Positions 1 through 64,000 of a stretch of DNA of 64,000 bases are shown piece by piece. The number at the start of each line of letters is the position of its first letter. Position 1 is the first letter of the stretch. Below the pieces are notes generated by a model. That model searched no databases. It was not told the origin of the DNA and saw only the letters and a list, made by a program, of their open reading frames with translations. The position numbers and the translations under genes are program-made. Source of the stretch: Planctomyces sp. SH-PL62 (GTDB lineage Bacteria; Planctomycetota; Planctomycetia; Isosphaerales; Isosphaeraceae); contig NZ_CP011273.1 in assembly GCF_001610895.1 (NCBI RefSeq), positions 4,278,001 through 4,342,000 of the forward strand. The letters are read 5' to 3'.

Positions 1-592
1 GCTTCTCAAGCCAGTTGGGGTCGGTGCGGACCCGATTGAGCTTCTCCTGCGTCTTCGGCTTCTCTTCGAAGTCGATGACCCGGCCGTCGGCCTGGATCCG
101 CATGATTCCGCAGGAGCGAGCTTCCGACTCGGGCACCGGCAACGCGGCGATCGTCACGACGGCCTTGTTGTCGATGTGGGTCTTGATCATCTCCTGGAAA
201 TTCATCCGGTAGAGCTGATCGCCCGAGAGAATCAGGACCAGGTCATAGTCCTTGTCGGTGAAGTAAGGGATGTTCCGACGCACAGCGTCGGCGGTACCCT
301 GATACCACGACTCGTTCTGCATCGTCTGCTGGGCGGCCAGGATTTCGACGAAGCCTCCCTCGAACGGGTCGAACTTGTAGGTGTTGTAGATGTGCCGGTG
401 GAGGCTCACGGAGTTGAACTGGGTGACGACGAAAATGCGGTGCAGCCCGGAGTGAATGCAGTTCGACACGGGGATGTCGATAAGACGGTACTTCCCGGCG
501 ATCGGCACCGCGGGCTTGCTCCGCGACTTGGTCAGCGGGTAGAGGCGAGTGCCCCTCCCCCCTCCCAAGATCAACGAGATGACCCGAGGCAT
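1..592 (-). CDS. glgC: Glucose-1-phosphate adenylyltransferase, 3' part missing
   Basis: ADP-glucose pyrophosphorylase makes ADP-glucose from glucose-1-phosphate and ATP, the committed step of bacterial glycogen synthesis. Only the first 197 residues are present because the gene runs off the left edge. The N-terminal nucleotidyltransferase signature GGGRGTRLYPLTKSRSKPAVP is near residue 10, followed by the RLIDIPVSNC block, a GTADAVRRN block near residue 103 and the LSGDQLYRM metal/sugar site. The ATG at 592 is chosen because a strong Shine-Dalgarno (AAGGAGG) lies just upstream. The gene is on the same strand as the small unknown gene at 850-1173. High confidence from the conserved blocks; the C-terminal beta-helix is not visible. 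Confidence 0.95.
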   Translation of the reverse strand, partial: MPRVISLILGGGRGTRLYPLTKSRSKPAVPIAGKYRLIDIPVSNCIHSGLHRIFVVTQFNSVSLHRHIYNTYKFDPFEGGFVEILAAQQTMQNESWYQGTADAVRRNIPYFTDKDYDLVLILSGDQLYRMNFQEMIKTHIDNKAVVTIAALPVPESEARSCGIMRIQADGRVIDFEEKPKTQEKLNRVRTDPNWLEK

Positions 593-849
593 GATACCCT
601 CCTTCAAGGGCGAGGCGGGTCGTCGCTCGGGGCGACGGCCGCGGATGCGGATTGTGGCTTGTTGACGGCTTCGACTCTTCGTCCGGACCCTCGGCAGACA
701 CAAGTCTCGTGCCAAAGGAGGGTGGTGGCGTACGGCCCGATCTGCCCGTCCCCACGTCCGTGACGAAAGGATGCCGGTCGGATCGATTCCCTTGGCTCAT
801 TCGACGCATCCGCGGCTTCAGTCCATGGCCCGGCCGGACCTCCGCGCGA

Positions 850-1173
850 TCACCATCCGCGCGACATGTTCGATTCAACCACCTTCCGGGCCTGTTCCAG
901 GTCCGACCCGGTCTTGTGCATGTAGAGGCGCACGGCGTGAAGCTTGTCGCCCGCCGCATTCGCCAGGCACTCGCGGGCCGTCGAGCACGGGTCCACATCG
1001 GCCTGGAGGCCCAGGAGATTCTTGGAAATCACCCAGGCGTCGCGCGGGCGTTGCGAGACGCGAAGGATCTCCTCCGTCGGGTAGTTCGTCTGGGCGAACG
1101 TCCGGGCTGAGGCTTCGCTCTCGGCGAATGCGATCATGATATGCGACGTCGTCTCGACCTCGAAGAGAGGCAT
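850..1173 (-). CDS. Small conserved-looking protein of unknown function
   Basis: A 107-residue protein that I do not recognise. It is soluble, with no signal peptide or membrane segment, and mixed charged composition that looks coding. The start is placed at the ATG at 1173 (MPLFEVETT) rather than the earlier ATG at 1215, because a purine-rich AAGGGGA stretch precedes it and the upstream 14 residues look non-coding. The gene lies 257 bp upstream of glgC on the same strand, so co-transcription is possible but not shown. The sequence ends in a helical, charged tail (LEQARKVVESNMSRGW). Function cannot be inferred. Confidence 0.6.
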   Translation of the reverse strand: MPLFEVETTSHIMIAFAESEASARTFAQTNYPTEEILRVSQRPRDAWVISKNLLGLQADVDPCSTARECLANAAGDKLHAVRLYMHKTGSDLEQARKVVESNMSRGW

Positions 1174-1781
1174 GACTCGAATCCCCTTCGCACGAGAAAT
1201 TGAGGAAGGATCCATGGCGGGCTCGCGTCGCTCCCGCCGCGATCTCTTGTCATCTTCAGTCGATCGTACTCCCCCCGTCGACCCCGGTCAAAGGGGCTGA
1301 CCGTTCCACGTCGAGACCCGGTGAGTAGAAGCGGGCTGACCGTCACGTCCCCGGTTTCAGGTATATCGAGCCAGGCCTCCCGCCAGGCTCCGACCAACAC
1401 TCCGGCGGGGTCCGTTGGAACGAAACCGTGAGCGTCCGAGGTGGATCTCTGATCGGTCGAAGTTCCGATGCTCGACGATTCGGAGCGATTGCGAGGTCTT
1501 TAACGATCTGGATCGATGGGCCGTTTCCTCAACTCCGTGATCTCCATCTGAAACGCCGCGCTTCGATGGATTCCGCCTGGAGAGGAGGGTGCTCGATCAG
1601 CTTCGTTATCGTCATTTACGCAATCCACAAGTCAAGATGATAGTTCTTTGGAATGTGAATGGAATCAGGAATGCTCCCGCTCCCCCGGGATGGCATCTGA
1701 AATGAAGAACTCGCCTTGCTTTCACGAGCACCGGATCCTTAAGCTTGGGTGTCTCGAATTGTTCCCGAACTGAGACCCGGT
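1174..1781. other. Intergenic region without a recognisable gene
   Basis: About 600 bp between the divergent genes at 1173 (minus) and 1782 (plus). Short open frames here have random composition and no ribosome binding site. The stretch around 1600-1700 is richer in A/T than its surroundings, as expected for promoters. No repeat or RNA gene was seen. Confidence 0.4.
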
Positions 1782-2234
1782 ATGCGCACCATCCTCCACT
1801 TCCTTCATCGCCCTCTGGTTGCCCTCGTGGCGATCCTCGCCGCGTCGTCGGTGGGCGAGGTCTCGGCCTGCACGGCGATGAAGCAGCCTGGGGGGGTATT
1901 CGAAGCGGTCTGCTGCTGTCGTTCGACCGGGGCTGAGGAGTCTCGATCGTCGTCGGGCGTATCCCATCAGCCCGCGATCTTACCGCTGGCAGCGACATCC
2001 TGCGATGCGGTCCTAGGCGGCGATTGCGCCTGCCGGTCGCAGGAACCGGTCGTCCCTGAGCCGACACCGGCCAGGAGTGCCGTGGAAAGCCGCCCCGAGT
2101 TGACTCGGTGTTCGGCTTTCGCTCTGCCGAGCGATGCTCACGCCCCCCGCACCACGTCCGCCTTTGCGTCACTCGCGAATGCCGGACCGCCGAAGACGCC
2201 GGTCTATCTCCGCAACGAACGCCTCCTGTTTTAA
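1782..2234 (+). CDS. Small exported Cys-rich protein, possible lipoprotein
   Basis: A 150-residue protein with an N-terminal hydrophobic leader (residues about 10-24) ending in a lipobox-like V-S-A-C at residues 27-30. It is therefore probably exported and perhaps lipidated. The mature part has clustered cysteines (a CCC triplet near residue 45, a CACR motif near 85 and others), which suggests metal binding. The C-terminus is P-V-Y-L-R-N-E-R-L-L-F. The ATG at 1782 puts the leader at the N-terminus; an in-frame GTG at 1749 would add 11 residues. It precedes another Cys-rich exported protein at 2471. No named family was recognised, and a metal role is inference only. Confidence 0.6.
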   Translation: MRTILHFLHRPLVALVAILAASSVGEVSACTAMKQPGGVFEAVCCCRSTGAEESRSSSGVSHQPAILPLAATSCDAVLGGDCACRSQEPVVPEPTPARSAVESRPELTRCSAFALPSDAHAPRTTSAFASLANAGPPKTPVYLRNERLLF

Positions 2235-2470
2235 CGCCTCCCCCTCTCGCAGCCTCTCAGCTCCGTTGAGCGCCTGGTGTTCGCGCCTCCGACTCGGCCG
2301 GGTCGAGCCGTCGAAGCCGTACTTTCACCGGGATTGTGAGTTCCGCACCAGGGATGAGGATGACGGTCCGCGCCTTGCGGGTCGTCTTCCCCCTCCCTGG
2401 AAACGGGGAGCGGGGGCGGTCCGCACAGGGTGGACCGCTACCAACAGCGTTAAGTAATGGAGATGTGAAA

Positions 2471-2689
2471 ATGAATCGTCGTGGACTGATGGGCGCGTTC
2501 CTCGCGCTGAGCGTGGCTGCTTTCGCCGGTTTCTCTGCCCATGCGTCGGATTCGAAGGCCGAATGCGCCTGCTGCAAGCCAGCCTGCCTCTGCCCGGTTT
2601 GCGCCTGCGACGCGAACGTCAAGGCTGGTGAGCCTTGCGACTGCTGCTGCCAGGCCACCTGCTGCGCGGACGAGAAGGCTGGCAAGTAA
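2471..2689 (+). CDS. Very Cys-rich small exported protein
   Basis: A 72-residue protein with a Sec-type leader (MNRRGLMGAFLAL..., cleavage probably after A-H-A near residue 25). The mature part of about 47 residues carries 13 cysteines arranged as CxCC, CxC, CxxCxC, CxCCC and CC clusters. This density is typical of metal-sequestering or disulfide-locked peptides. An in-frame ATG at 2336 exists, but the start at 2471 gives the leader and has GGAG upstream. Two hairpins follow (2701-2727 and 2765-2796). With the gene at 1782 it forms a pair of exported Cys-rich proteins. It could be metallothionein-like, but no family was recognised. Confidence 0.75.
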   Translation: MNRRGLMGAFLALSVAAFAGFSAHASDSKAECACCKPACLCPVCACDANVKAGEPCDCCCQATCCADEKAGK

Positions 2690-2700
2690 TTCGGGCACGA

Positions 2701-2727
2701 CCGCCCCACGGTGTCAGCGGGGGGCGG
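2701..2727 (+). terminator. Hairpin after the Cys-rich gene
   Basis: CCGCCCC at 2701-2707 pairs with GGGGCGG at 2721-2727, 12 bp after the stop codon at 2689. There is no U-tract, so termination is plausible rather than certain. Confidence 0.45.
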
Positions 2728-2764
2728 CCGGAGTCTTGCCCGAAGGATAAGACGTGACCTCGCC

Positions 2765-2796
2765 GGGAGCGGCCCGTAGAAAGCGGGACCGCTCCC
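2765..2796 (+). terminator. Second GC-rich hairpin
   Basis: GGGAGCGGCCCG at 2765-2776 pairs with CGGGACCGCTCCC at 2784-2796, with one unpaired base and a 7-nt loop. It lies 76 bp after the Cys-rich gene and may be a tandem terminator. No T-run follows. Confidence 0.45.
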
Positions 2797-2824
2797 TCTC
2801 GATTCTACCGTTTCGAGCGATCGG

Positions 2825-2965
2825 ATGTCATGCACCATTGAGTCGTTCTCGGGTCGCGTCCGACATCAGGCCATGCCTGTGGAACACGTTCATCAAGACA
2901 TATCCCGCGACGACGACCCGAAAGCCTGCGGATGCTGCGGCAAAGATTCCTTTGATCGCTGCTGA
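2825..2965 (+). CDS. Possible 46-residue Cys-containing small protein
   Basis: A short open frame of 46 codons (or 30 from the internal ATG at 2873). Its C-terminal half is acidic and then Cys-rich: D-D-D-P-K-A-C-G-C-C-G-K-D-S-F-D-R-C, ending on the last cysteine. The CGCCG core resembles the metal-binding look of the Cys-rich proteins just upstream, which is why I list it. There is no convincing Shine-Dalgarno sequence and no leader. It may be chance or a decayed gene fragment. Confidence 0.25.
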   Translation: MSCTIESFSGRVRHQAMPVEHVHQDISRDDDPKACGCCGKDSFDRC

Positions 2966-3372
2966 ATGCCGATGGCCGAGCGCTGCACGAGGGATGCCGA
3001 GACTCGGCGCCCGTCCGACGACTGCTCTGGTTTTGCAAGTACGAGGTGGCTCGATACGATACCGGCACCTGCGTGTGCTTGGCGGTCAAGAATGGTGTCG
3101 AGCAACCCCCCTCTCGCTCAAATCGGTGCCTGTCGCGCAAAGGAGGGCGAGTTCTGGCGACCGGGTCGCCGGAGTGCATCAAAGATGCTGAAACAAGGCT
3201 GCTCAGGTGGCTCGACATCGGCCCGCCGACGGCCCGCGCCGGAGGCCCGACGCAACCAGAAAGTTCCCCGTCGAGGGGCCTTGCGGCATGAGGCTCGCGG
3301 CCTGATGATGGATTCGACTATGGCTCGCAAACGGATGCGGGCGTCCCCGGGTCCCGGCGTGGGAGGCTCCTC
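2966..3372. other. Intergenic region, nothing convincing seen
   Basis: About 400 bp before the permease gene. Several overlapping short frames on both strands have random, Arg/Ser/Pro-rich composition and no ribosome binding sites. It presumably carries the permease promoter. Confidence 0.35.
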
Positions 3373-4545
3373 TTGGATCGAGCGGCGAAGTATGCGACCT
3401 CATCCCAGGTGATTCTGGCCGTCCTCGGCGTCATCGGCGCGCTCTACCTGCTCAAGACGATCCTGGCGCCGATCGCTTTCGCGCTGGTTTTGGCCTGCAT
3501 GTTCTCGCCGCTCGCCTCCTTTTTTCGACGGCGCCTTTCCTATGGGCCGTTCGGAGTGCTGGCGCTCTTCCTGCTGCTGGTTCTGGGCGCATTGTATCTC
3601 GCCAGCTTGACGGCCGAGAGTTTGATTCATGCGGCGAACACCCTGCCCACCGACATCGAGCGGCTTGCCGGACAGGTCAGCGGTCGGATCACCGACCTGA
3701 TCCGGGACCAACCGTCCCTCCGAGTCATTCTGCCCGAACCGGGCACGATCGACAGGCTGGGGGACACGAACCGGGCCCTTCTGATCGAGAAATTGAGTCT
3801 CGGCCTGACGGACTTCACCACCTGGGTCGTCCAGGGGTTCATCATCCTGGTCCTGGTCATTTTCCTTCTGATTGAGAGCGAGATGCTCACGTCGAAGGTG
3901 CTCCGGTTCTTCGCCAGGACGCCCGAGTCGTCGCGTAGCGCGCGGTCCATCCTGGAGCAAGTGACGCGAAAGGTCCGAGCCTATCTCATCGCCCGGACGC
4001 TCATCAATCTGGGGGTGGGGCTGGTCGTCGCGTTCGGTCTCTGGGTCCTCGGCGTAAATTTCGCCCTGCCGCTCGGTCTCTTCGCGGCGGTGACGAATTA
4101 CATCCCCTATATCGGTCAGCTCGCCGGCGGCGCGTTGCCTGCGTTGATCGCACTTGGACAGACCGGATCCCTCGGGGACTCACTGATCGTGGCGGCCATG
4201 TATCTGGCGGTGCTGGGGGTCGAAGGCTATGTCGTGACCCCCCTGGTGATGGGCAAGTCGCTGGATCTGAACGGGACGACGGTCCTGATCGCGTGTCTTT
4301 TCTGGGGATACATCTGGGGGCTCTCGGGCTTGATCCTCGCCATGCCCATCACAGCCACCCTCAAGATCGTCTGCCAGACCGTCCCAGAGTTGAACCGCTG
4401 GGCCGAGTTGATGAGCGTCGATTGGCAGTCGCCGTCCGGCTCGGCGGCTGCTTCACCCGATGAGTTGCCGGCTACGCAGACTAGGTCCGCACCTTCACCG
4501 AGGGCCGACGAGAAAACCGAGGGCGTATCCTCTTCCCTGAATTGA
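3373..4545 (+). CDS. AI-2E family transporter (TqsA/PerM-like permease)
   Basis: A 390-residue polytopic inner-membrane protein of the AI-2E/PerM superfamily. N-terminal helices (about residues 11-75) are followed by a soluble loop (about 85-150), a helix near 150-168, and a C-terminal helical bundle (about 208-340) with the family-typical F-A-A-V-T-N-Y-I-P-Y-I-G block and a downstream P-L-V-M-G-K-S-L-D-L-N segment. The last 45 residues are a Ser/Pro-rich cytoplasmic tail. The start is a TTG with GGAGG 8 bp upstream. The exported substrate is unknown; members range from AI-2 exporters to Na+/H+ antiporters. A second member starts at 63313. Confidence 0.88.
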   Translation: MDRAAKYATSSQVILAVLGVIGALYLLKTILAPIAFALVLACMFSPLASFFRRRLSYGPFGVLALFLLLVLGALYLASLTAESLIHAANTLPTDIERLAGQVSGRITDLIRDQPSLRVILPEPGTIDRLGDTNRALLIEKLSLGLTDFTTWVVQGFIILVLVIFLLIESEMLTSKVLRFFARTPESSRSARSILEQVTRKVRAYLIARTLINLGVGLVVAFGLWVLGVNFALPLGLFAAVTNYIPYIGQLAGGALPALIALGQTGSLGDSLIVAAMYLAVLGVEGYVVTPLVMGKSLDLNGTTVLIACLFWGYIWGLSGLILAMPITATLKIVCQTVPELNRWAELMSVDWQSPSGSAAASPDELPATQTRSAPSPRADEKTEGVSSSLN

Positions 4546-4573
4546 GTCTCGCTCCGATCGAGGAGAATTCACC

Positions 4574-5938
4574 GTGAGATCAAGCTCGTCGCGTCGCGTT
4601 TTTCTTGAAGGCGTCGGTCTCGCGGCCGGGCTGGGGGCTGCAGGCGTGCGGCCCGTCGTGGGATCGGAGGAGCCCGCCCGGCGACCAAGGATCGCCGTCC
4701 TCTCCTCGACCTATTTCTATCTCTCGCACGCCTACCACATCGTCGGCCGATTCCTCGACGGCTTCCCCGTCTATGAGGGCGGTCCGGGGCGCACGGCTGA
4801 GCAGAACCTCCACAGGCCCCTATTCGAGATCGCCAGCCTCTACATTGAACAGGTGACCGAGGAGACCGACCTGGGCCGGGCCAAGGCCGCCAGGCACGAC
4901 GTTCGTTTCAGTCCGTCCATCGCCGACGCGTTGACGCTCGGGACGGGCGAACTGGCCGTCGACGCCGTCCTCCTGATCGCGGAACACGGCGACTATCCGA
5001 TCAATGAGAAGCTCCAGAAGCTCTATCCTCGTGGACGTTATTTCCGCGAGGCCCTTGAGGTCTTTCGGGCGTCGGGCAGAGCAGTTCCTATATTCGTGGA
5101 CAAGCATTTGTCCTACAGCCGGTCTGAAGCGAGCGAGATGGTCGAGCAGGCTGAAATGCTGAAGGTTCCTCTGATGGCTGGATCCAGTCTACCGGTCACC
5201 TGGCGGCTTCCCGAACTGGAGATCCCGCTCGGGCGTCCGTTCCGCGAAGCCCTTGTCGCATCGCGCGGGAATCTCGAGATCTTCGGCTTTCACGCCCTCG
5301 AAGTTCTCCAGTGCATGGTCGAGAGGCGCGACCGACGCGGGAAGCGGCAGGGGGTTGCGGCCGTGACCTGCCTCGAAGGGGACGCCGTTTGGGAGGCCGG
5401 CGATCGGGGGGTCTGGTCCTGGGAACTGCTTGGCCACGCACTCGGGAGGAGTCATACGGTCAACCCCGGCGACGTCCGGCAAAATACGAGGGACTTCAAG
5501 CGGCCCGGCGTGCGCGACGCCGCGACGATCCCGGACCGTCCCGTCGCCTTCCTCGTCGAATACGTCGACGGTCTTCGTGGGACGGTCTTGATCCTCAACG
5601 GTCACGTCGACGATACCACGGTCGCCGTCCGCACGGTCGACGGCTCGGGACGCGAGACGATCGCATCAACCCTGACCTATCTCCCGGCCCCACCTGGAGC
5701 GAGCTTCTTCAATCCGCTTGTCCTGAGGATCGAGGACTTCTTCAAGTCGTCGGCCCCCCCCTGCCCCGTGCGGAGGACGCTGCTATCTGGAGGGATCCTC
5801 GATGTGGCCCTGGAGAGCCGGATCCAGGGCTCTCGACGGATCGAGACGCCAGACCTCGCGGAGGTCGATTACCAGGCCCCGGCCGATTCCGGATTCATCC
5901 GCTCCAGCCTCACCGATCCAACGCCGAATCGGCTCTGA
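4574..5938 (+). CDS. Tat-exported protein of unknown function
   Basis: A 454-residue protein with a twin-arginine leader (S-S-R-R-V-F-L-E at residues 4-11, then a hydrophobic Ala/Gly stretch). The mature part begins with a Rossmann-like strand (P-R-I-A-V-L-S-S-T-Y) and has H-G-D-Y-P near residue 140, somewhat like NAD-binding oxidoreductases, but I see no complete GxGxxG. The GTG start at 4574 has GAGGAGA upstream and lies 28 bp after the permease, so the two may be co-transcribed. Long proteins with this layout occur in planctomycetes. I assign no reaction. Confidence 0.75.
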   Translation: MRSSSSRRVFLEGVGLAAGLGAAGVRPVVGSEEPARRPRIAVLSSTYFYLSHAYHIVGRFLDGFPVYEGGPGRTAEQNLHRPLFEIASLYIEQVTEETDLGRAKAARHDVRFSPSIADALTLGTGELAVDAVLLIAEHGDYPINEKLQKLYPRGRYFREALEVFRASGRAVPIFVDKHLSYSRSEASEMVEQAEMLKVPLMAGSSLPVTWRLPELEIPLGRPFREALVASRGNLEIFGFHALEVLQCMVERRDRRGKRQGVAAVTCLEGDAVWEAGDRGVWSWELLGHALGRSHTVNPGDVRQNTRDFKRPGVRDAATIPDRPVAFLVEYVDGLRGTVLILNGHVDDTTVAVRTVDGSGRETIASTLTYLPAPPGASFFNPLVLRIEDFFKSSAPPCPVRRTLLSGGILDVALESRIQGSRRIETPDLAEVDYQAPADSGFIRSSLTDPTPNRL

Positions 5939-5964
5939 GTCGGAATCCAAACTGGAGGTCCGAC

Positions 5965-7953
5965 TCACTCGAAACGGAGGATCGGCTGATCGACGGCGAG
6001 GTTGTCGCCGGGGCTGGCGAAGACCTCGGCGACGACGGCGTCGTGGTCGGCCTTCAGGACGTTCTGCATTTTCATCGCCTCGACGACCGCCAGGGTCTCT
6101 CCCGCGCGCACGGCTCGGCCGGGGGTTGCGGCGACCTCGACCAGCAGCCCGGGCATCGGCGAGAGGAGCAGCCTGGAGAGGTCTGGCGGAGTCTTCTGGG
6201 GCATGACGGAAAGGAGTTCGGCGGCCCTCGCCGTCATGACCATGGCGTCCACCTGCGTGCCTTGATGCGTGATTCGATAACTCAGCCCCACCCGCTCGAT
6301 CTGGACGCAGACCGGGTTCCCATCCCAGGTGCCCTTCAGAAGCAGATCTCCGAGCTTCCAGTTCGTCCGGAGATGGTGGACCTTGCCCTCGTAGAGGATC
6401 TCGCAGCCCTGGTCTTCCAGGGAGACCGCCAGCTTGCAAGGGCCGTCTGTCATGATGACGACCCAGTCGATGTCGACTCGCCGGGAGTGACCTGGAAGCT
6501 GACCGCTGGTGCTCGTCGCCCGTTTGATGTAGCGACGGCGGGCGTAGGCCGCCACGGCGGCGAGGAGAAGCGGATCCTCGTGGGCCAGACTTGAAGGATG
6601 GAATCCCTCCGGATAGGCGTCGGCGATCAGCCCGGTGTCGAAATCGCCGGAGAGAAATTCAGGGCGCCGGGTCAACGCCGACTGGAAGGCCAGATTCGAT
6701 GCCACTCCCCGGATCACGAACGCGTCGAGGGCGTGATGCATGCGACCCAGGGCTTCCCGCCGTGACCAGCCGTGGGTGACCACCTTGGCGATCATCGAGT
6801 CGTAATGGATCGAGATCTCGTCTCCTTCGACGACTCCCGTGTCGACGCGGATGACCCCGGCCTCGACATCAGGCGGCTGGCAGCGGACGAGGCGGCCGAT
6901 CGAAGGTAGGAAGTTGCGGAACGGGTCCTCGGCGTTGATGCGGCATTCGATCGCCCAACCGTCGCGTCGAACTTGATCCTGACTCTGACCAAGCCTCTCG
7001 CCGGCGGCGATCCGGATCATTTGTTCGACGAGATCGAGCCCGGTGGTCATCTCGGTGACGGGATGTTCGACCTGGAGCCTCGTGTTCATCTCCAGGAAAT
7101 AGAAGCCGCGATCCTTGCCGACGACGAACTCGACCGTACCGGCCGATCGATAGCCGACCGCTTTCGCCAGGGCGACGGCCTGTTCACCCATTACACGCCG
7201 CGTGGCCTCATCGAGAAAAGGCGACGGAGCCTCCTCGACGACTTTCTGGTGTCGCCGTTGGAGCGAACATTCGCGCTCCCCGAGGTGAATCGTGTCGCCG
7301 AACGAGTCGGCCAGGATCTGGATCTCGATGTGTCGGGGGTGTTCGATATACTTTTCGATGAAAATCCGGTCATCGCCGAACGCTCCGGCAGCCTCGGCGC
7401 GGCAGGCTTCGAACCCCGCGACGACCGACGCCTCGTCTCGAGCGATACGGAGGCCTTTTCCGCCGCCGCCGGCCGACGCCTTGAGCATGACCGGGTAGCC
7501 GATCTCCCGAGCGATCTCGACGGCTCGTCGCCCCGTGGCGACCTCTTCGTCGGAGCCGGGGATGACGTTCACGCCGGCCTGACGGGCGATACGCTTGGAG
7601 GCGATCTTGTCGCCCATCGCGGCGATGGCGTCGGAGCCCGGGCCGATGAAGACGATCCCTTCGCCTTCCAGTCGACGGACGAACGCCTCATTTTCAGAGA
7701 GGAAGCCATAGCCCGGGTGGACCGCCTCGGCACCCGTCGATCGGCAGGCGGCGACGATCCGGTCGATATCGAGGTAGGATTGCCGAGGTGGCGGTGGTCC
7801 GATCAGGACTGACTCGTCCGCCAGTTCCACGTGCAGGGCGTTCTTGTCAGCCTCGGAGTAGACCGCGACTGTAAGGATCCCCATGGCGCGCGCCGTACGC
7901 AGAATCCGACAAGCGATCTCACCCCGGTTGGCGATCAGGATCTTCTGGAACAT
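5965..7953 (-). CDS. pccA: Acyl-CoA (propionyl-CoA) carboxylase alpha subunit: biotin carboxylase plus biotin carrier
   Basis: A 662-residue subunit that carboxylates its own biotin with ATP and bicarbonate; the beta subunit next door transfers the carboxyl to propionyl-CoA to give methylmalonyl-CoA. The biotin carboxylase N-domain starts at residue 1 (FQKILIANRGEIA). The ATP-grasp glycine loop KASAGGGGKG is at 158-167, and EMNTRLQVEHPVTE follows at about 290. The C-terminal biotinyl domain has EAMKM with the biotin lysine near 628. The open frame extends upstream to 8622 inside pccB, but the ATG at 7953 starts the conserved domain. It lies 14 bp after pccB. PCC rather than ACC or MCC is inferred from the mcm/meaB context. 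Confidence 0.93.
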   Translation of the reverse strand: MFQKILIANRGEIACRILRTARAMGILTVAVYSEADKNALHVELADESVLIGPPPPRQSYLDIDRIVAACRSTGAEAVHPGYGFLSENEAFVRRLEGEGIVFIGPGSDAIAAMGDKIASKRIARQAGVNVIPGSDEEVATGRRAVEIAREIGYPVMLKASAGGGGKGLRIARDEASVVAGFEACRAEAAGAFGDDRIFIEKYIEHPRHIEIQILADSFGDTIHLGERECSLQRRHQKVVEEAPSPFLDEATRRVMGEQAVALAKAVGYRSAGTVEFVVGKDRGFYFLEMNTRLQVEHPVTEMTTGLDLVEQMIRIAAGERLGQSQDQVRRDGWAIECRINAEDPFRNFLPSIGRLVRCQPPDVEAGVIRVDTGVVEGDEISIHYDSMIAKVVTHGWSRREALGRMHHALDAFVIRGVASNLAFQSALTRRPEFLSGDFDTGLIADAYPEGFHPSSLAHEDPLLLAAVAAYARRRYIKRATSTSGQLPGHSRRVDIDWVVIMTDGPCKLAVSLEDQGCEILYEGKVHHLRTNWKLGDLLLKGTWDGNPVCVQIERVGLSYRITHQGTQVDAMVMTARAAELLSVMPQKTPPDLSRLLLSPMPGLLVEVAATPGRAVRAGETLAVVEAMKMQNVLKADHDAVVAEVFASPGDNLAVDQPILRFE

Positions 7954-7967
7954 GCGGATCTCGACGC

Positions 7968-9500
7968 TCAGAGGGGGATGTTGCCGTGTTTGCGCCAGGG
8001 CCGTTCGACCCGCTTGTTCCGGAGCATCTCCAGCGAGCGGGCGACGCGCCGACGGGTCTCGCGAGGCATGATGACGTCGTCGATGAAGCCGCGATGCCCG
8101 GCGATGAACGGGTTGGCGAATTTCTCTCGATACTCGCGCTCGCGAGCGTCGATCCGTTCGGGGTCCCCCTTCTCGTCGCGAAAGATGATCTCGACGGCGC
8201 CTTTCGGCCCCATGACGGCGATCTCGGCCGAAGGCCAGGCGAAGTTGACGTCGCCCCGCAGATGCTTCGACGACATGACGTCGTACGCGCCGCCGTACGC
8301 CTTGCGAGTGATGACGGTGACCTTGGGGGACGTACACTCGGCATAGGCGTAGAGCAGCTTCGCCCCGTGCTTGATGATTCCGCCGTACTCCTGCGCCGTG
8401 CCCGGCATGAAACCCGGGACGTCGACGAAGGTCACCACCGGGATCGTGAAGGCGTCGCAGAAACGGACGAAACGCGCCGCCTTGATCGAACTCTTGATGT
8501 CCAGGCAACCCGCCAGGACCAGGGGTTGGTTCGCCACGAAACCGACGCTGCGACCGCCGATCCGCCCGAAGCCGATGACGATGTTCTTCGCATGATCGGG
8601 CATCAGTTCGAAGAAATCCCATTCATCGACGACCTTGTGGATCAACTCACGAACGTCGTACGGGCGGTTCGGATCCTCGGGGACGAGCGAGTCGAGCGAC
8701 GCTTCGACGCGATCCAACGGGTCTTCGGTGGGGACGACGGGCGGGCTCTCGCGGTTGTTCGAGGGGATGAACGTGAACAGCCGACGGGTCATCATGAGGG
8801 CTTCGACGTCGTTCTCGAACGCCAGGTCCGCGACGCCGGATTTGGTCGTGTGTGTGACCGCTCCCCCTAGCTCCTCGGCCGTGACCGTCTCGTGGGTGAC
8901 CGTCTTCACGACGTCCGGCCCGGTCACGAACATGTAGGACGAGTCCTCCACCATGAAGATGAAATCCGTCATCGCGGGCGAGTACACGGCTCCCCCCGCG
9001 CAGGGGCCCATCACGAGCGAGATCTGGGGAACGACCCCCGAGGCGGTGGCGTTCCGCAGAAAAACGTCCGCATAGCCTCCCAGCGAGGCCACCCCCTCCT
9101 GGATTCGCGCCCCGCCCGAATCGTTGAGGCCGATGACGGGGGCGCCCACGTTCACCGCCTGGTCCATGATCTTGCAGATCTTCTCGGCGTGGGTTTCGGA
9201 GAGCGAGCCGCCGAAGACCGTGAAATCCTGGCTGAAGACGAAGACGAGCCGACCATTGATCGTCCCGTAGCCGGTCACTACGCCGTCGCCGGGGATAACG
9301 CTCGCGTCCATGCCGAAATCGGTGCAGCGGTGACCCTTGAACATATCCCACTCTTCGAACGAGTCGGGATCGAGCAGCAGTTCCAGTCGCTCTCGGGCCG
9401 TGAGCTTGCCCTTGGCGTGCTGGGCCGCGATCCGTCGCTCACCCCCACCCATCCGGGCCGCGGCGCGCTTCTCGTCGAGCTGGCGGACGATCTCGTGCAT
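7968..9500 (-). CDS. pccB: Propionyl-CoA carboxylase beta subunit (carboxyltransferase)
   Basis: A 510-residue carboxyltransferase subunit that moves CO2 from carboxybiotin to propionyl-CoA. Both crotonase-like halves are present: N-half [26 protein letters not shown] and [14 protein letters not shown]-half [28 protein letters not shown] and [12 protein letters not shown]. The length matches PccB. The ATG at 9500 has GGAGA upstream. It sits between meaB and pccA on the minus strand, 26 bp from meaB. A paralogue of similar length lies at 17707-19266 in the transcarboxylase set, so the cell has two carboxyltransferases of this class. Confidence 0.94.
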
Positions 9501-9526
9501 GGGGTCTCGCTGTCTCCGAACGGACG

Positions 9527-10606
9527 TTACGCCCCGGCGGCTTCCACGTAATCGAGCAGGCGATAGGCGGCCGCGGAGGCCGTCATACCCCCCTCAGCGA
9601 CCGCTCGGCTCACGGCGTCGAGGTCGCGCTGGACCCTCGCATTTTCACGGAACCGTGAACGGAGGCCCGAATCGATCAGGCTCCACATCCAATCGACAGC
9701 CTGTCCTCGCCGTTTCTCTTCCAGTTCGCCTGACTCGGAGAGGGCCGCATGCCGTCGTTCAATCTCTACCCAGAATTTGTCGATGCCCTGGTGCTTTGCG
9801 GCGCTGACGGAAACCACGACGGGTTTCCAGTTGGGAGAAGGCGTCCGAAGCAGAGAAAGCGCTCCGGCGAGCTGCCTGCGCGCGAGCTCGGCGGCATCGG
9901 GGTCGATGTCGGCCTTGTTGACGATGATGACGTCGGCGATCTCGACGATCCCCTTCTTGATGGCCTGGAGGTCGTCCCCGGCGTTTGGGAGCTGGACCAG
10001 GACGAACGTGTCGACCATGCCGGCGACCGTCGTTTCCGATTGGCCGACCCCGACGGTCTCGATCACGACCACGTCGAAGCCGGCCGCCTCGCAGATCAAC
10101 ATGGCCTCGCGAGTCTTGGCCGCGACGCCGCCGAGCGAACCTCCGGAGGGCGATGGCCTGATGTAGGCGTCGGGGTTGACCGAGAGGTGTTCCATTCGTG
10201 TTTTATCACCCAGAATCGAACCACCTGAGATCGTGCTGGACGGGTCCACGGCGAGGACGGCCAGTCGATGGCCCCGGCGGATCAGTTCCAGGCCGAGGGC
10301 CTCGATGAACGTCGATTTCCCCGCACCCGGCGAACCGCTGATCCCCAGTCGAATCGATCGGCCGGTATGCGGCAGGATTGCATCCAGGACACCCGCCGCA
10401 CGACGTCGATGGTCGGGGCGGGTGGACTCCACCAGCGTGATCGCCTTGGCCAGCGATCTCGGGTGACGCCGGAGGACCCCCTCCACCAGCGCTTGATCGA
10501 CGGCGTTGAGGGTTACCTTGCTCGTCGATCGCTCCTCGGCCGTGGGCCCGGTCGTGGGGAGGGAAGCGGGGGCCGCGTGGGGGGCGGTCTCGGGATCGCT
10601 CGGCAT
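9527..10606 (-). CDS. meaB: MeaB-type GTPase, methylmalonyl-CoA mutase chaperone
   Basis: A 359-residue G3E-family P-loop GTPase that loads and protects the adenosylcobalamin cofactor of methylmalonyl-CoA mutase. Walker [10 protein letters not shown] is at residues 91-99, the base-specific A-V-D-P-S-S block follows, then [11 protein letters not shown] and the guanine motif N-K-A-D. The first 30 residues are a Pro/Ala-rich extension. It lies directly downstream of mcm, as in many methylmalonyl-CoA operons, but a 15-bp perfect hairpin separates the two. The ATG at 10606 has only a weak ribosome binding site, so a slightly later start is possible. Confidence 0.93.
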
Positions 10607-10643
10607 GGATTCTCGGGCGTAAAGGGTTTCGGTGGATCAGGTC

Positions 10644-10676
10644 ATGAGGGCCGGGGGGCCGCCCCCCGGCCCTCAT
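10644..10676 (-). terminator. Perfect 15-bp hairpin between mcm and meaB
   Basis: ATGAGGGCCGGGGGG (10644-10658) and CCCCCCGGCCCTCAT (10662-10676) pair perfectly around a 3-nt loop. It lies 31 bp after the mcm stop and 37 bp before the meaB start. No U-tract follows on the minus strand, so it may be an attenuator, an mRNA-stabilising element or a partial terminator. Confidence 0.6.
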
Positions 10677-10707
10677 CGACGGCCGCCGGGATCGAGGAGG
10701 TGAAGGA

Positions 10708-12864
10708 TCACGCGGAGGCGTGGGTCCGACGGATCGCAGCGAGGATCTGACGGGCGCAGGCCGGGATCGGCGTCCCCGGCCCGAAAATCCCCACCGCGCC
10801 AGCCTGATTCAGGAACTCGTAGTCCTGCACGGGGATGACGCCGCCGACGAAGACGCAGACGTCATCGGCTCCAAGCCCCTTGAGGGCCTTGACCAGCTCG
10901 GGGACGAGCGTCTTGTGTCCGGCGGCGAGCGTCGAGACGCCGAGCGCGTGGCAGTCGTTCTCGACGGCCTGCCGGGCGGCTTCCTCGGGCGTCTGGAAGA
11001 GCGGGCCGATGTCGATGTCGAAGCCTAGATCGGCTAGAGCCGTGGCGACGACCTTGGCGCCGCGGTCGTGCCCGTCTTGCCCGAGCTTGGCGATCATGAC
11101 CCGCGGCCGACGGCCCTCCTCGACGGCGAACTTGTCGACATCGGCCTTCAGGTCGTCCCAGTCCAGATCCTTGCCGAAGGCCGAGCCGTAGACGCCCGAG
11201 ATCACCTGATTGTTCGCCCGGAAGCGACCCCAGACTTTCTCCAGGGCGTCCGAGACCTCGCCGACGGTCGCTCGTAGGCGGATCGCATCGACGGCCGCTT
11301 CGAGGAGGTTCCCTTGACGCTTCTCGGCCACCTCCGCCAGCGCATCCAGCGCCTTCTGGACCGCCGCCGAATCGCGAGAGTCGCGGACGGACTTCAAGCG
11401 CGCGATCTGCGAATCCCGGACGGCCGAGTTGTCGATCTCCCGGATTTCGACAGGATCCTCCTTCTCGAGCCGGTACTTGTTGACGCCCACGATGACGTCG
11501 CGGCCCGAGTCGATCCGAGCCTGCTTCTCGGCGGCGCATTCCTCGATTTTAAGCTTGGCCCAGCCGGACTCCACGGCCCGAGTCATGCCGCCCAGCTTCT
11601 CGACCTCCTCGATGATCGTCCAGGCCTTGTCGGCAAGCTCTTGAGTGAGCTTCTCCATCATGTAAGAGCCGGCCCAGGGATCGACGACGTTACAGATGTG
11701 CGACTCTTCCTGGATGATGATTTGCGTGTTACGCGCGATCCGCGCCGAGAAGTCGGTGGGCAGCGCGATCGCCTCGTCGAACGAGTTCGTGTGCAGCGAC
11801 TGGGTGCCGCCAAAGACGGCCGCCATGGCTTCGATCGTGGTCCGAACAATATTGTTGTACGGGTCCTGCTCGGTGAGCGACCAGCCCGAAGTCTGGCAGT
11901 GCGTGCGGAGCATCATCGATTTGGGCTTCTTGGGGCCGAAGCCCTTCATGATCTTCCACCAGAGAAGCCGAGCGGCGCGGAGCTTGGCGACCTCCAGGTA
12001 GAAGTTCATCCCCACCGCGAAGAAGAAGCTCAGTCGGCCGGCGAATTCGTCGACGTCCAGGCCCTTCGCCAAGGCCGTCTGGACGTACTCTTTGCCGTCG
12101 GCGAGCGTCAGCGCGAGCTCGAGCGCCTGCGTAGCGCCGGCCTCCTGCATATGATAGCCCGAGATCGAGATCGAGTTGAACTTCGGCATCTTGTGAGCCG
12201 TATACTCGATGATGTCGCCGACGATGCGCATCGAGGGCTCGGGAGGATAGATGTATGTGTTCCGGACCATGAACTCCTTGAGGATGTCGTTCTGGATGGT
12301 CCCGGAGAGCTTGTCGAGCGGGACGCCCTGCTCCTCGGCCGCCACGATGTAGCCGGCCAGGATCGGCAGAACGGCGCCGTTCATCGTCATGGATACCGAG
12401 ACCTTGTCGAGCGGGATGCCGTCGAAGAGGAGCTTCATGTCCTCCACCGAGTCGATCGCCACCCCGGCCTTGCCGACGTCTCCCTGGACACGCGGGTGGT
12501 CGGAGTCGTAACCCCGGTGGGTGGCCAGGTCGAAGGCCACGGAGACCCCCTGGCCTCCTGCGGCGAGCGCCCGCTTGTAGAACGCGTTCGACTCCTCGGC
12601 GGTGGAGAATCCGGCGTACTGTCGGATCGTCCAGGGGCGGACGGCGTACATCGTCGCCTGGGGTCCGCGGACGAACGGCTCGAACCCGGGGAGGGTGTCG
12701 GTGTAGGGAAGGTCCTCTACGTCGCCTCGGGTGTACAGGGGCTTGACGTCGAGGCCCTCCGGGGTCTTCCAGTCGAGATTCTCAACCTTGTTCTCAGGCG
12801 CGAATTTCGCGGCGGCCTTCGCCCAGCCGCCAAGATTCGAGGAGTTCGGAAGTGACTCGCTCAT
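10708..12864 (-). CDS. scpA: Methylmalonyl-CoA mutase, single-chain
   Basis: A 718-residue adenosylcobalamin-dependent mutase interconverting (R)-methylmalonyl-CoA and succinyl-CoA. The N-terminal TIM-barrel catalytic domain has [14 protein letters not shown] and [19 protein letters not shown], then [19 protein letters not shown]. The C-terminal B12 domain has GQDGHDRG starting at residue 595 with the cobalt-ligating His at 599, and a downstream G-G-V-I-P. Catalytic and B12 domains are in one chain, as in bacterial MutB/ScpA and the mitochondrial enzyme, so a MutA-type partner is not required. It is followed by meaB, pccB and pccA. The start at 12864 has a purine-rich upstream sequence. Confidence 0.96.
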
Positions 12865-13412
12865 CGTATTCGGACCTCTTATCCCTCAAGTTGACGTGGG
12901 GATCACCGCGCCGCATAGGCTCATGACGGGTCGGCGGGGGCGTATTCAGCCCTCGCCCGACCGGTTCGGCGACGACGCTTGGTCCCTGGAAGTGTGCGAT
13001 TCGCCCATCGGCCGCGGGTGGCGTGGATCCACCTCGCGATGTGAGACGGGGCCCGGAGCTCGCGGTCCGCGAGCGTCCCGGACGCTCTGATTTCACCCCA
13101 GGATACCCGGAACCTGTGACCTGGGCCATCGGGGAAAGGGTCCTAAGATCGATTACCGGCATTTCACGAAGTTCGAAAAGAGCGACCCCTTCGGACTCGT
13201 CGGAGCAGCCGAAAGGCGCCAGGTCGAGTGAACAGATTCTTGAACGTTGACGCCGCGTCGGCCTTGACAGAGCAAGGGAATCTGCCACGATGAAGGCGGG
13301 CGCCGTCGCCCGTCGGGCGAGGCAGCCCGCCCCTCCCCCCCCCCCGCCGGCCCGGGGCGGGACGAGTCGAGCGAAATTGTACAAAGTCCGCGTGACCTTC
13401 CGGAGTTCCGCC
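12865..13412. other. Divergent intergenic region between mcm and the SDR gene
   Basis: 548 bp presumably holding promoters for the mcm operon (minus) and the SDR gene (plus). I looked for the conserved B12 box of cobalamin riboswitches upstream of mcm and did not find it. A long C-tract lies near 13330-13350 (G-tract on the minus strand). No gene recognised. Confidence 0.4.
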
Positions 13413-14228
13413 ATGATCATCAAGGGTAAATCGGCCGTCATCACCGGTGCCGGCAGCGGCATCGGACAGGCCGTGGCCATGGAGCTGGCCGACCGCGGCG
13501 TCGGCGCCGTCGGCCTTGTCGACAGCAGCGAGAGCGTCATCAACGTGGCGCGCGCGATCAATGATCGTATGGAGCGGCCGGTGGCCGAGGCGATCATCGG
13601 CGACGTGACCGACTCTGCATTCCGCTCCCGAGCTTTCGACCTCATCTGCAGCAAGTACGGCGTGCCGAGCATCTGCATTCCCGCCGCCGGCGTCAGTCTG
13701 GACCAGCCGGCCGTCCAGATGGACGAACAGACCGGCCGGGCTGTGATCTATCCGCTGGACAAGTTCCGCGAGGTCGCCGAGATCAACCTGATCGCCCCCG
13801 CCGCCTGGGCCCTGGAGACCATCGCCCGGATCGCCGAGGATCGCCATGGTCGGGGCCTCAAGGGCTGGAATCCCGATGAAGGGATCCAGGGGACCATCAT
13901 TTTCCTGGGGGCGGTGTCGTCCCACGGGAATACCGGGCAACTCGCCTATACCGCCGCCAAGTCAGGCCTCGAAGGCGTGGCCTCGACGCTCGCCAAGGAA
14001 GCCATCAACTTCGGCGTCCGCTGCGCGGTCATCCACCCTGGCTATACGGACACGCCGATGACCCGGGCCCTGGGCGAGGAGTACATCCAGAAGAATATTC
14101 TGCCGTACACCCAGCTCCGACGTCTCATCGCCCCGTCCGAGATCGCCGATGCGATCTACTTCCTGATTTGCAACTCGGCCGTCAGCGGCCAGCTCTGGGC
14201 CGACGCCGGCTGGCACCCCCAGTCCTGA
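13413..14228 (+). CDS. Short-chain dehydrogenase/reductase (SDR)
   Basis: A 271-residue classical-type NAD(P)-dependent SDR. The cofactor motif TGAGSGIG is at residues 11-18, the catalytic YxxxK is Y179/K183 (Y-T-A-A-K), and a Ser-Ser pair precedes it at 169-170. After the active site the sequence I-H-P-G-Y-T-D-T-P-M-T fits the family. The ATG at 13413 starts the Rossmann fold and has GGAG upstream; the 41 in-frame codons before it are Pro/Arg-rich and look non-coding. It is divergent from mcm and 84 bp upstream of glpX. The substrate is unknown. Confidence 0.88.
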   Translation: MIIKGKSAVITGAGSGIGQAVAMELADRGVGAVGLVDSSESVINVARAINDRMERPVAEAIIGDVTDSAFRSRAFDLICSKYGVPSICIPAAGVSLDQPAVQMDEQTGRAVIYPLDKFREVAEINLIAPAAWALETIARIAEDRHGRGLKGWNPDEGIQGTIIFLGAVSSHGNTGQLAYTAAKSGLEGVASTLAKEAINFGVRCAVIHPGYTDTPMTRALGEEYIQKNILPYTQLRRLIAPSEIADAIYFLICNSAVSGQLWADAGWHPQS

Positions 14229-14312
14229 CCACGGGCCCGCCCCGCCATGCACCGTCCTGCCCAGCGGGGCGGCCGCCCCCCGTCGCGACGCCCGCCGCCA
14301 AGGAGCCGATCG

Positions 14313-15401
14313 ATGACCCGGCCTCGACTGCAGATCACTCCCGATCACAACCTGGCCCTCGACCTGGTCCGCACGACCGAGGCCGCGGCGCTCGCCGCGG
14401 CCCGCTGGGTCGGCCGCGGCGACAAAAACGCCGCCGACGGCGCGGCCGTCGACGCGATGCGGCTGCTCTTCAATTCGATGCAGTTCGACGGGGTCGTCGT
14501 TATCGGAGAGGGGGAGAAGGACGAGGCCCCCATGCTCTTCAACGGCGAGCGGCTGGGGACCGGCGACGGCCCCGAGGTTGATATCGCGGTCGACCCGATC
14601 GACGGCACGAAGCTCGTCGCCGGCGGGCAGGCGAACGCCGTCGCCGTGGTGGCCGTCTCCGAGCGGGGGACGATGTTCGACCCCGGCCCTTGCTTCTACA
14701 TGGAGAAGATCGCCGTGGGTCGTGAGGGAGCGGCGGTCATCGACGTCGCGGCCCCGATCGAGGACAACGTCCGCAAGGTCGCCGCTGCCCGAGGGATGGA
14801 GGTCGGCGATCTGACCGTCGTCATCCTCGATCGCGAGCGTCACCACGAGGCCATGGCCCGCGTCCGGGCCGTCGGCGCCCGCGTCTACCTTATCACCGAC
14901 GGCGACGTGGCCGCAGCGATCGCCGCGGCCACCCCCGACACAGGGATCGACCTGCTCTACGGTATCGGCGGCACGCCGGAGGCGGTCATCACCGCCGCGG
15001 CTCTCAAGTGCCTGGGTGGTGCCATCCAGGGCCGGCTCTGCCCTCGCAGCGACGCCGAGCGTCAGGCGGTCCTCGCCGCCGGCTACGACCTGGGTAAGGT
15101 GCTCACCACGAACGAATTGGTCCGCGGCGAGGACGTCTTTTTCGCTGCGACCGGCATAACCGACGGCTCCCTCCTACGGGGCGTTCGCTATAGCTCCGAC
15201 GGCGCCACGACCGAATCGATCGTGATGCGTTCCCGATCTGGGACCATCCGGACAATCAAGGCCGAACACCGCTGGGAGACGCTGGAACCCGGCTCCGGGG
15301 GCGAACGCGTTTATGGAGGCCAGACCGACCGCCCCGCCCATCGCCTGCCGCCGATTCTCCGGAAGGATTCCGGGGCGTCCGACACCTCCTCGGATACCTG
15401 A
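14313..15401 (+). CDS. glpX: Class II fructose-1,6-bisphosphatase
   Basis: A 362-residue GlpX-type phosphatase of gluconeogenesis that hydrolyses fructose-1,6-bisphosphate; some homologues also act on sedoheptulose-1,7-bisphosphate. The metal-binding GEGEKDEAP is at residues 65-73 and DPIDGT at 94-99. The conserved [10 protein letters not shown] and FAATGITDG blocks follow. The last 40 residues are a Pro/Ser-rich tail beyond the catalytic core. The ATG at 14313 has AAGGAG upstream; an earlier in-frame ATG at 14247 would only add Arg/Pro-rich sequence. With the methylmalonyl-CoA genes around it, it fits carbon flow from propionate or succinate towards sugars. Confidence 0.95.
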
Positions 15402-15425
15402 TCCTCGGGCCACTCGCCCTCCGCG

Positions 15426-15824
15426 TCACGTCGTCAGGGCCGCGGCTAGTTCGGCCGGCACGGGTCTGGGTTTTCGGGTCGTCGTGTCGATGGTCACGAG
15501 CGTGACCACGGCGTCGACGGCGACGGAGCCGTCGGCCTTTCGGATTTCCTGACGGAACGCAAAGCTCGTCCTCCCCATCCTCTCGGGACGTGTGACGATC
15601 GTCAGCACCTCGCCCTGCCGACACTCACTTCGGTAGTTGACGTTGACGTTGACCGTCACGGTCGCCATCCCCATCGACTCGAGCCGGTCGTATGGCAGGG
15701 CGTTGCGGTCGTACCACTCCTCGCGTCCCCATTCGAGATACTCGACGAATTTGGCATTGTTTACGTGAGCATTGACGTCGATCTCGGTCGAACGGACGAT
15801 GACGTCCAGGCCGATTTCATTCAT
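15426..15824 (-). CDS. Hotdog-fold acyl-CoA thioesterase
   Basis: A 132-residue 4-hydroxybenzoyl-CoA-thioesterase/YbgC-like protein. The family motif is at residues 16-29 (D-V-N-A-H-V-N-N-A-K-F-V-E-Y), with Asp16 as the likely catalytic acid, then E-W-G-R-E and a central strand with V-N-V-N-Y. It is convergent with glpX (24 bp apart) and divergent from the transcarboxylase set. It probably hydrolyses a short or aromatic acyl-CoA; the substrate cannot be told from sequence. Confidence 0.88.
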   Translation of the reverse strand: MNEIGLDVIVRSTEIDVNAHVNNAKFVEYLEWGREEWYDRNALPYDRLESMGMATVTVNVNVNYRSECRQGEVLTIVTRPERMGRTSFAFRQEIRKADGSVAVDAVVTLVTIDTTTRKPRPVPAELAAALTT

Positions 15825-16177
15825 GAGCCTGACCCTGCCTTAGTGACCCCTGCACGCCGCCGACGCCTCATGGGCTCGCCTGCGGCCTTCAGGCTCGATG
15901 ATTGATTCGGTCGAGATCGAAATATCGGAAAACAAGAGCGAAATCAGCTCTCCGATGTAGCACTGCGGACAGGTGTCGTCTATGATGGAGTCCTGGCGTC
16001 CGGGCTCTCAAGTCCCTCGGACGGCCTCCCCTTCCCGATCGATCGACAAGCCGTCGCGTGCGGCTCCGGATCATACCGGACCCCCCGCTCGCCCCGATCT
16101 TGTTAGAACTTCGGCGCTCAGCCGGGCCCGTACACGCACGGCGAGACGGCCGGAACTTTGCAGAGGAGTTAGTCAAG
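15825..16177. other. Divergent promoter region
   Basis: 353 bp between the thioesterase (minus) and the transcarboxylase 5S gene (plus). The part at about 15890-15960 is markedly richer in A/T. No gene or RNA recognised. Confidence 0.4.
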
Positions 16178-17686
16178 ATGTCACGCATGGTCGAGGTCAC
16201 GGAGCTGGTCCTCCGCGACGCCCACCAGAGCCTGCTGGCGACTCGTATGACGCTGGAAGATATGATTCCGGCGTGTGAGGAGATCGACAAGGCCGGCTTC
16301 TGGAGCGTCGAGTGCTGGGGCGGAGCCACGTACGACTCGTGCATTCGATTCCTGAACGAGGATCCCTGGGAGCGGCTGCGGACGTTCCGCAAGCTGATGC
16401 CCAACTCCCGACTCCAGATGCTGCTGCGGGGCCAGAACCTGCTGGGGTATCGGCATTATGAAGACGGCGTCGTCGATCGATTCGTCGACAAGTCGGCCGA
16501 GAACGGCATGGACGTCTTCCGGGTGTTCGACGCGCTAAACGACCCACGGAACCTGAAGCGGGCGATGGACGCCGTCAAGCGGACCGGCAAGTGGGCCGAG
16601 GGGACGATCTGCTACACCACCTCCCCCCTGCACACGGTGGAAAGATTCGTCGACCTGGCCCAGCGACTGAAGGAGATGGGCGCGGCGTCGATCTGCATCA
16701 AGGATATGGCCGCCCTGCTCCGGCCCCAGCCCGCGTTCGACATCGTCCGCGGCATCAAGGAGAAGTGCGGCGAGGACACCCTCGTCCACGTCCACGTCCA
16801 CTCCACGACGGGCGTGACCATGGTCAGCCTGATGAAGGCTATCGAAGCCGGGGCGGACATCGTCGACACCGCCATCTCCTCACTCAGCCTGGGCCCCGGC
16901 CACAACCCGACCGAGGCGCTCGTCGAGATGCTTGAAGGAACCGGCTACGAGACCAGGCTCGACAAGGCTCGGATGCTCAAGATCAAGGAGCATTTCGCTA
17001 AGGTGCGCCCCCGGTACGCCGAATTCGAGTCCAAGATCTACGGGGTCGAGACCGAAATCTTCGACAGCCAGATCCCCGGCGGCATGATCTCCAACATGGA
17101 GAGCCAACTCAGGCAGCAGGGCGCGGGGGACCGCCTTAAAGAAGTGCTCGCCGAGGTCCCCAGAGTCCGCAAGGACGCCGGCTACCCCCCGCTGGTGACC
17201 CCATCGAGCCAGATCGTGGGCACCCAGGCCGTGTTCAACGTCCTCATGGGCGAGTACAAGGCGCTCACCGGTGAGTTCGCGGACCTGATGCTGGGCTACT
17301 ACGGCGAGACCATCGCCGAGCGAAACCCCGAGGTGATCGCGGCCGCCGAGAAGCATGCCAAGAAGCAGTCGATCACAAACCGTCCCGCCGACCAGCTCAA
17401 GCCGGAATGGGAGGCCCTGGACAAGGCTGCCAAGGCCCTTCCCGGCAACGACGGGACCCCCGAAGACACGCTCACTTACGCCATGTTCCCCCAGGTCGCC
17501 CCCAAGTTCTTCGCCCATCGATCCGAAGGGCCCAAGGACCCTTGCAAGAGTCCTGCCTCCGCGGCGTCCCAGTCGGCGAGCGCCGGCGCCAAGGGCGTCG
17601 ACGGCTCCGGGTCGATCACCGGCCCGGTCACCTACGACGTGCAGATCGGCGACAAGAAGCACAAGGTGACCGTCCAACCGGCCTGA
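16178..17686 (+). CDS. Methylmalonyl-CoA carboxytransferase 5S-like / oxaloacetate decarboxylase alpha-like subunit
   Basis: A 502-residue biotin-dependent carboxyltransferase acting between oxaloacetate/pyruvate and carboxybiotin. The HMGL-like TIM barrel has RDAHQSLLATRM at residues 13-24, the lysine expected to be carbamylated in I-K-D-M-A (K175), metal-binding histidines in H-V-H-S-T-T-G (206-208) and S-L-G-P-G-H-N-P-T-E. The PYC-OADA domain follows. The C-terminal 80 residues have a Ser/Ala-rich linker but end without a biotin lysine, so the carrier must be the separate 1.3S-like protein at 19614. No Na+-pump beta subunit is near, which favours a transcarboxylase or pyruvate-carboxylase role. 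GAGGAG precedes the ATG at 16178. Confidence 0.88.
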   Translation: MSRMVEVTELVLRDAHQSLLATRMTLEDMIPACEEIDKAGFWSVECWGGATYDSCIRFLNEDPWERLRTFRKLMPNSRLQMLLRGQNLLGYRHYEDGVVDRFVDKSAENGMDVFRVFDALNDPRNLKRAMDAVKRTGKWAEGTICYTTSPLHTVERFVDLAQRLKEMGAASICIKDMAALLRPQPAFDIVRGIKEKCGEDTLVHVHVHSTTGVTMVSLMKAIEAGADIVDTAISSLSLGPGHNPTEALVEMLEGTGYETRLDKARMLKIKEHFAKVRPRYAEFESKIYGVETEIFDSQIPGGMISNMESQLRQQGAGDRLKEVLAEVPRVRKDAGYPPLVTPSSQIVGTQAVFNVLMGEYKALTGEFADLMLGYYGETIAERNPEVIAAAEKHAKKQSITNRPADQLKPEWEALDKAAKALPGNDGTPEDTLTYAMFPQVAPKFFAHRSEGPKDPCKSPASAASQSASAGAKGVDGSGSITGPVTYDVQIGDKKHKVTVQPA

Positions 17687-17706
17687 CCCGAGAAAGAGAT
17701 TCGATC

Positions 17707-19266
17707 ATGAGCACGAAACCCAAATCGATGGAGAAGCTCGTCGAAGAGCTTCGCACCGCCAAGGCCCATATCCAGGAGGGGGGAGGTCCGGCGCGGCTAG
17801 AGAAACAGAAGTCGGAAGGGAAGCTCACGGCCCGCGAACGCGTCGCCGGACTGGTGGACCCGGGGAGCTTCGAGGAAATCGGCCTGTTTGCAAAACACCG
17901 ACAGGTCGAGTTCGGGATGCTCGGCAAGGAGGTCCCGGCCGACGGCGTGGTGACCGGGGCGGCCTCGATCGACGGCCGTCTCATCCACCTGGCGAGTCAG
18001 GACTTCAGCGTCCTCGGCGGATCGGCCGGCGAGGTCCACTCGCTCAAGGTCGCCGACGTCATGAAGATGTCCCTCCACACCGGCAGCCCGTTCGTCTTCA
18101 TCAACGACTCGGGCGGCGCACGGGTCCAGGAAGGGATCGACTCGCTCTCGGGATACGGCAAGGTCTTCTTCACGAACGTCTCGTTGTCCGGCGCCGTGCC
18201 GCAGATCTCGCTGATTTGCGGCCCCTGCGCCGGCGGGGCGGCCTATTCGCCCGCCCTGACCGACTTCATCATCATGACTCGCAAGGCCCAGATGTTCATC
18301 ACGGGGCCCCAGGTGATCAAGCAGGTCACCGGCGAGCAGATCACCGCGGACGCGCTCGGTGGGGCCGACTCGCACATGGGCCACTCGGGCGTCGTCCATT
18401 TCGTCGCCGAGGACGACCAGGAAGCCCTGTACCTCTGCCGCAGGCTCCTCAGCTTCCTCCCGTCGAACAACCTGGAGGACCCGCCCCGGCTCGAAGCCCC
18501 CAACAACGTCGATCCCAACCCCGAGCTTAACGAGATCGTCCCCGTCGAGCCCAAGCAGGGTTACGACGTGCGCCAAGTGGTCGGCGCGATCGTCGATCAG
18601 GGGGACTTCTTGGAGGTGCAGGCCGGCTATGCGATGAACATGGTCGTCGGATTCGCACGCATCCTGGGCCGATCGGTCGGGATCGTCGCCAATCAACCCC
18701 AGGTCTTGTCGGGTGCCATCGACATCAACGCGGCGACGAAGGGCAGCCGGTTCATCCGGTTCTGCAACGCCTTCAACATCCCACTTGTCACGTTCGTGGA
18801 CGTCCCCGGTTTCCTGCCGGGAGTTCAGCAAGAGTATGGCGGGATCATCCGCCACGGCGCGAAATTGCTCTTCGCCTACTCTGCCACGACGGTGCCGAAG
18901 ATTCAGGTGATCCTGCGAAAATCGTACGGCGGCGCCCACCTGGCGATGGGATCAAAGGACCTGGGGGCCGACCGCGTCTTCGCCTGGCCGACCGCCGAGG
19001 TCGCCGTGATGGGGGCCGAGGGGGCCGTCGAGATCGTCTTCCGCAAGGAGATGGAGCAGGCCGAGGACAAGGCAGCCAAGCGGGCCGAGTTGATCCAGAA
19101 GTACAAGTCGACCTTCTCGACGCCGACCGCTTCGGCCGGACGTCGGCTCGTCGACGACATCATCGAACCGGCCGAAACCCGCAAGCACCTCGCGCAGGCG
19201 CTCGAGTATCTGAGCACCAAGCGCGAGCAGCGTCCGGCCAAGAAGCACGGCCTGATCCCCCTCTGA
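17707..19266 (+). CDS. Methylmalonyl-CoA carboxytransferase 12S-like subunit (acyl-CoA carboxyltransferase)
   Basis: A 519-residue carboxyltransferase of the PccB/12S/MmdA family that moves a carboxyl between methylmalonyl-CoA or propionyl-CoA and biotin. It has [57 protein letters not shown] and LRKSYGGAHLAMGSKDL. The ATG at 17707 lies 20 bp after the 5S-like gene. Upstream open frame is non-coding. It is paralogous to pccB at 7968, but its partners (5S, small subunit, free biotin carrier) differ, so a transcarboxylase role is inferred. Distinguishing it from a decarboxylase alpha subunit depends on the missing membrane subunit. Confidence 0.88.
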   Translation: MSTKPKSMEKLVEELRTAKAHIQEGGGPARLEKQKSEGKLTARERVAGLVDPGSFEEIGLFAKHRQVEFGMLGKEVPADGVVTGAASIDGRLIHLASQDFSVLGGSAGEVHSLKVADVMKMSLHTGSPFVFINDSGGARVQEGIDSLSGYGKVFFTNVSLSGAVPQISLICGPCAGGAAYSPALTDFIIMTRKAQMFITGPQVIKQVTGEQITADALGGADSHMGHSGVVHFVAEDDQEALYLCRRLLSFLPSNNLEDPPRLEAPNNVDPNPELNEIVPVEPKQGYDVRQVVGAIVDQGDFLEVQAGYAMNMVVGFARILGRSVGIVANQPQVLSGAIDINAATKGSRFIRFCNAFNIPLVTFVDVPGFLPGVQQEYGGIIRHGAKLLFAYSATTVPKIQVILRKSYGGAHLAMGSKDLGADRVFAWPTAEVAVMGAEGAVEIVFRKEMEQAEDKAAKRAELIQKYKSTFSTPTASAGRRLVDDIIEPAETRKHLAQALEYLSTKREQRPAKKHGLIPL

Positions 19267-19281
19267 GCTGGAGCGAAACCC

Positions 19282-19617
19282 ATGAAGACGGAAACGCCCA
19301 GCCTGGCGGACGTCCTGAAGGCGTTGGCCGCGATCCAGGCCGATCTCGCCCGTATGGGAGAGCGACTCGCCGCCGTCGAAGCCGTCCAATCCCGACCTAT
19401 GCCGGTCCCGGCCGAGTCGGCCGCCCCGGCGGCCAAGCCCGCCGACCCTCTGACCCAGGAGACGATCCTCGCCATTGGCGCGGCGATCGCGGCGTATCTC
19501 GGCAAGAAAGCCCATATCCGGCAGATTCAGTTGCTCGGCTCCGTTGCCTGGGCCCAGCAAGGCCGGGTCACCATCCAGGCGTCGCACGCCCTGAACACGG
19601 CGAGGAGCCAGCCTTGA
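19282..19617 (+). CDS. Small accessory subunit of the biotin carboxyltransferase complex
   Basis: A 111-residue protein between the 12S-like and 1.3S-like genes. The N-terminal 40 residues form a predicted amphipathic/coiled helix, then an Ala/Pro linker, then a conserved-looking C-terminal block with I-L-A-I-G-A-A-I-A-A-Y-L-G and V-A-W-A-Q-Q-G-R. The position and the W-x-x-x-G-R block resemble small OadG/MmdC-related or carboxylase epsilon-type subunits. The hydrophobic part is short and may pack in a complex rather than span a membrane. Its stop overlaps the TTG start of the next gene, so translation is probably coupled. Family assignment is tentative. Confidence 0.7.
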   Translation: MKTETPSLADVLKALAAIQADLARMGERLAAVEAVQSRPMPVPAESAAPAAKPADPLTQETILAIGAAIAAYLGKKAHIRQIQLLGSVAWAQQGRVTIQASHALNTARSQP

Positions 19618-19997
19618 AACTCAAGATCACCGTAGACGGGAAGTTGTACGAGGTGGACGTCGAGGTCTCGGAGCCCGAGCGGGCCAAGCCCGGCTTCGTC
19701 CCCCCCATCGGCCAGATCCGCGTTCCCGCCGCTCCGACCGCCCCGGTCGCCGCATCCTCCGCGGTCGAGACCGTCGGCGACGAGTCGAAGGTCTGCCGCA
19801 GTCCGTTCGCCGGCACCGTCTCGCGCGTCGAGGCCCAGGTCGGCGCCAAGATCAAGCTCAACGAGGTACTCGTCGTCATCGAGGCGATGAAGATGGAGAC
19901 CTCGATCACGGCCCCCGCGGCCGGCAAGATCGCCAAGATCAACGTCGCCGCCGGCGACGCCGTGAAGCAGGGGCAGATCCTCATCGAGTTCGAGTGA
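19614..19997 (+). CDS. Biotin carboxyl carrier protein (1.3S-like)
   Basis: A 127-residue carrier. The N-terminal 25 residues form a strand-rich segment, then a Pro/Ala linker, then a biotinyl domain with E-A-M-K-M-E-T, biotin lysine at K93, and the C-terminal G-Q-I-L-I-E-F-E. It shuttles carboxybiotin between the 5S-like and 12S-like subunits. The TTG start (19614-19616) overlaps the preceding TGA (19615-19617). The length and domain order match the 1.3S subunit of transcarboxylase and the gamma/delta carriers of decarboxylases. Confidence 0.92.
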   Translation: MKLKITVDGKLYEVDVEVSEPERAKPGFVPPIGQIRVPAAPTAPVAASSAVETVGDESKVCRSPFAGTVSRVEAQVGAKIKLNEVLVVIEAMKMETSITAPAAGKIAKINVAAGDAVKQGQILIEFE

Positions 19998-20074
19998 TTC
20001 CGGCCCGGGCGGCCGGCGGGTCTGGGTCGCTGGGCCCGCCGGATCCCGATCTGGGGATTCCCAAGGAGAGACAC

Positions 20075-20494
20075 ATGACGCCCGTCAAGGCCGTCAATCA
20101 CATCGGCATCGCCGTCCGGTCGATCGAGGCGCAGAAGGAATACTATACGAATGTGCTCGGTGCCGTCTTCGAGGGCGAGGAAATCGTCGCCGACCAGAAG
20201 GTCAAAGTCGGTTTCTTCCGCGTCGGCGACGTTCGCATGGAATTGCTCGAGCCGACTGATCCGACCAGCACGGTGGCCGCTTTCATCGAGAAGAAGGGGG
20301 AGGGCCTCCACCACGTCGCGCTGGAAGTCGACGACATCGAGGCCCGGATCGCCGACCTGAAGGCAAAGGGCCTGCGCATGATCGACGAAAAGCCTCGCGC
20401 CGGCTCGCACCACCTCCAGATCGCCTTCGTCCACCCCAAGAGCACTTTCGGCGTCCTCACCGAGATCTGCGAGGTTACGCAGGAATCGCACTGA
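20075..20494 (+). CDS. mce: Methylmalonyl-CoA epimerase
   Basis: A 139-residue VOC-fold enzyme interconverting (S)- and (R)-methylmalonyl-CoA, linking the carboxylases to the mutase. It has V-N-H-I-G-I-A-V at the N-terminus (metal His9), M-E-L-L-E-P, G-E-G-L-H-H-V-A-L-E-V-D-D (second metal His near 79-80) and the C-terminal L-T-E-I-C-E (metal Glu near 133). The ATG at 20075 has AAGGAG 6 bp upstream. It follows the biotin carrier by 77 bp and completes the pathway encoded on both strands of 6-20.5 kb. Confidence 0.95.
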   Translation: MTPVKAVNHIGIAVRSIEAQKEYYTNVLGAVFEGEEIVADQKVKVGFFRVGDVRMELLEPTDPTSTVAAFIEKKGEGLHHVALEVDDIEARIADLKAKGLRMIDEKPRAGSHHLQIAFVHPKSTFGVLTEICEVTQESH

Positions 20495-20707
20495 CGCGAT
20501 CGTCCGGACAGACGCGATCGTCGCGATTCTCGGAACTTCCGGTGCATGGGCCTCGCGTCCTCCTCCCTCATCCGGGCATCGTCGCGTAGAATGGACGCAA
20601 AGGCGCGGGGCGGCACGCCCTCCCTCGCGCCTTCTTCGATTCGTCGAGCCGGAGGCGTCGTCGCCTCGGCGTCTCCCGGCCCCTTCCCCGTTGAACAGGA
20701 AATCGAT

Positions 20708-21412
20708 ATGAGCGTGGTTGCCTCGAGTCCCGCCGCCGGACGGAGGCCGGCTCCCCGATCTCGCCTCCAGAGGTTCCTGACCTCATCGATCGGGCTGAAA
20801 CTGATCATGGCTTTCTCCGGCGTCTTTCTTTCCCTCTTCGTGCTGGGCCATATGCTCGGCAACCTCCAGGCTTATCAGGGAGCCGAGGCCCTGGATGCCT
20901 ACGGCAAGCTGCTTCGCAAGGAGCCGGCGCTCCTGTGGACGGTCCGCGCGGGTCTGCTGGTCCTCGTCGGCCTCCATATCTACGCGTACCTCGCCCTGAC
21001 CCGGCGGAACAACTCGGCGCGGCCCAAGGGATATCGCCAGAGGAAATGGCGCGAATCGAGCTTCGCGTCCCGTTCCATGAAGCTTACCGGCCCGCTGATC
21101 CTGGCCTTCATCATCTACCATCTGCTGCATCTGACGACCGGGACGGTCCACCCCCACTTCGAGGAAGGAGCCGTCTATCACAATCTCGTGACCGGCCTCG
21201 GGGGCGTGAACGGCCTGATCTACCTCGCCGCGATGGTCATGCTCGCGTACCACCTCTGGCACGGCGTCTGGAGCATGATGCTGACCCTGGGCCTCCCGGA
21301 GGGGCGTTACGGATCGCTGGGCCGCACGGTCGCCACGATCTTCACCATCCTGGTCACGGTGGGGGTCGCGAGCGTTCCCCTGGCCGTGCTGACCGGCGTC
21401 CTCCATCAGTGA
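20708..21412 (+). CDS. sdhC: Succinate dehydrogenase/fumarate reductase cytochrome b subunit (type B)
   Basis: A 234-residue membrane anchor of complex II. After a basic N-terminus there are about five hydrophobic helices (about 28-55, 80-98, 125-143, 165-190, 208-228) with histidines placed to ligate two b hemes (H49 in L-G-H-M, others in Y-H-L-L-H and Y-H-L-W-H). One fused anchor rather than separate SdhC and SdhD is the type-B arrangement of Bacillus, Chlamydia and epsilonproteobacteria. The ATG at 20708 has an AGGA upstream; the in-frame extension to 20546 is unlikely. It is the first gene of sdhCAB. Confidence 0.93.
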
Positions 21413-21425
21413 TCGGAGACTCCTC

Positions 21426-23342
21426 GTGGAACTGAAATCCAACGTCCCTCCCGGTCCGCTCGAGACCAAGTGGACGCAGCACAAGTTCGATATGAAGCTC
21501 GTCAATCCCGCGAACAAGCGGAAGTATTCCGTGATCGTCGTGGGGTCGGGCCTGGCCGGCGCCTCGGCCGCGGCCTCGCTCGCGGAGTTGGGATATCAAG
21601 TGTCCTGCTTCTGCTACCAGGACAGCCCCCGCCGCGCGCACTCGATCGCCGCCCAGGGGGGCATCAACGCCGCCAAGAACTACCAGAATGACGGCGACAG
21701 CGTTCACCGGCTCTTCTACGACACCATCAAGGGGGGCGATTTCCGGGCCCGCGAGGCGAACGTCCACCGGCTCGCCGAAGTCTCGGTCAACATCATCGAC
21801 CAGTGCGTCGCCCAAGGCGTCCCCTTCGCTCGAGAATACAGCGGCCTCCTGGCCAACCGCTCGTTCGGCGGCGCGCAGGTTTCGCGCACGTTCTACGCGC
21901 GGGGCCAGACCGGTCAGCAGCTCTTGCTCGGGGCGTATCAGGCCCTCGAACGCCAGATCGGCCTGGGCGCCGTGCAAATGCACACGCGGCACGAACTCCA
22001 GGAGCTCGTCGTCATCGAGGGCAAGGCCCGCGGCATCGTGGCCCGCGACCTGGAGACCGGCCAGATCGAGTCCTACGCCGCCGATGCCGTGATCATGGCG
22101 ACGGGGGGCTACGGCACGGTCTTCAATCTGGCGACCTACGCCAAGGGCGCCAACTGCACCGCGATCTGGCGGGCTTACAAGAAGGGGGCGGCCTTCGCCA
22201 ATCCTTGCTACACCCAGATCCACCCGACCTGCATCCCAGTCACGGGCGAACATCAGAGCAAGCTGACGTTGATGTCGGAGTCGCTCCGCAACGACGGCCG
22301 GATTTGGGTTCCCAAGGCCAAGGGGGACAAGCGGCCCGCCGGCCAGATCCCCGAGGCCGAGCGGGACTACTATCTGGAGCGGAAGTATCCCGCTTTCGGC
22401 AACCTCTCCCCGCGCGACATTTCATCCCGGGCCGCCAAGGAAGTCTGCGATGAAGGCCGGGGCGTCGGCAAGACCGGCTTCGGCGTTTACCTGGACTTCG
22501 CCGACGCGATCAATCGTCTGGGCGTCGACACGATCCGCGAGCGCTACGGCAACCTGTTCGACATGTACGAGCGGATCACCGACGAGGATCCCTACAAGGT
22601 GCCGATGCGGATCTATCCCGCCTCGCACTACACGATGGGGGGCCTCTGGGTGGACTACCACCTGATGAGCACCATCGAAGGGCTGTTCGTTCTCGGCGAG
22701 GCGAACTTCTCCGACCACGGCGCCAATCGTCTCGGCGCCAGCGCACTGATGCAGGGCCTTGCCGACGGGTATTTCGTGATCCCCTACACCCTCGGAAATT
22801 ACTTCGGCACGGTCCGTACCTTCGACAAGGTCGGCATCGATCATCCCGCCTTCCAGCAGGCGCGTGCCCAGGTCGCCGACCGGTCCAAGCGGCTCCTCGG
22901 CATCAACGGCGGCAGGACGGCCGACGACTTCCACCGTGAACTCGGCAAGATCATGTGGAACTACAGCGGCATGGGCCGCACCGAAGAAGGCCTCCAGAAA
23001 GCTCTCGCGGAGCTGCCCGTCCTCAAAGAGGAATTCTGGAAGGACGTGCGCGTGCCGGGTACGAACGGGGAGGTGAATCAGTCGCTCGAGAAGGCGGGCC
23101 GCGTGGCCGACCTGATCGAACTGGGCCAGCTCCTTTGTCTCGACGCCCTGGAACGCCGCGAATCCTGTGGCGCCCACTTCCGCGAGGAATATCAGACGCC
23201 GGATCACGAGGCCAGACGCGACGACGAGAACTTCTGCCACGTCGCCGCGTGGGAGTACACCGGCGAGGACTCGACTCCGGTTCGTCACGTCGAGCCGCTG
23301 ACTTTCGAGAGCGTGCACCTCCAGACCCGCAGCTACAAGTAA
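21426..23342 (+). CDS. sdhA: Succinate dehydrogenase/fumarate reductase flavoprotein subunit
   Basis: A 638-residue FAD subunit that oxidises succinate to fumarate or the reverse. The Rossmann motif G-S-G-L-A-G is at residues 40-45, and [11 protein letters not shown] has the His (near 72) expected to bind FAD covalently. The active-site H-P-T is in Q-I-H-P-T-C-I-P, and H-Y-T-M-G-G and the R-L-G-A-S-A-L-M-Q block follow. The GTG start at 21426 has GGAG upstream, 13 bp after sdhC. With the type-B anchor and the methylmalonyl-CoA genes it can run in either direction. Confidence 0.96.
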
Positions 23343-23402
23343 GGGAGAGCCGGATCGTGGCGAACTCCATACCCACCATCGATACATCCGAGGGGAACCG
23401 CG

Positions 23403-24212
23403 ATGGCCGGACAAGGTGAAGAGAAGCTTCTGAACCTGACCTTGAACGTCTGGAGGCAGAAGAATCGAAGCGCCGAGGGGAAATTCGAGACGTATCGAGA
23501 CGAGGCGCGCGGCATCAGCACGGATATGTCGTTCCTGGAGATGCTCGACGTCGTCAACGAACGACTCATCAAATCGGGCCGCGACCCGATCGTCTTCGAT
23601 CACGACTGCCGCGAGGGCATCTGCGGTCAGTGCGGCGTCGTGGTCAACGGCAGTCCGCATGGCCCGCGTAAGGCCACCACGGCCTGTCAGCTCCACATGC
23701 GGAGCTTCCAGGACGGTGATGATCTGACGATCGAGCCGTGGCGGGCGTCGGCCTTCCCGGTGATCAAGGACCTGATGGTCGATCGCGGCGCGTTCGACCG
23801 GATCGTCGCCGCCGGCGGATTCGTCTCGGTCCGGACCGGCAACGCTCCCGAGGCCAACAGCACCCCCATCCCGAAGGACGCCGCCGACCTCTCGATGGAC
23901 GCCGCCGCTTGCATCGGCTGCGGCGCGTGCGTGGCCGCCTGCCCGAACGCCTCGGCGATGCTCTTCGTCGCGGCCAAGGCGGAGCACCTCAACCTCCTGC
24001 CTCAAGGGGTGCCCGAGAAAGATCTTCGCGTCGTGGCGATGATCGATCAGGCCGACGGCGAAGGCTTCGGCAATTGCAGCAACCACGGCGAATGCGAAGC
24101 CGTCTGCCCCAAGGAGATCAGCTTGGGCTTCATCGCGAGGCTCAACCGCGATTACCTTAAGGCCAGCCTCAAGCGGCCCCGCGGGGCCTCCGCGCCCGGC
24201 GGCGCAGGCTGA
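23403..24212 (+). CDS. sdhB: Succinate dehydrogenase/fumarate reductase iron-sulfur subunit
   Basis: A 269-residue subunit carrying electrons from the flavoprotein to the heme anchor. The [2Fe-2S] ligands are C69, C74, C77 and C95 (C-R-E-G-I-C-G-Q-C). The [4Fe-4S]/[3Fe-4S] region has [12 protein letters not shown] from 170 and [12 protein letters not shown] further on. The ATG at 23403 is 60 bp after sdhA. The sequence is of the type-B/actinobacterial-chlamydial kind, consistent with the single anchor. A hairpin with a T-rich tail follows. Confidence 0.96.
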
Positions 24213-24236
24213 TCCACGACCGACCGCAGCCCCTCC

Positions 24237-24264
24237 GGCCCTCCCGCCGGGGGGCCTTTCCTTT
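24237..24264 (+). terminator. Rho-independent-like terminator of sdhCAB
   Basis: A GGCCC...GGGGGCC hairpin at 24237-24256 is followed directly by TTTCCTTT. It starts 25 bp after the sdhB stop and ends the operon. Confidence 0.65.
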
Positions 24265-24336
24265 CTATCGCATCCTCGCCTCTCCCTCGCCCGACCCGCC
24301 CTCCCCCCTCCCGATGACTCTGCCCGGAGGACAGCC

Positions 24337-26712
24337 ATGCGAGCGGCCTTGCGCCTTCTCCTGTCCATCATTCTGATTACCTATCTCTCGCCGTCGTCGA
24401 CCCGGGCCCAGGTAGAGCCCTCGGGGCCGTCTCGCGCCGAATCAAGGGACGCAGCAAACCCGCTAGTTGGCTGGAGTCCTTTCTGGGCGCGATCCGAGGG
24501 AGCGGGAACCGCCGTCGTCGACCCGGCGGTGCGACGCGAGGGTCGTGACACCATACGAGTGGAGCAGAAGGGGCCCCGAGATTGGAGTCTCAGCCGGGAG
24601 CAAACGATCGAGGTGAAGCCTGGGCAGATCCATCGCCTCTCAGCTTGGTTCAAGGTGGCCGAGGGCTCGCGTGCTGTTCTCTCCGTGGTGCTTCGCGACG
24701 AGGGGGACCGCGTTCTGGAGTGGTCCTATGGCGAGAGAATCGCGGTTGCGCCGGAATGGGATCGGGTCGAGGCTCGGTTCATGATCCCGCCTGGTGCGAA
24801 GACCATGCAACCGCGCGTCATCGGCGACGGGCCGGCGAGATTCTGGATCGACGATCTCTCCCTGACGCTTGATCCGGATTCGCTCGTCATCGGTGCGAAG
24901 CCTAGCACGGAATCCCTTGAACTGGCCGACGCGCGGCTTCGGGTCGTCGTCGACCCGACCAACGGCGCGTTCCGCGTTCGAGACGCTCGATCGGGTCGTG
25001 AGTGGTCGCAGCCCTCTAACGGCTCTGGCCTCGTCATACTCGGTGCGAAGCGAGAATCCAACCAGATCCTGATCGATTTCGTCGACCCTCGCTCGATCAT
25101 GAAATTCCGGGCGAGTGTGCGAATCGATCCTGATCCATCGGAGATCGTCGTCGAATTGACGGGCCAGGGACCGCTCGCCTCCCCGATCGCGTTTCCGTAC
25201 CCGTTCGTCACTGGCGACGGCACAACGCTGATCCTACCCGTGAACGAAGGGATGAGCTACCCGGTCGACGACCCGAGCCTTCCCCCGATGGAGTTCATCC
25301 TCTACGGCGGCCATGGGCTCTGCATGGCCTGGTGGGGGGTCGTCGATGGACAGGCCGGATTGATGGCGATCGTCGAGACCCCCGACGACGCTTCGGTCCG
25401 CGTGCCTCGGTCCGAAGGGAAGCTCTGCCTCGCCCCACTCTGGGAACCGCAGAAGGGCCGGTTCGGGCCGACGCGTAGGATCCGATACATCTTCTTCGAG
25501 GACGGCGGATACGTCGCGATGGCCAAGCGCTATCGCGAGTATGCCAGGTCCACAGGGCTCCTGAAGACACTCGTCCAGAAGCGGGCCGAGAATCCGAACA
25601 TCGACAAACTGGTCGGCGCCGCTAACATTTGGTGCTGGGACCGCGACCCCGTGGCGATCGTAAGAGAACTCAAGGAGGCGGGGATCGACCGAATTCTCTG
25701 GTCGAACGCCGCTACTCCCGAGCAACTCCGGAAGCTCAACCAGTTAGGGGTTCTCACGAGCCGTTACGACATCGATCAGGACGTGATGGACCCGGCGACA
25801 TTCCCCAGGCTCCCGGACGTCCACCCCGATTGGACGACCAAGGCCTGGCCTGAAGACCTGATGCTCGATGCTCGGGGAAACTGGATCCGAGGCTGGGAAG
25901 TCGAGGGTAAGGACGGCCGGATGTACGCCTGCGGCGTCACCTGCGATCGACAGGCCGTAAGTTACGCAGTGAAGCGGATCGGCGAAGAGTTGAGGACGCA
26001 CCCCTATCAGTCGCGGTTCATTGACACGACTACTGCATCGCCGTGGCGGGAATGCTACTCCCCCACGCATCCCGTCACACGGTCCGAGAGCCGTCGTTTC
26101 AAGATGGACCTGCTCGGCGTGGTCCACGACCGGTACAAGCTGATCACCGGCTCCGAGACGGGCCACGACGCCGCCGTCCCGTTCGCCGACTACTTTGAAG
26201 GCATGCTCAGCCTGGGCCCCTATCGCGTCGCGGACGCCGGCCGGGACATGGCGAGAATCGTGAAGGAAGTCCCGCCCCAGATCGAAAAGTTCCAGACCGG
26301 AGCATACTACCGATTGCCGCTCTGGGAGTTGGTCTTCCACGACTGCGTCGTCGCGCATTGGTACTGGGGCGACTACAACAACAAGCTCCCTGCGGTCTGG
26401 GCTCGTCGCGATCTCTTCAACGCACTGTACGGCACACCACCCATGTTCATGTTCACGGCCGATTCCTGGCGGCGAGACCGCGATCGCTTCGTGGAAAGCT
26501 ATCGCACCGCGACCCGCGTGGCCCGGGAATCGGGCTACAGCGAGATGCTCTCGCATGAATGGCTGACACCCGATCACTCCGTCCAGCGAACGCGGTTCGC
26601 CGACGGGCAAGTCGTCGTCGTGAATTTCGGCGACCAGCCCTACCGCACTTCAGAAGCTGACCTCGTTTCGCCGCTGGGCGTTCTTATCCATTCGCGTGGC
26701 GAGACGCCTTGA
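24337..26712 (+). CDS. Exported glycoside-hydrolase-like protein
   Basis: A 791-residue protein with a Sec signal peptide (about residues 1-24). Residues about 40-175 look like a carbohydrate-binding jelly-roll (T-I-R-V-E-Q, then a W-I-D-D-L-S-L-T end typical of CBMs). Residues about 185-390 are beta-rich and resemble the galactose-mutarotase-like domain that precedes some (beta/alpha)8 hydrolases. The C-terminal 400 residues have a barrel-like look (I-D-R-I-L-W-S-N, R-F-I-D-T-T, acidic E/D positions) resembling the GH101/DUF5696-like group. The exact family and catalytic pair are not proven. GGAGGA precedes the ATG. It stands alone and is closed by a strong terminator at 26741. Confidence 0.7.
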   Translation: MRAALRLLLSIILITYLSPSSTRAQVEPSGPSRAESRDAANPLVGWSPFWARSEGAGTAVVDPAVRREGRDTIRVEQKGPRDWSLSREQTIEVKPGQIHRLSAWFKVAEGSRAVLSVVLRDEGDRVLEWSYGERIAVAPEWDRVEARFMIPPGAKTMQPRVIGDGPARFWIDDLSLTLDPDSLVIGAKPSTESLELADARLRVVVDPTNGAFRVRDARSGREWSQPSNGSGLVILGAKRESNQILIDFVDPRSIMKFRASVRIDPDPSEIVVELTGQGPLASPIAFPYPFVTGDGTTLILPVNEGMSYPVDDPSLPPMEFILYGGHGLCMAWWGVVDGQAGLMAIVETPDDASVRVPRSEGKLCLAPLWEPQKGRFGPTRRIRYIFFEDGGYVAMAKRYREYARSTGLLKTLVQKRAENPNIDKLVGAANIWCWDRDPVAIVRELKEAGIDRILWSNAATPEQLRKLNQLGVLTSRYDIDQDVMDPATFPRLPDVHPDWTTKAWPEDLMLDARGNWIRGWEVEGKDGRMYACGVTCDRQAVSYAVKRIGEELRTHPYQSRFIDTTTASPWRECYSPTHPVTRSESRRFKMDLLGVVHDRYKLITGSETGHDAAVPFADYFEGMLSLGPYRVADAGRDMARIVKEVPPQIEKFQTGAYYRLPLWELVFHDCVVAHWYWGDYNNKLPAVWARRDLFNALYGTPPMFMFTADSWRRDRDRFVESYRTATRVARESGYSEMLSHEWLTPDHSVQRTRFADGQVVVVNFGDQPYRTSEADLVSPLGVLIHSRGETP

Positions 26713-26740
26713 ACCACGCTTGAGTCCAGGCCTTGCGTCT

Positions 26741-26774
26741 GCGGCCTCGTTGAACAATAATTCAACGAGGCCGC
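26741..26774 (+). terminator. Perfect 14-bp hairpin terminator
   Basis: GCGGCCTCGTTGAA (26741-26754) pairs perfectly with TTCAACGAGGCCGC (26761-26774) around CAATAA. It lies 28 bp after the hydrolase-like gene and upstream of the cytochrome gene. No T-run, but a very stable stem. Confidence 0.7.
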
Positions 26775-26831
26775 GGGTGTGTCGGGTCTCATCTCGGCAG
26801 TCAGGCGGTCCGGCCAGGAAGAGGGAAAGAC

Positions 26832-29387
26832 ATGGCGCATGTTCGACTTGCGGTCGCGGTGGCCACGGCCGTGGCCATCGTCTCGGCGGCGACGCCGGGA
26901 CGGTGCGAGGAGCCTCTGACATTCGAAAAGGACGTCCGTCCCATCCTCAGGGCGTACTGCCTGGATTGCCACGGGGGCGAGTCGACCAATGGCAAGCTGG
27001 ACCTCCGCCTGAAGCGCTTCGCCGAGAAGGGGGGGACGAGCGGCCCGGCCTTGGTCCCGGGGGACGGCGAGGAAAGCTACCTCCTCGTTCGGATGCAAGA
27101 GGGCGAAATGCCCCCAGGCGAGAAGAAGGTCCCGGCAGATCAGATCGCCGTCGTCGAGCGTTGGATCGCCGCTGGCGCGCAAACCCTGCGAGAGGAGCCG
27201 GAACAGCTCCCGCCGGGCCTCCCGATCACGCCCGAAGACCGCGCGGGGTGGGCGTACCAGCCCATCAATAAAACGTCGCCGCCGGCGGTGGAGGGTTCCC
27301 ACGCGCGGACGCCGATCGACGCGTTCATCCTGGCGAAGCTTCGCGAGAAGGGTCTCGATCTTTCGCCCGACGCCGACCGTCGCGCCCTGATCCGGCGAGC
27401 GACCTTCGACCTCACGGGGCTTCCGCCGACATCCGAGGAAGTGCAGGCGTTCCTGGACGACTCGCGAGCAGACGCTTATGAGAGGCTCGTCGATCGGCTG
27501 CTCGCCAGCCCGCATTACGGCGAGCGTTGGGGCCGGCACTGGTTGGACGTCGTCGGTTACTCCGACTCCGACGGCGACGTGAACACCGACACCATCCGTC
27601 CCTACGCATACAAGTACCGTGATTACGTCATCCGCGCCCTCAACGCCGACAAGCCGCTCGACCGCTTCATCGTGGAACAACTCGCCGGCGACGAACTTGT
27701 CGACCGCGCCGACGGCCTGACGGCCGACGAGGTCGAGACGCTGGCCGCCACCGGCTTCCTGCGTATGGTTCCGGATGGGACCTCGAATGGCGGCGGCGAC
27801 ATCCCGCTAACGTCGAATCAGGTGGTCGCCGACGCGCTCAAGATCGTCGGTTCCACCTTTCTCGGACTGACCGTCGGCTGCGCCCAATGCCACGATCACC
27901 GATACGACCCGATCCTGCACGAGGACTATTATCGGCTCCGGGCCGTGTTCGAGCCGGCGTTCGACCCGGCCCACTGGCGACGGCCAGGCCAGCGGCTCGT
28001 CTCGCTCTACACGGCCGCCGACCGCGAGAAGGCTGCGGCTGTCGAAGCGGAGGCGGCCGTCCTGCAGAAGGCCGTCCAGGAAAAGACGGCGAAGTACATC
28101 TCCGAGGCGCTCGAGATCGAGTTGAAGAAATTTCCCGAGCCGACGCAAAGCCAGCTTCGCGACGCCCTCGCAGCCCCCGGTGACAAGCGGAGCGACGAGC
28201 AGAAATCCCTGCTCGCGAACAATCCAAGTCTGAACATCACCGCCGGCGTCCTCTATCAGTACAACGCCAAGGCTGCGGATGAGCTCAAGAAAGACAACGA
28301 GGTCGTCGCAGCGAAGCGTGCCGAAAAGCCCGTCGAGGATTTCGTCGGCGTGCTGGACGAATCGCCCGGCGTGCGGCCCGAAACCCGGATTTTCCACCGT
28401 GGCGACCACCGCCAGCCGACGAAGCCCGTGACCGCCGGCGACCTGACGATCACAGCTCCCGAAGGCTCGCGATTCGAGATCACCGACGCCGACCCGAAGG
28501 CCCCGAGCAGCGGGCGGCGCCTGGCCTTCGCGCGCCATTTGACCGACGGTCGTCATCCACTGACCGGCCGGGCCCTCGTGAATCGGTTCTGGATGCATCA
28601 TTTCGGAAGGGGGATCGTGGAGACGCCGGGAGACTTCGGCGCTCTTGGCGCCAAGCCGACGCATCCCGAGTTGCTGGACTGGCTCGCTGCCGAACTGGTG
28701 GATTCGGGATGGAGCCTCAAGAAGCTCCATCGCCTGATCATGACTTCCAGCGTCTATCGCCAGTCCTCGCTCCGAGATTCGCATCGGGACCAACTGGACG
28801 GCGACGGCGCGTTACTCAGCCGCTTCCCGGTCCGCAGGCTCGACGCCGAGTCGATCCGTGATGCGATTCTTCAAACAGCCGGCCGGCTGGATCGAGGGCT
28901 TTACGGACAGCCCATCGCGATCGTCGAGGATTCCGTGGGACTGGTGAACGCCGTCGGAGACTCCGCGCGACGAAGCGTCTATCTTCAGGCCCGCCGCACG
29001 CAGCCCGTGTCGTTCCTGACGACGTTCGACGCACCCGTGATGAGCGTCAACTGTGAGCGTCGGGTCGAGGCGACCTCGGCACCGCAAGCTCTGATGCTCA
29101 TGAACGGGGATTTCGTGCTCAAGCATGCCGAAACGCTCGCCGGGAGGATCCTCACCGAGATTCCCGGAGACGATCCCGCCGCCAACGACCAACGTCTCGT
29201 CAGTGTCTGGAACGCGACCTACCTCCGATCGGCCTCGGACGAGGAGGCGGCGTGGGCCGGGAAGTTCCTCGTCGAACAGCAGGCCGCGATCGCCCTGGAT
29301 CCGGCCGAGAAGGATCCTCGACGTGCGGCGTTCGTGAACCTGTGCCAGCAGCTCCTCAATTCGAACGAGTTTTTGTATGTCGACTGA
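26832..29387 (+). CDS. PSCyt1 cytochrome / DUF1549 / DUF1553 exported protein
   Basis: An 851-residue planctomycete-type exported protein. A signal peptide (about 1-25) is followed by a cytochrome c-like PSCyt1 domain with the heme motif C-L-D-C-H (43-47) and M-P-P-G near 97. The DUF1549 domain comes next (about 150-360, with R-R-A-T-F-D-L-T-G-L-P-P and Y-G-E-R-W-G-R-H-W-L-D), then a charged linker and DUF1553 (about 560-830, with N-R-F-W-M-H-H-F-G-R-G). These proteins are encoded with DUF1501 proteins, as here. Their role is unproven; links to degradation of complex sulfated or other polysaccharides have been suggested. The stop overlaps the next ATG by 11 bp. Confidence 0.92.
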   Translation: MAHVRLAVAVATAVAIVSAATPGRCEEPLTFEKDVRPILRAYCLDCHGGESTNGKLDLRLKRFAEKGGTSGPALVPGDGEESYLLVRMQEGEMPPGEKKVPADQIAVVERWIAAGAQTLREEPEQLPPGLPITPEDRAGWAYQPINKTSPPAVEGSHARTPIDAFILAKLREKGLDLSPDADRRALIRRATFDLTGLPPTSEEVQAFLDDSRADAYERLVDRLLASPHYGERWGRHWLDVVGYSDSDGDVNTDTIRPYAYKYRDYVIRALNADKPLDRFIVEQLAGDELVDRADGLTADEVETLAATGFLRMVPDGTSNGGGDIPLTSNQVVADALKIVGSTFLGLTVGCAQCHDHRYDPILHEDYYRLRAVFEPAFDPAHWRRPGQRLVSLYTAADREKAAAVEAEAAVLQKAVQEKTAKYISEALEIELKKFPEPTQSQLRDALAAPGDKRSDEQKSLLANNPSLNITAGVLYQYNAKAADELKKDNEVVAAKRAEKPVEDFVGVLDESPGVRPETRIFHRGDHRQPTKPVTAGDLTITAPEGSRFEITDADPKAPSSGRRLAFARHLTDGRHPLTGRALVNRFWMHHFGRGIVETPGDFGALGAKPTHPELLDWLAAELVDSGWSLKKLHRLIMTSSVYRQSSLRDSHRDQLDGDGALLSRFPVRRLDAESIRDAILQTAGRLDRGLYGQPIAIVEDSVGLVNAVGDSARRSVYLQARRTQPVSFLTTFDAPVMSVNCERRVEATSAPQALMLMNGDFVLKHAETLAGRILTEIPGDDPAANDQRLVSVWNATYLRSASDEEAAWAGKFLVEQQAAIALDPAEKDPRRAAFVNLCQQLLNSNEFLYVD

Positions 29388-30831
29388 CCAACGCTTCCCG
29401 ACCCGCCGGTCGTTCCTGGCGAACTCGGCTTTCGGGGTGGGGGCCGTGGCCCTGGCGCACCTGCTCCGGGACGAAGGGCTCCTGGCCGATCCAGGCAACC
29501 TCATCCCAGAAAACAACCCGCTCACCCTGAATCCGCGCCCGCCCCATTTCGCGCCTCGCGCGAACGCGATGATCTCGCTGTTCATGCACGGAGGCCCCTC
29601 GCACGTGGACCTGTTCGACCCCAAGGAGGAACTGTCCCAACGCCACGGGATGGATTACGAGGGGGAGGTCGGCTTCAGCTTCGTGAATCGGGCCAGCAAG
29701 AAGTTGTTCGGGAGTCCCTGGAAATTCACCCGGCACGGGGAATCCGGGACTGAGGTCTCCTCGCTCCTTCCTCACATCGCCGAGTGCGTCGACGACCTTT
29801 GCGTGATCCGCTCGATGCATACCGGGCACAACGGACACGAGGTCTCCATCCGGTTTTTCCACGGCGGGATCCCGGCGCAGACCGGTCGACCGACGCTGGG
29901 GAGTTGGCTGGTCTACGGCCTGGGGAGCGAGTCCCGCGAACTGCCGGCCTACATGGTCCTGTCCGATCCGGGCGGACATCCCGTCGACGGCCCCTTGAAC
30001 TGGTCGAGCGGCTTCATGCCTGCGCTCTATCAGGGGACGGTGCTCCGGCCCGAGGAGCCTCGCATCCTCAACCTCGACCCGCCGCCGAAGCTCAAGGGAG
30101 GGATCCAGGAGCGAAACCTCGCTTTCCTGGAGCGGCTGAATCGCGGCCACCTGGCCCGTCATCCGGGAGAGGCAGACCTGGAGTCCCGTATCCAGAGCTT
30201 CGAACTGGCCGCGAAGATGCAGACGGCCGCCAAGGAAGCGCTCGACGTTTCCCAGGAGCCGAGGTCGATCCAGGAACTCTACGGGCTGGACGACGAGGCG
30301 ACACGAGACTACGGCACCCGTTGCCTGATCGCACGCCGGCTCGTCGAGCGCGGTGTGCGGTTCGTCCAGATTTTCCTGGGGGGGCAACCCTGGGACAACC
30401 ATGGCGGAATCCAGTCGGGGCTGCCCGCGATCTGTCGGCGCACCGACAAACCCTCGGCCGCACTCGTCAAGGATCTCAAGCAACGTGGCCTGCTCGACAC
30501 GACCCTCGTGCATTGGGGAGGCGAGATCGGTCGCTTGCCGGTCGTCGAGGGCGCCCTCGACTCCAACGCTGGTCGAGACCACAACGGCCAGGGCTTTACG
30601 ATCTGGATGGCCGGCGGCGGCGTCAAGCCGGGGATGACGTTCGGTGCGACCGACGAGGTCGGCCACCGGGCGGTCGAGAACATCGTCACTCCGAACGACT
30701 TCCAGGCCACGGTGCTCCACCTCTTCGGCCTCGACCACGCCCGCTTGACCTACCAGTCGAACGGTCGCGCCCAGCATCTGATCGACGGTCGCGAGGCGCG
30801 CGTCGTCCGCGAAATCCTCAATATGGCCTGA
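29377..30831 (+). CDS. DUF1501 family Tat-exported protein
   Basis: A 484-residue protein with a twin-arginine leader (T-R-R-S-F-L at residues 9-14). It belongs to the DUF1501 family, related to the alkaline-phosphatase/sulfatase fold (S-L-F-M-H-G-G-P-S-H-V-D-L-F-D-P-K near 65, G-G-Q-P-W-D-N-H-G and H-W-G-G-E-I-G-R). It starts inside the end of the PSCyt1/DUF1549 gene (ATG at 29377, previous stop at 29385-29387), so the pair is translationally coupled. In planctomycetes these two families nearly always occur together. The substrate is not known. Confidence 0.94.
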   Translation: MSTDQRFPTRRSFLANSAFGVGAVALAHLLRDEGLLADPGNLIPENNPLTLNPRPPHFAPRANAMISLFMHGGPSHVDLFDPKEELSQRHGMDYEGEVGFSFVNRASKKLFGSPWKFTRHGESGTEVSSLLPHIAECVDDLCVIRSMHTGHNGHEVSIRFFHGGIPAQTGRPTLGSWLVYGLGSESRELPAYMVLSDPGGHPVDGPLNWSSGFMPALYQGTVLRPEEPRILNLDPPPKLKGGIQERNLAFLERLNRGHLARHPGEADLESRIQSFELAAKMQTAAKEALDVSQEPRSIQELYGLDDEATRDYGTRCLIARRLVERGVRFVQIFLGGQPWDNHGGIQSGLPAICRRTDKPSAALVKDLKQRGLLDTTLVHWGGEIGRLPVVEGALDSNAGRDHNGQGFTIWMAGGGVKPGMTFGATDEVGHRAVENIVTPNDFQATVLHLFGLDHARLTYQSNGRAQHLIDGREARVVREILNMA

Positions 30832-30854
30832 CATCTTCAAGGAAACGTGCGCTC

Positions 30855-32234
30855 ATGACTCGACGATTCCGCCGATTCCTACTCGTCTCGACGGCGACGG
30901 TCGCTTGCCTCGCGACGCGGGCCGAAGCCTTTGAGGCCCCGAAACCACTGAAGGCTGGCCTGTTTTCGGTCGATGCGACCCCGCCGGTCGGGAGCCCCCT
31001 GACCTATGATCCGACGACGGGAGTCGCGCATCCCTTGAGCTCCAAAGGCGTGGTCCTGATCGGAGAAGGGGAGCCGATCGTTCTTTGCGCCCTGGACTGG
31101 ATCGGCGTCGCCAACGACGGCCAGCGCGAATTCCGCGAGGCTCTCGCCAGGGCCGCGGGGACGTCGGTCGAGCGCGTCCAGGTTCACACCCTTCATCAGC
31201 ATGACGCCCCAATCTGCGACTTCTCATCGGATGCGATCCTCGCCGAGCAGGGAATCAACGCCGAATTCTTCGACTCCCCCCTCGCCCGGGACGTGATCGC
31301 CCGCACCGCCGAGGCGGTGAAGAAGGCGGTCGCCGACGCTCGCCCCATCTCGCACGTGGGTCTTGGCGAAGGCATCATCGAAAAGGTGGCCTCGAACCGA
31401 CGGGTCCTCGACGATTCGGGCACGAAGGTCGAACATGTGCGCTTTTCCGCCACCAAGGATCCGAAAGTTCGAGACAAGCCCGAGGGACTTATCGACCCGT
31501 CTCTCAAGATGCTCAGCCTTTGGGACGGCGAGACGCCGGTGGCGATCATGACCTTTTATGCAACCCACCCGCAGAGCTACTATCGCACAGGCCTGGCCAA
31601 CCCTGACTTCCCCGGGATCGCCCGCGATCAGCGGCAGGAAGCCACCGGGATCTTTCATGTCCATTTCGACGGAGCGGGCGGCAACATCACCGCCGGAAAG
31701 TACAACGACGGCTCGCCCGAGAACCGTCAGGTCCTCGCCGACCGCGTCGCCGCGGGCATGAACCAGGCCTGGGAGGCCACCGTCAAAACACCGGCGTCCG
31801 CCGCCGACCTGGGGTGGAAGTCGCTGAAGGTCGCCCTACCGGTCGATCCCGAGCTCGAAGAGGCCGATCTGGCCAAGACCGTCGCAGACAAGGCTCAACC
31901 CGGTCGTAAGCGTTGGAAGGCCGCCTGTGAGTTGGCCTGGGTTCGGCGTTGTAACTCGGGCGATACGATCGATGTCGCGTGCCTGAAGCTCGGCAAGGCC
32001 CGCGTCCTCCTGATGCCAGGCGAGTTGTTCATCGAATACCAACTCGCCGCTCAGAAACTACGTCCCGACCTATTCGTCGCGATGGCCGCCTACGGCGACT
32101 ACGGCCCGGGCTACATCGGCGTCGAGGAGGCCTATCCCCAGGGTGGATACGAGACCTCCCACCACGTCTCACTCGTCGCGCCGAGCGTCGAAACCGTCCT
32201 GATGGATTCGATCAAGTCCCTGCTGCGAGACTGA
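30855..32234 (+). CDS. Exported neutral/alkaline ceramidase-like protein
   Basis: A 459-residue protein with a signal peptide (about 1-25). It begins K-A-G-L-F-S-V-D-A-T-P-P-V-G, typical of the N-terminal domain of neutral/alkaline non-lysosomal ceramidases and relatives; T-L-H-Q-H-D-A-P and Y-A-T-H-P-Q-S-Y-Y give metal-site-like histidines, with H-V-H-F-D-G-A-G-G-N-I and P-G-E-L-F-I-E-Y following. It lacks the C-terminal domain of true ceramidases, so hydrolysis of ceramide is not assured. The ATG at 30855 follows the DUF1501 gene by 23 bp, suggesting a three-gene operon. A bidirectional hairpin ends it. Confidence 0.8.
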   Translation: MTRRFRRFLLVSTATVACLATRAEAFEAPKPLKAGLFSVDATPPVGSPLTYDPTTGVAHPLSSKGVVLIGEGEPIVLCALDWIGVANDGQREFREALARAAGTSVERVQVHTLHQHDAPICDFSSDAILAEQGINAEFFDSPLARDVIARTAEAVKKAVADARPISHVGLGEGIIEKVASNRRVLDDSGTKVEHVRFSATKDPKVRDKPEGLIDPSLKMLSLWDGETPVAIMTFYATHPQSYYRTGLANPDFPGIARDQRQEATGIFHVHFDGAGGNITAGKYNDGSPENRQVLADRVAAGMNQAWEATVKTPASAADLGWKSLKVALPVDPELEEADLAKTVADKAQPGRKRWKAACELAWVRRCNSGDTIDVACLKLGKARVLLMPGELFIEYQLAAQKLRPDLFVAMAAYGDYGPGYIGVEEAYPQGGYETSHHVSLVAPSVETVLMDSIKSLLRD

Positions 32235-32245
32235 CGCGGAGGCCC

Positions 32246-32274
32246 GTGCCCCCCGTCAAAGGGGCGGGGGGCAC
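32246..32274. terminator. Bidirectional hairpin between convergent genes
   Basis: GTGCCCCCCG (32246-32255) pairs perfectly with CGGGGGGCAC (32265-32274). It sits 11 bp after the ceramidase-like stop, and its right arm lies within the last codons of the minus-strand MBL gene, so it can serve both transcripts. Confidence 0.6.
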
Positions 32275-33092
32275 TCGTCCAGGATCGCCCCGATGGCTTT
32301 CAGATAGCGATCGGCCGATCGGTTCACGGCCTCCTTCGCGTCGTGGTCGATCTGTAGTCCGGTCGTGAAGCCGTAGATCCGGTCGAAAGCGAACGGCTCG
32401 ACGGCGGCCACGGCCCGCCGGACGGCGTGCGCGGGGAGCGGGATGTAGTTGGGGTAGGAGTACATGAAGCTGACGTGACGGCGATCCGGGCAGACCTGCA
32501 GCACGTCCCCGGCAAGGATGACGCCACGACCTTCCGCCCCGTCCGGCCAGTGGAGCACCGTTGCGCCATCGAAATGGCCGCCGCAGCGGATCAGCGTGAT
32601 CGAATCGTGCAGCGGGAGACTTTCCCCCGTCCAGTAGCAGACGGCGGGGGCCGGTCTGGCCACCCATCGTCGATCCGAATCATGAACATGGACGGGGACT
32701 CCTCCGAACGCGCGGCTCCACTCGATCATCGAGCTGTAGTAGTGAGGGTGCGAGATGGCCACGGCTGCGATCCCGCCGAGATCTTCGACCGCTGAGATGG
32801 TCTTCTCATCGATCAGGGAGATGCAATCCCAAAGGATGTTGCCGCCGGGAGACTGGAGCAGGAGCGCCCTCTGGCCGATCCCAAACTTTGGGGCCGTCAC
32901 GAAGCTGCTAAGCCTCGACTCCTCTTCTTTGATCACGTTCTCATGGCCTGATCGAAGGGCTTCGAGCGTCGTCCATTTCTGACCTTCCAGCCCGACGTAC
33001 TGCCGTTCATCCTCGCAAATCATGCAGATTTGAGGACCGGCCGATGCGGCTCCATACTGGACGCCGCAGGTCGAGCAAATCGGGTGGATCAT
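32256..33092 (-). CDS. MBL-fold metallo-hydrolase-like protein with N-terminal zinc ribbon
   Basis: A 278-residue protein. Cys pairs C6/C9 (C-S-T-C) and C23/C26 (C-M-I-C) suggest an N-terminal zinc ribbon. The metallo-beta-lactamase fold follows, but the canonical H-x-H-x-D-H is reduced to H-P-H-Y-Y-S-S (H115, H117); G-G-H-F-D-G (H173) and L-A-G-D (D196) remain. The metal site is therefore incomplete or altered, and activity is uncertain. It is the last gene of a minus-strand run with two HAD phosphatases and a Gfo/Idh protein. The start at 33092 follows the HAD gene by 45 bp. Confidence 0.8.
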   Translation of the reverse strand: MIHPICSTCGVQYGAASAGPQICMICEDERQYVGLEGQKWTTLEALRSGHENVIKEEESRLSSFVTAPKFGIGQRALLLQSPGGNILWDCISLIDEKTISAVEDLGGIAAVAISHPHYYSSMIEWSRAFGGVPVHVHDSDRRWVARPAPAVCYWTGESLPLHDSITLIRCGGHFDGATVLHWPDGAEGRGVILAGDVLQVCPDRRHVSFMYSYPNYIPLPAHAVRRAVAAVEPFAFDRIYGFTTGLQIDHDAKEAVNRSADRYLKAIGAILDECPPPL

Positions 33093-33137
33093 AGGTTGTC
33101 TCGCTCCTGGCCATGCTCGTGAATTCGTGTGCGTCGA

Positions 33138-33806
33138 TTAATGGGGGGAGGAGAGCGGCGAGTCGTCGTAGTGCGCAAGTAAGTCGGCCGCGTCGTCGTA
33201 GATCGCGATCGCCCCCTTCAAATCGTCGTCGTCCCATCCTCCCGATCGAAGTGCGATCACGGCGACCCCCGCTTTCGTCGCGGCCTGGACGTCGTACGGC
33301 GTGTCGCCCAGCATGAGGACCTGGGAGGCGGGACGATCGGCTTGATCGACGGCCGCGACGACGATGTCCGGGTCTGGCTTCGACCTCTCGGCGTCATCCG
33401 ATGATGTCTGCGCCTCGATGAGATCGTCGACGCCCGCGAGCTTCAGCAACGTCTCCAGCTCGTTCGCCTGGGCCGAGCTGGCCACGACGATTTTCAAGCC
33501 GTCTCGCTTCATGCGGAGGATGAGGTCGCGTACGTCGGGGAAGGCCCGGATTCCTGGGGCGAGTTGCTCAAGAAAGATCTTGGAGCGATCCTGCTGGAGG
33601 GCCTTGGCCTCGGGGTCCTCCTTGCTTTGTCCGATCAACTCCGGAAGCATTTTATCGCCGCCTTTGCCGATCCGTTCTCGGACCCGCTCGAACGAGACAT
33701 CGTGTCCGTGGTCGCGAAAGGCACGCACCCAGGCTTCAGCGTGGGCGTCGTTACTGTCGACCAGGGTTCCGTCGACATCGAGGAGGACGGCTTCGAAACG
33801 CGGCAT
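33138..33806 (-). CDS. HAD-superfamily phosphatase (beta-phosphoglucomutase/phosphoglycolate-like)
   Basis: A 222-residue HAD hydrolase. The nucleophile motif D-V-D-G-T is at residues 10-14, motif II V-V-A-S-S-A near 107, the lysine in K-P-D-P-D, and the acidic motif L-G-D-T-P-Y-D. A helical cap domain follows motif I, as in subfamily IA (phosphoglycolate phosphatase, beta-PGM). The ATG at 33806 starts the motif; the open frame upstream to 34178 is antisense to the next gene. It is in the same run as the second HAD gene, 68 bp downstream. The substrate is unknown. Confidence 0.85.
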   Translation of the reverse strand: MPRFEAVLLDVDGTLVDSNDAHAEAWVRAFRDHGHDVSFERVRERIGKGGDKMLPELIGQSKEDPEAKALQQDRSKIFLEQLAPGIRAFPDVRDLILRMKRDGLKIVVASSAQANELETLLKLAGVDDLIEAQTSSDDAERSKPDPDIVVAAVDQADRPASQVLMLGDTPYDVQAATKAGVAVIALRSGGWDDDDLKGAIAIYDDAADLLAHYDDSPLSSPH

Positions 33807-33874
33807 GGCATTGACTCCCGAGGCGGCGGAGCGTGAATCTTCCGCCTCGCTGATGATGCAACTGACATGCCTGG

Positions 33875-34540
33875 TTATGTGTCGCTCGTCAGGAAGGAAA
33901 GCACTTCGACCGGAGCGGCGACGACCTCCTCCGCCCCGTGGGCCTTCAGTTCTTCGATCTCGCGGAATCCCCAGGCGACGCCGATGGCGAACATGCCCGC
34001 CCGGTTCGCCGTCAGCATATCTACGGAGGAATCGCCGAGGTAGAGGATCTCCTCGGGCCGCAGGGCCAATCTGTCGGCGACCTCCAGCGCGCCTGCGGGG
34101 TCGGGCTTGCGCGGCACGCCGTCTCGCTGACCCAGAGCGACGGCGAAACGCCAGGGGGCGAGGTAGCGATTCACGCATTTTTGCGTGAAAACATCGGGCT
34201 TATTGGAAAGTATGGCCCTCGGGATCGAACGGGTGGCAAGGGCGTCCAGGAGTTCGGCGATTCCCGGATAGAGTTGCGTCGCGACGTCCCACCCGTGGTC
34301 GTAGAACCGAGCGAATCCCGCGACGCTTCGTGCGACGACCTCCGGCTTCGAAGCGTCGGCGGGTGGAAGCGCCCTCCGAAAGAGCGTAGCGACCCCGTCG
34401 CCGATGAATCGTCGATACGAGTCGATCGGATGCGGCGGAAAGCCCCCCTCCTGGAGCGCCAGATTCGCCGACCGACCGATGTCTTCCAGCGTATCCAGGA
34501 GGGTCCCGTCGAGGTCGAATAGAATCGCGCGGAGTTTCAT
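33875..34540 (-). CDS. HAD-superfamily phosphatase, probable phosphoglycolate phosphatase
   Basis: A 221-residue subfamily IA HAD hydrolase with D-L-D-G-T-L-L-D at residues 9-16, L-S-N-K-P as motif II/III, R-K-P-D-P and L-G-D-S-S-V-D-M near the C-terminus. The sequence order resembles Gph, which removes phosphate from 2-phosphoglycolate, but related phosphatases look the same. The ATG at 34540 is chosen because it starts the motif; the upstream extension to 34615 would overlap the Gfo/Idh gene. It lies 40 bp after that gene. Two HAD phosphatases side by side suggest paralogues with different substrates. Confidence 0.85.
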   Translation of the reverse strand: MKLRAILFDLDGTLLDTLEDIGRSANLALQEGGFPPHPIDSYRRFIGDGVATLFRRALPPADASKPEVVARSVAGFARFYDHGWDVATQLYPGIAELLDALATRSIPRAILSNKPDVFTQKCVNRYLAPWRFAVALGQRDGVPRKPDPAGALEVADRLALRPEEILYLGDSSVDMLTANRAGMFAIGVAWGFREIEELKAHGAEEVVAAPVEVLSFLTSDT

Positions 34541-34580
34541 GGGCGACCTGGAGTCCGTGGAATTCGCCTCGGTCCGCGTT

Positions 34581-35786
34581 TCAGGCGAACTGGGGCACCT
34601 TGAGGGATTCGCCATCTTTCAGTGCAGACTGGTGGGCGACCACGCCCGCCACAGTCATGTTGAGAGCCGAGACCACGTCGACCAGTGGCTTGCGCTTCTC
34701 GAGGATGGCCGTGACGAACTCGTCGGTCAGGTATCCATGCGATCCGCCGTGACCGCCCGACGCGACCTGGGGCGGTAGTGCCGGCCGAGACAGGTCGGGG
34801 AGTTGCTTCTCTTCGCCCTGGTAGCTCATCCCGGTCATGAACCCACGCTGGCCGTAGACGCGACCGGTCTCGCTCCCCGGGACGAACGTGTCCCAACTCA
34901 CGCCGATCCGCGCCATGCCCCCTTCGCTGGTGCGGAAGAGGCCGATCTCGGTGCCGAACGGGTTGTCATACTTGTTGCCGCCGGGCCGGAACTTCTCCAT
35001 GACGCTCGGCATCGCCTTGCACGTCACCTCGGTGAAGCTCCCGCCCGTGACGGCGACATAGTAGGCCGACGCGTGGGTGGGATACCATTGAGGCGGCAGG
35101 CCGACTCGCCACTCGCGGTACGAGGGGATCTGCTCGACGCTGTGGTGGTAGTATTCCCCCTCGGTGTAGACCAGCTTGCCAAGGGCTCCAGCCCTGTAGA
35201 CCTGTCGCATCGCATGGAGATCCTCGTGAAACGCCGAGGTCTCGAACATCATGTAGGTTAGGCCGCTCGACTTGACTGCGTCGAAAAGGGCGTGGGCCTC
35301 CTCGATCGAGCCGAACACGGCGGGGACCGCCGAGGCGACGTGCTTGCCGTGCTTCAGCGCCTCGATGGCGTGCCGAGCATGGCTCGGGGCGTCCGTCGCG
35401 ATGAAGACGGCCTCGATCGTATCATCCTTGACGAGTTCCTCCAGGGAGGGATACGTCTTCTCACACCGACAGGCCTTCGCCAGGCCGGCGCAACGGTCCG
35501 GGAACAGGTCGCTGACGGCCGCCACGGTCACGTTGGGATGGTCCTGAAACCCGAACGCCGCCCCGAACTGGCAGACGCCGTAGCCGATCACGCCGACGCG
35601 GATCTTGCGATCCGAGACCGGCTGCCAGACCTTCGTCGACCTGGCGGACGTCTTCACTCCTTCAGCCCCGAGGATGTCCGCCCCCGGCGCCTGCTGGCCG
35701 CGAGCGGAGCCCTGCAGCCCGCCCATGGCGGCGAGCCCGAGCGAGCCGGCTCCGAGCGACTCCAGGAATGATCGGCGTGACGACAT
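34581..35786 (-). CDS. Tat-exported Gfo/Idh/MocA family oxidoreductase
   Basis: A 401-residue protein with a twin-arginine leader (S-S-R-R-S-F-L-E at 2-9). The NAD(P)-binding Rossmann domain starts near residue 61 (V-G-V-I-G-Y-G-V-C-Q-F-G), followed by A-V-S-D-L-F and I-A-T-D-A-P-S-H. The expected E-K-P after the third strand is replaced by A-V-P-A-V. A C-terminal Gfo/Idh/MocA domain follows (G-G-S-F-T-E-V-T-C). Tat export with bound cofactor is common for planctomycete members of this family. Its start is divergent from a second Gfo/Idh gene at 36134. The sugar substrate is unknown. Confidence 0.88.
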   Translation of the reverse strand: MSSRRSFLESLGAGSLGLAAMGGLQGSARGQQAPGADILGAEGVKTSARSTKVWQPVSDRKIRVGVIGYGVCQFGAAFGFQDHPNVTVAAVSDLFPDRCAGLAKACRCEKTYPSLEELVKDDTIEAVFIATDAPSHARHAIEALKHGKHVASAVPAVFGSIEEAHALFDAVKSSGLTYMMFETSAFHEDLHAMRQVYRAGALGKLVYTEGEYYHHSVEQIPSYREWRVGLPPQWYPTHASAYYVAVTGGSFTEVTCKAMPSVMEKFRPGGNKYDNPFGTEIGLFRTSEGGMARIGVSWDTFVPGSETGRVYGQRGFMTGMSYQGEEKQLPDLSRPALPPQVASGGHGGSHGYLTDEFVTAILEKRKPLVDVVSALNMTVAGVVAHQSALKDGESLKVPQFA

Positions 35787-36133
35787 GATTTGCTCCTTGT
35801 TCAGTCACAGGACTCGTTCAGACGACCCGATCGTAAAACAAGCGTTGATCAAATTCCAGACTCCCGATCATCCCACGGCCTCGTCAACCCGCCTTAATTC
35901 GCGCCACGCGGAGAGACCCGGCTTCGAGGCGAATGGAGCGAGACCACGTCCTTCGACCCGTTGGAAATCCCGTCGCGGGATCGGGATGACATGCCCGCTG
36001 GCAAGGTCGGAGCCGGGTGGCATCCCGCCGCGTCGGCTCCCGCCTAGCCTCTCGCGAAGTGCGGGGCGACGGAATACAGTGGGGGAGTGAGCGACGACAA
36101 GCCTTCCGTGGAAACGTCGAGAGAGGTCGTATC
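35787..36133. other. Divergent promoter region between two Gfo/Idh genes
   Basis: 347 bp separating two divergent Tat-exported oxidoreductase genes. The left part (about 35790-35870) is A/T-richer. No gene, clear operator or repeat was seen. Confidence 0.4.
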
Positions 36134-37483
36134 ATGGATCGTCGTGGGTTTCTGAGATCGGGTGCGATGGGCCTTGCGCTTCCTTCCGCCTTCCGAGCGA
36201 AGGCCGAAGAAGCCGCCGATCAGGCGGTCAAGCGGGTGGGGATCGTGGGGCCGGGCTGGTACGGCAAGGTCGATCTCCTGCGGCTGATCCAGGTAGCCCC
36301 GGTCGAGGTCGTCTCGATGGCCGACGTCGACAAGCGGATGCTGGCCGAGGCGGCCGACATCGTCGCGGGGCGGCAGGCGTCGGGGAAGAAGCCCCGCACC
36401 TACGGCGACTATCGCGAGATGCTCAAGGAGAAGGACCTGGACATCGTCCTGGTCGCCACGCCCGACCACTGGCACGCCCTGCCGATGATCGCGGCCGTCG
36501 AGGCCGGGGCCGACGTCTACGTCCAGAAGCCGATCAGCGTCGACATCGCCGAGGGGACCGCGATGCTTCGCGCGGCCAGGAAGCACGGGCGCGTCGTGCA
36601 GGTCGGAACCCAGAGGCGAAGCACGCCGCACCTGATCGAAGCTCGAGACGAGATCGTCAAGTCCGGGAAGCTTGGGAAAATCGGCTTCGCCGAGATCTAT
36701 TGTTATTATCACATGAGAGGAAATGGATCGCCTCCGGAGGGCCCTCCCCCGGACTACCTCGACTGGGAGATGTTCGTGGGCCCCGCGCCCATGAGGGGCT
36801 ACAACCCCAGCATCCACCCGCGCGGATGGCGAGGGTACATGGAGTTCAGCAACGGGATCATCGGCGACATGTGCATCCACATGCTCGACACCGTACGCTG
36901 GATGCTCGACCTGGGCGCGCCGCGCACGGTTTCCTCCGCGGGAGGGATCGTGATGGGCAAGGGCGGGTCCAGCAACACGACCGACACGCAGGTCGCCACG
37001 TTCGAGTTCGACGGCCTCGACGTCGTCTGGCAGCATCGGACCTGGGGATCCTCGCCCGACCCGCAATATCCATGGGGCGGCACACTCTACGGCGACAAGG
37101 GGACTCTCAAGTTCAGCATCAACGGATACGACTTCATCCCCAACCAGGGTCCGTCCATCCATCGCGACGTGACCATGGAGTTGGAGCAGTACCCCGTCGA
37201 CAAGACCGAGAAGGATCTGGAACGCCAGGTGGCGCCGGCGGTCCGCTACCACATGCTCGACTTCCTCTCGGCGATCGCCAATCGGAGCAAGCCGGTCGCG
37301 GATATCGAGCAGGGATACCATTCGACGACCGCTTGCATTCTTGCCAACATGTCCCAGAAACTGGGCCGATCGCTGGCCTGGGACGCCGAGAACCATCGGA
37401 TCGTCGGCGACGATGAGGCTAACAAGTTCCTCCAGCGACCCTATCGCGATCCCTGGACCCACCCCTCGGCCGCCTCGGTCTGA
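36134..37483 (+). CDS. Tat-exported Gfo/Idh/MocA family oxidoreductase
   Basis: A 449-residue protein with a twin-arginine leader (D-R-R-G-F-L-R at 2-8). The Rossmann motif is V-G-I-V-G-P-G-W-Y-G near residue 35, followed by V-A-T-P-D-H-W-H and the family's catalytic-region Q-K-P-I-S (normally E-K-P), then a C-terminal domain with M-C-I-H-M-L-D-T-V-R-W. The start at 36134 gives the leader; an in-frame ATG at 36017 is unlikely. It probably forms an operon with the TIM-barrel isomerase at 37538, a typical pairing in carbohydrate catabolism. Confidence 0.9.
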   Translation: MDRRGFLRSGAMGLALPSAFRAKAEEAADQAVKRVGIVGPGWYGKVDLLRLIQVAPVEVVSMADVDKRMLAEAADIVAGRQASGKKPRTYGDYREMLKEKDLDIVLVATPDHWHALPMIAAVEAGADVYVQKPISVDIAEGTAMLRAARKHGRVVQVGTQRRSTPHLIEARDEIVKSGKLGKIGFAEIYCYYHMRGNGSPPEGPPPDYLDWEMFVGPAPMRGYNPSIHPRGWRGYMEFSNGIIGDMCIHMLDTVRWMLDLGAPRTVSSAGGIVMGKGGSSNTTDTQVATFEFDGLDVVWQHRTWGSSPDPQYPWGGTLYGDKGTLKFSINGYDFIPNQGPSIHRDVTMELEQYPVDKTEKDLERQVAPAVRYHMLDFLSAIANRSKPVADIEQGYHSTTACILANMSQKLGRSLAWDAENHRIVGDDEANKFLQRPYRDPWTHPSAASV

Positions 37484-37537
37484 CCCGGACCTCGGCGAGC
37501 CGACTTCCCACGATCTCCCCCATTCGAGGACCCGAAA

Positions 37538-38425
37538 ATGCCTCTCTCCTCAGGGCCGGAAAACACGCGTCGCGACTTGTTCCGGGCGGCCACGGCCGCC
37601 GTCGCGGCCGGCGCGACCCTTGGTGCATCCCCCACCTCAGCGTTCGCCGCGGCCGCGCCCAGGTCGGCCGCCGAAGGTCGTTTAAAGCAGTCTGTCTGCC
37701 GCTGGTGCTACGGCAAGATCTCGCTCGACGAACTCTGCTCCGCCGCCAAGCGGATGGGGCTCGTCGGGATCGACTTGCTCACTCCCCCCGACTTCGAGAC
37801 CATCAAAAAGCATGGACTCATCTGCACGATGGTCGGCTCGCATCCTCTGACGGACGGCCTCTGCGAGCCCAAATTCCACAAGAAGTCGCTTGAAATGATG
37901 AACGCGGCGATCGAGGCGACCTCGAAGGAGGGCTGGCGCAACGTCATCTGCTTCTCGGGGAACCGGCGAGGAATCGACGACAAGGTCGGGATGGACAACT
38001 GCGTCCAGGCGCTGAAGGAGATCGTCCCGGTAGCCGAGAAGGCCGGCATCGTCCTGAACATGGAGCTGCTCAACAGCAAGGTCGACCACGCCGACTACAT
38101 GTGCGACAACACCAAGTGGGGCGTCGAACTGGTCAAGCGGGTCGGCTCGGACAACTTCAAGCTGCTGTACGACATCTACCACATGCAGATCATGGAAGGT
38201 GACGTCATCCGCACCATCGAGAAGGACCACGCCGCGTTTGGCCACTACCACACCGGCGGAAATCCGGGTCGCCATGAGATCGACGACTCTCAGGAGCTCA
38301 ACTACAAGGCGATCGCCCGCGCCATCGCCGACACCAAGGACGAGGTGTTTTTCGCGCACGAGTTCATCCCCGTACGCGACCCTCTGACCAGTCTGGCCGA
38401 GGCCGTCGAACTCTGCATCGTCTGA
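37538..38425 (+). CDS. Tat-exported TIM-barrel sugar isomerase/epimerase (hydroxypyruvate isomerase-like)
   Basis: A 295-residue AP-endonuclease-2-type TIM-barrel protein. The twin-arginine leader T-R-R-D-L-F-R is at 10-16. The barrel has M-E-L-L-N-S-K-V, L-Y-D-I-Y-H-M-Q and G-H-Y-H-T-G-G-N-P-G-R-H-E, matching hydroxypyruvate isomerase (Hyi) and its metal ligands (E, D, H, E). It follows the Gfo/Idh gene by 54 bp. The exported location argues against hydroxypyruvate itself and for a sugar substrate outside the cytoplasm. Confidence 0.85.
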   Translation: MPLSSGPENTRRDLFRAATAAVAAGATLGASPTSAFAAAAPRSAAEGRLKQSVCRWCYGKISLDELCSAAKRMGLVGIDLLTPPDFETIKKHGLICTMVGSHPLTDGLCEPKFHKKSLEMMNAAIEATSKEGWRNVICFSGNRRGIDDKVGMDNCVQALKEIVPVAEKAGIVLNMELLNSKVDHADYMCDNTKWGVELVKRVGSDNFKLLYDIYHMQIMEGDVIRTIEKDHAAFGHYHTGGNPGRHEIDDSQELNYKAIARAIADTKDEVFFAHEFIPVRDPLTSLAEAVELCIV

Positions 38426-39113
38426 AAAACCGCCCCTTGGATCTCCCGAATCGCTCGACCACCTTCCCCCCCTTCTCGGAGGGGGAACGCCGCACGCACC
38501 CGATCAGGGGCATCAGGCCGGCTTCACGGCCTTCTCCAGCCCGACCGGCGCGTAAAAAAACGGGTGGAGGAGTCGAAACTCCTCCACCCGCTTACCCTCG
38601 CATGACTTCAGATCCCTATCGGTTCGGAATAGCAGGCCTTTTCGATAGAGTGATCAAAGCCAGCCGGGTCCTGACTCGGTGATCATGCTTGTTCGGCGAT
38701 TCGTGTCGTCTTCGAGGCGGCTGCATCGCATGCGTCTGAAAGAGAATGCGGGAGAAGCCAGAGCTGCGGGGCGAGATGCGTCTCGTAATCGCATCCCGAC
38801 CTTTCTACTCAAACCATAGATCGCACGCGGCGATCGGTCAAGTTAATCAAAAATCGAACCGGGCCGACCAACGGAACCTTCCCAATCGGCCTATCGGTTC
38901 AGGTCACCGAACCCTCGCGACGGTCGCAATCCTTAAGTTCGCCCTCGACGATGCCGAAAAGTGAGTTAACAGCCGAGATCGCACAAGGCCGTGCGGCTGT
39001 CGGATCGTCGTCCTTGCGACGGTGGACGACCGGCATCATCGAGGGCTCGACGCTCCGACCGGATCGGCCGGGGGGTGGGCTGGGGTTAGGCCCAAATCGG
39101 CGAGGACGAAACC
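38426..39113. other. Long intergenic region with a minus-strand terminator
   Basis: 688 bp between the isomerase and LysM genes. It contains an excellent intrinsic terminator facing minus (38554-38590) and a relatively A/T-rich zone at about 38620-38900. No tRNA, tmRNA, SRP RNA or RNase P RNA signature was recognised on either strand, and no coding frame looks real. Confidence 0.5.
38554..38590 (-). terminator. Strong rho-independent terminator on the minus strand
   Basis: CGGGTGGAGGAGT (38561-38573) pairs perfectly with ACTCCTCCACCCG (38578-38590) around a 4-nt loop. Read on the minus strand it is followed directly by seven T (A7 at 38554-38560 on plus). The plus-strand side has no T-run. 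No minus-strand gene ends here. Confidence 0.85.
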
Positions 39114-40460
39114 TTGAACCGGACTCATGGACGACCACCGCGCTGGGGATCGCTCTCCCTCTTCCTGGGGCTTTGGCTCGGGATGGGCGTCGGTCTCTCG
39201 ACCTTCGCGGGAGAGCCGGTCGAAAGCGCTCGCTCGACATCGACCGACGTCGAAGCAGACCGAAAGCCGGTGCAGCCTCTGGACGTCGCGGATTCGAAGG
39301 TGCACGGCACGATCACCGTCGATTTCGAGCAGGTCACGATCGCGGAATTACTCAAACTCGTGAGCGTGGTCGAGAAAGTCGATGGTGTGATCCACATCGT
39401 CTCCTCGAAAGATCAGGACGGACAGTCCTCGATCGTCGTCACCGGCTCGCAAGGCGGGTTGGCCCTGTCCCGACCTCAAACGCCGAACGCCCCCAATCTC
39501 GTCATCGCCTCCGCCAACGCCACGACACGACATCCCGCCAGCCGAGTCGCGGATGCTCCTCCCATGTCCCGCCGCGCGAAGATGGAGTTTCCACGACTGG
39601 CCGCGATCGGCCGACTCCTGGGCGTTGGTGGACCGCACGAGGACCCGGATCCCCTGCGAGTCAGTGCGAATTCACCGAACGCTCAGAGAGTCACGTCCGC
39701 GTCGGCTCTGGTGAGGCGCGAAGGAAAGTCCAGCCTGCAACAGACGCCGGACTCGTCCGCGCAGAGCATGGGAGATGATCTCTCCCTGTCCGCCGGCTCC
39801 CGGATCAACGAGCTGGCCAGCGGTGCGACGCCGATCCTCGGTGCGTTTCATTCGCCCTGGCCCGCCCCAGGCCCGGAGTCGCACGCCTTTCGACCCGACC
39901 GCGACTCGCAGGTCTCGCGCGCCGTACATATCTCGCAAGATGCTGTGAAGTCGGCTCCCCAACGCCACGTCGCGGCCGACGGGGAAACCTTCGAGGCCCT
40001 CGCAGGGCGTTACTATGGCGATTCGCGTTACGCCTGGGCCCTCTGGTGGGCGAATCGCGACCGAGTAGCCTGGCCGGACGCTCTCACTCCCGGAAAGCTG
40101 ATTCTCGTTCCCGGCCTTGGAGACCTCGATCCCAAGATGGTCATGGCCCAGTCGCCGAACGCGGTCGTTTTGCCTCGCCTGGAGCGAACCGAGCCACCTC
40201 GCGATCCCGAAGTCGATCACGCTTCGTATGTTGAGAAGCAGTCGTCGACTGCTCCTGAAGCTTCGCCGGCTGGCGGGTTCGCCGTTCATGTCGTCCGGCC
40301 CGAGGATACGCTCCGAATCATCGCCCGTGAGAAATGCGGCGATGAACGGAAGGCTCTCGACATCATCGCCTTGAATCAGAATGTGTTGACTCCCGAGGGA
40401 CGTGCTCGGGTCGGCCAACGACTGATCCTGCCCGCCCCGGTCGCGTCGCCCGCCCCCTAA
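39114..40460 (+). CDS. Exported protein with two LysM domains
   Basis: A 448-residue protein. A hydrophobic N-terminal segment (about 13-32) acts as a signal or anchor. Residues about 64-110 (T-I-T-V-D-F-E-Q-V-T-I-A-E-L-L) loosely recall the N-terminal domain of secretins. A long low-complexity linker follows, then two C-terminal LysM domains at about 284-334 and 391-441, each with the G-E-T-F/E-D-T-L start and an L-I-L-V-P or L-I-L-P end. LysM binds N-acetylglucosamine-containing polymers such as peptidoglycan. The TTG start at 39114 has GAGGA upstream. Confidence 0.78.
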   Translation: MNRTHGRPPRWGSLSLFLGLWLGMGVGLSTFAGEPVESARSTSTDVEADRKPVQPLDVADSKVHGTITVDFEQVTIAELLKLVSVVEKVDGVIHIVSSKDQDGQSSIVVTGSQGGLALSRPQTPNAPNLVIASANATTRHPASRVADAPPMSRRAKMEFPRLAAIGRLLGVGGPHEDPDPLRVSANSPNAQRVTSASALVRREGKSSLQQTPDSSAQSMGDDLSLSAGSRINELASGATPILGAFHSPWPAPGPESHAFRPDRDSQVSRAVHISQDAVKSAPQRHVAADGETFEALAGRYYGDSRYAWALWWANRDRVAWPDALTPGKLILVPGLGDLDPKMVMAQSPNAVVLPRLERTEPPRDPEVDHASYVEKQSSTAPEASPAGGFAVHVVRPEDTLRIIAREKCGDERKALDIIALNQNVLTPEGRARVGQRLILPAPVASPAP

Positions 40461-40497
40461 GGTCGGGTCGACCCGTCCCAGGGTCGACTCAATTCAA

Positions 40498-40533
40498 AAC
40501 AGGCTCCCTCCCATCGACGGAGGAGAGCCTGTT
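40498..40533. terminator. Bidirectional terminator between LysM and CAP genes
   Basis: AACAGGCTC (40498-40506) pairs with GAGCCTGTT (40525-40533), extended by CCTCC/GGAGG with one bulged A. On the minus strand it is followed by TT after the stem (CTGTTTTG), so it fits best as terminator of the CAP gene. Confidence 0.7.
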
Positions 40534-40558
40534 GGTGTTTGGTCCCAGGTCGAGCCAG

Positions 40559-41173
40559 TCAACGAGCGTTGAGCGTCCAGTAGGGCCCGGGACCGAACGC
40601 GATCCCGAAGCGGGTGGCCGCAGGCGAGAGCATGTTGTCTCGATGGCCCGGGGAGTTCATCCATCCGGCGGCGGTCGAATCCGCGTCGCTGTAATTGTAG
40701 GCGCAGTTCTGGATGCCGGCAGGGTTCACATGGTGGCCCAGACCTCGCCGGCACTGCTCTGCGTTGTTCTGCTGCGCCCAGGACGAAAGGTCCGCGTCGT
40801 AGGCCAGAGGATGGAGGCCCGCGGAGGCGCGGATGCGGTTGAGGACGTGCATGAAGCCGTAAGGATCGCATCCCCCCGCGTAGTCGTAAGCCAGGGTCTC
40901 CTGCTGGGCGACCTGCGCGGCGACCGGAGCCGCATCGGGCGCGGCGTACTGGACTTCCTGGACGGCCGCAGGTTCAGCCTGAGCGTAGGTGTGGCCGTAA
41001 GCCGGAACGGCCGGCTGTGCGTGGACGTGCTGATGTTGGTGCTGGTGCGAAGGCTGGCGGAACCGTGCCACCAGACGGGAGATCGGCCCCTCCGACTCTT
41101 CCTGAGCCGAGGCCGAGGCGGGGGCGGCGACGAGGGCGAGCATCAGGATCCAGGGGGTCTGGAGCTTCGTCAT
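40559..41173 (-). CDS. Exported CAP-domain (SCP/PR-1) protein with His-rich linker
   Basis: A 204-residue exported protein. A signal peptide (about 1-23) is followed by a His/Gln-rich stretch (H-Q-H-Q-H-Q-H-V-H near 44) and an Ala/Gln linker. The C-terminal CAP domain (about 100-204) has L-N-R-I-R-A-S-A-G-L-H-P-L, W-A-Q-Q-N-N, G-H-H-V and the signature G-W-M-N-S-P-G-H-R-D-N-M-L. Bacterial CAP proteins are secreted and of varied or unknown activity. The His-rich linker could bind metal. It is convergent with the LysM gene. Confidence 0.88.
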   Translation of the reverse strand: MTKLQTPWILMLALVAAPASASAQEESEGPISRLVARFRQPSHQHQHQHVHAQPAVPAYGHTYAQAEPAAVQEVQYAAPDAAPVAAQVAQQETLAYDYAGGCDPYGFMHVLNRIRASAGLHPLAYDADLSSWAQQNNAEQCRRGLGHHVNPAGIQNCAYNYSDADSTAAGWMNSPGHRDNMLSPAATRFGIAFGPGPYWTLNAR

Positions 41174-41800
41174 CTATTTTGCCTTTTCTCTGGATGTAGT
41201 CTCGATAAGGCGCACCGGAGGCGCTTCGGCTCCCAGCCCCGCGTCCCAAGGGATGCGAAAGCCGTGACCGCTGAGGGAGAGCGAAGTCGCCGAGCGTCGG
41301 ATGAGCCGGAGGAATTCGATGCGAGCGAGGCGGTATGGCTGGGCCGTTTGAATCCGCCGCAGGTGCGACGCCGGCCGCTTCCGAGTACGGCCTCTCTTAT
41401 GGCAACTGCCGTGCCGAATCCTCGCTGTAGGTGATTGCGGTGATTCGGGTTGCGATCGAATCGATCGTGGCGGTCGTAGGGCGAATCCGAAGCGTCTCGG
41501 GATGCCCGGCGGGTGAAAAGTTACAATGCCGATGAAGGATCGCTTGAAAGCTTTACTCTCCAGCGAACAACCTTCGTCCAGACTGCCGGAGCGTTCGAAT
41601 CGTCGCGACTCGGAGTCGTCCACCGGCAGAATCGTCTGGTTCTCCTTCCGGAAAAGACCGAGGCCCAATAATCCCCCGGGCGCGTCGAATTACCTGTGTA
41701 TGGCGGGCCGACTCGACTCGGAGGCCCCGCCGATCAGGTTCGTGGACGCAGAATCGGACGCGGACGAACACCCAGGTTCCCGGGATTCAGGAGATTCAGC
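41174..41800. other. Intergenic region, no convincing gene
   Basis: 627 bp between the CAP gene (minus) and the coiled-coil gene (plus), presumably carrying both promoters. An open frame at 41526-41897 has no ribosome binding site and runs into the next gene in another frame, so I do not call it. Confidence 0.4.
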
Positions 41801-42628
41801 ATGGCCTGCTCATTGGTCAAGAAGTCGGTGCTTGGTGCGGCCCTTGGAGCCGGGACGCTGTTCCTGGTGTTCGGCACGCACGCCCCCAGCTACGTGAAGA
41901 CCGCGTTCCACAAGGTGAGGCGAGACGCCAAGAGCATGGTGCCCCTCCCCTTCGACATCGATCGGGCCCGCGAGGAGATCTCCAGCCTTGAGCCGGCGAT
42001 CCGCGAGAACATCGAAAAGCTCGCCCGCGCCGAGGTCGACGTCGAGCACCTGGATAAGGAAGTCGTCGCCATCCGGGCGAACATGGACACCGAGAAGACG
42101 GCGATGCTCACCCTTCGCGAGAGCCTCAAGACGGGCGACTACCGCCTCGCCGGCCACAGCCGGGTCGCCTACACCGAGGACGAGGTCAAGAACGACCTGG
42201 CCCGTCGCTACGACTCGTACAACAACGTGAAGAAGATCCTGGAAGCCAAGGAATCGACGATCAAGGCCAAGCAGAGCGAGATCGTGGCCTTCCGCAAGCA
42301 ACTGGTCACGATGATGGCCCAGAAGAAGACCCTGACCACCAAGCTCGACGAGATCGAGGCCCGCCTCCGTCAGATCGAAGCGACCCAGACGTCGAACGAA
42401 TTCCAGCTCGACGGCGGGGCCCTGTCCCACGCTCGGGAGACGGTCGCCGACCTGGAGAAGAAGCTCGAGGTGATGGCTCGCAAGGCCGAGATGGAAGGCC
42501 GCTACGCCGAATCCGGGGTGCCCGTCGAGGTCAACCCCTCCCGCGACGTCGTCCAGGAGATCGACGCTGAGTTCACCCCCGCGTCCAGCCCCAGTCCCGA
42601 GGTCAAGACCGGCGGGAAGAGCCTCTAA
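41801..42628 (+). CDS. Membrane-anchored coiled-coil protein
   Basis: A 275-residue protein with one N-terminal membrane segment (about 10-27, V-L-G-A-A-L-G-A-G-T-L-F-L-V-F-G). A long, strongly charged heptad-rich helix runs from about residue 50 to 240. A short Ser/Pro tail ends it. It resembles phage-shock-like or cell-envelope coiled-coil proteins only in general form; no family was recognised. The ATG at 41801 has GGAG upstream; the in-frame extension to 41696 lacks coding character. A strong hairpin follows the stop. Confidence 0.8.
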   Translation: MACSLVKKSVLGAALGAGTLFLVFGTHAPSYVKTAFHKVRRDAKSMVPLPFDIDRAREEISSLEPAIRENIEKLARAEVDVEHLDKEVVAIRANMDTEKTAMLTLRESLKTGDYRLAGHSRVAYTEDEVKNDLARRYDSYNNVKKILEAKESTIKAKQSEIVAFRKQLVTMMAQKKTLTTKLDEIEARLRQIEATQTSNEFQLDGGALSHARETVADLEKKLEVMARKAEMEGRYAESGVPVEVNPSRDVVQEIDAEFTPASSPSPEVKTGGKSL

Positions 42629-42657
42629 GGACCACCGCGAACGGTAGACCCCCAAGG

Positions 42658-42700
42658 GCCGTCCGGCCGCCCGGAAACGCGGCGGTCGGACGGCTTCTTC
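42658..42700 (+). terminator. Hairpin terminator after the coiled-coil gene
   Basis: GCCGTCCG-GCCGC (42658-42670) pairs with GCGGC-GGT-CGGACGGC (42679-42694), interrupted by a small bulge, and TTCTTCC follows. It lies 29 bp after the stop. Confidence 0.7.
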
Positions 42701-42874
42701 CAGTTGTCGGATCGCGACGATGGGCCGGCCGGCGATTACGGCCTCCCCGCCCCGCCCCCCGCATTGCCGCCCGCGCGTCAGGCGAAGGACGGACCTCGGC
42801 CCTCACGACGCCTCGCTCGACGGGTTGAGCGGCGTCAGATATCCAGCGTAAGATGTGCGGAGAGCGAGAACCCC

Positions 42875-44435
42875 ATGGTCACTCCGGGCGGCGAATCAAC
42901 CATGATGGGGCATTGGCGAATCGTGCTGCGACAGGCCGAGGAGGCCGCGCGGGGCGGACGGTACGAGGAAGCTTTCGCCCTGGCCGGCCGACCCGAAGTC
43001 GCCGACCATAACCAGGCTGTGCAGTTTCGAGGTCGGTTAGGCCTGGAGCTGATCGCCCGGGCGACCCGCCGAGCCTCGTCCGACGACCTCTCCGGCGCGG
43101 TCGACGACCTTCGTCTGGCCGAACGACTCGGAGCCCCCCGACTCACTGGCCGCCGCCCGGCTCGGCCTGGCCGACCTCGTCGCCGACGAGATCCGCGGCG
43201 ACCTGGAAGTGGGCGAGCCGATACGGGCGCTCGACCGTATCGAGACCCTGGCCCGAGACAAAATCGGCGGGCCTTCCTTGCGACGCTTTCGGGAGATCGC
43301 CGACGCCTGGCGACAGGCGACGACCGAAGCCCGCCGCGGCGAATTCGGCCACGCCCACGAACACTTCGACCGCGCCGAGCGACTCGCGGCGGGGGCGGGA
43401 GCGATCGCCGTCCAGAATGCGGTCGCCACGGCTCGACGCGACCTCGAGGTCCGCCAGAAATCGGCGTCGCCTTTGGTCGAGGAACTTTACACTGCCCTGT
43501 CCGGGGGCGACTGGCCCAGGATCCTGGCCGCCGCCGAGGCCGTGGTGGTCACCATTCCCGATCACCCAGCGGCCCGCCAGGCGCGTGCGAACGCCTGGCA
43601 GCGGATCGCCGCCATCGGCCCCTCAAGCGGCTCGCAATGGGCGCGCCGCACCGCCGAGCCCGCGCGGATCGTCCGCGACGCCTCGGCGTCGGAGGGCCAG
43701 GGTCGTTCTGCCGAGGAGCCGCCGACGCGAAGACACGGCGAGGGCCGCGTCTTCCCGATGCTGAAGCCCGCGGCTCCCGGCCGCCGCCACGACGCCGAAC
43801 CCGATCGCCCGCTGGCCCGCGCCTCGGCGGTGGGGCCGAAGGGCCGTTTTCTGCTCTGGGCGGACGCCGTCGGCGGCTTCCTCGTCTGCCTGGATGACCG
43901 CGTCGTTCTGGGCCGTGCCGGCGCGGACAGCCCAGCGGACGTCCCCTTGATGGGAGACGTGTCGCGAAACCACGCCACGCTCGTCCGGGGGAGCGAGAGC
44001 TACCTGCTGGAACCACATCAGGAGTCGTACGTCAACGGCCGACGCGTGATCGAGCCGACCGTCCTCCGGAGCGGCGACGTGATCCGCCTGGGCTCGACGG
44101 TCGAGCTGGAGTTCCGCCAACCAAGTCCGTTCAGCGCCACGGCCCGGCTCGCGATCGTCAGCCGGCATCGCCTCCCGATCGCGGTCGACGGCGTACTGCT
44201 CATGGCCGAGACCTGCATCGTCGGCCCCGAAAGCCAGGCGCACATCTCAGCATCGACGCTCCGGGACCCCGTGGTCCTCTATCGCCAGGGGGACTCGCTC
44301 TGGTGCCGGGCCAAGGGAGGCTTCGAGGTCGACGGCCGCCCCTGCATGTCGCGGGCTCAGCTCGCGATGACGTCCAGCGTGCTGGGCGAGGGCTTCTCGT
44401 TCAGCCTCGAGCCCTTGAGTCCGAGTTCGGTCTGA
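42875..44435 (+). pseudogene. FHA-domain protein gene with a one-base frameshift
   Basis: Two consecutive frames make one protein. Frame 1 (42875 to about 43139) encodes a helical TPR-like N-terminus (R-Q-A-E-E-A-A-R-G-G-R-Y-E-E-A-F-A-L). Frame 2 (to 44435) continues the same helical pattern and ends in an FHA domain (V-L-G-R, S-R-N-H-A-T-L, Y-V-N-G-R, G-D-V-I-R-L-G). The join is at a run of six C (43134-43139). Five C would read G-A-P-D-S-L-A-A-A-R-L-G-L-A, continuing smoothly. It is either a real mutation, a slippage site or a sequencing error. FHA domains bind phosphothreonine, fitting the kinase gene directly downstream. Confidence 0.75.
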
Positions 44436-44444
44436 TCCAAGAGC

Positions 44445-46466
44445 GTGTCCCGATCGGTCCGCGCCGCAACGACCCGGGTGGACCCCGAGAAGGCGGGGAA
44501 ATCCCAGGCCGCGGCCCAACATTCCCTCACCCCCGGCGAACTGACGATGGGCCGGAAGGAATTCCCCGTGGCTCGACGCGAACAGCTACCGGAACCTGGA
44601 GCGGAGCAACCGATGGGCGTGACGGCCGCAAACCGGGTCGACGAACAGCTCGACGAGACGGTCATTTATCACGAAGAAGAGGCGTCGGGCTTCTTCTCCG
44701 GAAAGCCGACGGGAAACGTCCTCATGTCTGAATCCACGACCATGCGACAGCCTGGAGGCCGTTACGCCTTCGGCTCCGGCGACCGCCCGCTCGAAGGCTA
44801 CACCATCAAGCGAGCCGTCGGCCGGGGAGGATTCGGCGAGGTCTATTACGCGACCTCGGACTCGGGTCGAGAAGTCGCCTTGAAGCTCATCCTGCGCAAT
44901 CTCGACGTGGAGCGTCGGGGCGTCGTGCAGTGCATGAACCTCAAGCATCCGAACCTCCTGACGATCTTCGACCTGAAGTCCAACGAGGCGGGCGACGCGT
45001 TCGTCGTCATGGAATACGTCGCGGGACCGAGCCTGGCTCAGGTGCTTCGCGAAAATCCGGATGGCCTCCCCGCCGACGAGGTGCGTCACTGGCTCAGAGG
45101 GCTGGTCGAAGGCGTCGCCTACCTCCACGACCACGGCGTCGTCCACCGCGACCTCAAGCCGGCGAACCTCTTCATGGAAGAGGGCGTGGTCAAGATCGGC
45201 GATTACGGCCTGGCCAAGCTGATCACCGCCAGCCACGGCAGCGAACACTCCGAGAGCATCGGCACCTGTCACTACATGGCCCCGGAGATCGGCTCCGGCA
45301 AGTACAACAAACCGATCGACGTCTATGCCGTCGGCGTCATCCTCTACGAGATGCTGGTGGGCCGCGTACCGTTCGACGGCGAGACCGTCAACGAGATCCT
45401 CATGAAGCATCTCACCGCCCGCCCCGACGTTTCCGTGCTTCCCGAGGAGTATCGCAAGATCGTCTCGCGGGCGCTGGCCAAGGATCCGAACCAGCGACCC
45501 TCGCGGATCTATGACCTGCTGCTCCCCGCCGACGCCCCAAAGACTCCCGAGATCCGCATCATCGGGACCAGGGGAGCCGGGGCGACGGTTCGTCCCTCCG
45601 CACCGTCGGCCGAGGAGATCCATCGTATCGAGGACGAGGAGCCTGTCTTCTACATCGGTCCGGACACCGTCCCGCCGGGGCGGACGGCCTCGATCCCGAG
45701 CCGGATCGCAGCCGATTGGCGACGGATGCGGGACGCGAAAGCCCGACGGGCGCCCCGCGCTCCCTCCCGAGCCGCCGGCTTCGTCAGGCGGGCCGTCGAC
45801 GATCCGGGCCTGGGAGCGGCTCGCGGAGCCCGACCGGCCCACCAGCCTCCCGAGCCTCCACAAACTCCGACCGGCCGAGCGTGCATCGCCGAGGTGACCG
45901 CCTCGATGATCTGGGCCGCTCTCCTGGTCGCCATGTTGGTCCTGCCCGCGGCCGCCGCCCTCGGCGTCGACCCCGCTCGAGAGACCACGCGGATCGTTTT
46001 CCTCTACGGCACGGCGCTGCTGGCGACGTGGGCGGCCCTGCTCCTGAACAAGGTTCTGGAGGCCCGCAAGGTCGACGCCGTCAGCCGCCGCATGACGGCG
46101 GCGTTCGTCGGCGTGGGAGTGGGCGGCGCCGCGTACCTGCTGGCACGAGGCCTCATGCTGGAACCCCGGATGGCGGCGCTCGCGCCGGTTTATTTCGGGG
46201 CTCTCTACGCCGGGACCTCGGGATGGCCTGGACCGTCCGCCCGCGATCGCAAGAAGCGTTTCCGCCTCACCCCGTTCGCCTGGACTCTCGTGCTCGCCGC
46301 CGCCCTCGTCCCGCTCTGGGATCATCACCCCGCGGAAGGCCCCGCGATTGCGGCGATCGTCGTCGCCGCCGTGCAACTCGTCAGCCCGTGGAGCGAACGG
46401 GCCGCGCGTTACGCCGAGTACGTACGAGCCCTCGAGAAATCCGGGGACCGGACCCGGGCGGCGTGA
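44445..46466 (+). CDS. Membrane-anchored Hanks-type Ser/Thr kinase
   Basis: A 673-residue kinase. After a disordered N-terminus the glycine loop G-R-G-G-F-G-E-V is near 126-133, the ATP lysine K147, the catalytic loop H-R-D-L-K-P-A-N from 234, D-Y-G in place of DFG near 253, and M-A-P-E. The kinase domain is followed by a Pro/Arg-rich linker and about six hydrophobic helices (residues about 485-650), so the kinase faces the cytoplasm. The GTG at 44445 gives the longest frame; an ATG at 44547 is a credible alternative. It follows the FHA gene by 9 bp, and a membrane protein and an ECF sigma factor follow it. Confidence 0.9.
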   Translation: MSRSVRAATTRVDPEKAGKSQAAAQHSLTPGELTMGRKEFPVARREQLPEPGAEQPMGVTAANRVDEQLDETVIYHEEEASGFFSGKPTGNVLMSESTTMRQPGGRYAFGSGDRPLEGYTIKRAVGRGGFGEVYYATSDSGREVALKLILRNLDVERRGVVQCMNLKHPNLLTIFDLKSNEAGDAFVVMEYVAGPSLAQVLRENPDGLPADEVRHWLRGLVEGVAYLHDHGVVHRDLKPANLFMEEGVVKIGDYGLAKLITASHGSEHSESIGTCHYMAPEIGSGKYNKPIDVYAVGVILYEMLVGRVPFDGETVNEILMKHLTARPDVSVLPEEYRKIVSRALAKDPNQRPSRIYDLLLPADAPKTPEIRIIGTRGAGATVRPSAPSAEEIHRIEDEEPVFYIGPDTVPPGRTASIPSRIAADWRRMRDAKARRAPRAPSRAAGFVRRAVDDPGLGAARGARPAHQPPEPPQTPTGRACIAEVTASMIWAALLVAMLVLPAAAALGVDPARETTRIVFLYGTALLATWAALLLNKVLEARKVDAVSRRMTAAFVGVGVGGAAYLLARGLMLEPRMAALAPVYFGALYAGTSGWPGPSARDRKKRFRLTPFAWTLVLAAALVPLWDHHPAEGPAIAAIVVAAVQLVSPWSERAARYAEYVRALEKSGDRTRAA

Positions 46467-46522
46467 GTCCCGGCCGCATCGGTCCATCGTCCAGCCCCGA
46501 AGTCGGATAGGGATGCATCGCC

Positions 46523-47176
46523 ATGATACGTCTAATGAAGCTCTTGTTCCTCCTCGGTCTGGCCGCCATGTTGCTGGCGACGTTCGTCTTCACTGTCCGC
46601 GTGGAGCGGCTGCACGACGGCCGCTCCGTCGATCGGGCTCGGCGCGAGGTGAACGCCTGGATCGGGAACCGGACGGCCGAAACGAGGACTATCGCCCCGG
46701 CCGGCTCGAACGTCGGCGAGACCGTGCGCCAGGTCGTCGGCCAGGTGTCGGCGACCGAGGAACGGGCTAAGGCCGACGCCCACCGCCAGCTTGAGGACGA
46801 GGTGCGGTCCTGGCTCGATCCGCAGGTCCCGATGTCGTGGCGGCCCCCGGGGCACCTGCTCAACGAGCTGGTCGTCGAGACGCGCGTGACGCCCGAGGAG
46901 AAGCCGTACGGGACGGTCTATACCGCGAACCTGGAGACGGACTTCTCGGCTCCCCGTCGTGAGCGCCTCGTCGAGGCTTATCGAAGCCACGTCGTCCAGC
47001 AGCGGATCGTGAAGCTAGGAGGGGTCTTCGGATTCCTGCTGGTCTGCCTCGCCGCCACGTCCGGGTATATCCGGGCAGACGAAGCGACGAAGGGCTACTA
47101 CACGAATCGGCTCCGCCTGGCCGCCGCCGCCGCCGTGGGGGCGTCCGGCGTCCTGATCTATCAGATGCTGACCTGA
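46523..47176 (+). CDS. Membrane protein of unknown function
   Basis: A 217-residue protein with one N-terminal membrane segment (about 5-24), a soluble 140-residue domain, and two C-terminal segments (about 165-185 and 197-216). The soluble part has long charged helices and a strand block near 115-140. I recognise no family. It starts 56 bp after the kinase gene and may be in the same operon; it could sense or be phosphorylated, but that is inference. Confidence 0.75.
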   Translation: MIRLMKLLFLLGLAAMLLATFVFTVRVERLHDGRSVDRARREVNAWIGNRTAETRTIAPAGSNVGETVRQVVGQVSATEERAKADAHRQLEDEVRSWLDPQVPMSWRPPGHLLNELVVETRVTPEEKPYGTVYTANLETDFSAPRRERLVEAYRSHVVQQRIVKLGGVFGFLLVCLAATSGYIRADEATKGYYTNRLRLAAAAAVGASGVLIYQMLT

Positions 47177-47319
47177 CCGGAATTCCTGCGGGTGGCGAGC
47201 TTCCCCGTTCATCCGGATGGGTTTCGATAGCCAAGGCCCAGTCGGCGGAGTTAAAATCCGCAGAGGCCCTGCGCGGATCGGCGGCAACCGAGCGACCTCC
47301 AGGCGAGACACCTCCACCG

Positions 47320-47949
47320 ATGGCGACGTCCGATTCCGACGCTTTGCTGGTTCGACAGGTCCGATCGGGCAACTCCTTGGCCTGGCGGCAACTCATCGAG
47401 CGGTTCGAAGGCCGGCTGCTGGCCTTCGTGGACAGTCGGCTCCGCGATCGCGCCGCGAGCGAGGACGTGGTTCAGGAGACCTTCATCGGTTTCCTCACCA
47501 GCCTTCCCCACTACGACGAGAAGCGCGACATCGAGGCCTACCTCTTCTCGATCGCCGCCCACAAGCTGACCGACCATCTGCGGAAGCAGGGACGACGACC
47601 GATCGACCAGTTCGGCTCCGACGACCACGGTCGGCCTCTCGATGAAGTCCCCGGGGGAGGCCGCGCCGCGTCAAGCATCGCCCGCAGCGGCGAGCGCCGT
47701 CGTGAGGAGGAACTCCTCCTCAGCGAATCGATGGGGAGGCTCGTCCGCGAATGGCTCGGGCGCGGCGACTTCGACCGGATCCGCTGCATGGAATTGCTGA
47801 TCGTGAAGGGTTGGCCGAACAAGGACGTCGCCCGCAAGCTCGGTCTGACCGAACAGGCCGTGGCCAGCTACAAATTCCAGACGATCGCCCGGCTCAAGGA
47901 TATGGCCCGTCGCGCGGGGATGAGCCTCGACGACCTGAATGAAGGGTGA
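47320..47949 (+). CDS. ECF-type RNA polymerase sigma factor
   Basis: A 209-residue sigma-70 family ECF factor. Region 2 is near residues 20-95 (R-L-L-A-F-V-D-S-R-L, D-V-V-Q-E-T-F-I-G-F, A-Y-L-F-S-I-A-A-H-K-L-T-D-H-L-R-K). Region 4 is near 145-200, with a helix-turn-helix-like W-P-N-K-D-V-A-R-K-L-G-L-T-E-Q-A-V. The linker holds many charged and Gly residues. The stop overlaps the next gene by 11 bp, so sigma and anti-sigma are probably coupled. It is typical of planctomycete ECF sigma factors next to Ser/Thr kinases. Confidence 0.92.
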   Translation: MATSDSDALLVRQVRSGNSLAWRQLIERFEGRLLAFVDSRLRDRAASEDVVQETFIGFLTSLPHYDEKRDIEAYLFSIAAHKLTDHLRKQGRRPIDQFGSDDHGRPLDEVPGGGRAASSIARSGERRREEELLLSESMGRLVREWLGRGDFDRIRCMELLIVKGWPNKDVARKLGLTEQAVASYKFQTIARLKDMARRAGMSLDDLNEG

Positions 47950-48400
47950 CGGCGTGATGACCCCCGAAGCTTCAATTCCAGGCCCCGCGCCCATCGACGA
48001 GTCGGCCCTGCGGGCCTATCTGTCAGATGAACTCCCCCCCGATCAGATGGCGCGCGTTGAGAAGGCTCTCCGCGAATCAGCCACGCTCCGGGCCCGGCTG
48101 GAGGACGTGCGCGCCGACCGCGAGGATTTCCAGCTCCACTCCCTGGGAGCGATCTGGAGGCGATCCCGGCTGACCTGCCCGACCCGCCAGCAACTTGGCA
48201 GTTATGTTCTCGACGCACTGGATCCCGAGCTTGGGGCGTATTTCCAGTTCCATCTCGAAGTCGTCGAGTGTCCAATCTGCCAGGCCAACCTCTCCGACCT
48301 GGAGGCCCAGAGCCGCTCGAACTCCGGCTCCGATGGGTCGAGGACGCGCCATCAGCGAATCCTGAAGTCGAGCGAACACCTGCTCGGAGACGAAGCCTGA
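47939..48400 (+). CDS. Putative anti-sigma factor
   Basis: A 153-residue protein overlapping the sigma factor end. The N-terminal part is helical (A-L-R-A-Y-L-S-D-E-L-P-P near 23-34, like zinc-finger/anti-sigma domains). Near residue 105-115 there is H-L-E-V-V-E-C-P-I-C, an H-x5-C-x2-C pattern that matches the zinc-binding end of ZAS domains, though the order and spacing need checking. No membrane segment is visible, so it would be a soluble regulator. An alternative ATG is at 47957. Its context gives most of the support. Confidence 0.65.
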   Translation: MKGDGVMTPEASIPGPAPIDESALRAYLSDELPPDQMARVEKALRESATLRARLEDVRADREDFQLHSLGAIWRRSRLTCPTRQQLGSYVLDALDPELGAYFQFHLEVVECPICQANLSDLEAQSRSNSGSDGSRTRHQRILKSSEHLLGDEA

Positions 48401-48409
48401 GGGTCCGCT

Positions 48410-51016
48410 TCAATTTCTGAGGCGAGGTCCCACCTCGGCGGGATTCGCCCCGGGAGCGGTCGACGCCGGACGTACAAGCGAGTAGGCGCGCGGCGTGAGT
48501 CGCCCATCGGGCGTCACGGATTCCATCGTGAATTGGACCGCGGAGCGGATCGGTTGCGTCTCCGCGAAACGAGCGGACCAGTCGTCGAGACCGGTCACGG
48601 ACGGTGCGCTCTCCGGCCCCGAGATCCAGGAGTCGCCGGCCACGTCGTACTGATTCTCGATCCCCTTCCAGATCAGGGCGTCTCGCGAGGGGGGGGCCTC
48701 GGCGGGAGTGGGCTGCCAGTCGAGGAGGCGGTCCCCCTTGAAGGCGCACGAGACGACCTCCGTGACGAGCTTCGATAGATCCGAAAAGCCGACCAGCCTC
48801 AGAAATCCTTCGCCGACGACCGTGCAATGTTCGAGGCGGATCGACCTCGCTCCCCCTCGGGCCCCGCCCCCCTCGAATTGAACCTTTCCGGCCCAGCCCG
48901 TCCGGACGGGTCTTCCCGCCTTGATGGCCTCGGTAGGCGTACCGCCTGGGACGAACATCGATTGCCGGATGACGTGCGAGGCCCCGGCCAGCGCTCGAAC
49001 CTCGACGCCGGTCTGGAAACCTTCGAACCAACAATGGCTGATCGTCAACGCGCCTCCCACGGCCTGGACGGCGCACGAGCCTGAGTATCCGACCGCGGGA
49101 GCGGTCCGGAACGAACAACGCTCGATCTCGGCCTTTCCAGCGGCCAGAATCAAGGGGGGAGGAGCGTCTTGCTTGCCCGCCTCTGAGGTTCTGCGGACTT
49201 CAATAGTCAGATCCTTCAGCACCAGGTTCACGCTGGAGCCGAGTGAGAGGAAAGGCTTCTTCCCGTTCAGATCGATCTTCAAAACGGTCTGCGCTCCCTC
49301 CTCTCCCTGGAGTTGCAAGGTGCCTCGACCCGTGAGCGAAAAGCCGCCGTCCACCTTGAACTCGATCGGCTCTCCGCCCTTGAAGACCACGATCCCTTTC
49401 CCTCCGAGCGCCGATTCCATCGCGCGCAGGAGCTCCGGTGCAGTCTGAGCCTTACCATCAATCCCTAGCACGGCGATCGACGACTTCCCCCACTCGATCC
49501 CGGTCCGTCCCCGTCCAGTCGGCGAGGCTTTACCGCCGGTCGATGCTGAGCCCTCCCGCGCCGAATCGGCGTCGATCTGAGACACGGGGCGTCGCCTTAG
49601 ATACTCCACGCCCCCAACGATCAGGCCGATCGCAATCAGAAGCCCCCCCGCCTTGAGCCATCGACGGCGATTGCTGCTGGCGGCCTCCGCGAAGCTCCAG
49701 CCCGAGGAATTCGAAGCCGAATCCGACTGGACCTTGGTGGAACTACCACCCGAGGAGGCCGGTGGCGTCCCAGATCCTCCGAACCACGCCCTCGGACTGC
49801 GAGTCGACTCGGTGAGGGACGGTTCCGGGCCGATGTCGACTCGCAGAGAGAACTCCCCGGACGGCTCCAGGCCCCGTTCCCCGCCGCTAGTCGAGCTCAT
49901 CGCCATGTCGGGCTGCGCGGCGTCCGGTCGCTCCGCAGTCTCGGCCTCCGTCATCAGCCCCCCGGCCAGGACCGGCTCCCGCTCTCCCGAGGTCTTCTCG
50001 GCGAACTGACGGAGCGCCATGGCCACTTCGAGAGGCTCCTGGAATCGCTCATCGGGGAGTTTCCGCATCATCTTGCGGACGATCTCGACAAGACCGGGAG
50101 GGGTGTCCGGGGCGATGGAGGCCAGGGACTCGGCTTCCTGGGACTGGTGGGCGAAGAGTTTCTCGGTGAGGCTCGGATACGGGAATGGCACCTGGCCAGA
50201 GATCATATGGTAGAGGCTGCAACCCAGCGAGTAGATGTCGCTCCGGATGCCGGCGGCGTGTGAGTGGCGCGCTTGTTCCGGGGCGACGTAATCGAACGTG
50301 CCGACCGTGGCGCCGTCGCGAGTCACCTGCCCTTCGTCGGCCAGGTCGATGGCGAGGCCCATGTCGGCGAGCTTCGCGACGCCTTCCTGCGTCACGATGA
50401 TGTTGTAGGGGTTCACGTCGCGATGGATCAGCCCTTTCCGGTGCGCGTGATCCAATCCGAGCGCCACCTGTCGACCGAACCTGGCGGCGAGTGCGGGGGG
50501 TATCCTGCCCTCTGTGGCGATGAAGAAACCGAGGCTTCGGCCCTCGATATATTCCATCACGAGGAAATGGCGGCCCTGCGATTCCCCGAAGTCATAAAGC
50601 CGGACGAGGTTCTCGTGCTGGAGTTGGGCGCCGACCTTGGCTTCACGCTGGAAACGGGCGATGGCCCGAGGATTGTTCATCCGCTCTGGTGAGAGGATCT
50701 TCAGCGCCACCTGGCGGGCCAATCGCGTATCCTTCGCGAGATAGACCCGCCCCATCCCCCCCTGGCCGATCAAATTTTGAAGGATGTAGCGATCGACCCG
50801 AAAGCCCGTGACCCGACCGGCCAGAAGCTGCTGGGCCTGCCACAGCGTCAGATATCCCAGCTGGACGGCCTGTCGACCGAGACGGCGATCGAGGTGTTCG
50901 ACCGCATCACGTTTCTCGACGGGAATCGCCTCCCCGCATTTTTCGAGAGCCTCTTCGTCGAGGAGGCCGCTCTGGAGCGCCGCCTTCCAGAATTGCGATG
51001 TCTTCGGATCGAGCAT
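48410..51016 (-). CDS. Ser/Thr kinase-like receptor with beta-helix-like outer domain
   Basis: An 868-residue protein. A helical N-terminus (F-W-K-A-A-L-Q-S-G-L-L) precedes the kinase domain: G-Q-G-G-M-G-R-V near 84-91, ATP lysine K106, then H-R-D-V-N-P-Y-N at 198-205 where Lys of HRDLKPxN is replaced by Asn202, and D-M-G at 218-220. A single membrane segment lies at about 454-473. The outer part (about 520-810) has short strand repeats (I-L-A-A-G-K-A-E-I-E-R-C-S-F, A-L-T-I-S-H-C-W-F-E-G-F) like a right-handed beta-helix. The start at 51016 has AGGA upstream; an in-frame ATG exists at 51064. It is convergent with the sigma/anti-sigma pair. Confidence 0.88.
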   Translation of the reverse strand: MLDPKTSQFWKAALQSGLLDEEALEKCGEAIPVEKRDAVEHLDRRLGRQAVQLGYLTLWQAQQLLAGRVTGFRVDRYILQNLIGQGGMGRVYLAKDTRLARQVALKILSPERMNNPRAIARFQREAKVGAQLQHENLVRLYDFGESQGRHFLVMEYIEGRSLGFFIATEGRIPPALAARFGRQVALGLDHAHRKGLIHRDVNPYNIIVTQEGVAKLADMGLAIDLADEGQVTRDGATVGTFDYVAPEQARHSHAAGIRSDIYSLGCSLYHMISGQVPFPYPSLTEKLFAHQSQEAESLASIAPDTPPGLVEIVRKMMRKLPDERFQEPLEVAMALRQFAEKTSGEREPVLAGGLMTEAETAERPDAAQPDMAMSSTSGGERGLEPSGEFSLRVDIGPEPSLTESTRSPRAWFGGSGTPPASSGGSSTKVQSDSASNSSGWSFAEAASSNRRRWLKAGGLLIAIGLIVGGVEYLRRRPVSQIDADSAREGSASTGGKASPTGRGRTGIEWGKSSIAVLGIDGKAQTAPELLRAMESALGGKGIVVFKGGEPIEFKVDGGFSLTGRGTLQLQGEEGAQTVLKIDLNGKKPFLSLGSSVNLVLKDLTIEVRRTSEAGKQDAPPPLILAAGKAEIERCSFRTAPAVGYSGSCAVQAVGGALTISHCWFEGFQTGVEVRALAGASHVIRQSMFVPGGTPTEAIKAGRPVRTGWAGKVQFEGGGARGGARSIRLEHCTVVGEGFLRLVGFSDLSKLVTEVVSCAFKGDRLLDWQPTPAEAPPSRDALIWKGIENQYDVAGDSWISGPESAPSVTGLDDWSARFAETQPIRSAVQFTMESVTPDGRLTPRAYSLVRPASTAPGANPAEVGPRLRN

Positions 51017-51369
51017 GCCTGATCCTGAACCGCCGCTGGGACGGTTTGCAAAAAATCGACGCACGTTCCTTCAGCCCAACTCCTAATGTAACCCGTCGTC
51101 GCTCCCCCCTCAAGAAAGCCTCTCGGCCCGGTCATTTCCGAATCGACCGTCTCCTCAGATCAACTCACGAAGCCTCGCCTCGATCCGCCCGGAACAACGA
51201 TCCGGTCGCGTGTCACCATTTGTCCCACGGAGCGTTACTTTGACGCAAGCGATGAGGCATTGATGGGTGCGGCCTTCGGTGCGTGTTCGCCCTTCATGGC
51301 GAGAACACTCGTTCGGCTCGCTGGCGCAGGGAGGCTGAAGGAACCCTTCGACACAGGAGCTTCGCGGTC
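51017..51369. other. Divergent intergenic region
   Basis: 353 bp between the kinase start (minus) and the zinc-ribbon gene (plus). Promoters are expected; no gene or RNA seen. Confidence 0.4.
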
Positions 51370-51657
51370 ATGTCTCCTCAGATGATCCTCCCCGTCTTCG
51401 ATCCGGCCTGTCGCCGCGTCTTTCATCTCGACAAGCTAGGCGCGCAGGGGCAGCTCGTGGCCTTGGAAATCTGGAACCGCGCCACGGGACGCGATCTCGG
51501 CGCGCGTCGTTTGACCGTCTATCGTTGCACCCGCTGCGGGGGCTACCACGTGGCGGCGAAGGTCGTCCAGCCGGCTCTCGGGTTCAAACAGGGCCCGGTC
51601 GTGGACCGCCCCGAGGATTATCTCGCCGCTCATTCTGGCGGCCCGCCGGCCCGCTAA
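51370..51657 (+). CDS. Small zinc-ribbon-like protein
   Basis: A 95-residue soluble protein with a C-T-R-C-G-G-Y-H motif near residue 52 that could form half of a zinc ribbon with H; a single C is present earlier (D-P-A-C). The rest has no recognised domain. AGGAG precedes the ATG at 51370; an in-frame ATG at 51283 would add a random-looking extension. It is convergent with the prkA-yeaH-spoVR operon end. Function unknown. Confidence 0.65.
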   Translation: MSPQMILPVFDPACRRVFHLDKLGAQGQLVALEIWNRATGRDLGARRLTVYRCTRCGGYHVAAKVVQPALGFKQGPVVDRPEDYLAAHSGGPPAR

Positions 51658-51708
51658 GGGGCCGCCGGCCGCACGGGGATGGTAGGGAGGAGCGGGAGAC
51701 GCCCTGGG

Positions 51709-52191
51709 TCAACGCGAGCCCACGGCGAGGTCGTCGGCGAGGCGTTCGACGACCTCGCGGGTGAGGTGGCACGGAGTTCGCCGCCGACGGCCCTGGGAGG
51801 GATCGATGGTGTAACGCTCGACGCGGCAAGTTCCGCCACGGTCGAGACGGATTTCGTAGTAGCTGCGGACATCGCCGCGAGCGGTCGGCGTCTCACTGCG
51901 GAGCTGCACGATGCCGCCGCCGCCGTCGATTTCGAGCACTTTCAGCGGCTCCATGAGATAGGTGAGTCGCTTCGAGAGGGTCTCACCCCAGTCGCTGAGG
52001 GCCTGGGGAGTCCACTCCTTGCGATCCGACGCCACGAACTCCAGGACGTCGAAGGCGACTCCCACCGAGTCCAGCGACGTGATCTCAAGATTGATGCGGT
52101 CCGGCCCGTCATGGATTGAAACGACGCACGGCGGGGTGTAGGCCCTCGTGTTCTCGTCAAGCGCGGCGGCGATCTTTCGGCTCAGCGTCAT
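51709..52191 (-). CDS. Unknown protein, fourth gene of the prkA-yeaH-spoVR operon
   Basis: A 160-residue soluble protein with no signal or membrane segment. It alternates strands and helices ([27 protein letters not shown]) and ends with an Arg-rich segment and a helix. No known family was recognised. The ATG at 52191 has a strong GGGAGG and lies inside the end of spoVR, which stops at 52157, so 35 bp overlap in another frame. The tight overlap points to coupled translation and a role with SpoVR/YeaH/PrkA. Confidence 0.75.
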
Positions 52192-53713
52192 AGGGAACAC
52201 CTCCCAAAGGGCGGATCGAGTGATCGGTTCCGTCGAACGACAAAAGGGTCGGCCGCCCGTCGACGGTCGTCTCCAGATGGACCGGACGCGTCCAGAGGCG
52301 GTGGAGATGGCGGATGGTGTCCTGGGCGTAGTCCAGCCGAAGGTCGACGCCGAAGTGCTCCTGGCCGAGGTAAAGCTCGCCCCGGTTGCGGAAGTTGCCG
52401 TCTCTGACGCGGATGATCGGCTGGCCGAAGTTGGTGAGATTGAAGAGGAGCCGCTCCTTGATCTTCTTGAACTCGCGGCTCTCGATCTCGTAGAGATCGT
52501 TCTGATCGTTGTGCTTGAAACTGAAGAGCTGGTAGCGCTTGCAGAAGTCATGCGTCAGGAAGGTGTCGATGAACGTCACGTCGTTGTGGACCCGACGGAC
52601 CTCGAAGATCTTTTCACGCCCCAGTCCCACCTCCTTGTTCCATCGGCGTTTGGCCTCGTAGTCGTCGCACTCCTCCCATTCGGGGCCGAACTGACCCTTG
52701 TTCCAGCGATCCTCGATGTCCCTGAGCAGCTCGATCCCCAGCTTGTAGGGATTGAGGCGGCCGGGTTGGGTCGCCATCGTCCCCGAGTGATGGTCGGCGT
52801 AGTCGAGCAGTTCGGAAGGGTGGAGGATCTTCTGGGTCATGATCGTGGAGTGCCAGAACGAGGCCCATCCTTCGTTCATGATCTTGGTCTGTCCCTGCGG
52901 GGCGAAGTAGTACGCCTCCTCCCGGATAATGGCTAGGACGTCGCGCTGCCACGTCTGGAGGGGAGCGTGTTCCAGCAGGAACAGCAGAACGTCGCGCTCG
53001 GGCTGCTCCGGGAACGAGAGCGGCTTGGCGTTCCGCCGCTCCGCATCTTGCTGGCGCTGGGCCTCCTTCAGGACTTCAGGGGGGTTGATGAACCCGTCCA
53101 TGTACGACTTGCTCTGGAATTTCGACGGCGCCTCTCCGGGGCCGTCCCCCGCCCCCTGGAAATCATACCGATCGACGGCGTCCCGGCGCTTGATGTGGGG
53201 CGAATAGACGTCGATCAGGTTCTCCAGCGAGAGGCAGGAATCGATGAAGCTCTCGACCTCGTCCTCGCCGAAACGTTCCATGTAGGACCGGATGCGCGTC
53301 CCGTGGTTCGCCGTCTCGTCCATCATTTTCCGGTTCGTTTGGCCGAACCAGATGTTGTTCTTGAAGAAGTCGTTGTGGCCGTAGACGTGGGCCATGACGA
53401 GCTTCTGATCGACGAGCTGGTTGCATCGCAGGAGGTAGGCGTAGCAGGGGTCGTTGTTGATGACCATCTCGTAGATCTTCTGGAGCCCGTAGCGGTAGCC
53501 CTTGGAGAGCTGCTGGTACTCCATCCCGAACCGCCAGTGGGGGTAGCGGGTCGGGAAGCCGCCGAACGCGGCGATCTCCGAGATCTCGTCGTAGTCGAGG
53601 ACTTCGAAAATGGTCTCGTAAAAGTCGAGGCCGTAGTCGCGGGCGTGCCCCTCGGTCTCGAGCTGGATGGCCCGCAGGTCGGCGGGCAGGTCGTGGCTGC
53701 TGGCGATCGACAT
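52157..53713 (-). CDS. spoVR: SpoVR family protein
   Basis: A 518-residue protein of the SpoVR/YcgB family, named from Bacillus spore cortex formation but common in non-sporing bacteria with PrkA and YeaH. Conserved blocks include [50 protein letters not shown] and N-P-Y-K-L-G. The open frame extends upstream to 54346, antisense of nothing real; the ATG at 53713 has a GAGGGGGG site. It follows yeaH by 74 bp. The molecular activity is unknown. Confidence 0.96.
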
Positions 53714-53787
53714 GGTTCCGTTCCCCCCTCGATTCGTCCGGCCGGTGAAAATTCCGGCCGCCTCACGCCGCGGCGATTCGGCTTCGG

Positions 53788-54891
53788 TCAGCGTCCGCGT
53801 CCCAGGAATTCCTTGATCGAGTCGTAGATGCCTTCCTTGTTGCGGATCTCCGACAGGGCCAGATTCGGGACCTCCTCGAAGGCCTCCTCCAGCTCGCGAA
53901 AGAACTCGCCGGAGCCGTATGGGCTCTCGACCTGGCCGTAGCCGAACAGGTTGCACTTGGGGAGGAGCTGGTCGCGCAGCAGCCCGATGCACTGGCGGTT
54001 GTCCTCGCCCCAGTTGTCGCCGTCGGAGAAGTGCAGCACGTAGATGTTCCAGTCCATCGGCGAATGGAATTCGTCGATGATCTTGTTCGCGAGGCTGTAG
54101 GCCGAGCTGATCCGCGTCCCGCCGCTCTCGCGGGTGTGGTAGAAGGTGTGCTCGTCGACCTCGCGGGCGACCGCGTCGTGGATGATGTACCGCGTCGTCA
54201 CGCCGTCGTACTGGCTCTTGAGCCAGGTGTCGATCCAGAAGGCCTCGGTCCTCACGATCTCCTTCTGATCGTCGGTCATCGACCCCGAGACGTCCATCAG
54301 ATAGAGCACCACGGCGTTGAACTGGGGAGAGGTGATCGGATTCCACGAGCGGTAGAGCTTGTCCTCGCGGATCGGGATGACCAGGGGATCGCGAGGGTCG
54401 TACTGGCGGGACGCGATCTGACGCTTCAACGCCTTCTTGTACGTCCGCTTGAAGTGCCGGAGGCTCTCCGGGCCCGCCTGGCGGATTCCGGTGTACTTGT
54501 CCTTCTCCTCGATGATGTTCGCACGCCCCTTGGGCTCGATGCGCGGCAGGGCGAGTTCCTCACCCAGGATCGCCGCCAGGTCGTCCAGGGTCAGCTCGAC
54601 TTCCAGAATGTGGCGGCCGGGGGCCTCGCCGGCTCCCTGGCCGGACTCGCCGTCGTCGGAGCGGCCGATCGGCGTGCCGACGTCGCCGGGCCCCTGCCCC
54701 ACGCCCCCACGATTCTTGTCGCCGTAGCGGAACTCGGGGATCTCGATCTGGGGGAGCGGGATCGACACGAACTCGCCGCCGGATTTGCCGATCAATTCGC
54801 CGTGCGTGATGTACTTCCGCAGGTCGGACTTGATCTTGCCCCGGACGATCTGCTTGAAACGACTGGCGTCGCGATCGATTTTTCGCACCAC
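53788..54891 (-). CDS. yeaH: DUF444/YeaH family protein
   Basis: A 367-residue protein of the DUF444 family (E. coli YeaH). Residues about 50-95 are a flexible Gly-rich region (Q-G-P-G-D-V-G). A von Willebrand A-like domain begins near 195 with the MIDAS D-V-S-G-S-M (200-205). The N-terminus [11 protein letters not shown] is typical. The GTG start at 54891 is preceded by a G-rich stretch. In enterics yeaG(prkA)-yeaH-ycgB are co-regulated under stress and starvation. Here all three lie in the same order, with 524 bp between prkA and yeaH. Confidence 0.95.
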
Positions 54892-55415
54892 GGCTGAAAG
54901 TCCCCCCGCCGCTCGCTGGTTGGTAGATTCGCATCCCGAGCCGCGCTCGGCGACGCGATCGTCCCGCCGCGACGGTCCCGCGCGGGCGAAACGACGAACA
55001 TTCCGGAGGGGTCGAACGCCCGCCGGAATCCACTTGGCAAAGAGCAGGTTAGACGTTCGCGGGAGAAGCTGGGATGGGGAGGACGGGATGCCGCGGCCGG
55101 AGATCGACGAAGGCGGGATGGGATTGTGATCGCGACGATCGGCGAATCCGGCTCCCGAATCAGGAAGGCTCGCATCTCGACGGCAAATTGTAGGCCGGTG
55201 GGACCTGGATCATCAAGCCGCTCCGTCGGTTCGCCGAGTTCCGAGGCCGCAAGCGTGGCCCCAGGACATCCTCATGCCCGGATTTCAAGCTCTTCCTGCT
55301 CGCTCCTCGCGCGGATTCGAGGCAACCGCGACCTGAGGAGCGACGGCCACGACGGCCGCCGATCCGACCGCCCCAGTGGGGCGGTGCGGCTCGGCTGGGA
55401 CGTCGGGGGCCTCGA
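54892..55415. other. Intergenic region between prkA and yeaH
   Basis: 524 bp that break an otherwise tight operon. It holds the prkA terminator-like hairpin (55367-55385) and perhaps a separate promoter for yeaH-spoVR. No gene seen. Confidence 0.45.
55367..55385 (-). terminator. Short GC-rich hairpin after prkA
   Basis: ACCGCCCC (55367-55374) pairs perfectly with GGGGCGGT (55378-55385) around a 3-nt loop, 31 bp after the prkA stop on the minus strand. No T-run, so it may only weaken read-through to yeaH. Confidence 0.5.
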
Positions 55416-57473
<2,058 letters not shown>

Positions 57474-58090
57474 GACGAGGATCCTCCTGAAGGTCGATGT
57501 TTCAGGCTCTGTTCCTACCGAGAGGAAGTCGATACGGGCCGTCGCTCGCGAGCGGGGCCTGCTCAAACGTCACGGAGCCCTGAAGGCGCGCATCGCCCCG
57601 CTCCGAATCAAGACGAGACCATATTGCCAACAGCTGCGAGGCGATGGGGGAGGACTTGGCCGGCCGAAGTCCCCCGCGAAGGTCGCCGAGCGAGGGGGAG
57701 TTTGGGATGCGGAGGAAGGCCCGCCAATGCGAAGCCGATCGGGCCGACCGACGCGACGATCAGCGGCGCGGGATCGTCGAACGTCATTACAACCCCCCTT
57801 CTGCGACTCTGTCAAGCGAAGCGGCGTCATCGTCGTTCGGCCGGACGCCCTGGATCCGACCCGCTCCCCCCACAGTCAGGTACGAGCGCAGCCGCGCGTC
57901 GGGGGAAGGATTTCGGTGATTTTCCCGAAGTCGCGGGGACGCTCCCACGGCGGCGACGGACCAGCAGTGCAAACCCCGCGCCGGATGGATGACCATGTCA
58001 CCACTCCCCTATCGGCGCGCCGTCTGATATGTAGAGTCGGACAGGCTGTCGGAAGTTCGCCGGTGTCGAGCGTTACGAACTCGAGGGGGC
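57474..58090. other. Long leader region upstream of prkA
   Basis: 617 bp between the 3' end of the membrane protein gene and the prkA start, both minus. Short frames on both strands look non-coding. The length leaves room for a complex prkA promoter. No motif is claimed. Confidence 0.4.
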
Positions 58091-59503
58091 CTAAAGAGGG
58101 TCGACATCAGCGTCGCCGATCGGTGCGGCCTCGGCTTCGAGAGGAGCGGGCGAGTCCGCCAGGTGGGCCGTCGGGAGGCTCCGTTCCGCGAGCAGCATGA
58201 GGGCCGCCAGCGTCCACAGCCCGATCGGCAGGCTCGCGTAATGAGCGTAGGAGTCGGCCGCCGACAGGACCCAACCGGCGGGGGGGAGCAGGAACAACAC
58301 GCCGTAGGCCAGGGCCGAAAGTGCGCCGCAGCCGAGCCCGGACAGGATCGCCACGGCCGCTAGCCGGCCGCCTTCGCGTGCGAGAAGCCTCCCGAAGCCA
58401 TGGAACACCTCGCGGATCGAACCGCGCCCCCACGCCGCGATGCCCGCGACAGCCATCATCGTCAGGGAGAGACCCTGGAGGAGGACCAGTCCGGGGCCCA
58501 GTGCCCATCGGACGAAACGTCCGAGATCCGACGCCATCCAGGAGGTGGGCAGGTGTTGGGTCGCCAGGAGAAGCGTGGTTGCGGCGTAGCGTGCGGGGAG
58601 AGCGGCGAGACATCCGAGACAGGTCGCCGGCATCAGTTGGAGAACCGGCCAGACGTCGATCCGACCAGCCTGATCATCCGCCGGGCCGCCGTCGCGGAGT
58701 TCGGTCAGGACCCAGCCGAGGATGAAACCGTCGCAGACGAGCATCAGCGAGGGAATGATCCACACTTCCAGGATCAAGCAATTCCCGACCGGAAGTTCGC
58801 CGGTGCCGGCGACCTTCGCGAACAGCCGATAGAGGATGTAAAGGATCCCGCAGGTCGCCACGGCGCTTCGCCAGATCGAAGCCTCTTCAAAGGGGACGTC
58901 GTGGTCGAGTCTCAGACCAGGTCGACGGGAGGACTTCCAGGAGGACGGACGTACGGCCGAGGCTGAGAAGGCGATCGCGACGGCCGCCGCGAGAAGCGGA
59001 AGATTGTCGGCCATGCCCGCCACGTCGCGGAGCGGAGAGGTCGCCGCGAGCGCGCCGTGTTCCAGAACAAGCTCGACCGGACCCCGGCTCCGTGTCAGGA
59101 GGAGGAGATCCGAGCGGTTCCGCTCGGCGTCGCCGGTGACGAACTCCAGGCTCAGACCACCCGTCCACGACAGGACGGTGAAGGCCAGGAGGATCGTCAC
59201 CATCCTGCCGGCCCGCCAGACTCGCGTCACACCTTCGCGAATGAGTCGCGCATGGCCCGGGACATCGAGGAGTTGCCTCAAGGTCGCCCCAGGCCCCTGA
59301 AAAACGGCGGCAAGCAGGACCAGCAGAGCCGGGGCCGCAGCCAGGATCCACACGACGTCCCACTCGGGAACGGGACGCGAGGGCGTCAGAGTGAGACTCC
59401 CGCACCAGCGGCGAAGCGCCAGGAAGGCCGTCGCGCCGGGGCTCGCGGCCGCCCCGATCCCCGTCGCCTGCGCCCAGAGCCAAGGGAGGCCGAGTGAGTC
59501 CAT
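58091..59503 (-). CDS. Polytopic membrane protein of unknown function
   Basis: A 470-residue protein with about eight or nine hydrophobic segments spread over its length (for example residues 48-68, 98-118, 165-185, 210-228, 245-265, 285-310, 340-365, 385-415, 430-450). Loops are Arg/Gly-rich and there are no recognised catalytic motifs. It resembles other planctomycete multi-pass proteins only in general character. It is divergent from the kinase gene at 59840 with 336 bp between them. Function unknown. Confidence 0.75.
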   Translation of the reverse strand: MDSLGLPWLWAQATGIGAAASPGATAFLALRRWCGSLTLTPSRPVPEWDVVWILAAAPALLVLLAAVFQGPGATLRQLLDVPGHARLIREGVTRVWRAGRMVTILLAFTVLSWTGGLSLEFVTGDAERNRSDLLLLTRSRGPVELVLEHGALAATSPLRDVAGMADNLPLLAAAVAIAFSASAVRPSSWKSSRRPGLRLDHDVPFEEASIWRSAVATCGILYILYRLFAKVAGTGELPVGNCLILEVWIIPSLMLVCDGFILGWVLTELRDGGPADDQAGRIDVWPVLQLMPATCLGCLAALPARYAATTLLLATQHLPTSWMASDLGRFVRWALGPGLVLLQGLSLTMMAVAGIAAWGRGSIREVFHGFGRLLAREGGRLAAVAILSGLGCGALSALAYGVLFLLPPAGWVLSAADSYAHYASLPIGLWTLAALMLLAERSLPTAHLADSPAPLEAEAAPIGDADVDPL

Positions 59504-59839
59504 CGAACTTCCGCCTCGCCGCCGCCACGGAGCCGGAAGCGGGGCGTGCGACGCCCCTCCCTCGACCGCTCCGCAAAAACCTTTGACGAGTGTAATCGGC
59601 CGCGGAGGAGCATGCCAGATGCCATCGAAGGTTCACGTAAGGGTCGCTGCGCCGCTTCGTCAAGGGCCTTCCGCCGACAGACCCTGGTCTTGAAAGGTGA
59701 GAGAACATCTGTTCAAACAGATCGAGTCCACTGCCCGGTCGCGAGAGCGGGCGACGATCCCGATCAATCCGAAGTCCCCGCGCCTACCGGCTCAGGCCAG
59801 GCGCTTCCCCTCCAGTTGCAGGTCTCGGGAGGAACGCCC
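59504..59839. other. Divergent intergenic region
   Basis: 336 bp between the membrane protein (minus) and the kinase (plus). The in-frame extension of the kinase to 59546 is Arg/Ser-rich and not coding-like. Promoters are expected. Confidence 0.4.
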
Positions 59840-61120
59840 ATGCCTCGGAGCGACGCGAACGCCGAGCCGCTTCCCGAAGTCCCCGGCTACGAAGTCCTCC
59901 GGCAGATCGGACAGGGGGGGATGGGGCGTGTGTATCTCGCCCGCCAGACGGCACTCGGTCGCGACGTCTGCGTGAAGCTGCTGGCAGGTCCCACCGGGGC
60001 GGACGCGGCGGAGGGAATCGAGCGGTTTCGTCGCGAGGCCAAGCTCCTGGCGATGGTGGCGCACCCTCACGTCTTGACGATCCTCGATTTCGGCACGCTC
60101 CCCAATTCCGACACCCCGTACCTCGTGACCGAGTACATCGAAAACGGCGACCTCCGCAGGATGCTTCGCGGCGGCAAGCCCCTCTCCATCTCGAAACAGA
60201 GGGCGATCCTGTCGCAGATCGGCCAGGCCCTGCTCCATCTTCATTCCAAAGGGATCCTACATCGCGATCTCAAGCCGGAGAACATCCTGGCGCCGACGGA
60301 TTCGCTCGTGAAGGTCGCCGACTTCGGGCTGGCGGTGTTGCAGTCCGAGCGCGGGCAACTCACCCAGACCAATCGCGGAATCGGCTCGTTGATCTACGCA
60401 TCGCCGGAGCAGCAGAACGGCGGCCTGATCGACGCGCGATCCGACCAGTACTCGTTCGCCGCGATGGCGTACGAGATGCTGACCGGCAAGCGACCGGTGG
60501 GGAACTTCAAGCCCCCTTCGGCGGTCGACCCGACGCTCGACAAGCGGCTGGACGGCGTTCTCATGAAGGCCCTCTCGCGCGAGCCCGAAGGACGCTACAA
60601 CGTCCTCGACGACTTCCTCAAGGATCTGGACGAAAGCCTGGCCGCCGAATCGTCGCTCCTCGCAAGGCCGCGCCTGGCGGCCGGCCTCGTCGTCCTGGGC
60701 GCCCTCGTCGTCCTCGCGATGATGTGGCAGTTTGGAGGAGCAGGGAGCGGCCAGGCCCCCACGCCCGAGCCCCCCGCACGCGTCCCTGCGCAACCGGGCG
60801 TCGATACACCGGGCCCTTCGACCAGGTCGCCGGAGCCGAGCCCTGAATTCCGTCGCCTGACCGAGATTCGCGCGCACGAGATCTGGGTGTCGCAGGGGTC
60901 GCCCACCGGCTCGGAAGGCGAGGCCCTCAGCATGACGAACTGGCTGGAGGCCGAGCGGCAAGTGCGCGAAGAGGTCGAACAGAGGGCCTACCAGTTCTGG
61001 AAAGCCCAGGGGAGCCCGACCGGCGCAGCCGGTGTGGCGGTCCGCGAGCTCAACATGCGGAAGGCCGAGGCCGAACTCCTCGAAAAAGCCCAGGCGGCGG
61101 ACGCCCCGGAGCGGCCGTGA
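59840..61120 (+). CDS. Ser/Thr kinase with membrane segment and two DUF2934-like repeats
   Basis: A 426-residue Hanks-type kinase with a complete set of motifs: G-Q-G-G-M-G-R-V at 24-31, ATP lysine K46, H-R-D-L-K-P-E-N at 141-148, D-F-G at 161-163 and S-P-E. One membrane segment lies at about 279-298. The outer part is a Pro-rich linker and two similar repeats at about 343-375 and 381-413, each with R-A-[HY]-x-[IF]-W-x-x-Q-G-S-P-T-G, resembling DUF2934. GGGAGGA precedes the ATG at 59840. What the repeats bind is unknown. Confidence 0.9.
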   Translation: MPRSDANAEPLPEVPGYEVLRQIGQGGMGRVYLARQTALGRDVCVKLLAGPTGADAAEGIERFRREAKLLAMVAHPHVLTILDFGTLPNSDTPYLVTEYIENGDLRRMLRGGKPLSISKQRAILSQIGQALLHLHSKGILHRDLKPENILAPTDSLVKVADFGLAVLQSERGQLTQTNRGIGSLIYASPEQQNGGLIDARSDQYSFAAMAYEMLTGKRPVGNFKPPSAVDPTLDKRLDGVLMKALSREPEGRYNVLDDFLKDLDESLAAESSLLARPRLAAGLVVLGALVVLAMMWQFGGAGSGQAPTPEPPARVPAQPGVDTPGPSTRSPEPSPEFRRLTEIRAHEIWVSQGSPTGSEGEALSMTNWLEAERQVREEVEQRAYQFWKAQGSPTGAAGVAVRELNMRKAEAELLEKAQAADAPERP

Positions 61121-61456
61121 TCCCCGAGTCGACCCCCAGGTCGGGATCACGAACGAATTAATATCTTTCGTTTTGAAATGAGCGAGTAAGAATCGAGCCG
61201 TTCGGGCGTAATGATGGAAGTCGAACCTCGCCTGCATCCGGCGGCCTTCGTGAAAGATTCGATGCACATCGACGAGGCGACAGGGAGAGTCGCGAAACGA
61301 TCCGCCCGCGATACGGGCGATTTCAGAAGGATCTAGCCGTCCGTCGGGTGTGAGAGGCTCGCCCCTCCCTCCGGAGAATGCGACGAGGCTCGGCTTCGAA
61401 AGAACATCATCGATGTTGTTCGCCACAATCCGCATCCGACGAATGGAGGTCCTCCG
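61121..61456. other. Intergenic region, A/T-rich in its first part
   Basis: 336 bp after the kinase gene. Bases about 61155-61195 are unusually A/T-rich for this genome. A long minus-strand frame stays open across the region but is antisense to both neighbours; I judge it a shadow. Confidence 0.4.
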
Positions 61457-62098
61457 ATGAAGAAGCATCAGTTCGTTCCCGACCACCTGGCTCCCATGGA
61501 AGAGCGCGCGCTGCTGAGCGGCTTTCGATTCGGCGCTTTCATGGGCGGAGCCAACACGCTCGGGTTCAAGGGAGCGTTCGTGCTCACGAGTCGGACCTAC
61601 GAGAACGTGCAGCGTTCCGTGGACTCGGCGATCAACAGTTTCACTCGCAATGTTTTGACGCTCTACGACCGCGAGGGCGGATTCTCCGAGCGTTTCGACG
61701 CGAAGATCGGCGTGGGGACCTACGGGCAGGGGGCGCAGTCCTACCTGTACCAGCGTGGGACTGGACTTGCGACCCTCGACTCCCGCATGGCCGCGCTGGA
61801 AGTCAAGCTCCCGTTCGGCCGCGGGATGGGGGCCGGAAACCCGACGGGCGGAGTCGGACTCTCGAACCGCACGGCCCTCACGAGCGAGAATCCCGCCCTC
61901 AACGGGCTCTCGGTCGCCGGACTGATGGAAGAGGCCATCCTTTCCGCGACGACGAAAGACGAGCTGGTGAGCAACCTCCACGCCGTTCGAGCGCAGGTCC
62001 TGGCCCACGGGGCGAATGGATCGATCGGCATCCTGCCCTCTTACGTCGCCGCGTTCGGACCTTCGGGCGAACGCGACTTCGGCACCCGCAAAACCTGA
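61457..62098 (+). CDS. Exported or surface protein with LEDRALLS-like tag
   Basis: A 213-residue protein whose N-terminus has P-M-E-E-R-A-L-L-S at 13-21, matching the 'L-E-x-R-x-L-L-S' tag seen at the start of many planctomycete secreted or giant proteins. The rest is Gly/Ala/Ser-rich with helical stretches and no recognised domain. GGAGG precedes the ATG at 61457. A 10-bp hairpin follows the stop. The tag supports export by an unknown route; function unknown. Confidence 0.75.
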   Translation: MKKHQFVPDHLAPMEERALLSGFRFGAFMGGANTLGFKGAFVLTSRTYENVQRSVDSAINSFTRNVLTLYDREGGFSERFDAKIGVGTYGQGAQSYLYQRGTGLATLDSRMAALEVKLPFGRGMGAGNPTGGVGLSNRTALTSENPALNGLSVAGLMEEAILSATTKDELVSNLHAVRAQVLAHGANGSIGILPSYVAAFGPSGERDFGTRKT

Positions 62099-62114
62099 TC
62101 CACGCGCGGTCGAT

Positions 62115-62142
62115 CGAGGCCCCGCTGCGAGCCGGGGCCTCG
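62115..62142 (+). terminator. Perfect 10-bp hairpin after the tagged protein
   Basis: CGAGGCCCCG (62115-62124) pairs with CGGGGCCTCG (62133-62142) around an 8-nt loop, 17 bp after the stop. No T-run. Confidence 0.55.
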
Positions 62143-62279
62143 TCGACGACGTGACGGCCCGACTTGAAGGGCCCTGCCGACGCTTCCCTCCCGCCCTCGC
62201 CGTGCTATGATGTCGCTCCAGCCGGCTCGGCCCACGTCGCGTCCGTGCCCTGGGAGCATCAGGCGAGGAGAGGGTTCGG

Positions 62280-63266
62280 ATGTCATCACGGTTTTCCGTC
62301 GCGAGGCCCGACGTTCTGGCAACTCGAGACGCCGTCGCGGCGGATCCCCTGAGGGCGATCGTCGTCGGTGGCTCGGGACAGATCGGCGGATGGCTGCTGC
62401 GATACCTCGGCGAACGCGGCCATCACGCCGTGGGGACCTTCTCGACCAGGCCCTTCCCCGGCCTGCTGCCCCTCGACGCCGCCGACGGCGAGGCCGCGAC
62501 GGCGTTGATTCGGGAGCAGAAGCCCGACGTGGTCTTCTACCCCGCCGGGTTCACCTGGGTCGACGGCTGCGAGCGCGACCGCGACAAGGCCTATGGGGCG
62601 AATCTCGAACAGCCGCTTCGCGTCGCCGAGGCGGCCGCGCAGGCCGGCGCGCGGTTCGTCTACTTCTCGACGGACTATGTCTTCGACGGGCTCCACGGAC
62701 CCTACGCGGAAGATGTCCCGACCAATCCCCTCTCGGTCTACGGTCGGGCCAAGTACGACGCCGAAGCCGCGCTGGAGCGCTCGCTGGGCGACCGGCTCCT
62801 GACCGTCCGCACCTGCTGGGTCTTCGGGCCGGAGCGCCAGGGCAAGAACTTCGCGTACCAGCTCATCCGGACGCTGAGCCAGGGCAAGGCCGTGACCTGC
62901 CCGAGCGATCAGGTCTCCAGCCCGAGCTACGGGCCGGACGTCGCTGACGCCGTGCTTCGGCTCGTGGAGGCCGGGGCGTCCGGCCTCATCAACGTCGTCG
63001 GACCCGAGGTTCTCGACCGTCCGGCCTTCGCTCGCGCGATCGCCAGGGCTTTCGGTCTGGACGAAAGCCTGATCGTCGCCAGGCCGACCGCCGAGCTGGG
63101 CCAGGGGGCGCCTCGGCCCTTGAATTCCGGGCTCAAGATCGACCGGCTGGAGTCCTGCCTGCCAGGCCTGATGCGCCCCCTGATCGCGGCCCTGGCCGAT
63201 TTCCGGGTGAAGCTCGTCGCGCCCGAGTTGAATTCCTGGGTGGAACCGGCGATTCCCCCTTCATGA
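62280..63266 (+). CDS. RmlD-like SDR reductase (dTDP-4-dehydrorhamnose reductase family)
   Basis: A 328-residue NAD(P)H-dependent extended SDR of the RmlD type. The Rossmann motif G-G-S-G-Q-I-G-G is at 30-37, followed by P-A-G-F-T-W-V-D-G-C-E, the characteristic F-S-T-D-Y-V-F-D-G at 129-137 and the catalytic Y154/K158 in V-Y-G-R-A-K-Y. RmlD makes dTDP-L-rhamnose for cell-surface polymers; paralogues act in other nucleotide-sugar or methionine-adenosyltransferase-linked roles. A 25-residue N-terminal extension is present. It precedes an AI-2E-type permease gene by 46 bp. No other rml gene is visible in the window. Confidence 0.85.
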   Translation: MSSRFSVARPDVLATRDAVAADPLRAIVVGGSGQIGGWLLRYLGERGHHAVGTFSTRPFPGLLPLDAADGEAATALIREQKPDVVFYPAGFTWVDGCERDRDKAYGANLEQPLRVAEAAAQAGARFVYFSTDYVFDGLHGPYAEDVPTNPLSVYGRAKYDAEAALERSLGDRLLTVRTCWVFGPERQGKNFAYQLIRTLSQGKAVTCPSDQVSSPSYGPDVADAVLRLVEAGASGLINVVGPEVLDRPAFARAIARAFGLDESLIVARPTAELGQGAPRPLNSGLKIDRLESCLPGLMRPLIAALADFRVKLVAPELNSWVEPAIPPS

Positions 63267-63312
63267 CGCCGCATGGGCGTCTCGCCTTTCGTCGCTGAGG
63301 AGCGAGTTTCCG

Positions 63313-64000
63313 ATGGACGTACGCCCCGGGGAATTTCGGGAATCCACGCCTCCGACGATCGAGCCTCCCGGAACGCCACCCCCCGTTGACGAGGGCCTGC
63401 CCCCCGACCTGGAAGCCGCGGGGAGCATTCTGGGGCGGGCCTCGGAACTTGGCGGCTCTCGCACCCTCGCCTTCGTCCTGATCATCGTGGCGACGAGCCT
63501 TTATCTGCTTGAGCGACTGGAACCCGTCCTCCGGCCGCTGCTCATCGCGATCCTCCTCTGCTATCTGTTTCTGCCTTTCTACAACCGCCTGCGGCGGCGG
63601 GTTCGGCCGGTGGTCGCGTTCCTGATCATCACGATCGGATTCACGATCGGGACCCTGGGCCTGGGCCGGATGATCTATCACGATATCGTGAGCATCGACC
63701 AGGGCCGGCTGCGTTACCAGGAGCGCGAGGCGGAACTGGAGAAGGCCGCCCGAAAGGCCATGGCGGCGTTCACCCCGGCTTTCGCGATCAGGCCGGCGGG
63801 ACCGGAGGACGTCGCGGCGACCGACTCGCTGACCAACGAGATGGCGGAGCGGATCGTCCGAGGGGCGGCCTCGGCGTTCCTCTCGATCGGGCTGGAATCG
63901 CTCGTGATCGCCTTCTACATGATTTTCCTGCTCCAGTCGGCATCGACGCTCCCCAGCCGGATCAGCTCCAGCTTCTCCTCGGATCGCGCCGAGAGGATTC
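63313..64000 (+). CDS. AI-2E family transporter, 3' end missing
   Basis: The first 229 residues of a polytopic permease running off the right edge. A Pro-rich cytoplasmic N-terminus of about 50 residues precedes a helix pair (about 51-110), a soluble region (about 130-190) and a helix near 195-215. The layout matches the AI-2E/PerM superfamily, like the complete member at 3373. GAGGAG lies about 12 bp before the ATG at 63313. The diagnostic C-terminal part is outside the window. Confidence 0.8.
   Translation, partial: MDVRPGEFRESTPPTIEPPGTPPPVDEGLPPDLEAAGSILGRASELGGSRTLAFVLIIVATSLYLLERLEPVLRPLLIAILLCYLFLPFYNRLRRRVRPVVAFLIITIGFTIGTLGLGRMIYHDIVSIDQGRLRYQEREAELEKAARKAMAAFTPAFAIRPAGPEDVAATDSLTNEMAERIVRGAASAFLSIGLESLVIAFYMIFLLQSASTLPSRISSSFSSDRAERI

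Follow-up and report, generated by a model that had tools for sequence, protein, structure and literature searches.

A run of six cytosines at positions 43134-43139 of the window (the whole 64,000 nucleotide stretch of DNA that was analysed) divides a gene for a forkhead-associated (FHA) protein between two reading frames, and raises the question of whether the organism itself or only its sequence record carries a broken gene. The run lies in the context GGAG CCCCCC GAC, as read by inspection of the sequence, and the frame break is present in the record. The upstream open reading frame occupies frame 2 (42704-43897) and the downstream one frame 0 (43209-44435), so that crossing from one to the other at the run requires a shift of +1 (or -2). 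From the ATG at 42875 the upstream frame reads MVTPGGEST...AERLGAP, then becomes non-homologous and stays open to 43897, and the frame +1 to it reads PDSLAAARLGLAD... and stops at 44435, the C-terminal part being open as far as its normal end. The N-terminal part of the gene (42875..43138, + strand), defined by its translation, its match to a relative and a structural model of a homologue, encodes by homology the first four helices of a helical domain, and the C-terminal part (43140..44435, + strand), defined by its match to the same relative and by Pfam, encodes the remaining helical domain, a low-confidence linker and the FHA domain.

At 341 of 2000 random positions in this window of 65% GC, and at 5 of the 60 runs of six or more C or G that it contains, a join is possible that keeps 87 or more codons open upstream and 300 or more downstream. 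Joinable open frames are thus common at such a composition and alone are weak proof, and it is homology that makes the break real. The window is a piece of a 6.5-Mb contig in a genome (G000) of 6.78 Mb and five contigs, and was compared with a relative of the same genus (G001), in which a single 534-residue protein matches both pieces, residues 8-114 at 78% identity and residues 102-532 at 82%. The original prediction that the run splits an FHA-domain gene is thereby confirmed, down to its exact position.

One gene or two

The downstream part matches a single place in its own genome and is matched in 57 of 59 genomes at E 0.001, the window's own being among the 59. With the intact G001 protein as the query, 39 of 45 family genomes match at 1e-20 (again counting the window's own) and six give no match at that threshold. 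The FHA protein occupies one open frame in 36 of the 39 matching Isosphaeraceae genomes, the other three being contig-edge fragments in G026 and G034 and the window's own genome, which is the only one of the 39 with two matches in different frames. A single match was obtained in 27 of the 36, and the nine genomes with two matches were counted as one frame on the basis of identical open-frame lengths and distances divisible by three. For four of the 36 (G003, G019, G061 and G062), with open frames of 523-637 residues, one stop is recorded inside the match. Within the family, none of the four genomes of genus g6 (G010, G027, G036 and G064) matches the protein at E 1e-20, and three of them gave weak matches to the downstream part in the search of 59 genomes. 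On the best overall reading, the organism probably carries one intact gene for a TPR-like/FHA protein of roughly 520 residues.

The halves could instead be two separate genes, the FHA part having its own start at a codon such as GTG 43209, and it is outside the family that this reading finds a precedent, since 15 of 22 class-level genomes match the FHA half alone, with open frames of 210-335 residues. The original prediction had named separate halves in homologues as the observation that would count against it; the single open frame of the family relatives agrees with the proposed join. An AlphaFold model of the homologue from Paludisphaera soli, a relative of the same genus, built on a 7-sequence alignment (mean pLDDT 67.3, with blocks of 81-96 across residues 11-240), predicts 11 helices up to residue 246, followed by a linker of low confidence and a C-terminal region rich in beta structure. 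Together with the Pfam match of the C-terminal part to the FHA domain (PF00498, E 7.9e-10, 39.5 bits against a cut-off of 20.7), the modelled helices bear out the predicted order of a helical N-terminus and a C-terminal FHA domain. The junction corresponds to residues 88/89, between the helices 72-84 and 89-112, and hence would separate helix 4 from helix 5 within a single unbroken helical domain, which speaks against a boundary between two genes, as does the downstream match to G001, which starts before 43209. Two separate genes are accordingly the least credible of the explanations considered and can practically be set aside.

The number of bases involved was judged from the spacing between the motifs AE(R/K/Q/T) and LAA(A/V)R on either side of the junction. 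Among 30 loci, 22 are readable in this respect, one is the window itself, one is a hit elsewhere and six are without the motif. The spacing is identical in all 22 readable homologues, mostly reading GAPPDS, and the window is two bases shorter. Removal of one C, as originally suggested, does restore the frame, but the resulting protein would be one residue shorter than these homologues, and the description that needs a single event is therefore a loss of two bases. An excess of one C is thus probably the reverse of what happened. At the junction, one relative (L015) has eight C in frame and another (L007) six, each as an uninterrupted run.

Recoding at the run

In programmed +1 frameshifting of the prfB type a purine-rich GGAG stands shortly before the slippery codon. 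A slippage site giving two products was among the causes proposed at the outset, and for a shift of this kind or for transcriptional slippage the site has several of the expected elements: GGAG ends 2 nucleotides before the CCC codon (43136-43138), CCC followed by C permits perfect +1 re-pairing, and CGA comes next. The exact string GGAGCCCCCCGA is found once in 1.264 Mb, at this site, and the downstream RNA folds better than its shuffled versions (z -2.47, with 2 of 200 shuffles as good). The same fold score ranges from -4.3 to +1.5 in 16 intact homologues, a span that includes the value at this site. Neither a stop nor a very rare codon was found in the A site, the codon there being CGA, which accounts for 11.3% of arginine codons in 554 open reading frames; these frames also contain 105 in-frame CCC CGA pairs, and three of the pairs are preceded by GGAG at a distance of nine bases or less. 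As the unshifted frame remains open to 43897, with no stop at the site, it would yield no sensible short product.

It speaks against two products that the relatives in the family read through the site in one frame and without a shift, and conservation of a slippery site with its shift was accordingly not found among the 39 matching family genomes. The resemblance to prfB, which extends to the GGAG before a slippery codon and to the +1 direction, is superficial, and unlike prfB the window site has no in-frame stop and no relatives in the family that shift. Programmed slippage is not supported, and either form of it must be regarded as very improbable. The same low standing is given to a more specific version, in which a lineage-specific, prfB-like +1 recoding site (GGAG-CC-CCC-CGA) would yield a little of the full-length FHA adaptor, thereby tuning the signalling of the adjacent kinase.

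Frame breaks across the assembly

The two remaining causes are a sequencing error and a mutation, of which the former is favoured and the latter remains a rival. A census compared 1.264 Mb of G000 with 1.240 Mb of the largely syntenic G001 and accepted a frame change if GC at the third codon position exceeded that at the first in the matching piece of the partner genome. Twelve candidates were obtained in G000 from 520 G001 query frames with a good match, and 11 of them, spread over 10 genes, were accepted. In the reverse direction 534 G000 queries gave five candidates in G001, all with G/C runs of at most three and a wrong-frame codon-position pattern, and none was accepted. Eight of the 11 accepted breaks are located at G/C runs of 6-8, a length reached in 1.0-3.1% of equally long random stretches, and three at runs of 4-5; for the FHA site, a run of six is reached by 1.3% of such stretches. 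These counts refer to G/C runs, the only ones measured, with the one genome G001 as control. According to the census coordinates the shortfall of G000, modulo 3, is one base at nine of the 11 breaks and two bases at the other two, which lie in the FHA gene and in the gene for an 839-residue protein. A wider set of 536 query frames gave at least 14 candidates in G000.

The FHA break passes this rule through the G001 piece (codon-position GC 0.79/0.50/0.82) and not through its own. A smaller census of the window alone had used a strict rule, in which GC had to fall from the third to the first to the second position, and accepted no frame change there, the FHA gene included, because the third-position GC of the window's N-terminal part is slightly below that of the first (0.77/0.54/0.74). 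The later rule was looser and required the second position to be lowest, after which overlapping open reading frames were removed and the identity limits raised. The FHA break is the only one accepted in the window, the other candidates having a wrong-frame codon-position pattern where it was printed. One census case at about 50% identity had, on inspection, the look of a gene edge, and another was the FHA gene read in antisense. Opposite the open reading frame at 32262-32972 (- strand) of the window, G001 has a weak candidate for a coding-like frame change, possibly a gene edge and the single change that the strict rule accepted, with matches of 44 and 51% identity that fall below the thresholds of the main census.

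Among the broken genes is purL, which is expected to be necessary for purine prototrophy. It is present in G000 as a single copy, split into two frames at a run of seven C, and gives a single matched stretch in all 24 other genomes, of which four list one stop within the match beside open frames of 958-1058 residues, and one (G038) is cut short by a contig edge. The break lies at about 3,978,050 on contig C1 of G000 (L171, L172). A Pfam scan covered nine of the 10 broken genes, leaving out a 1346-residue protein, and found the AIRS, AIRS_C, FGAR-AT linker and PurS domains in the broken purL; the others scanned are an ABC ATPase, an ABC_transp_aux protein, a DUF4340 protein, the FHA protein, a YfhO-like protein, a GDSL lipase and two proteins without a family. 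The genes for the ATPase, ABC_transp_aux, DUF4340 and lipase proteins are split in G000 and form one matched stretch in each of the four same-genus relatives searched. In the ATPase search a paralogue accounts for a second, weaker match, and one genome lists one or more stops beside a 438-residue open frame, and in the ABC_transp_aux search three genomes list stops within the match beside open frames of 687-695 residues. The genes for the ABC ATPase, ABC_transp_aux and DUF4340 proteins are neighbours, each broken in frame, at about 4,050,000-4,056,300 on the same contig, an arrangement that may reflect either local low accuracy or the decay of an operon.

Since other genes, purL included, are broken alike in this assembly and are whole in related species, a loss in sequencing is the most likely cause, and a technical fault is the simplest account of many conserved genes being broken in one assembly, mostly at G/C runs. 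It is proposed that the true sequence contains a longer C tract or C-rich stretch, of which two bases would be missing from the record, and that the length of the homopolymer was under-called and then left uncorrected in the assembly. Enrichment at runs is not in itself proof of error, as slippage at homopolymers also yields true mutations. Nor have runs been collapsed wholesale, as G000 keeps G/C runs of 8-11 and does so more often than G001: 464 kb of G000 contain 32 runs of eight, six of nine, two of ten and one of eleven, and 480 kb of G001 contain 15 of eight and four of nine. Three further points tell against an error: three of the 11 breaks occur at runs of only 4-5, the three broken neighbours would also fit operon decay, and purL would be dispensable to a purine auxotroph.

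Runs of six or more are slippage spots, and a real and recent frameshift, in which replication slippage cut two bases from the C tract in this strain, would leave a truncated, probably non-functional FHA protein and a young pseudogene. Such an event would be in keeping with the confinement of the break to this genome within the family and with the in-frame C runs of L015 and L007 at the same place. Both halves of the gene are under purifying selection, with dN/dS between G000 and five relatives of 0.10-0.22 for the N-terminal and 0.15-0.29 for the C-terminal part, values such as are also obtained between relatives that both have the gene intact. Neither relaxed selection nor additional disablements were seen in either part by dN/dS and a check of the open frames; purifying selection is expected of an intact gene and equally of a very recent break, so a very young pseudogene would look identical. 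The recurrence of the same class of break, with 11 accepted in 1.264 Mb and purL among them against none in G001, makes a mutation rather unlikely, though it is still the chief rival. We infer a technical rather than a biological cause, and consider it probable that a homopolymer under-call in the assembly breaks an ordinary gene; the frame break is most likely not a real biological feature. For quality control this means that frameshifts at G/C runs in this assembly are not to be read as pseudogenes or as recoding without the reads.

The gene group and known systems

The FHA gene stands directly before a gene for a Ser/Thr protein kinase (44445..46466, + strand; Pkinase E 1.4e-50 in Pfam), as had been predicted, and a homologue of the kinase gene adjoins it in all 30 loci, the window's included. 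The gene upstream (41801..42628, + strand), which belongs to the same conserved neighbourhood, is coiled-coil-like according to weak Pfam matches below the cut-off and was found at 26 of the 30 loci, again with the window's included, several loci ending at contig edges. All three genes occur together in these 26. The order in the window between 41801 and 48400 is coiled-coil-like protein, FHA protein, Ser/Thr kinase, a 217-residue protein without a Pfam match, an ECF sigma factor and a zf-HC2 protein. The conserved group of FHA and kinase genes could reasonably be studied for its own sake, separately from the frame break. By analogy with other pairs of a kinase and an FHA protein, the most likely role of the FHA protein is that of an adaptor which reads phosphothreonine for the adjacent kinase, and it probably binds the phosphorylated partners of that kinase.

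Passages of two papers (PMC8011154, PMC12007338) name frame-breaking indels in homopolymers as the predominant, or a systematic, kind of error in assemblies of long reads, and the second reports A/T runs as the commoner site. In this assembly, too, conserved genes are split by short gaps that fall mostly in single-base runs; the difference is that the FHA gene is two bases short by comparison with its relatives, and the present comparison is one of G/C runs. For the protein itself, the closest structural hits of the P. soli model are to FHA domains, EmbR and TPR solenoids; they score weakly, and only two matches reach E <=0.001. EmbR is a DNA-binding regulator with a Ser/Thr kinase partner. 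Unlike EmbR, the FHA protein has no DNA-binding domain detected by Pfam, and the two superpose poorly overall (TM 0.16 when normalised to query length, rmsd 23.2). The mycobacterial EmbR (PDB 2ff4), the second structural match, nevertheless combines helical repeats with an FHA domain as the modelled homologue does, and with a kinase gene alongside, the FHA gene of the window invites comparison with TPR/FHA-kinase pairs of this type.
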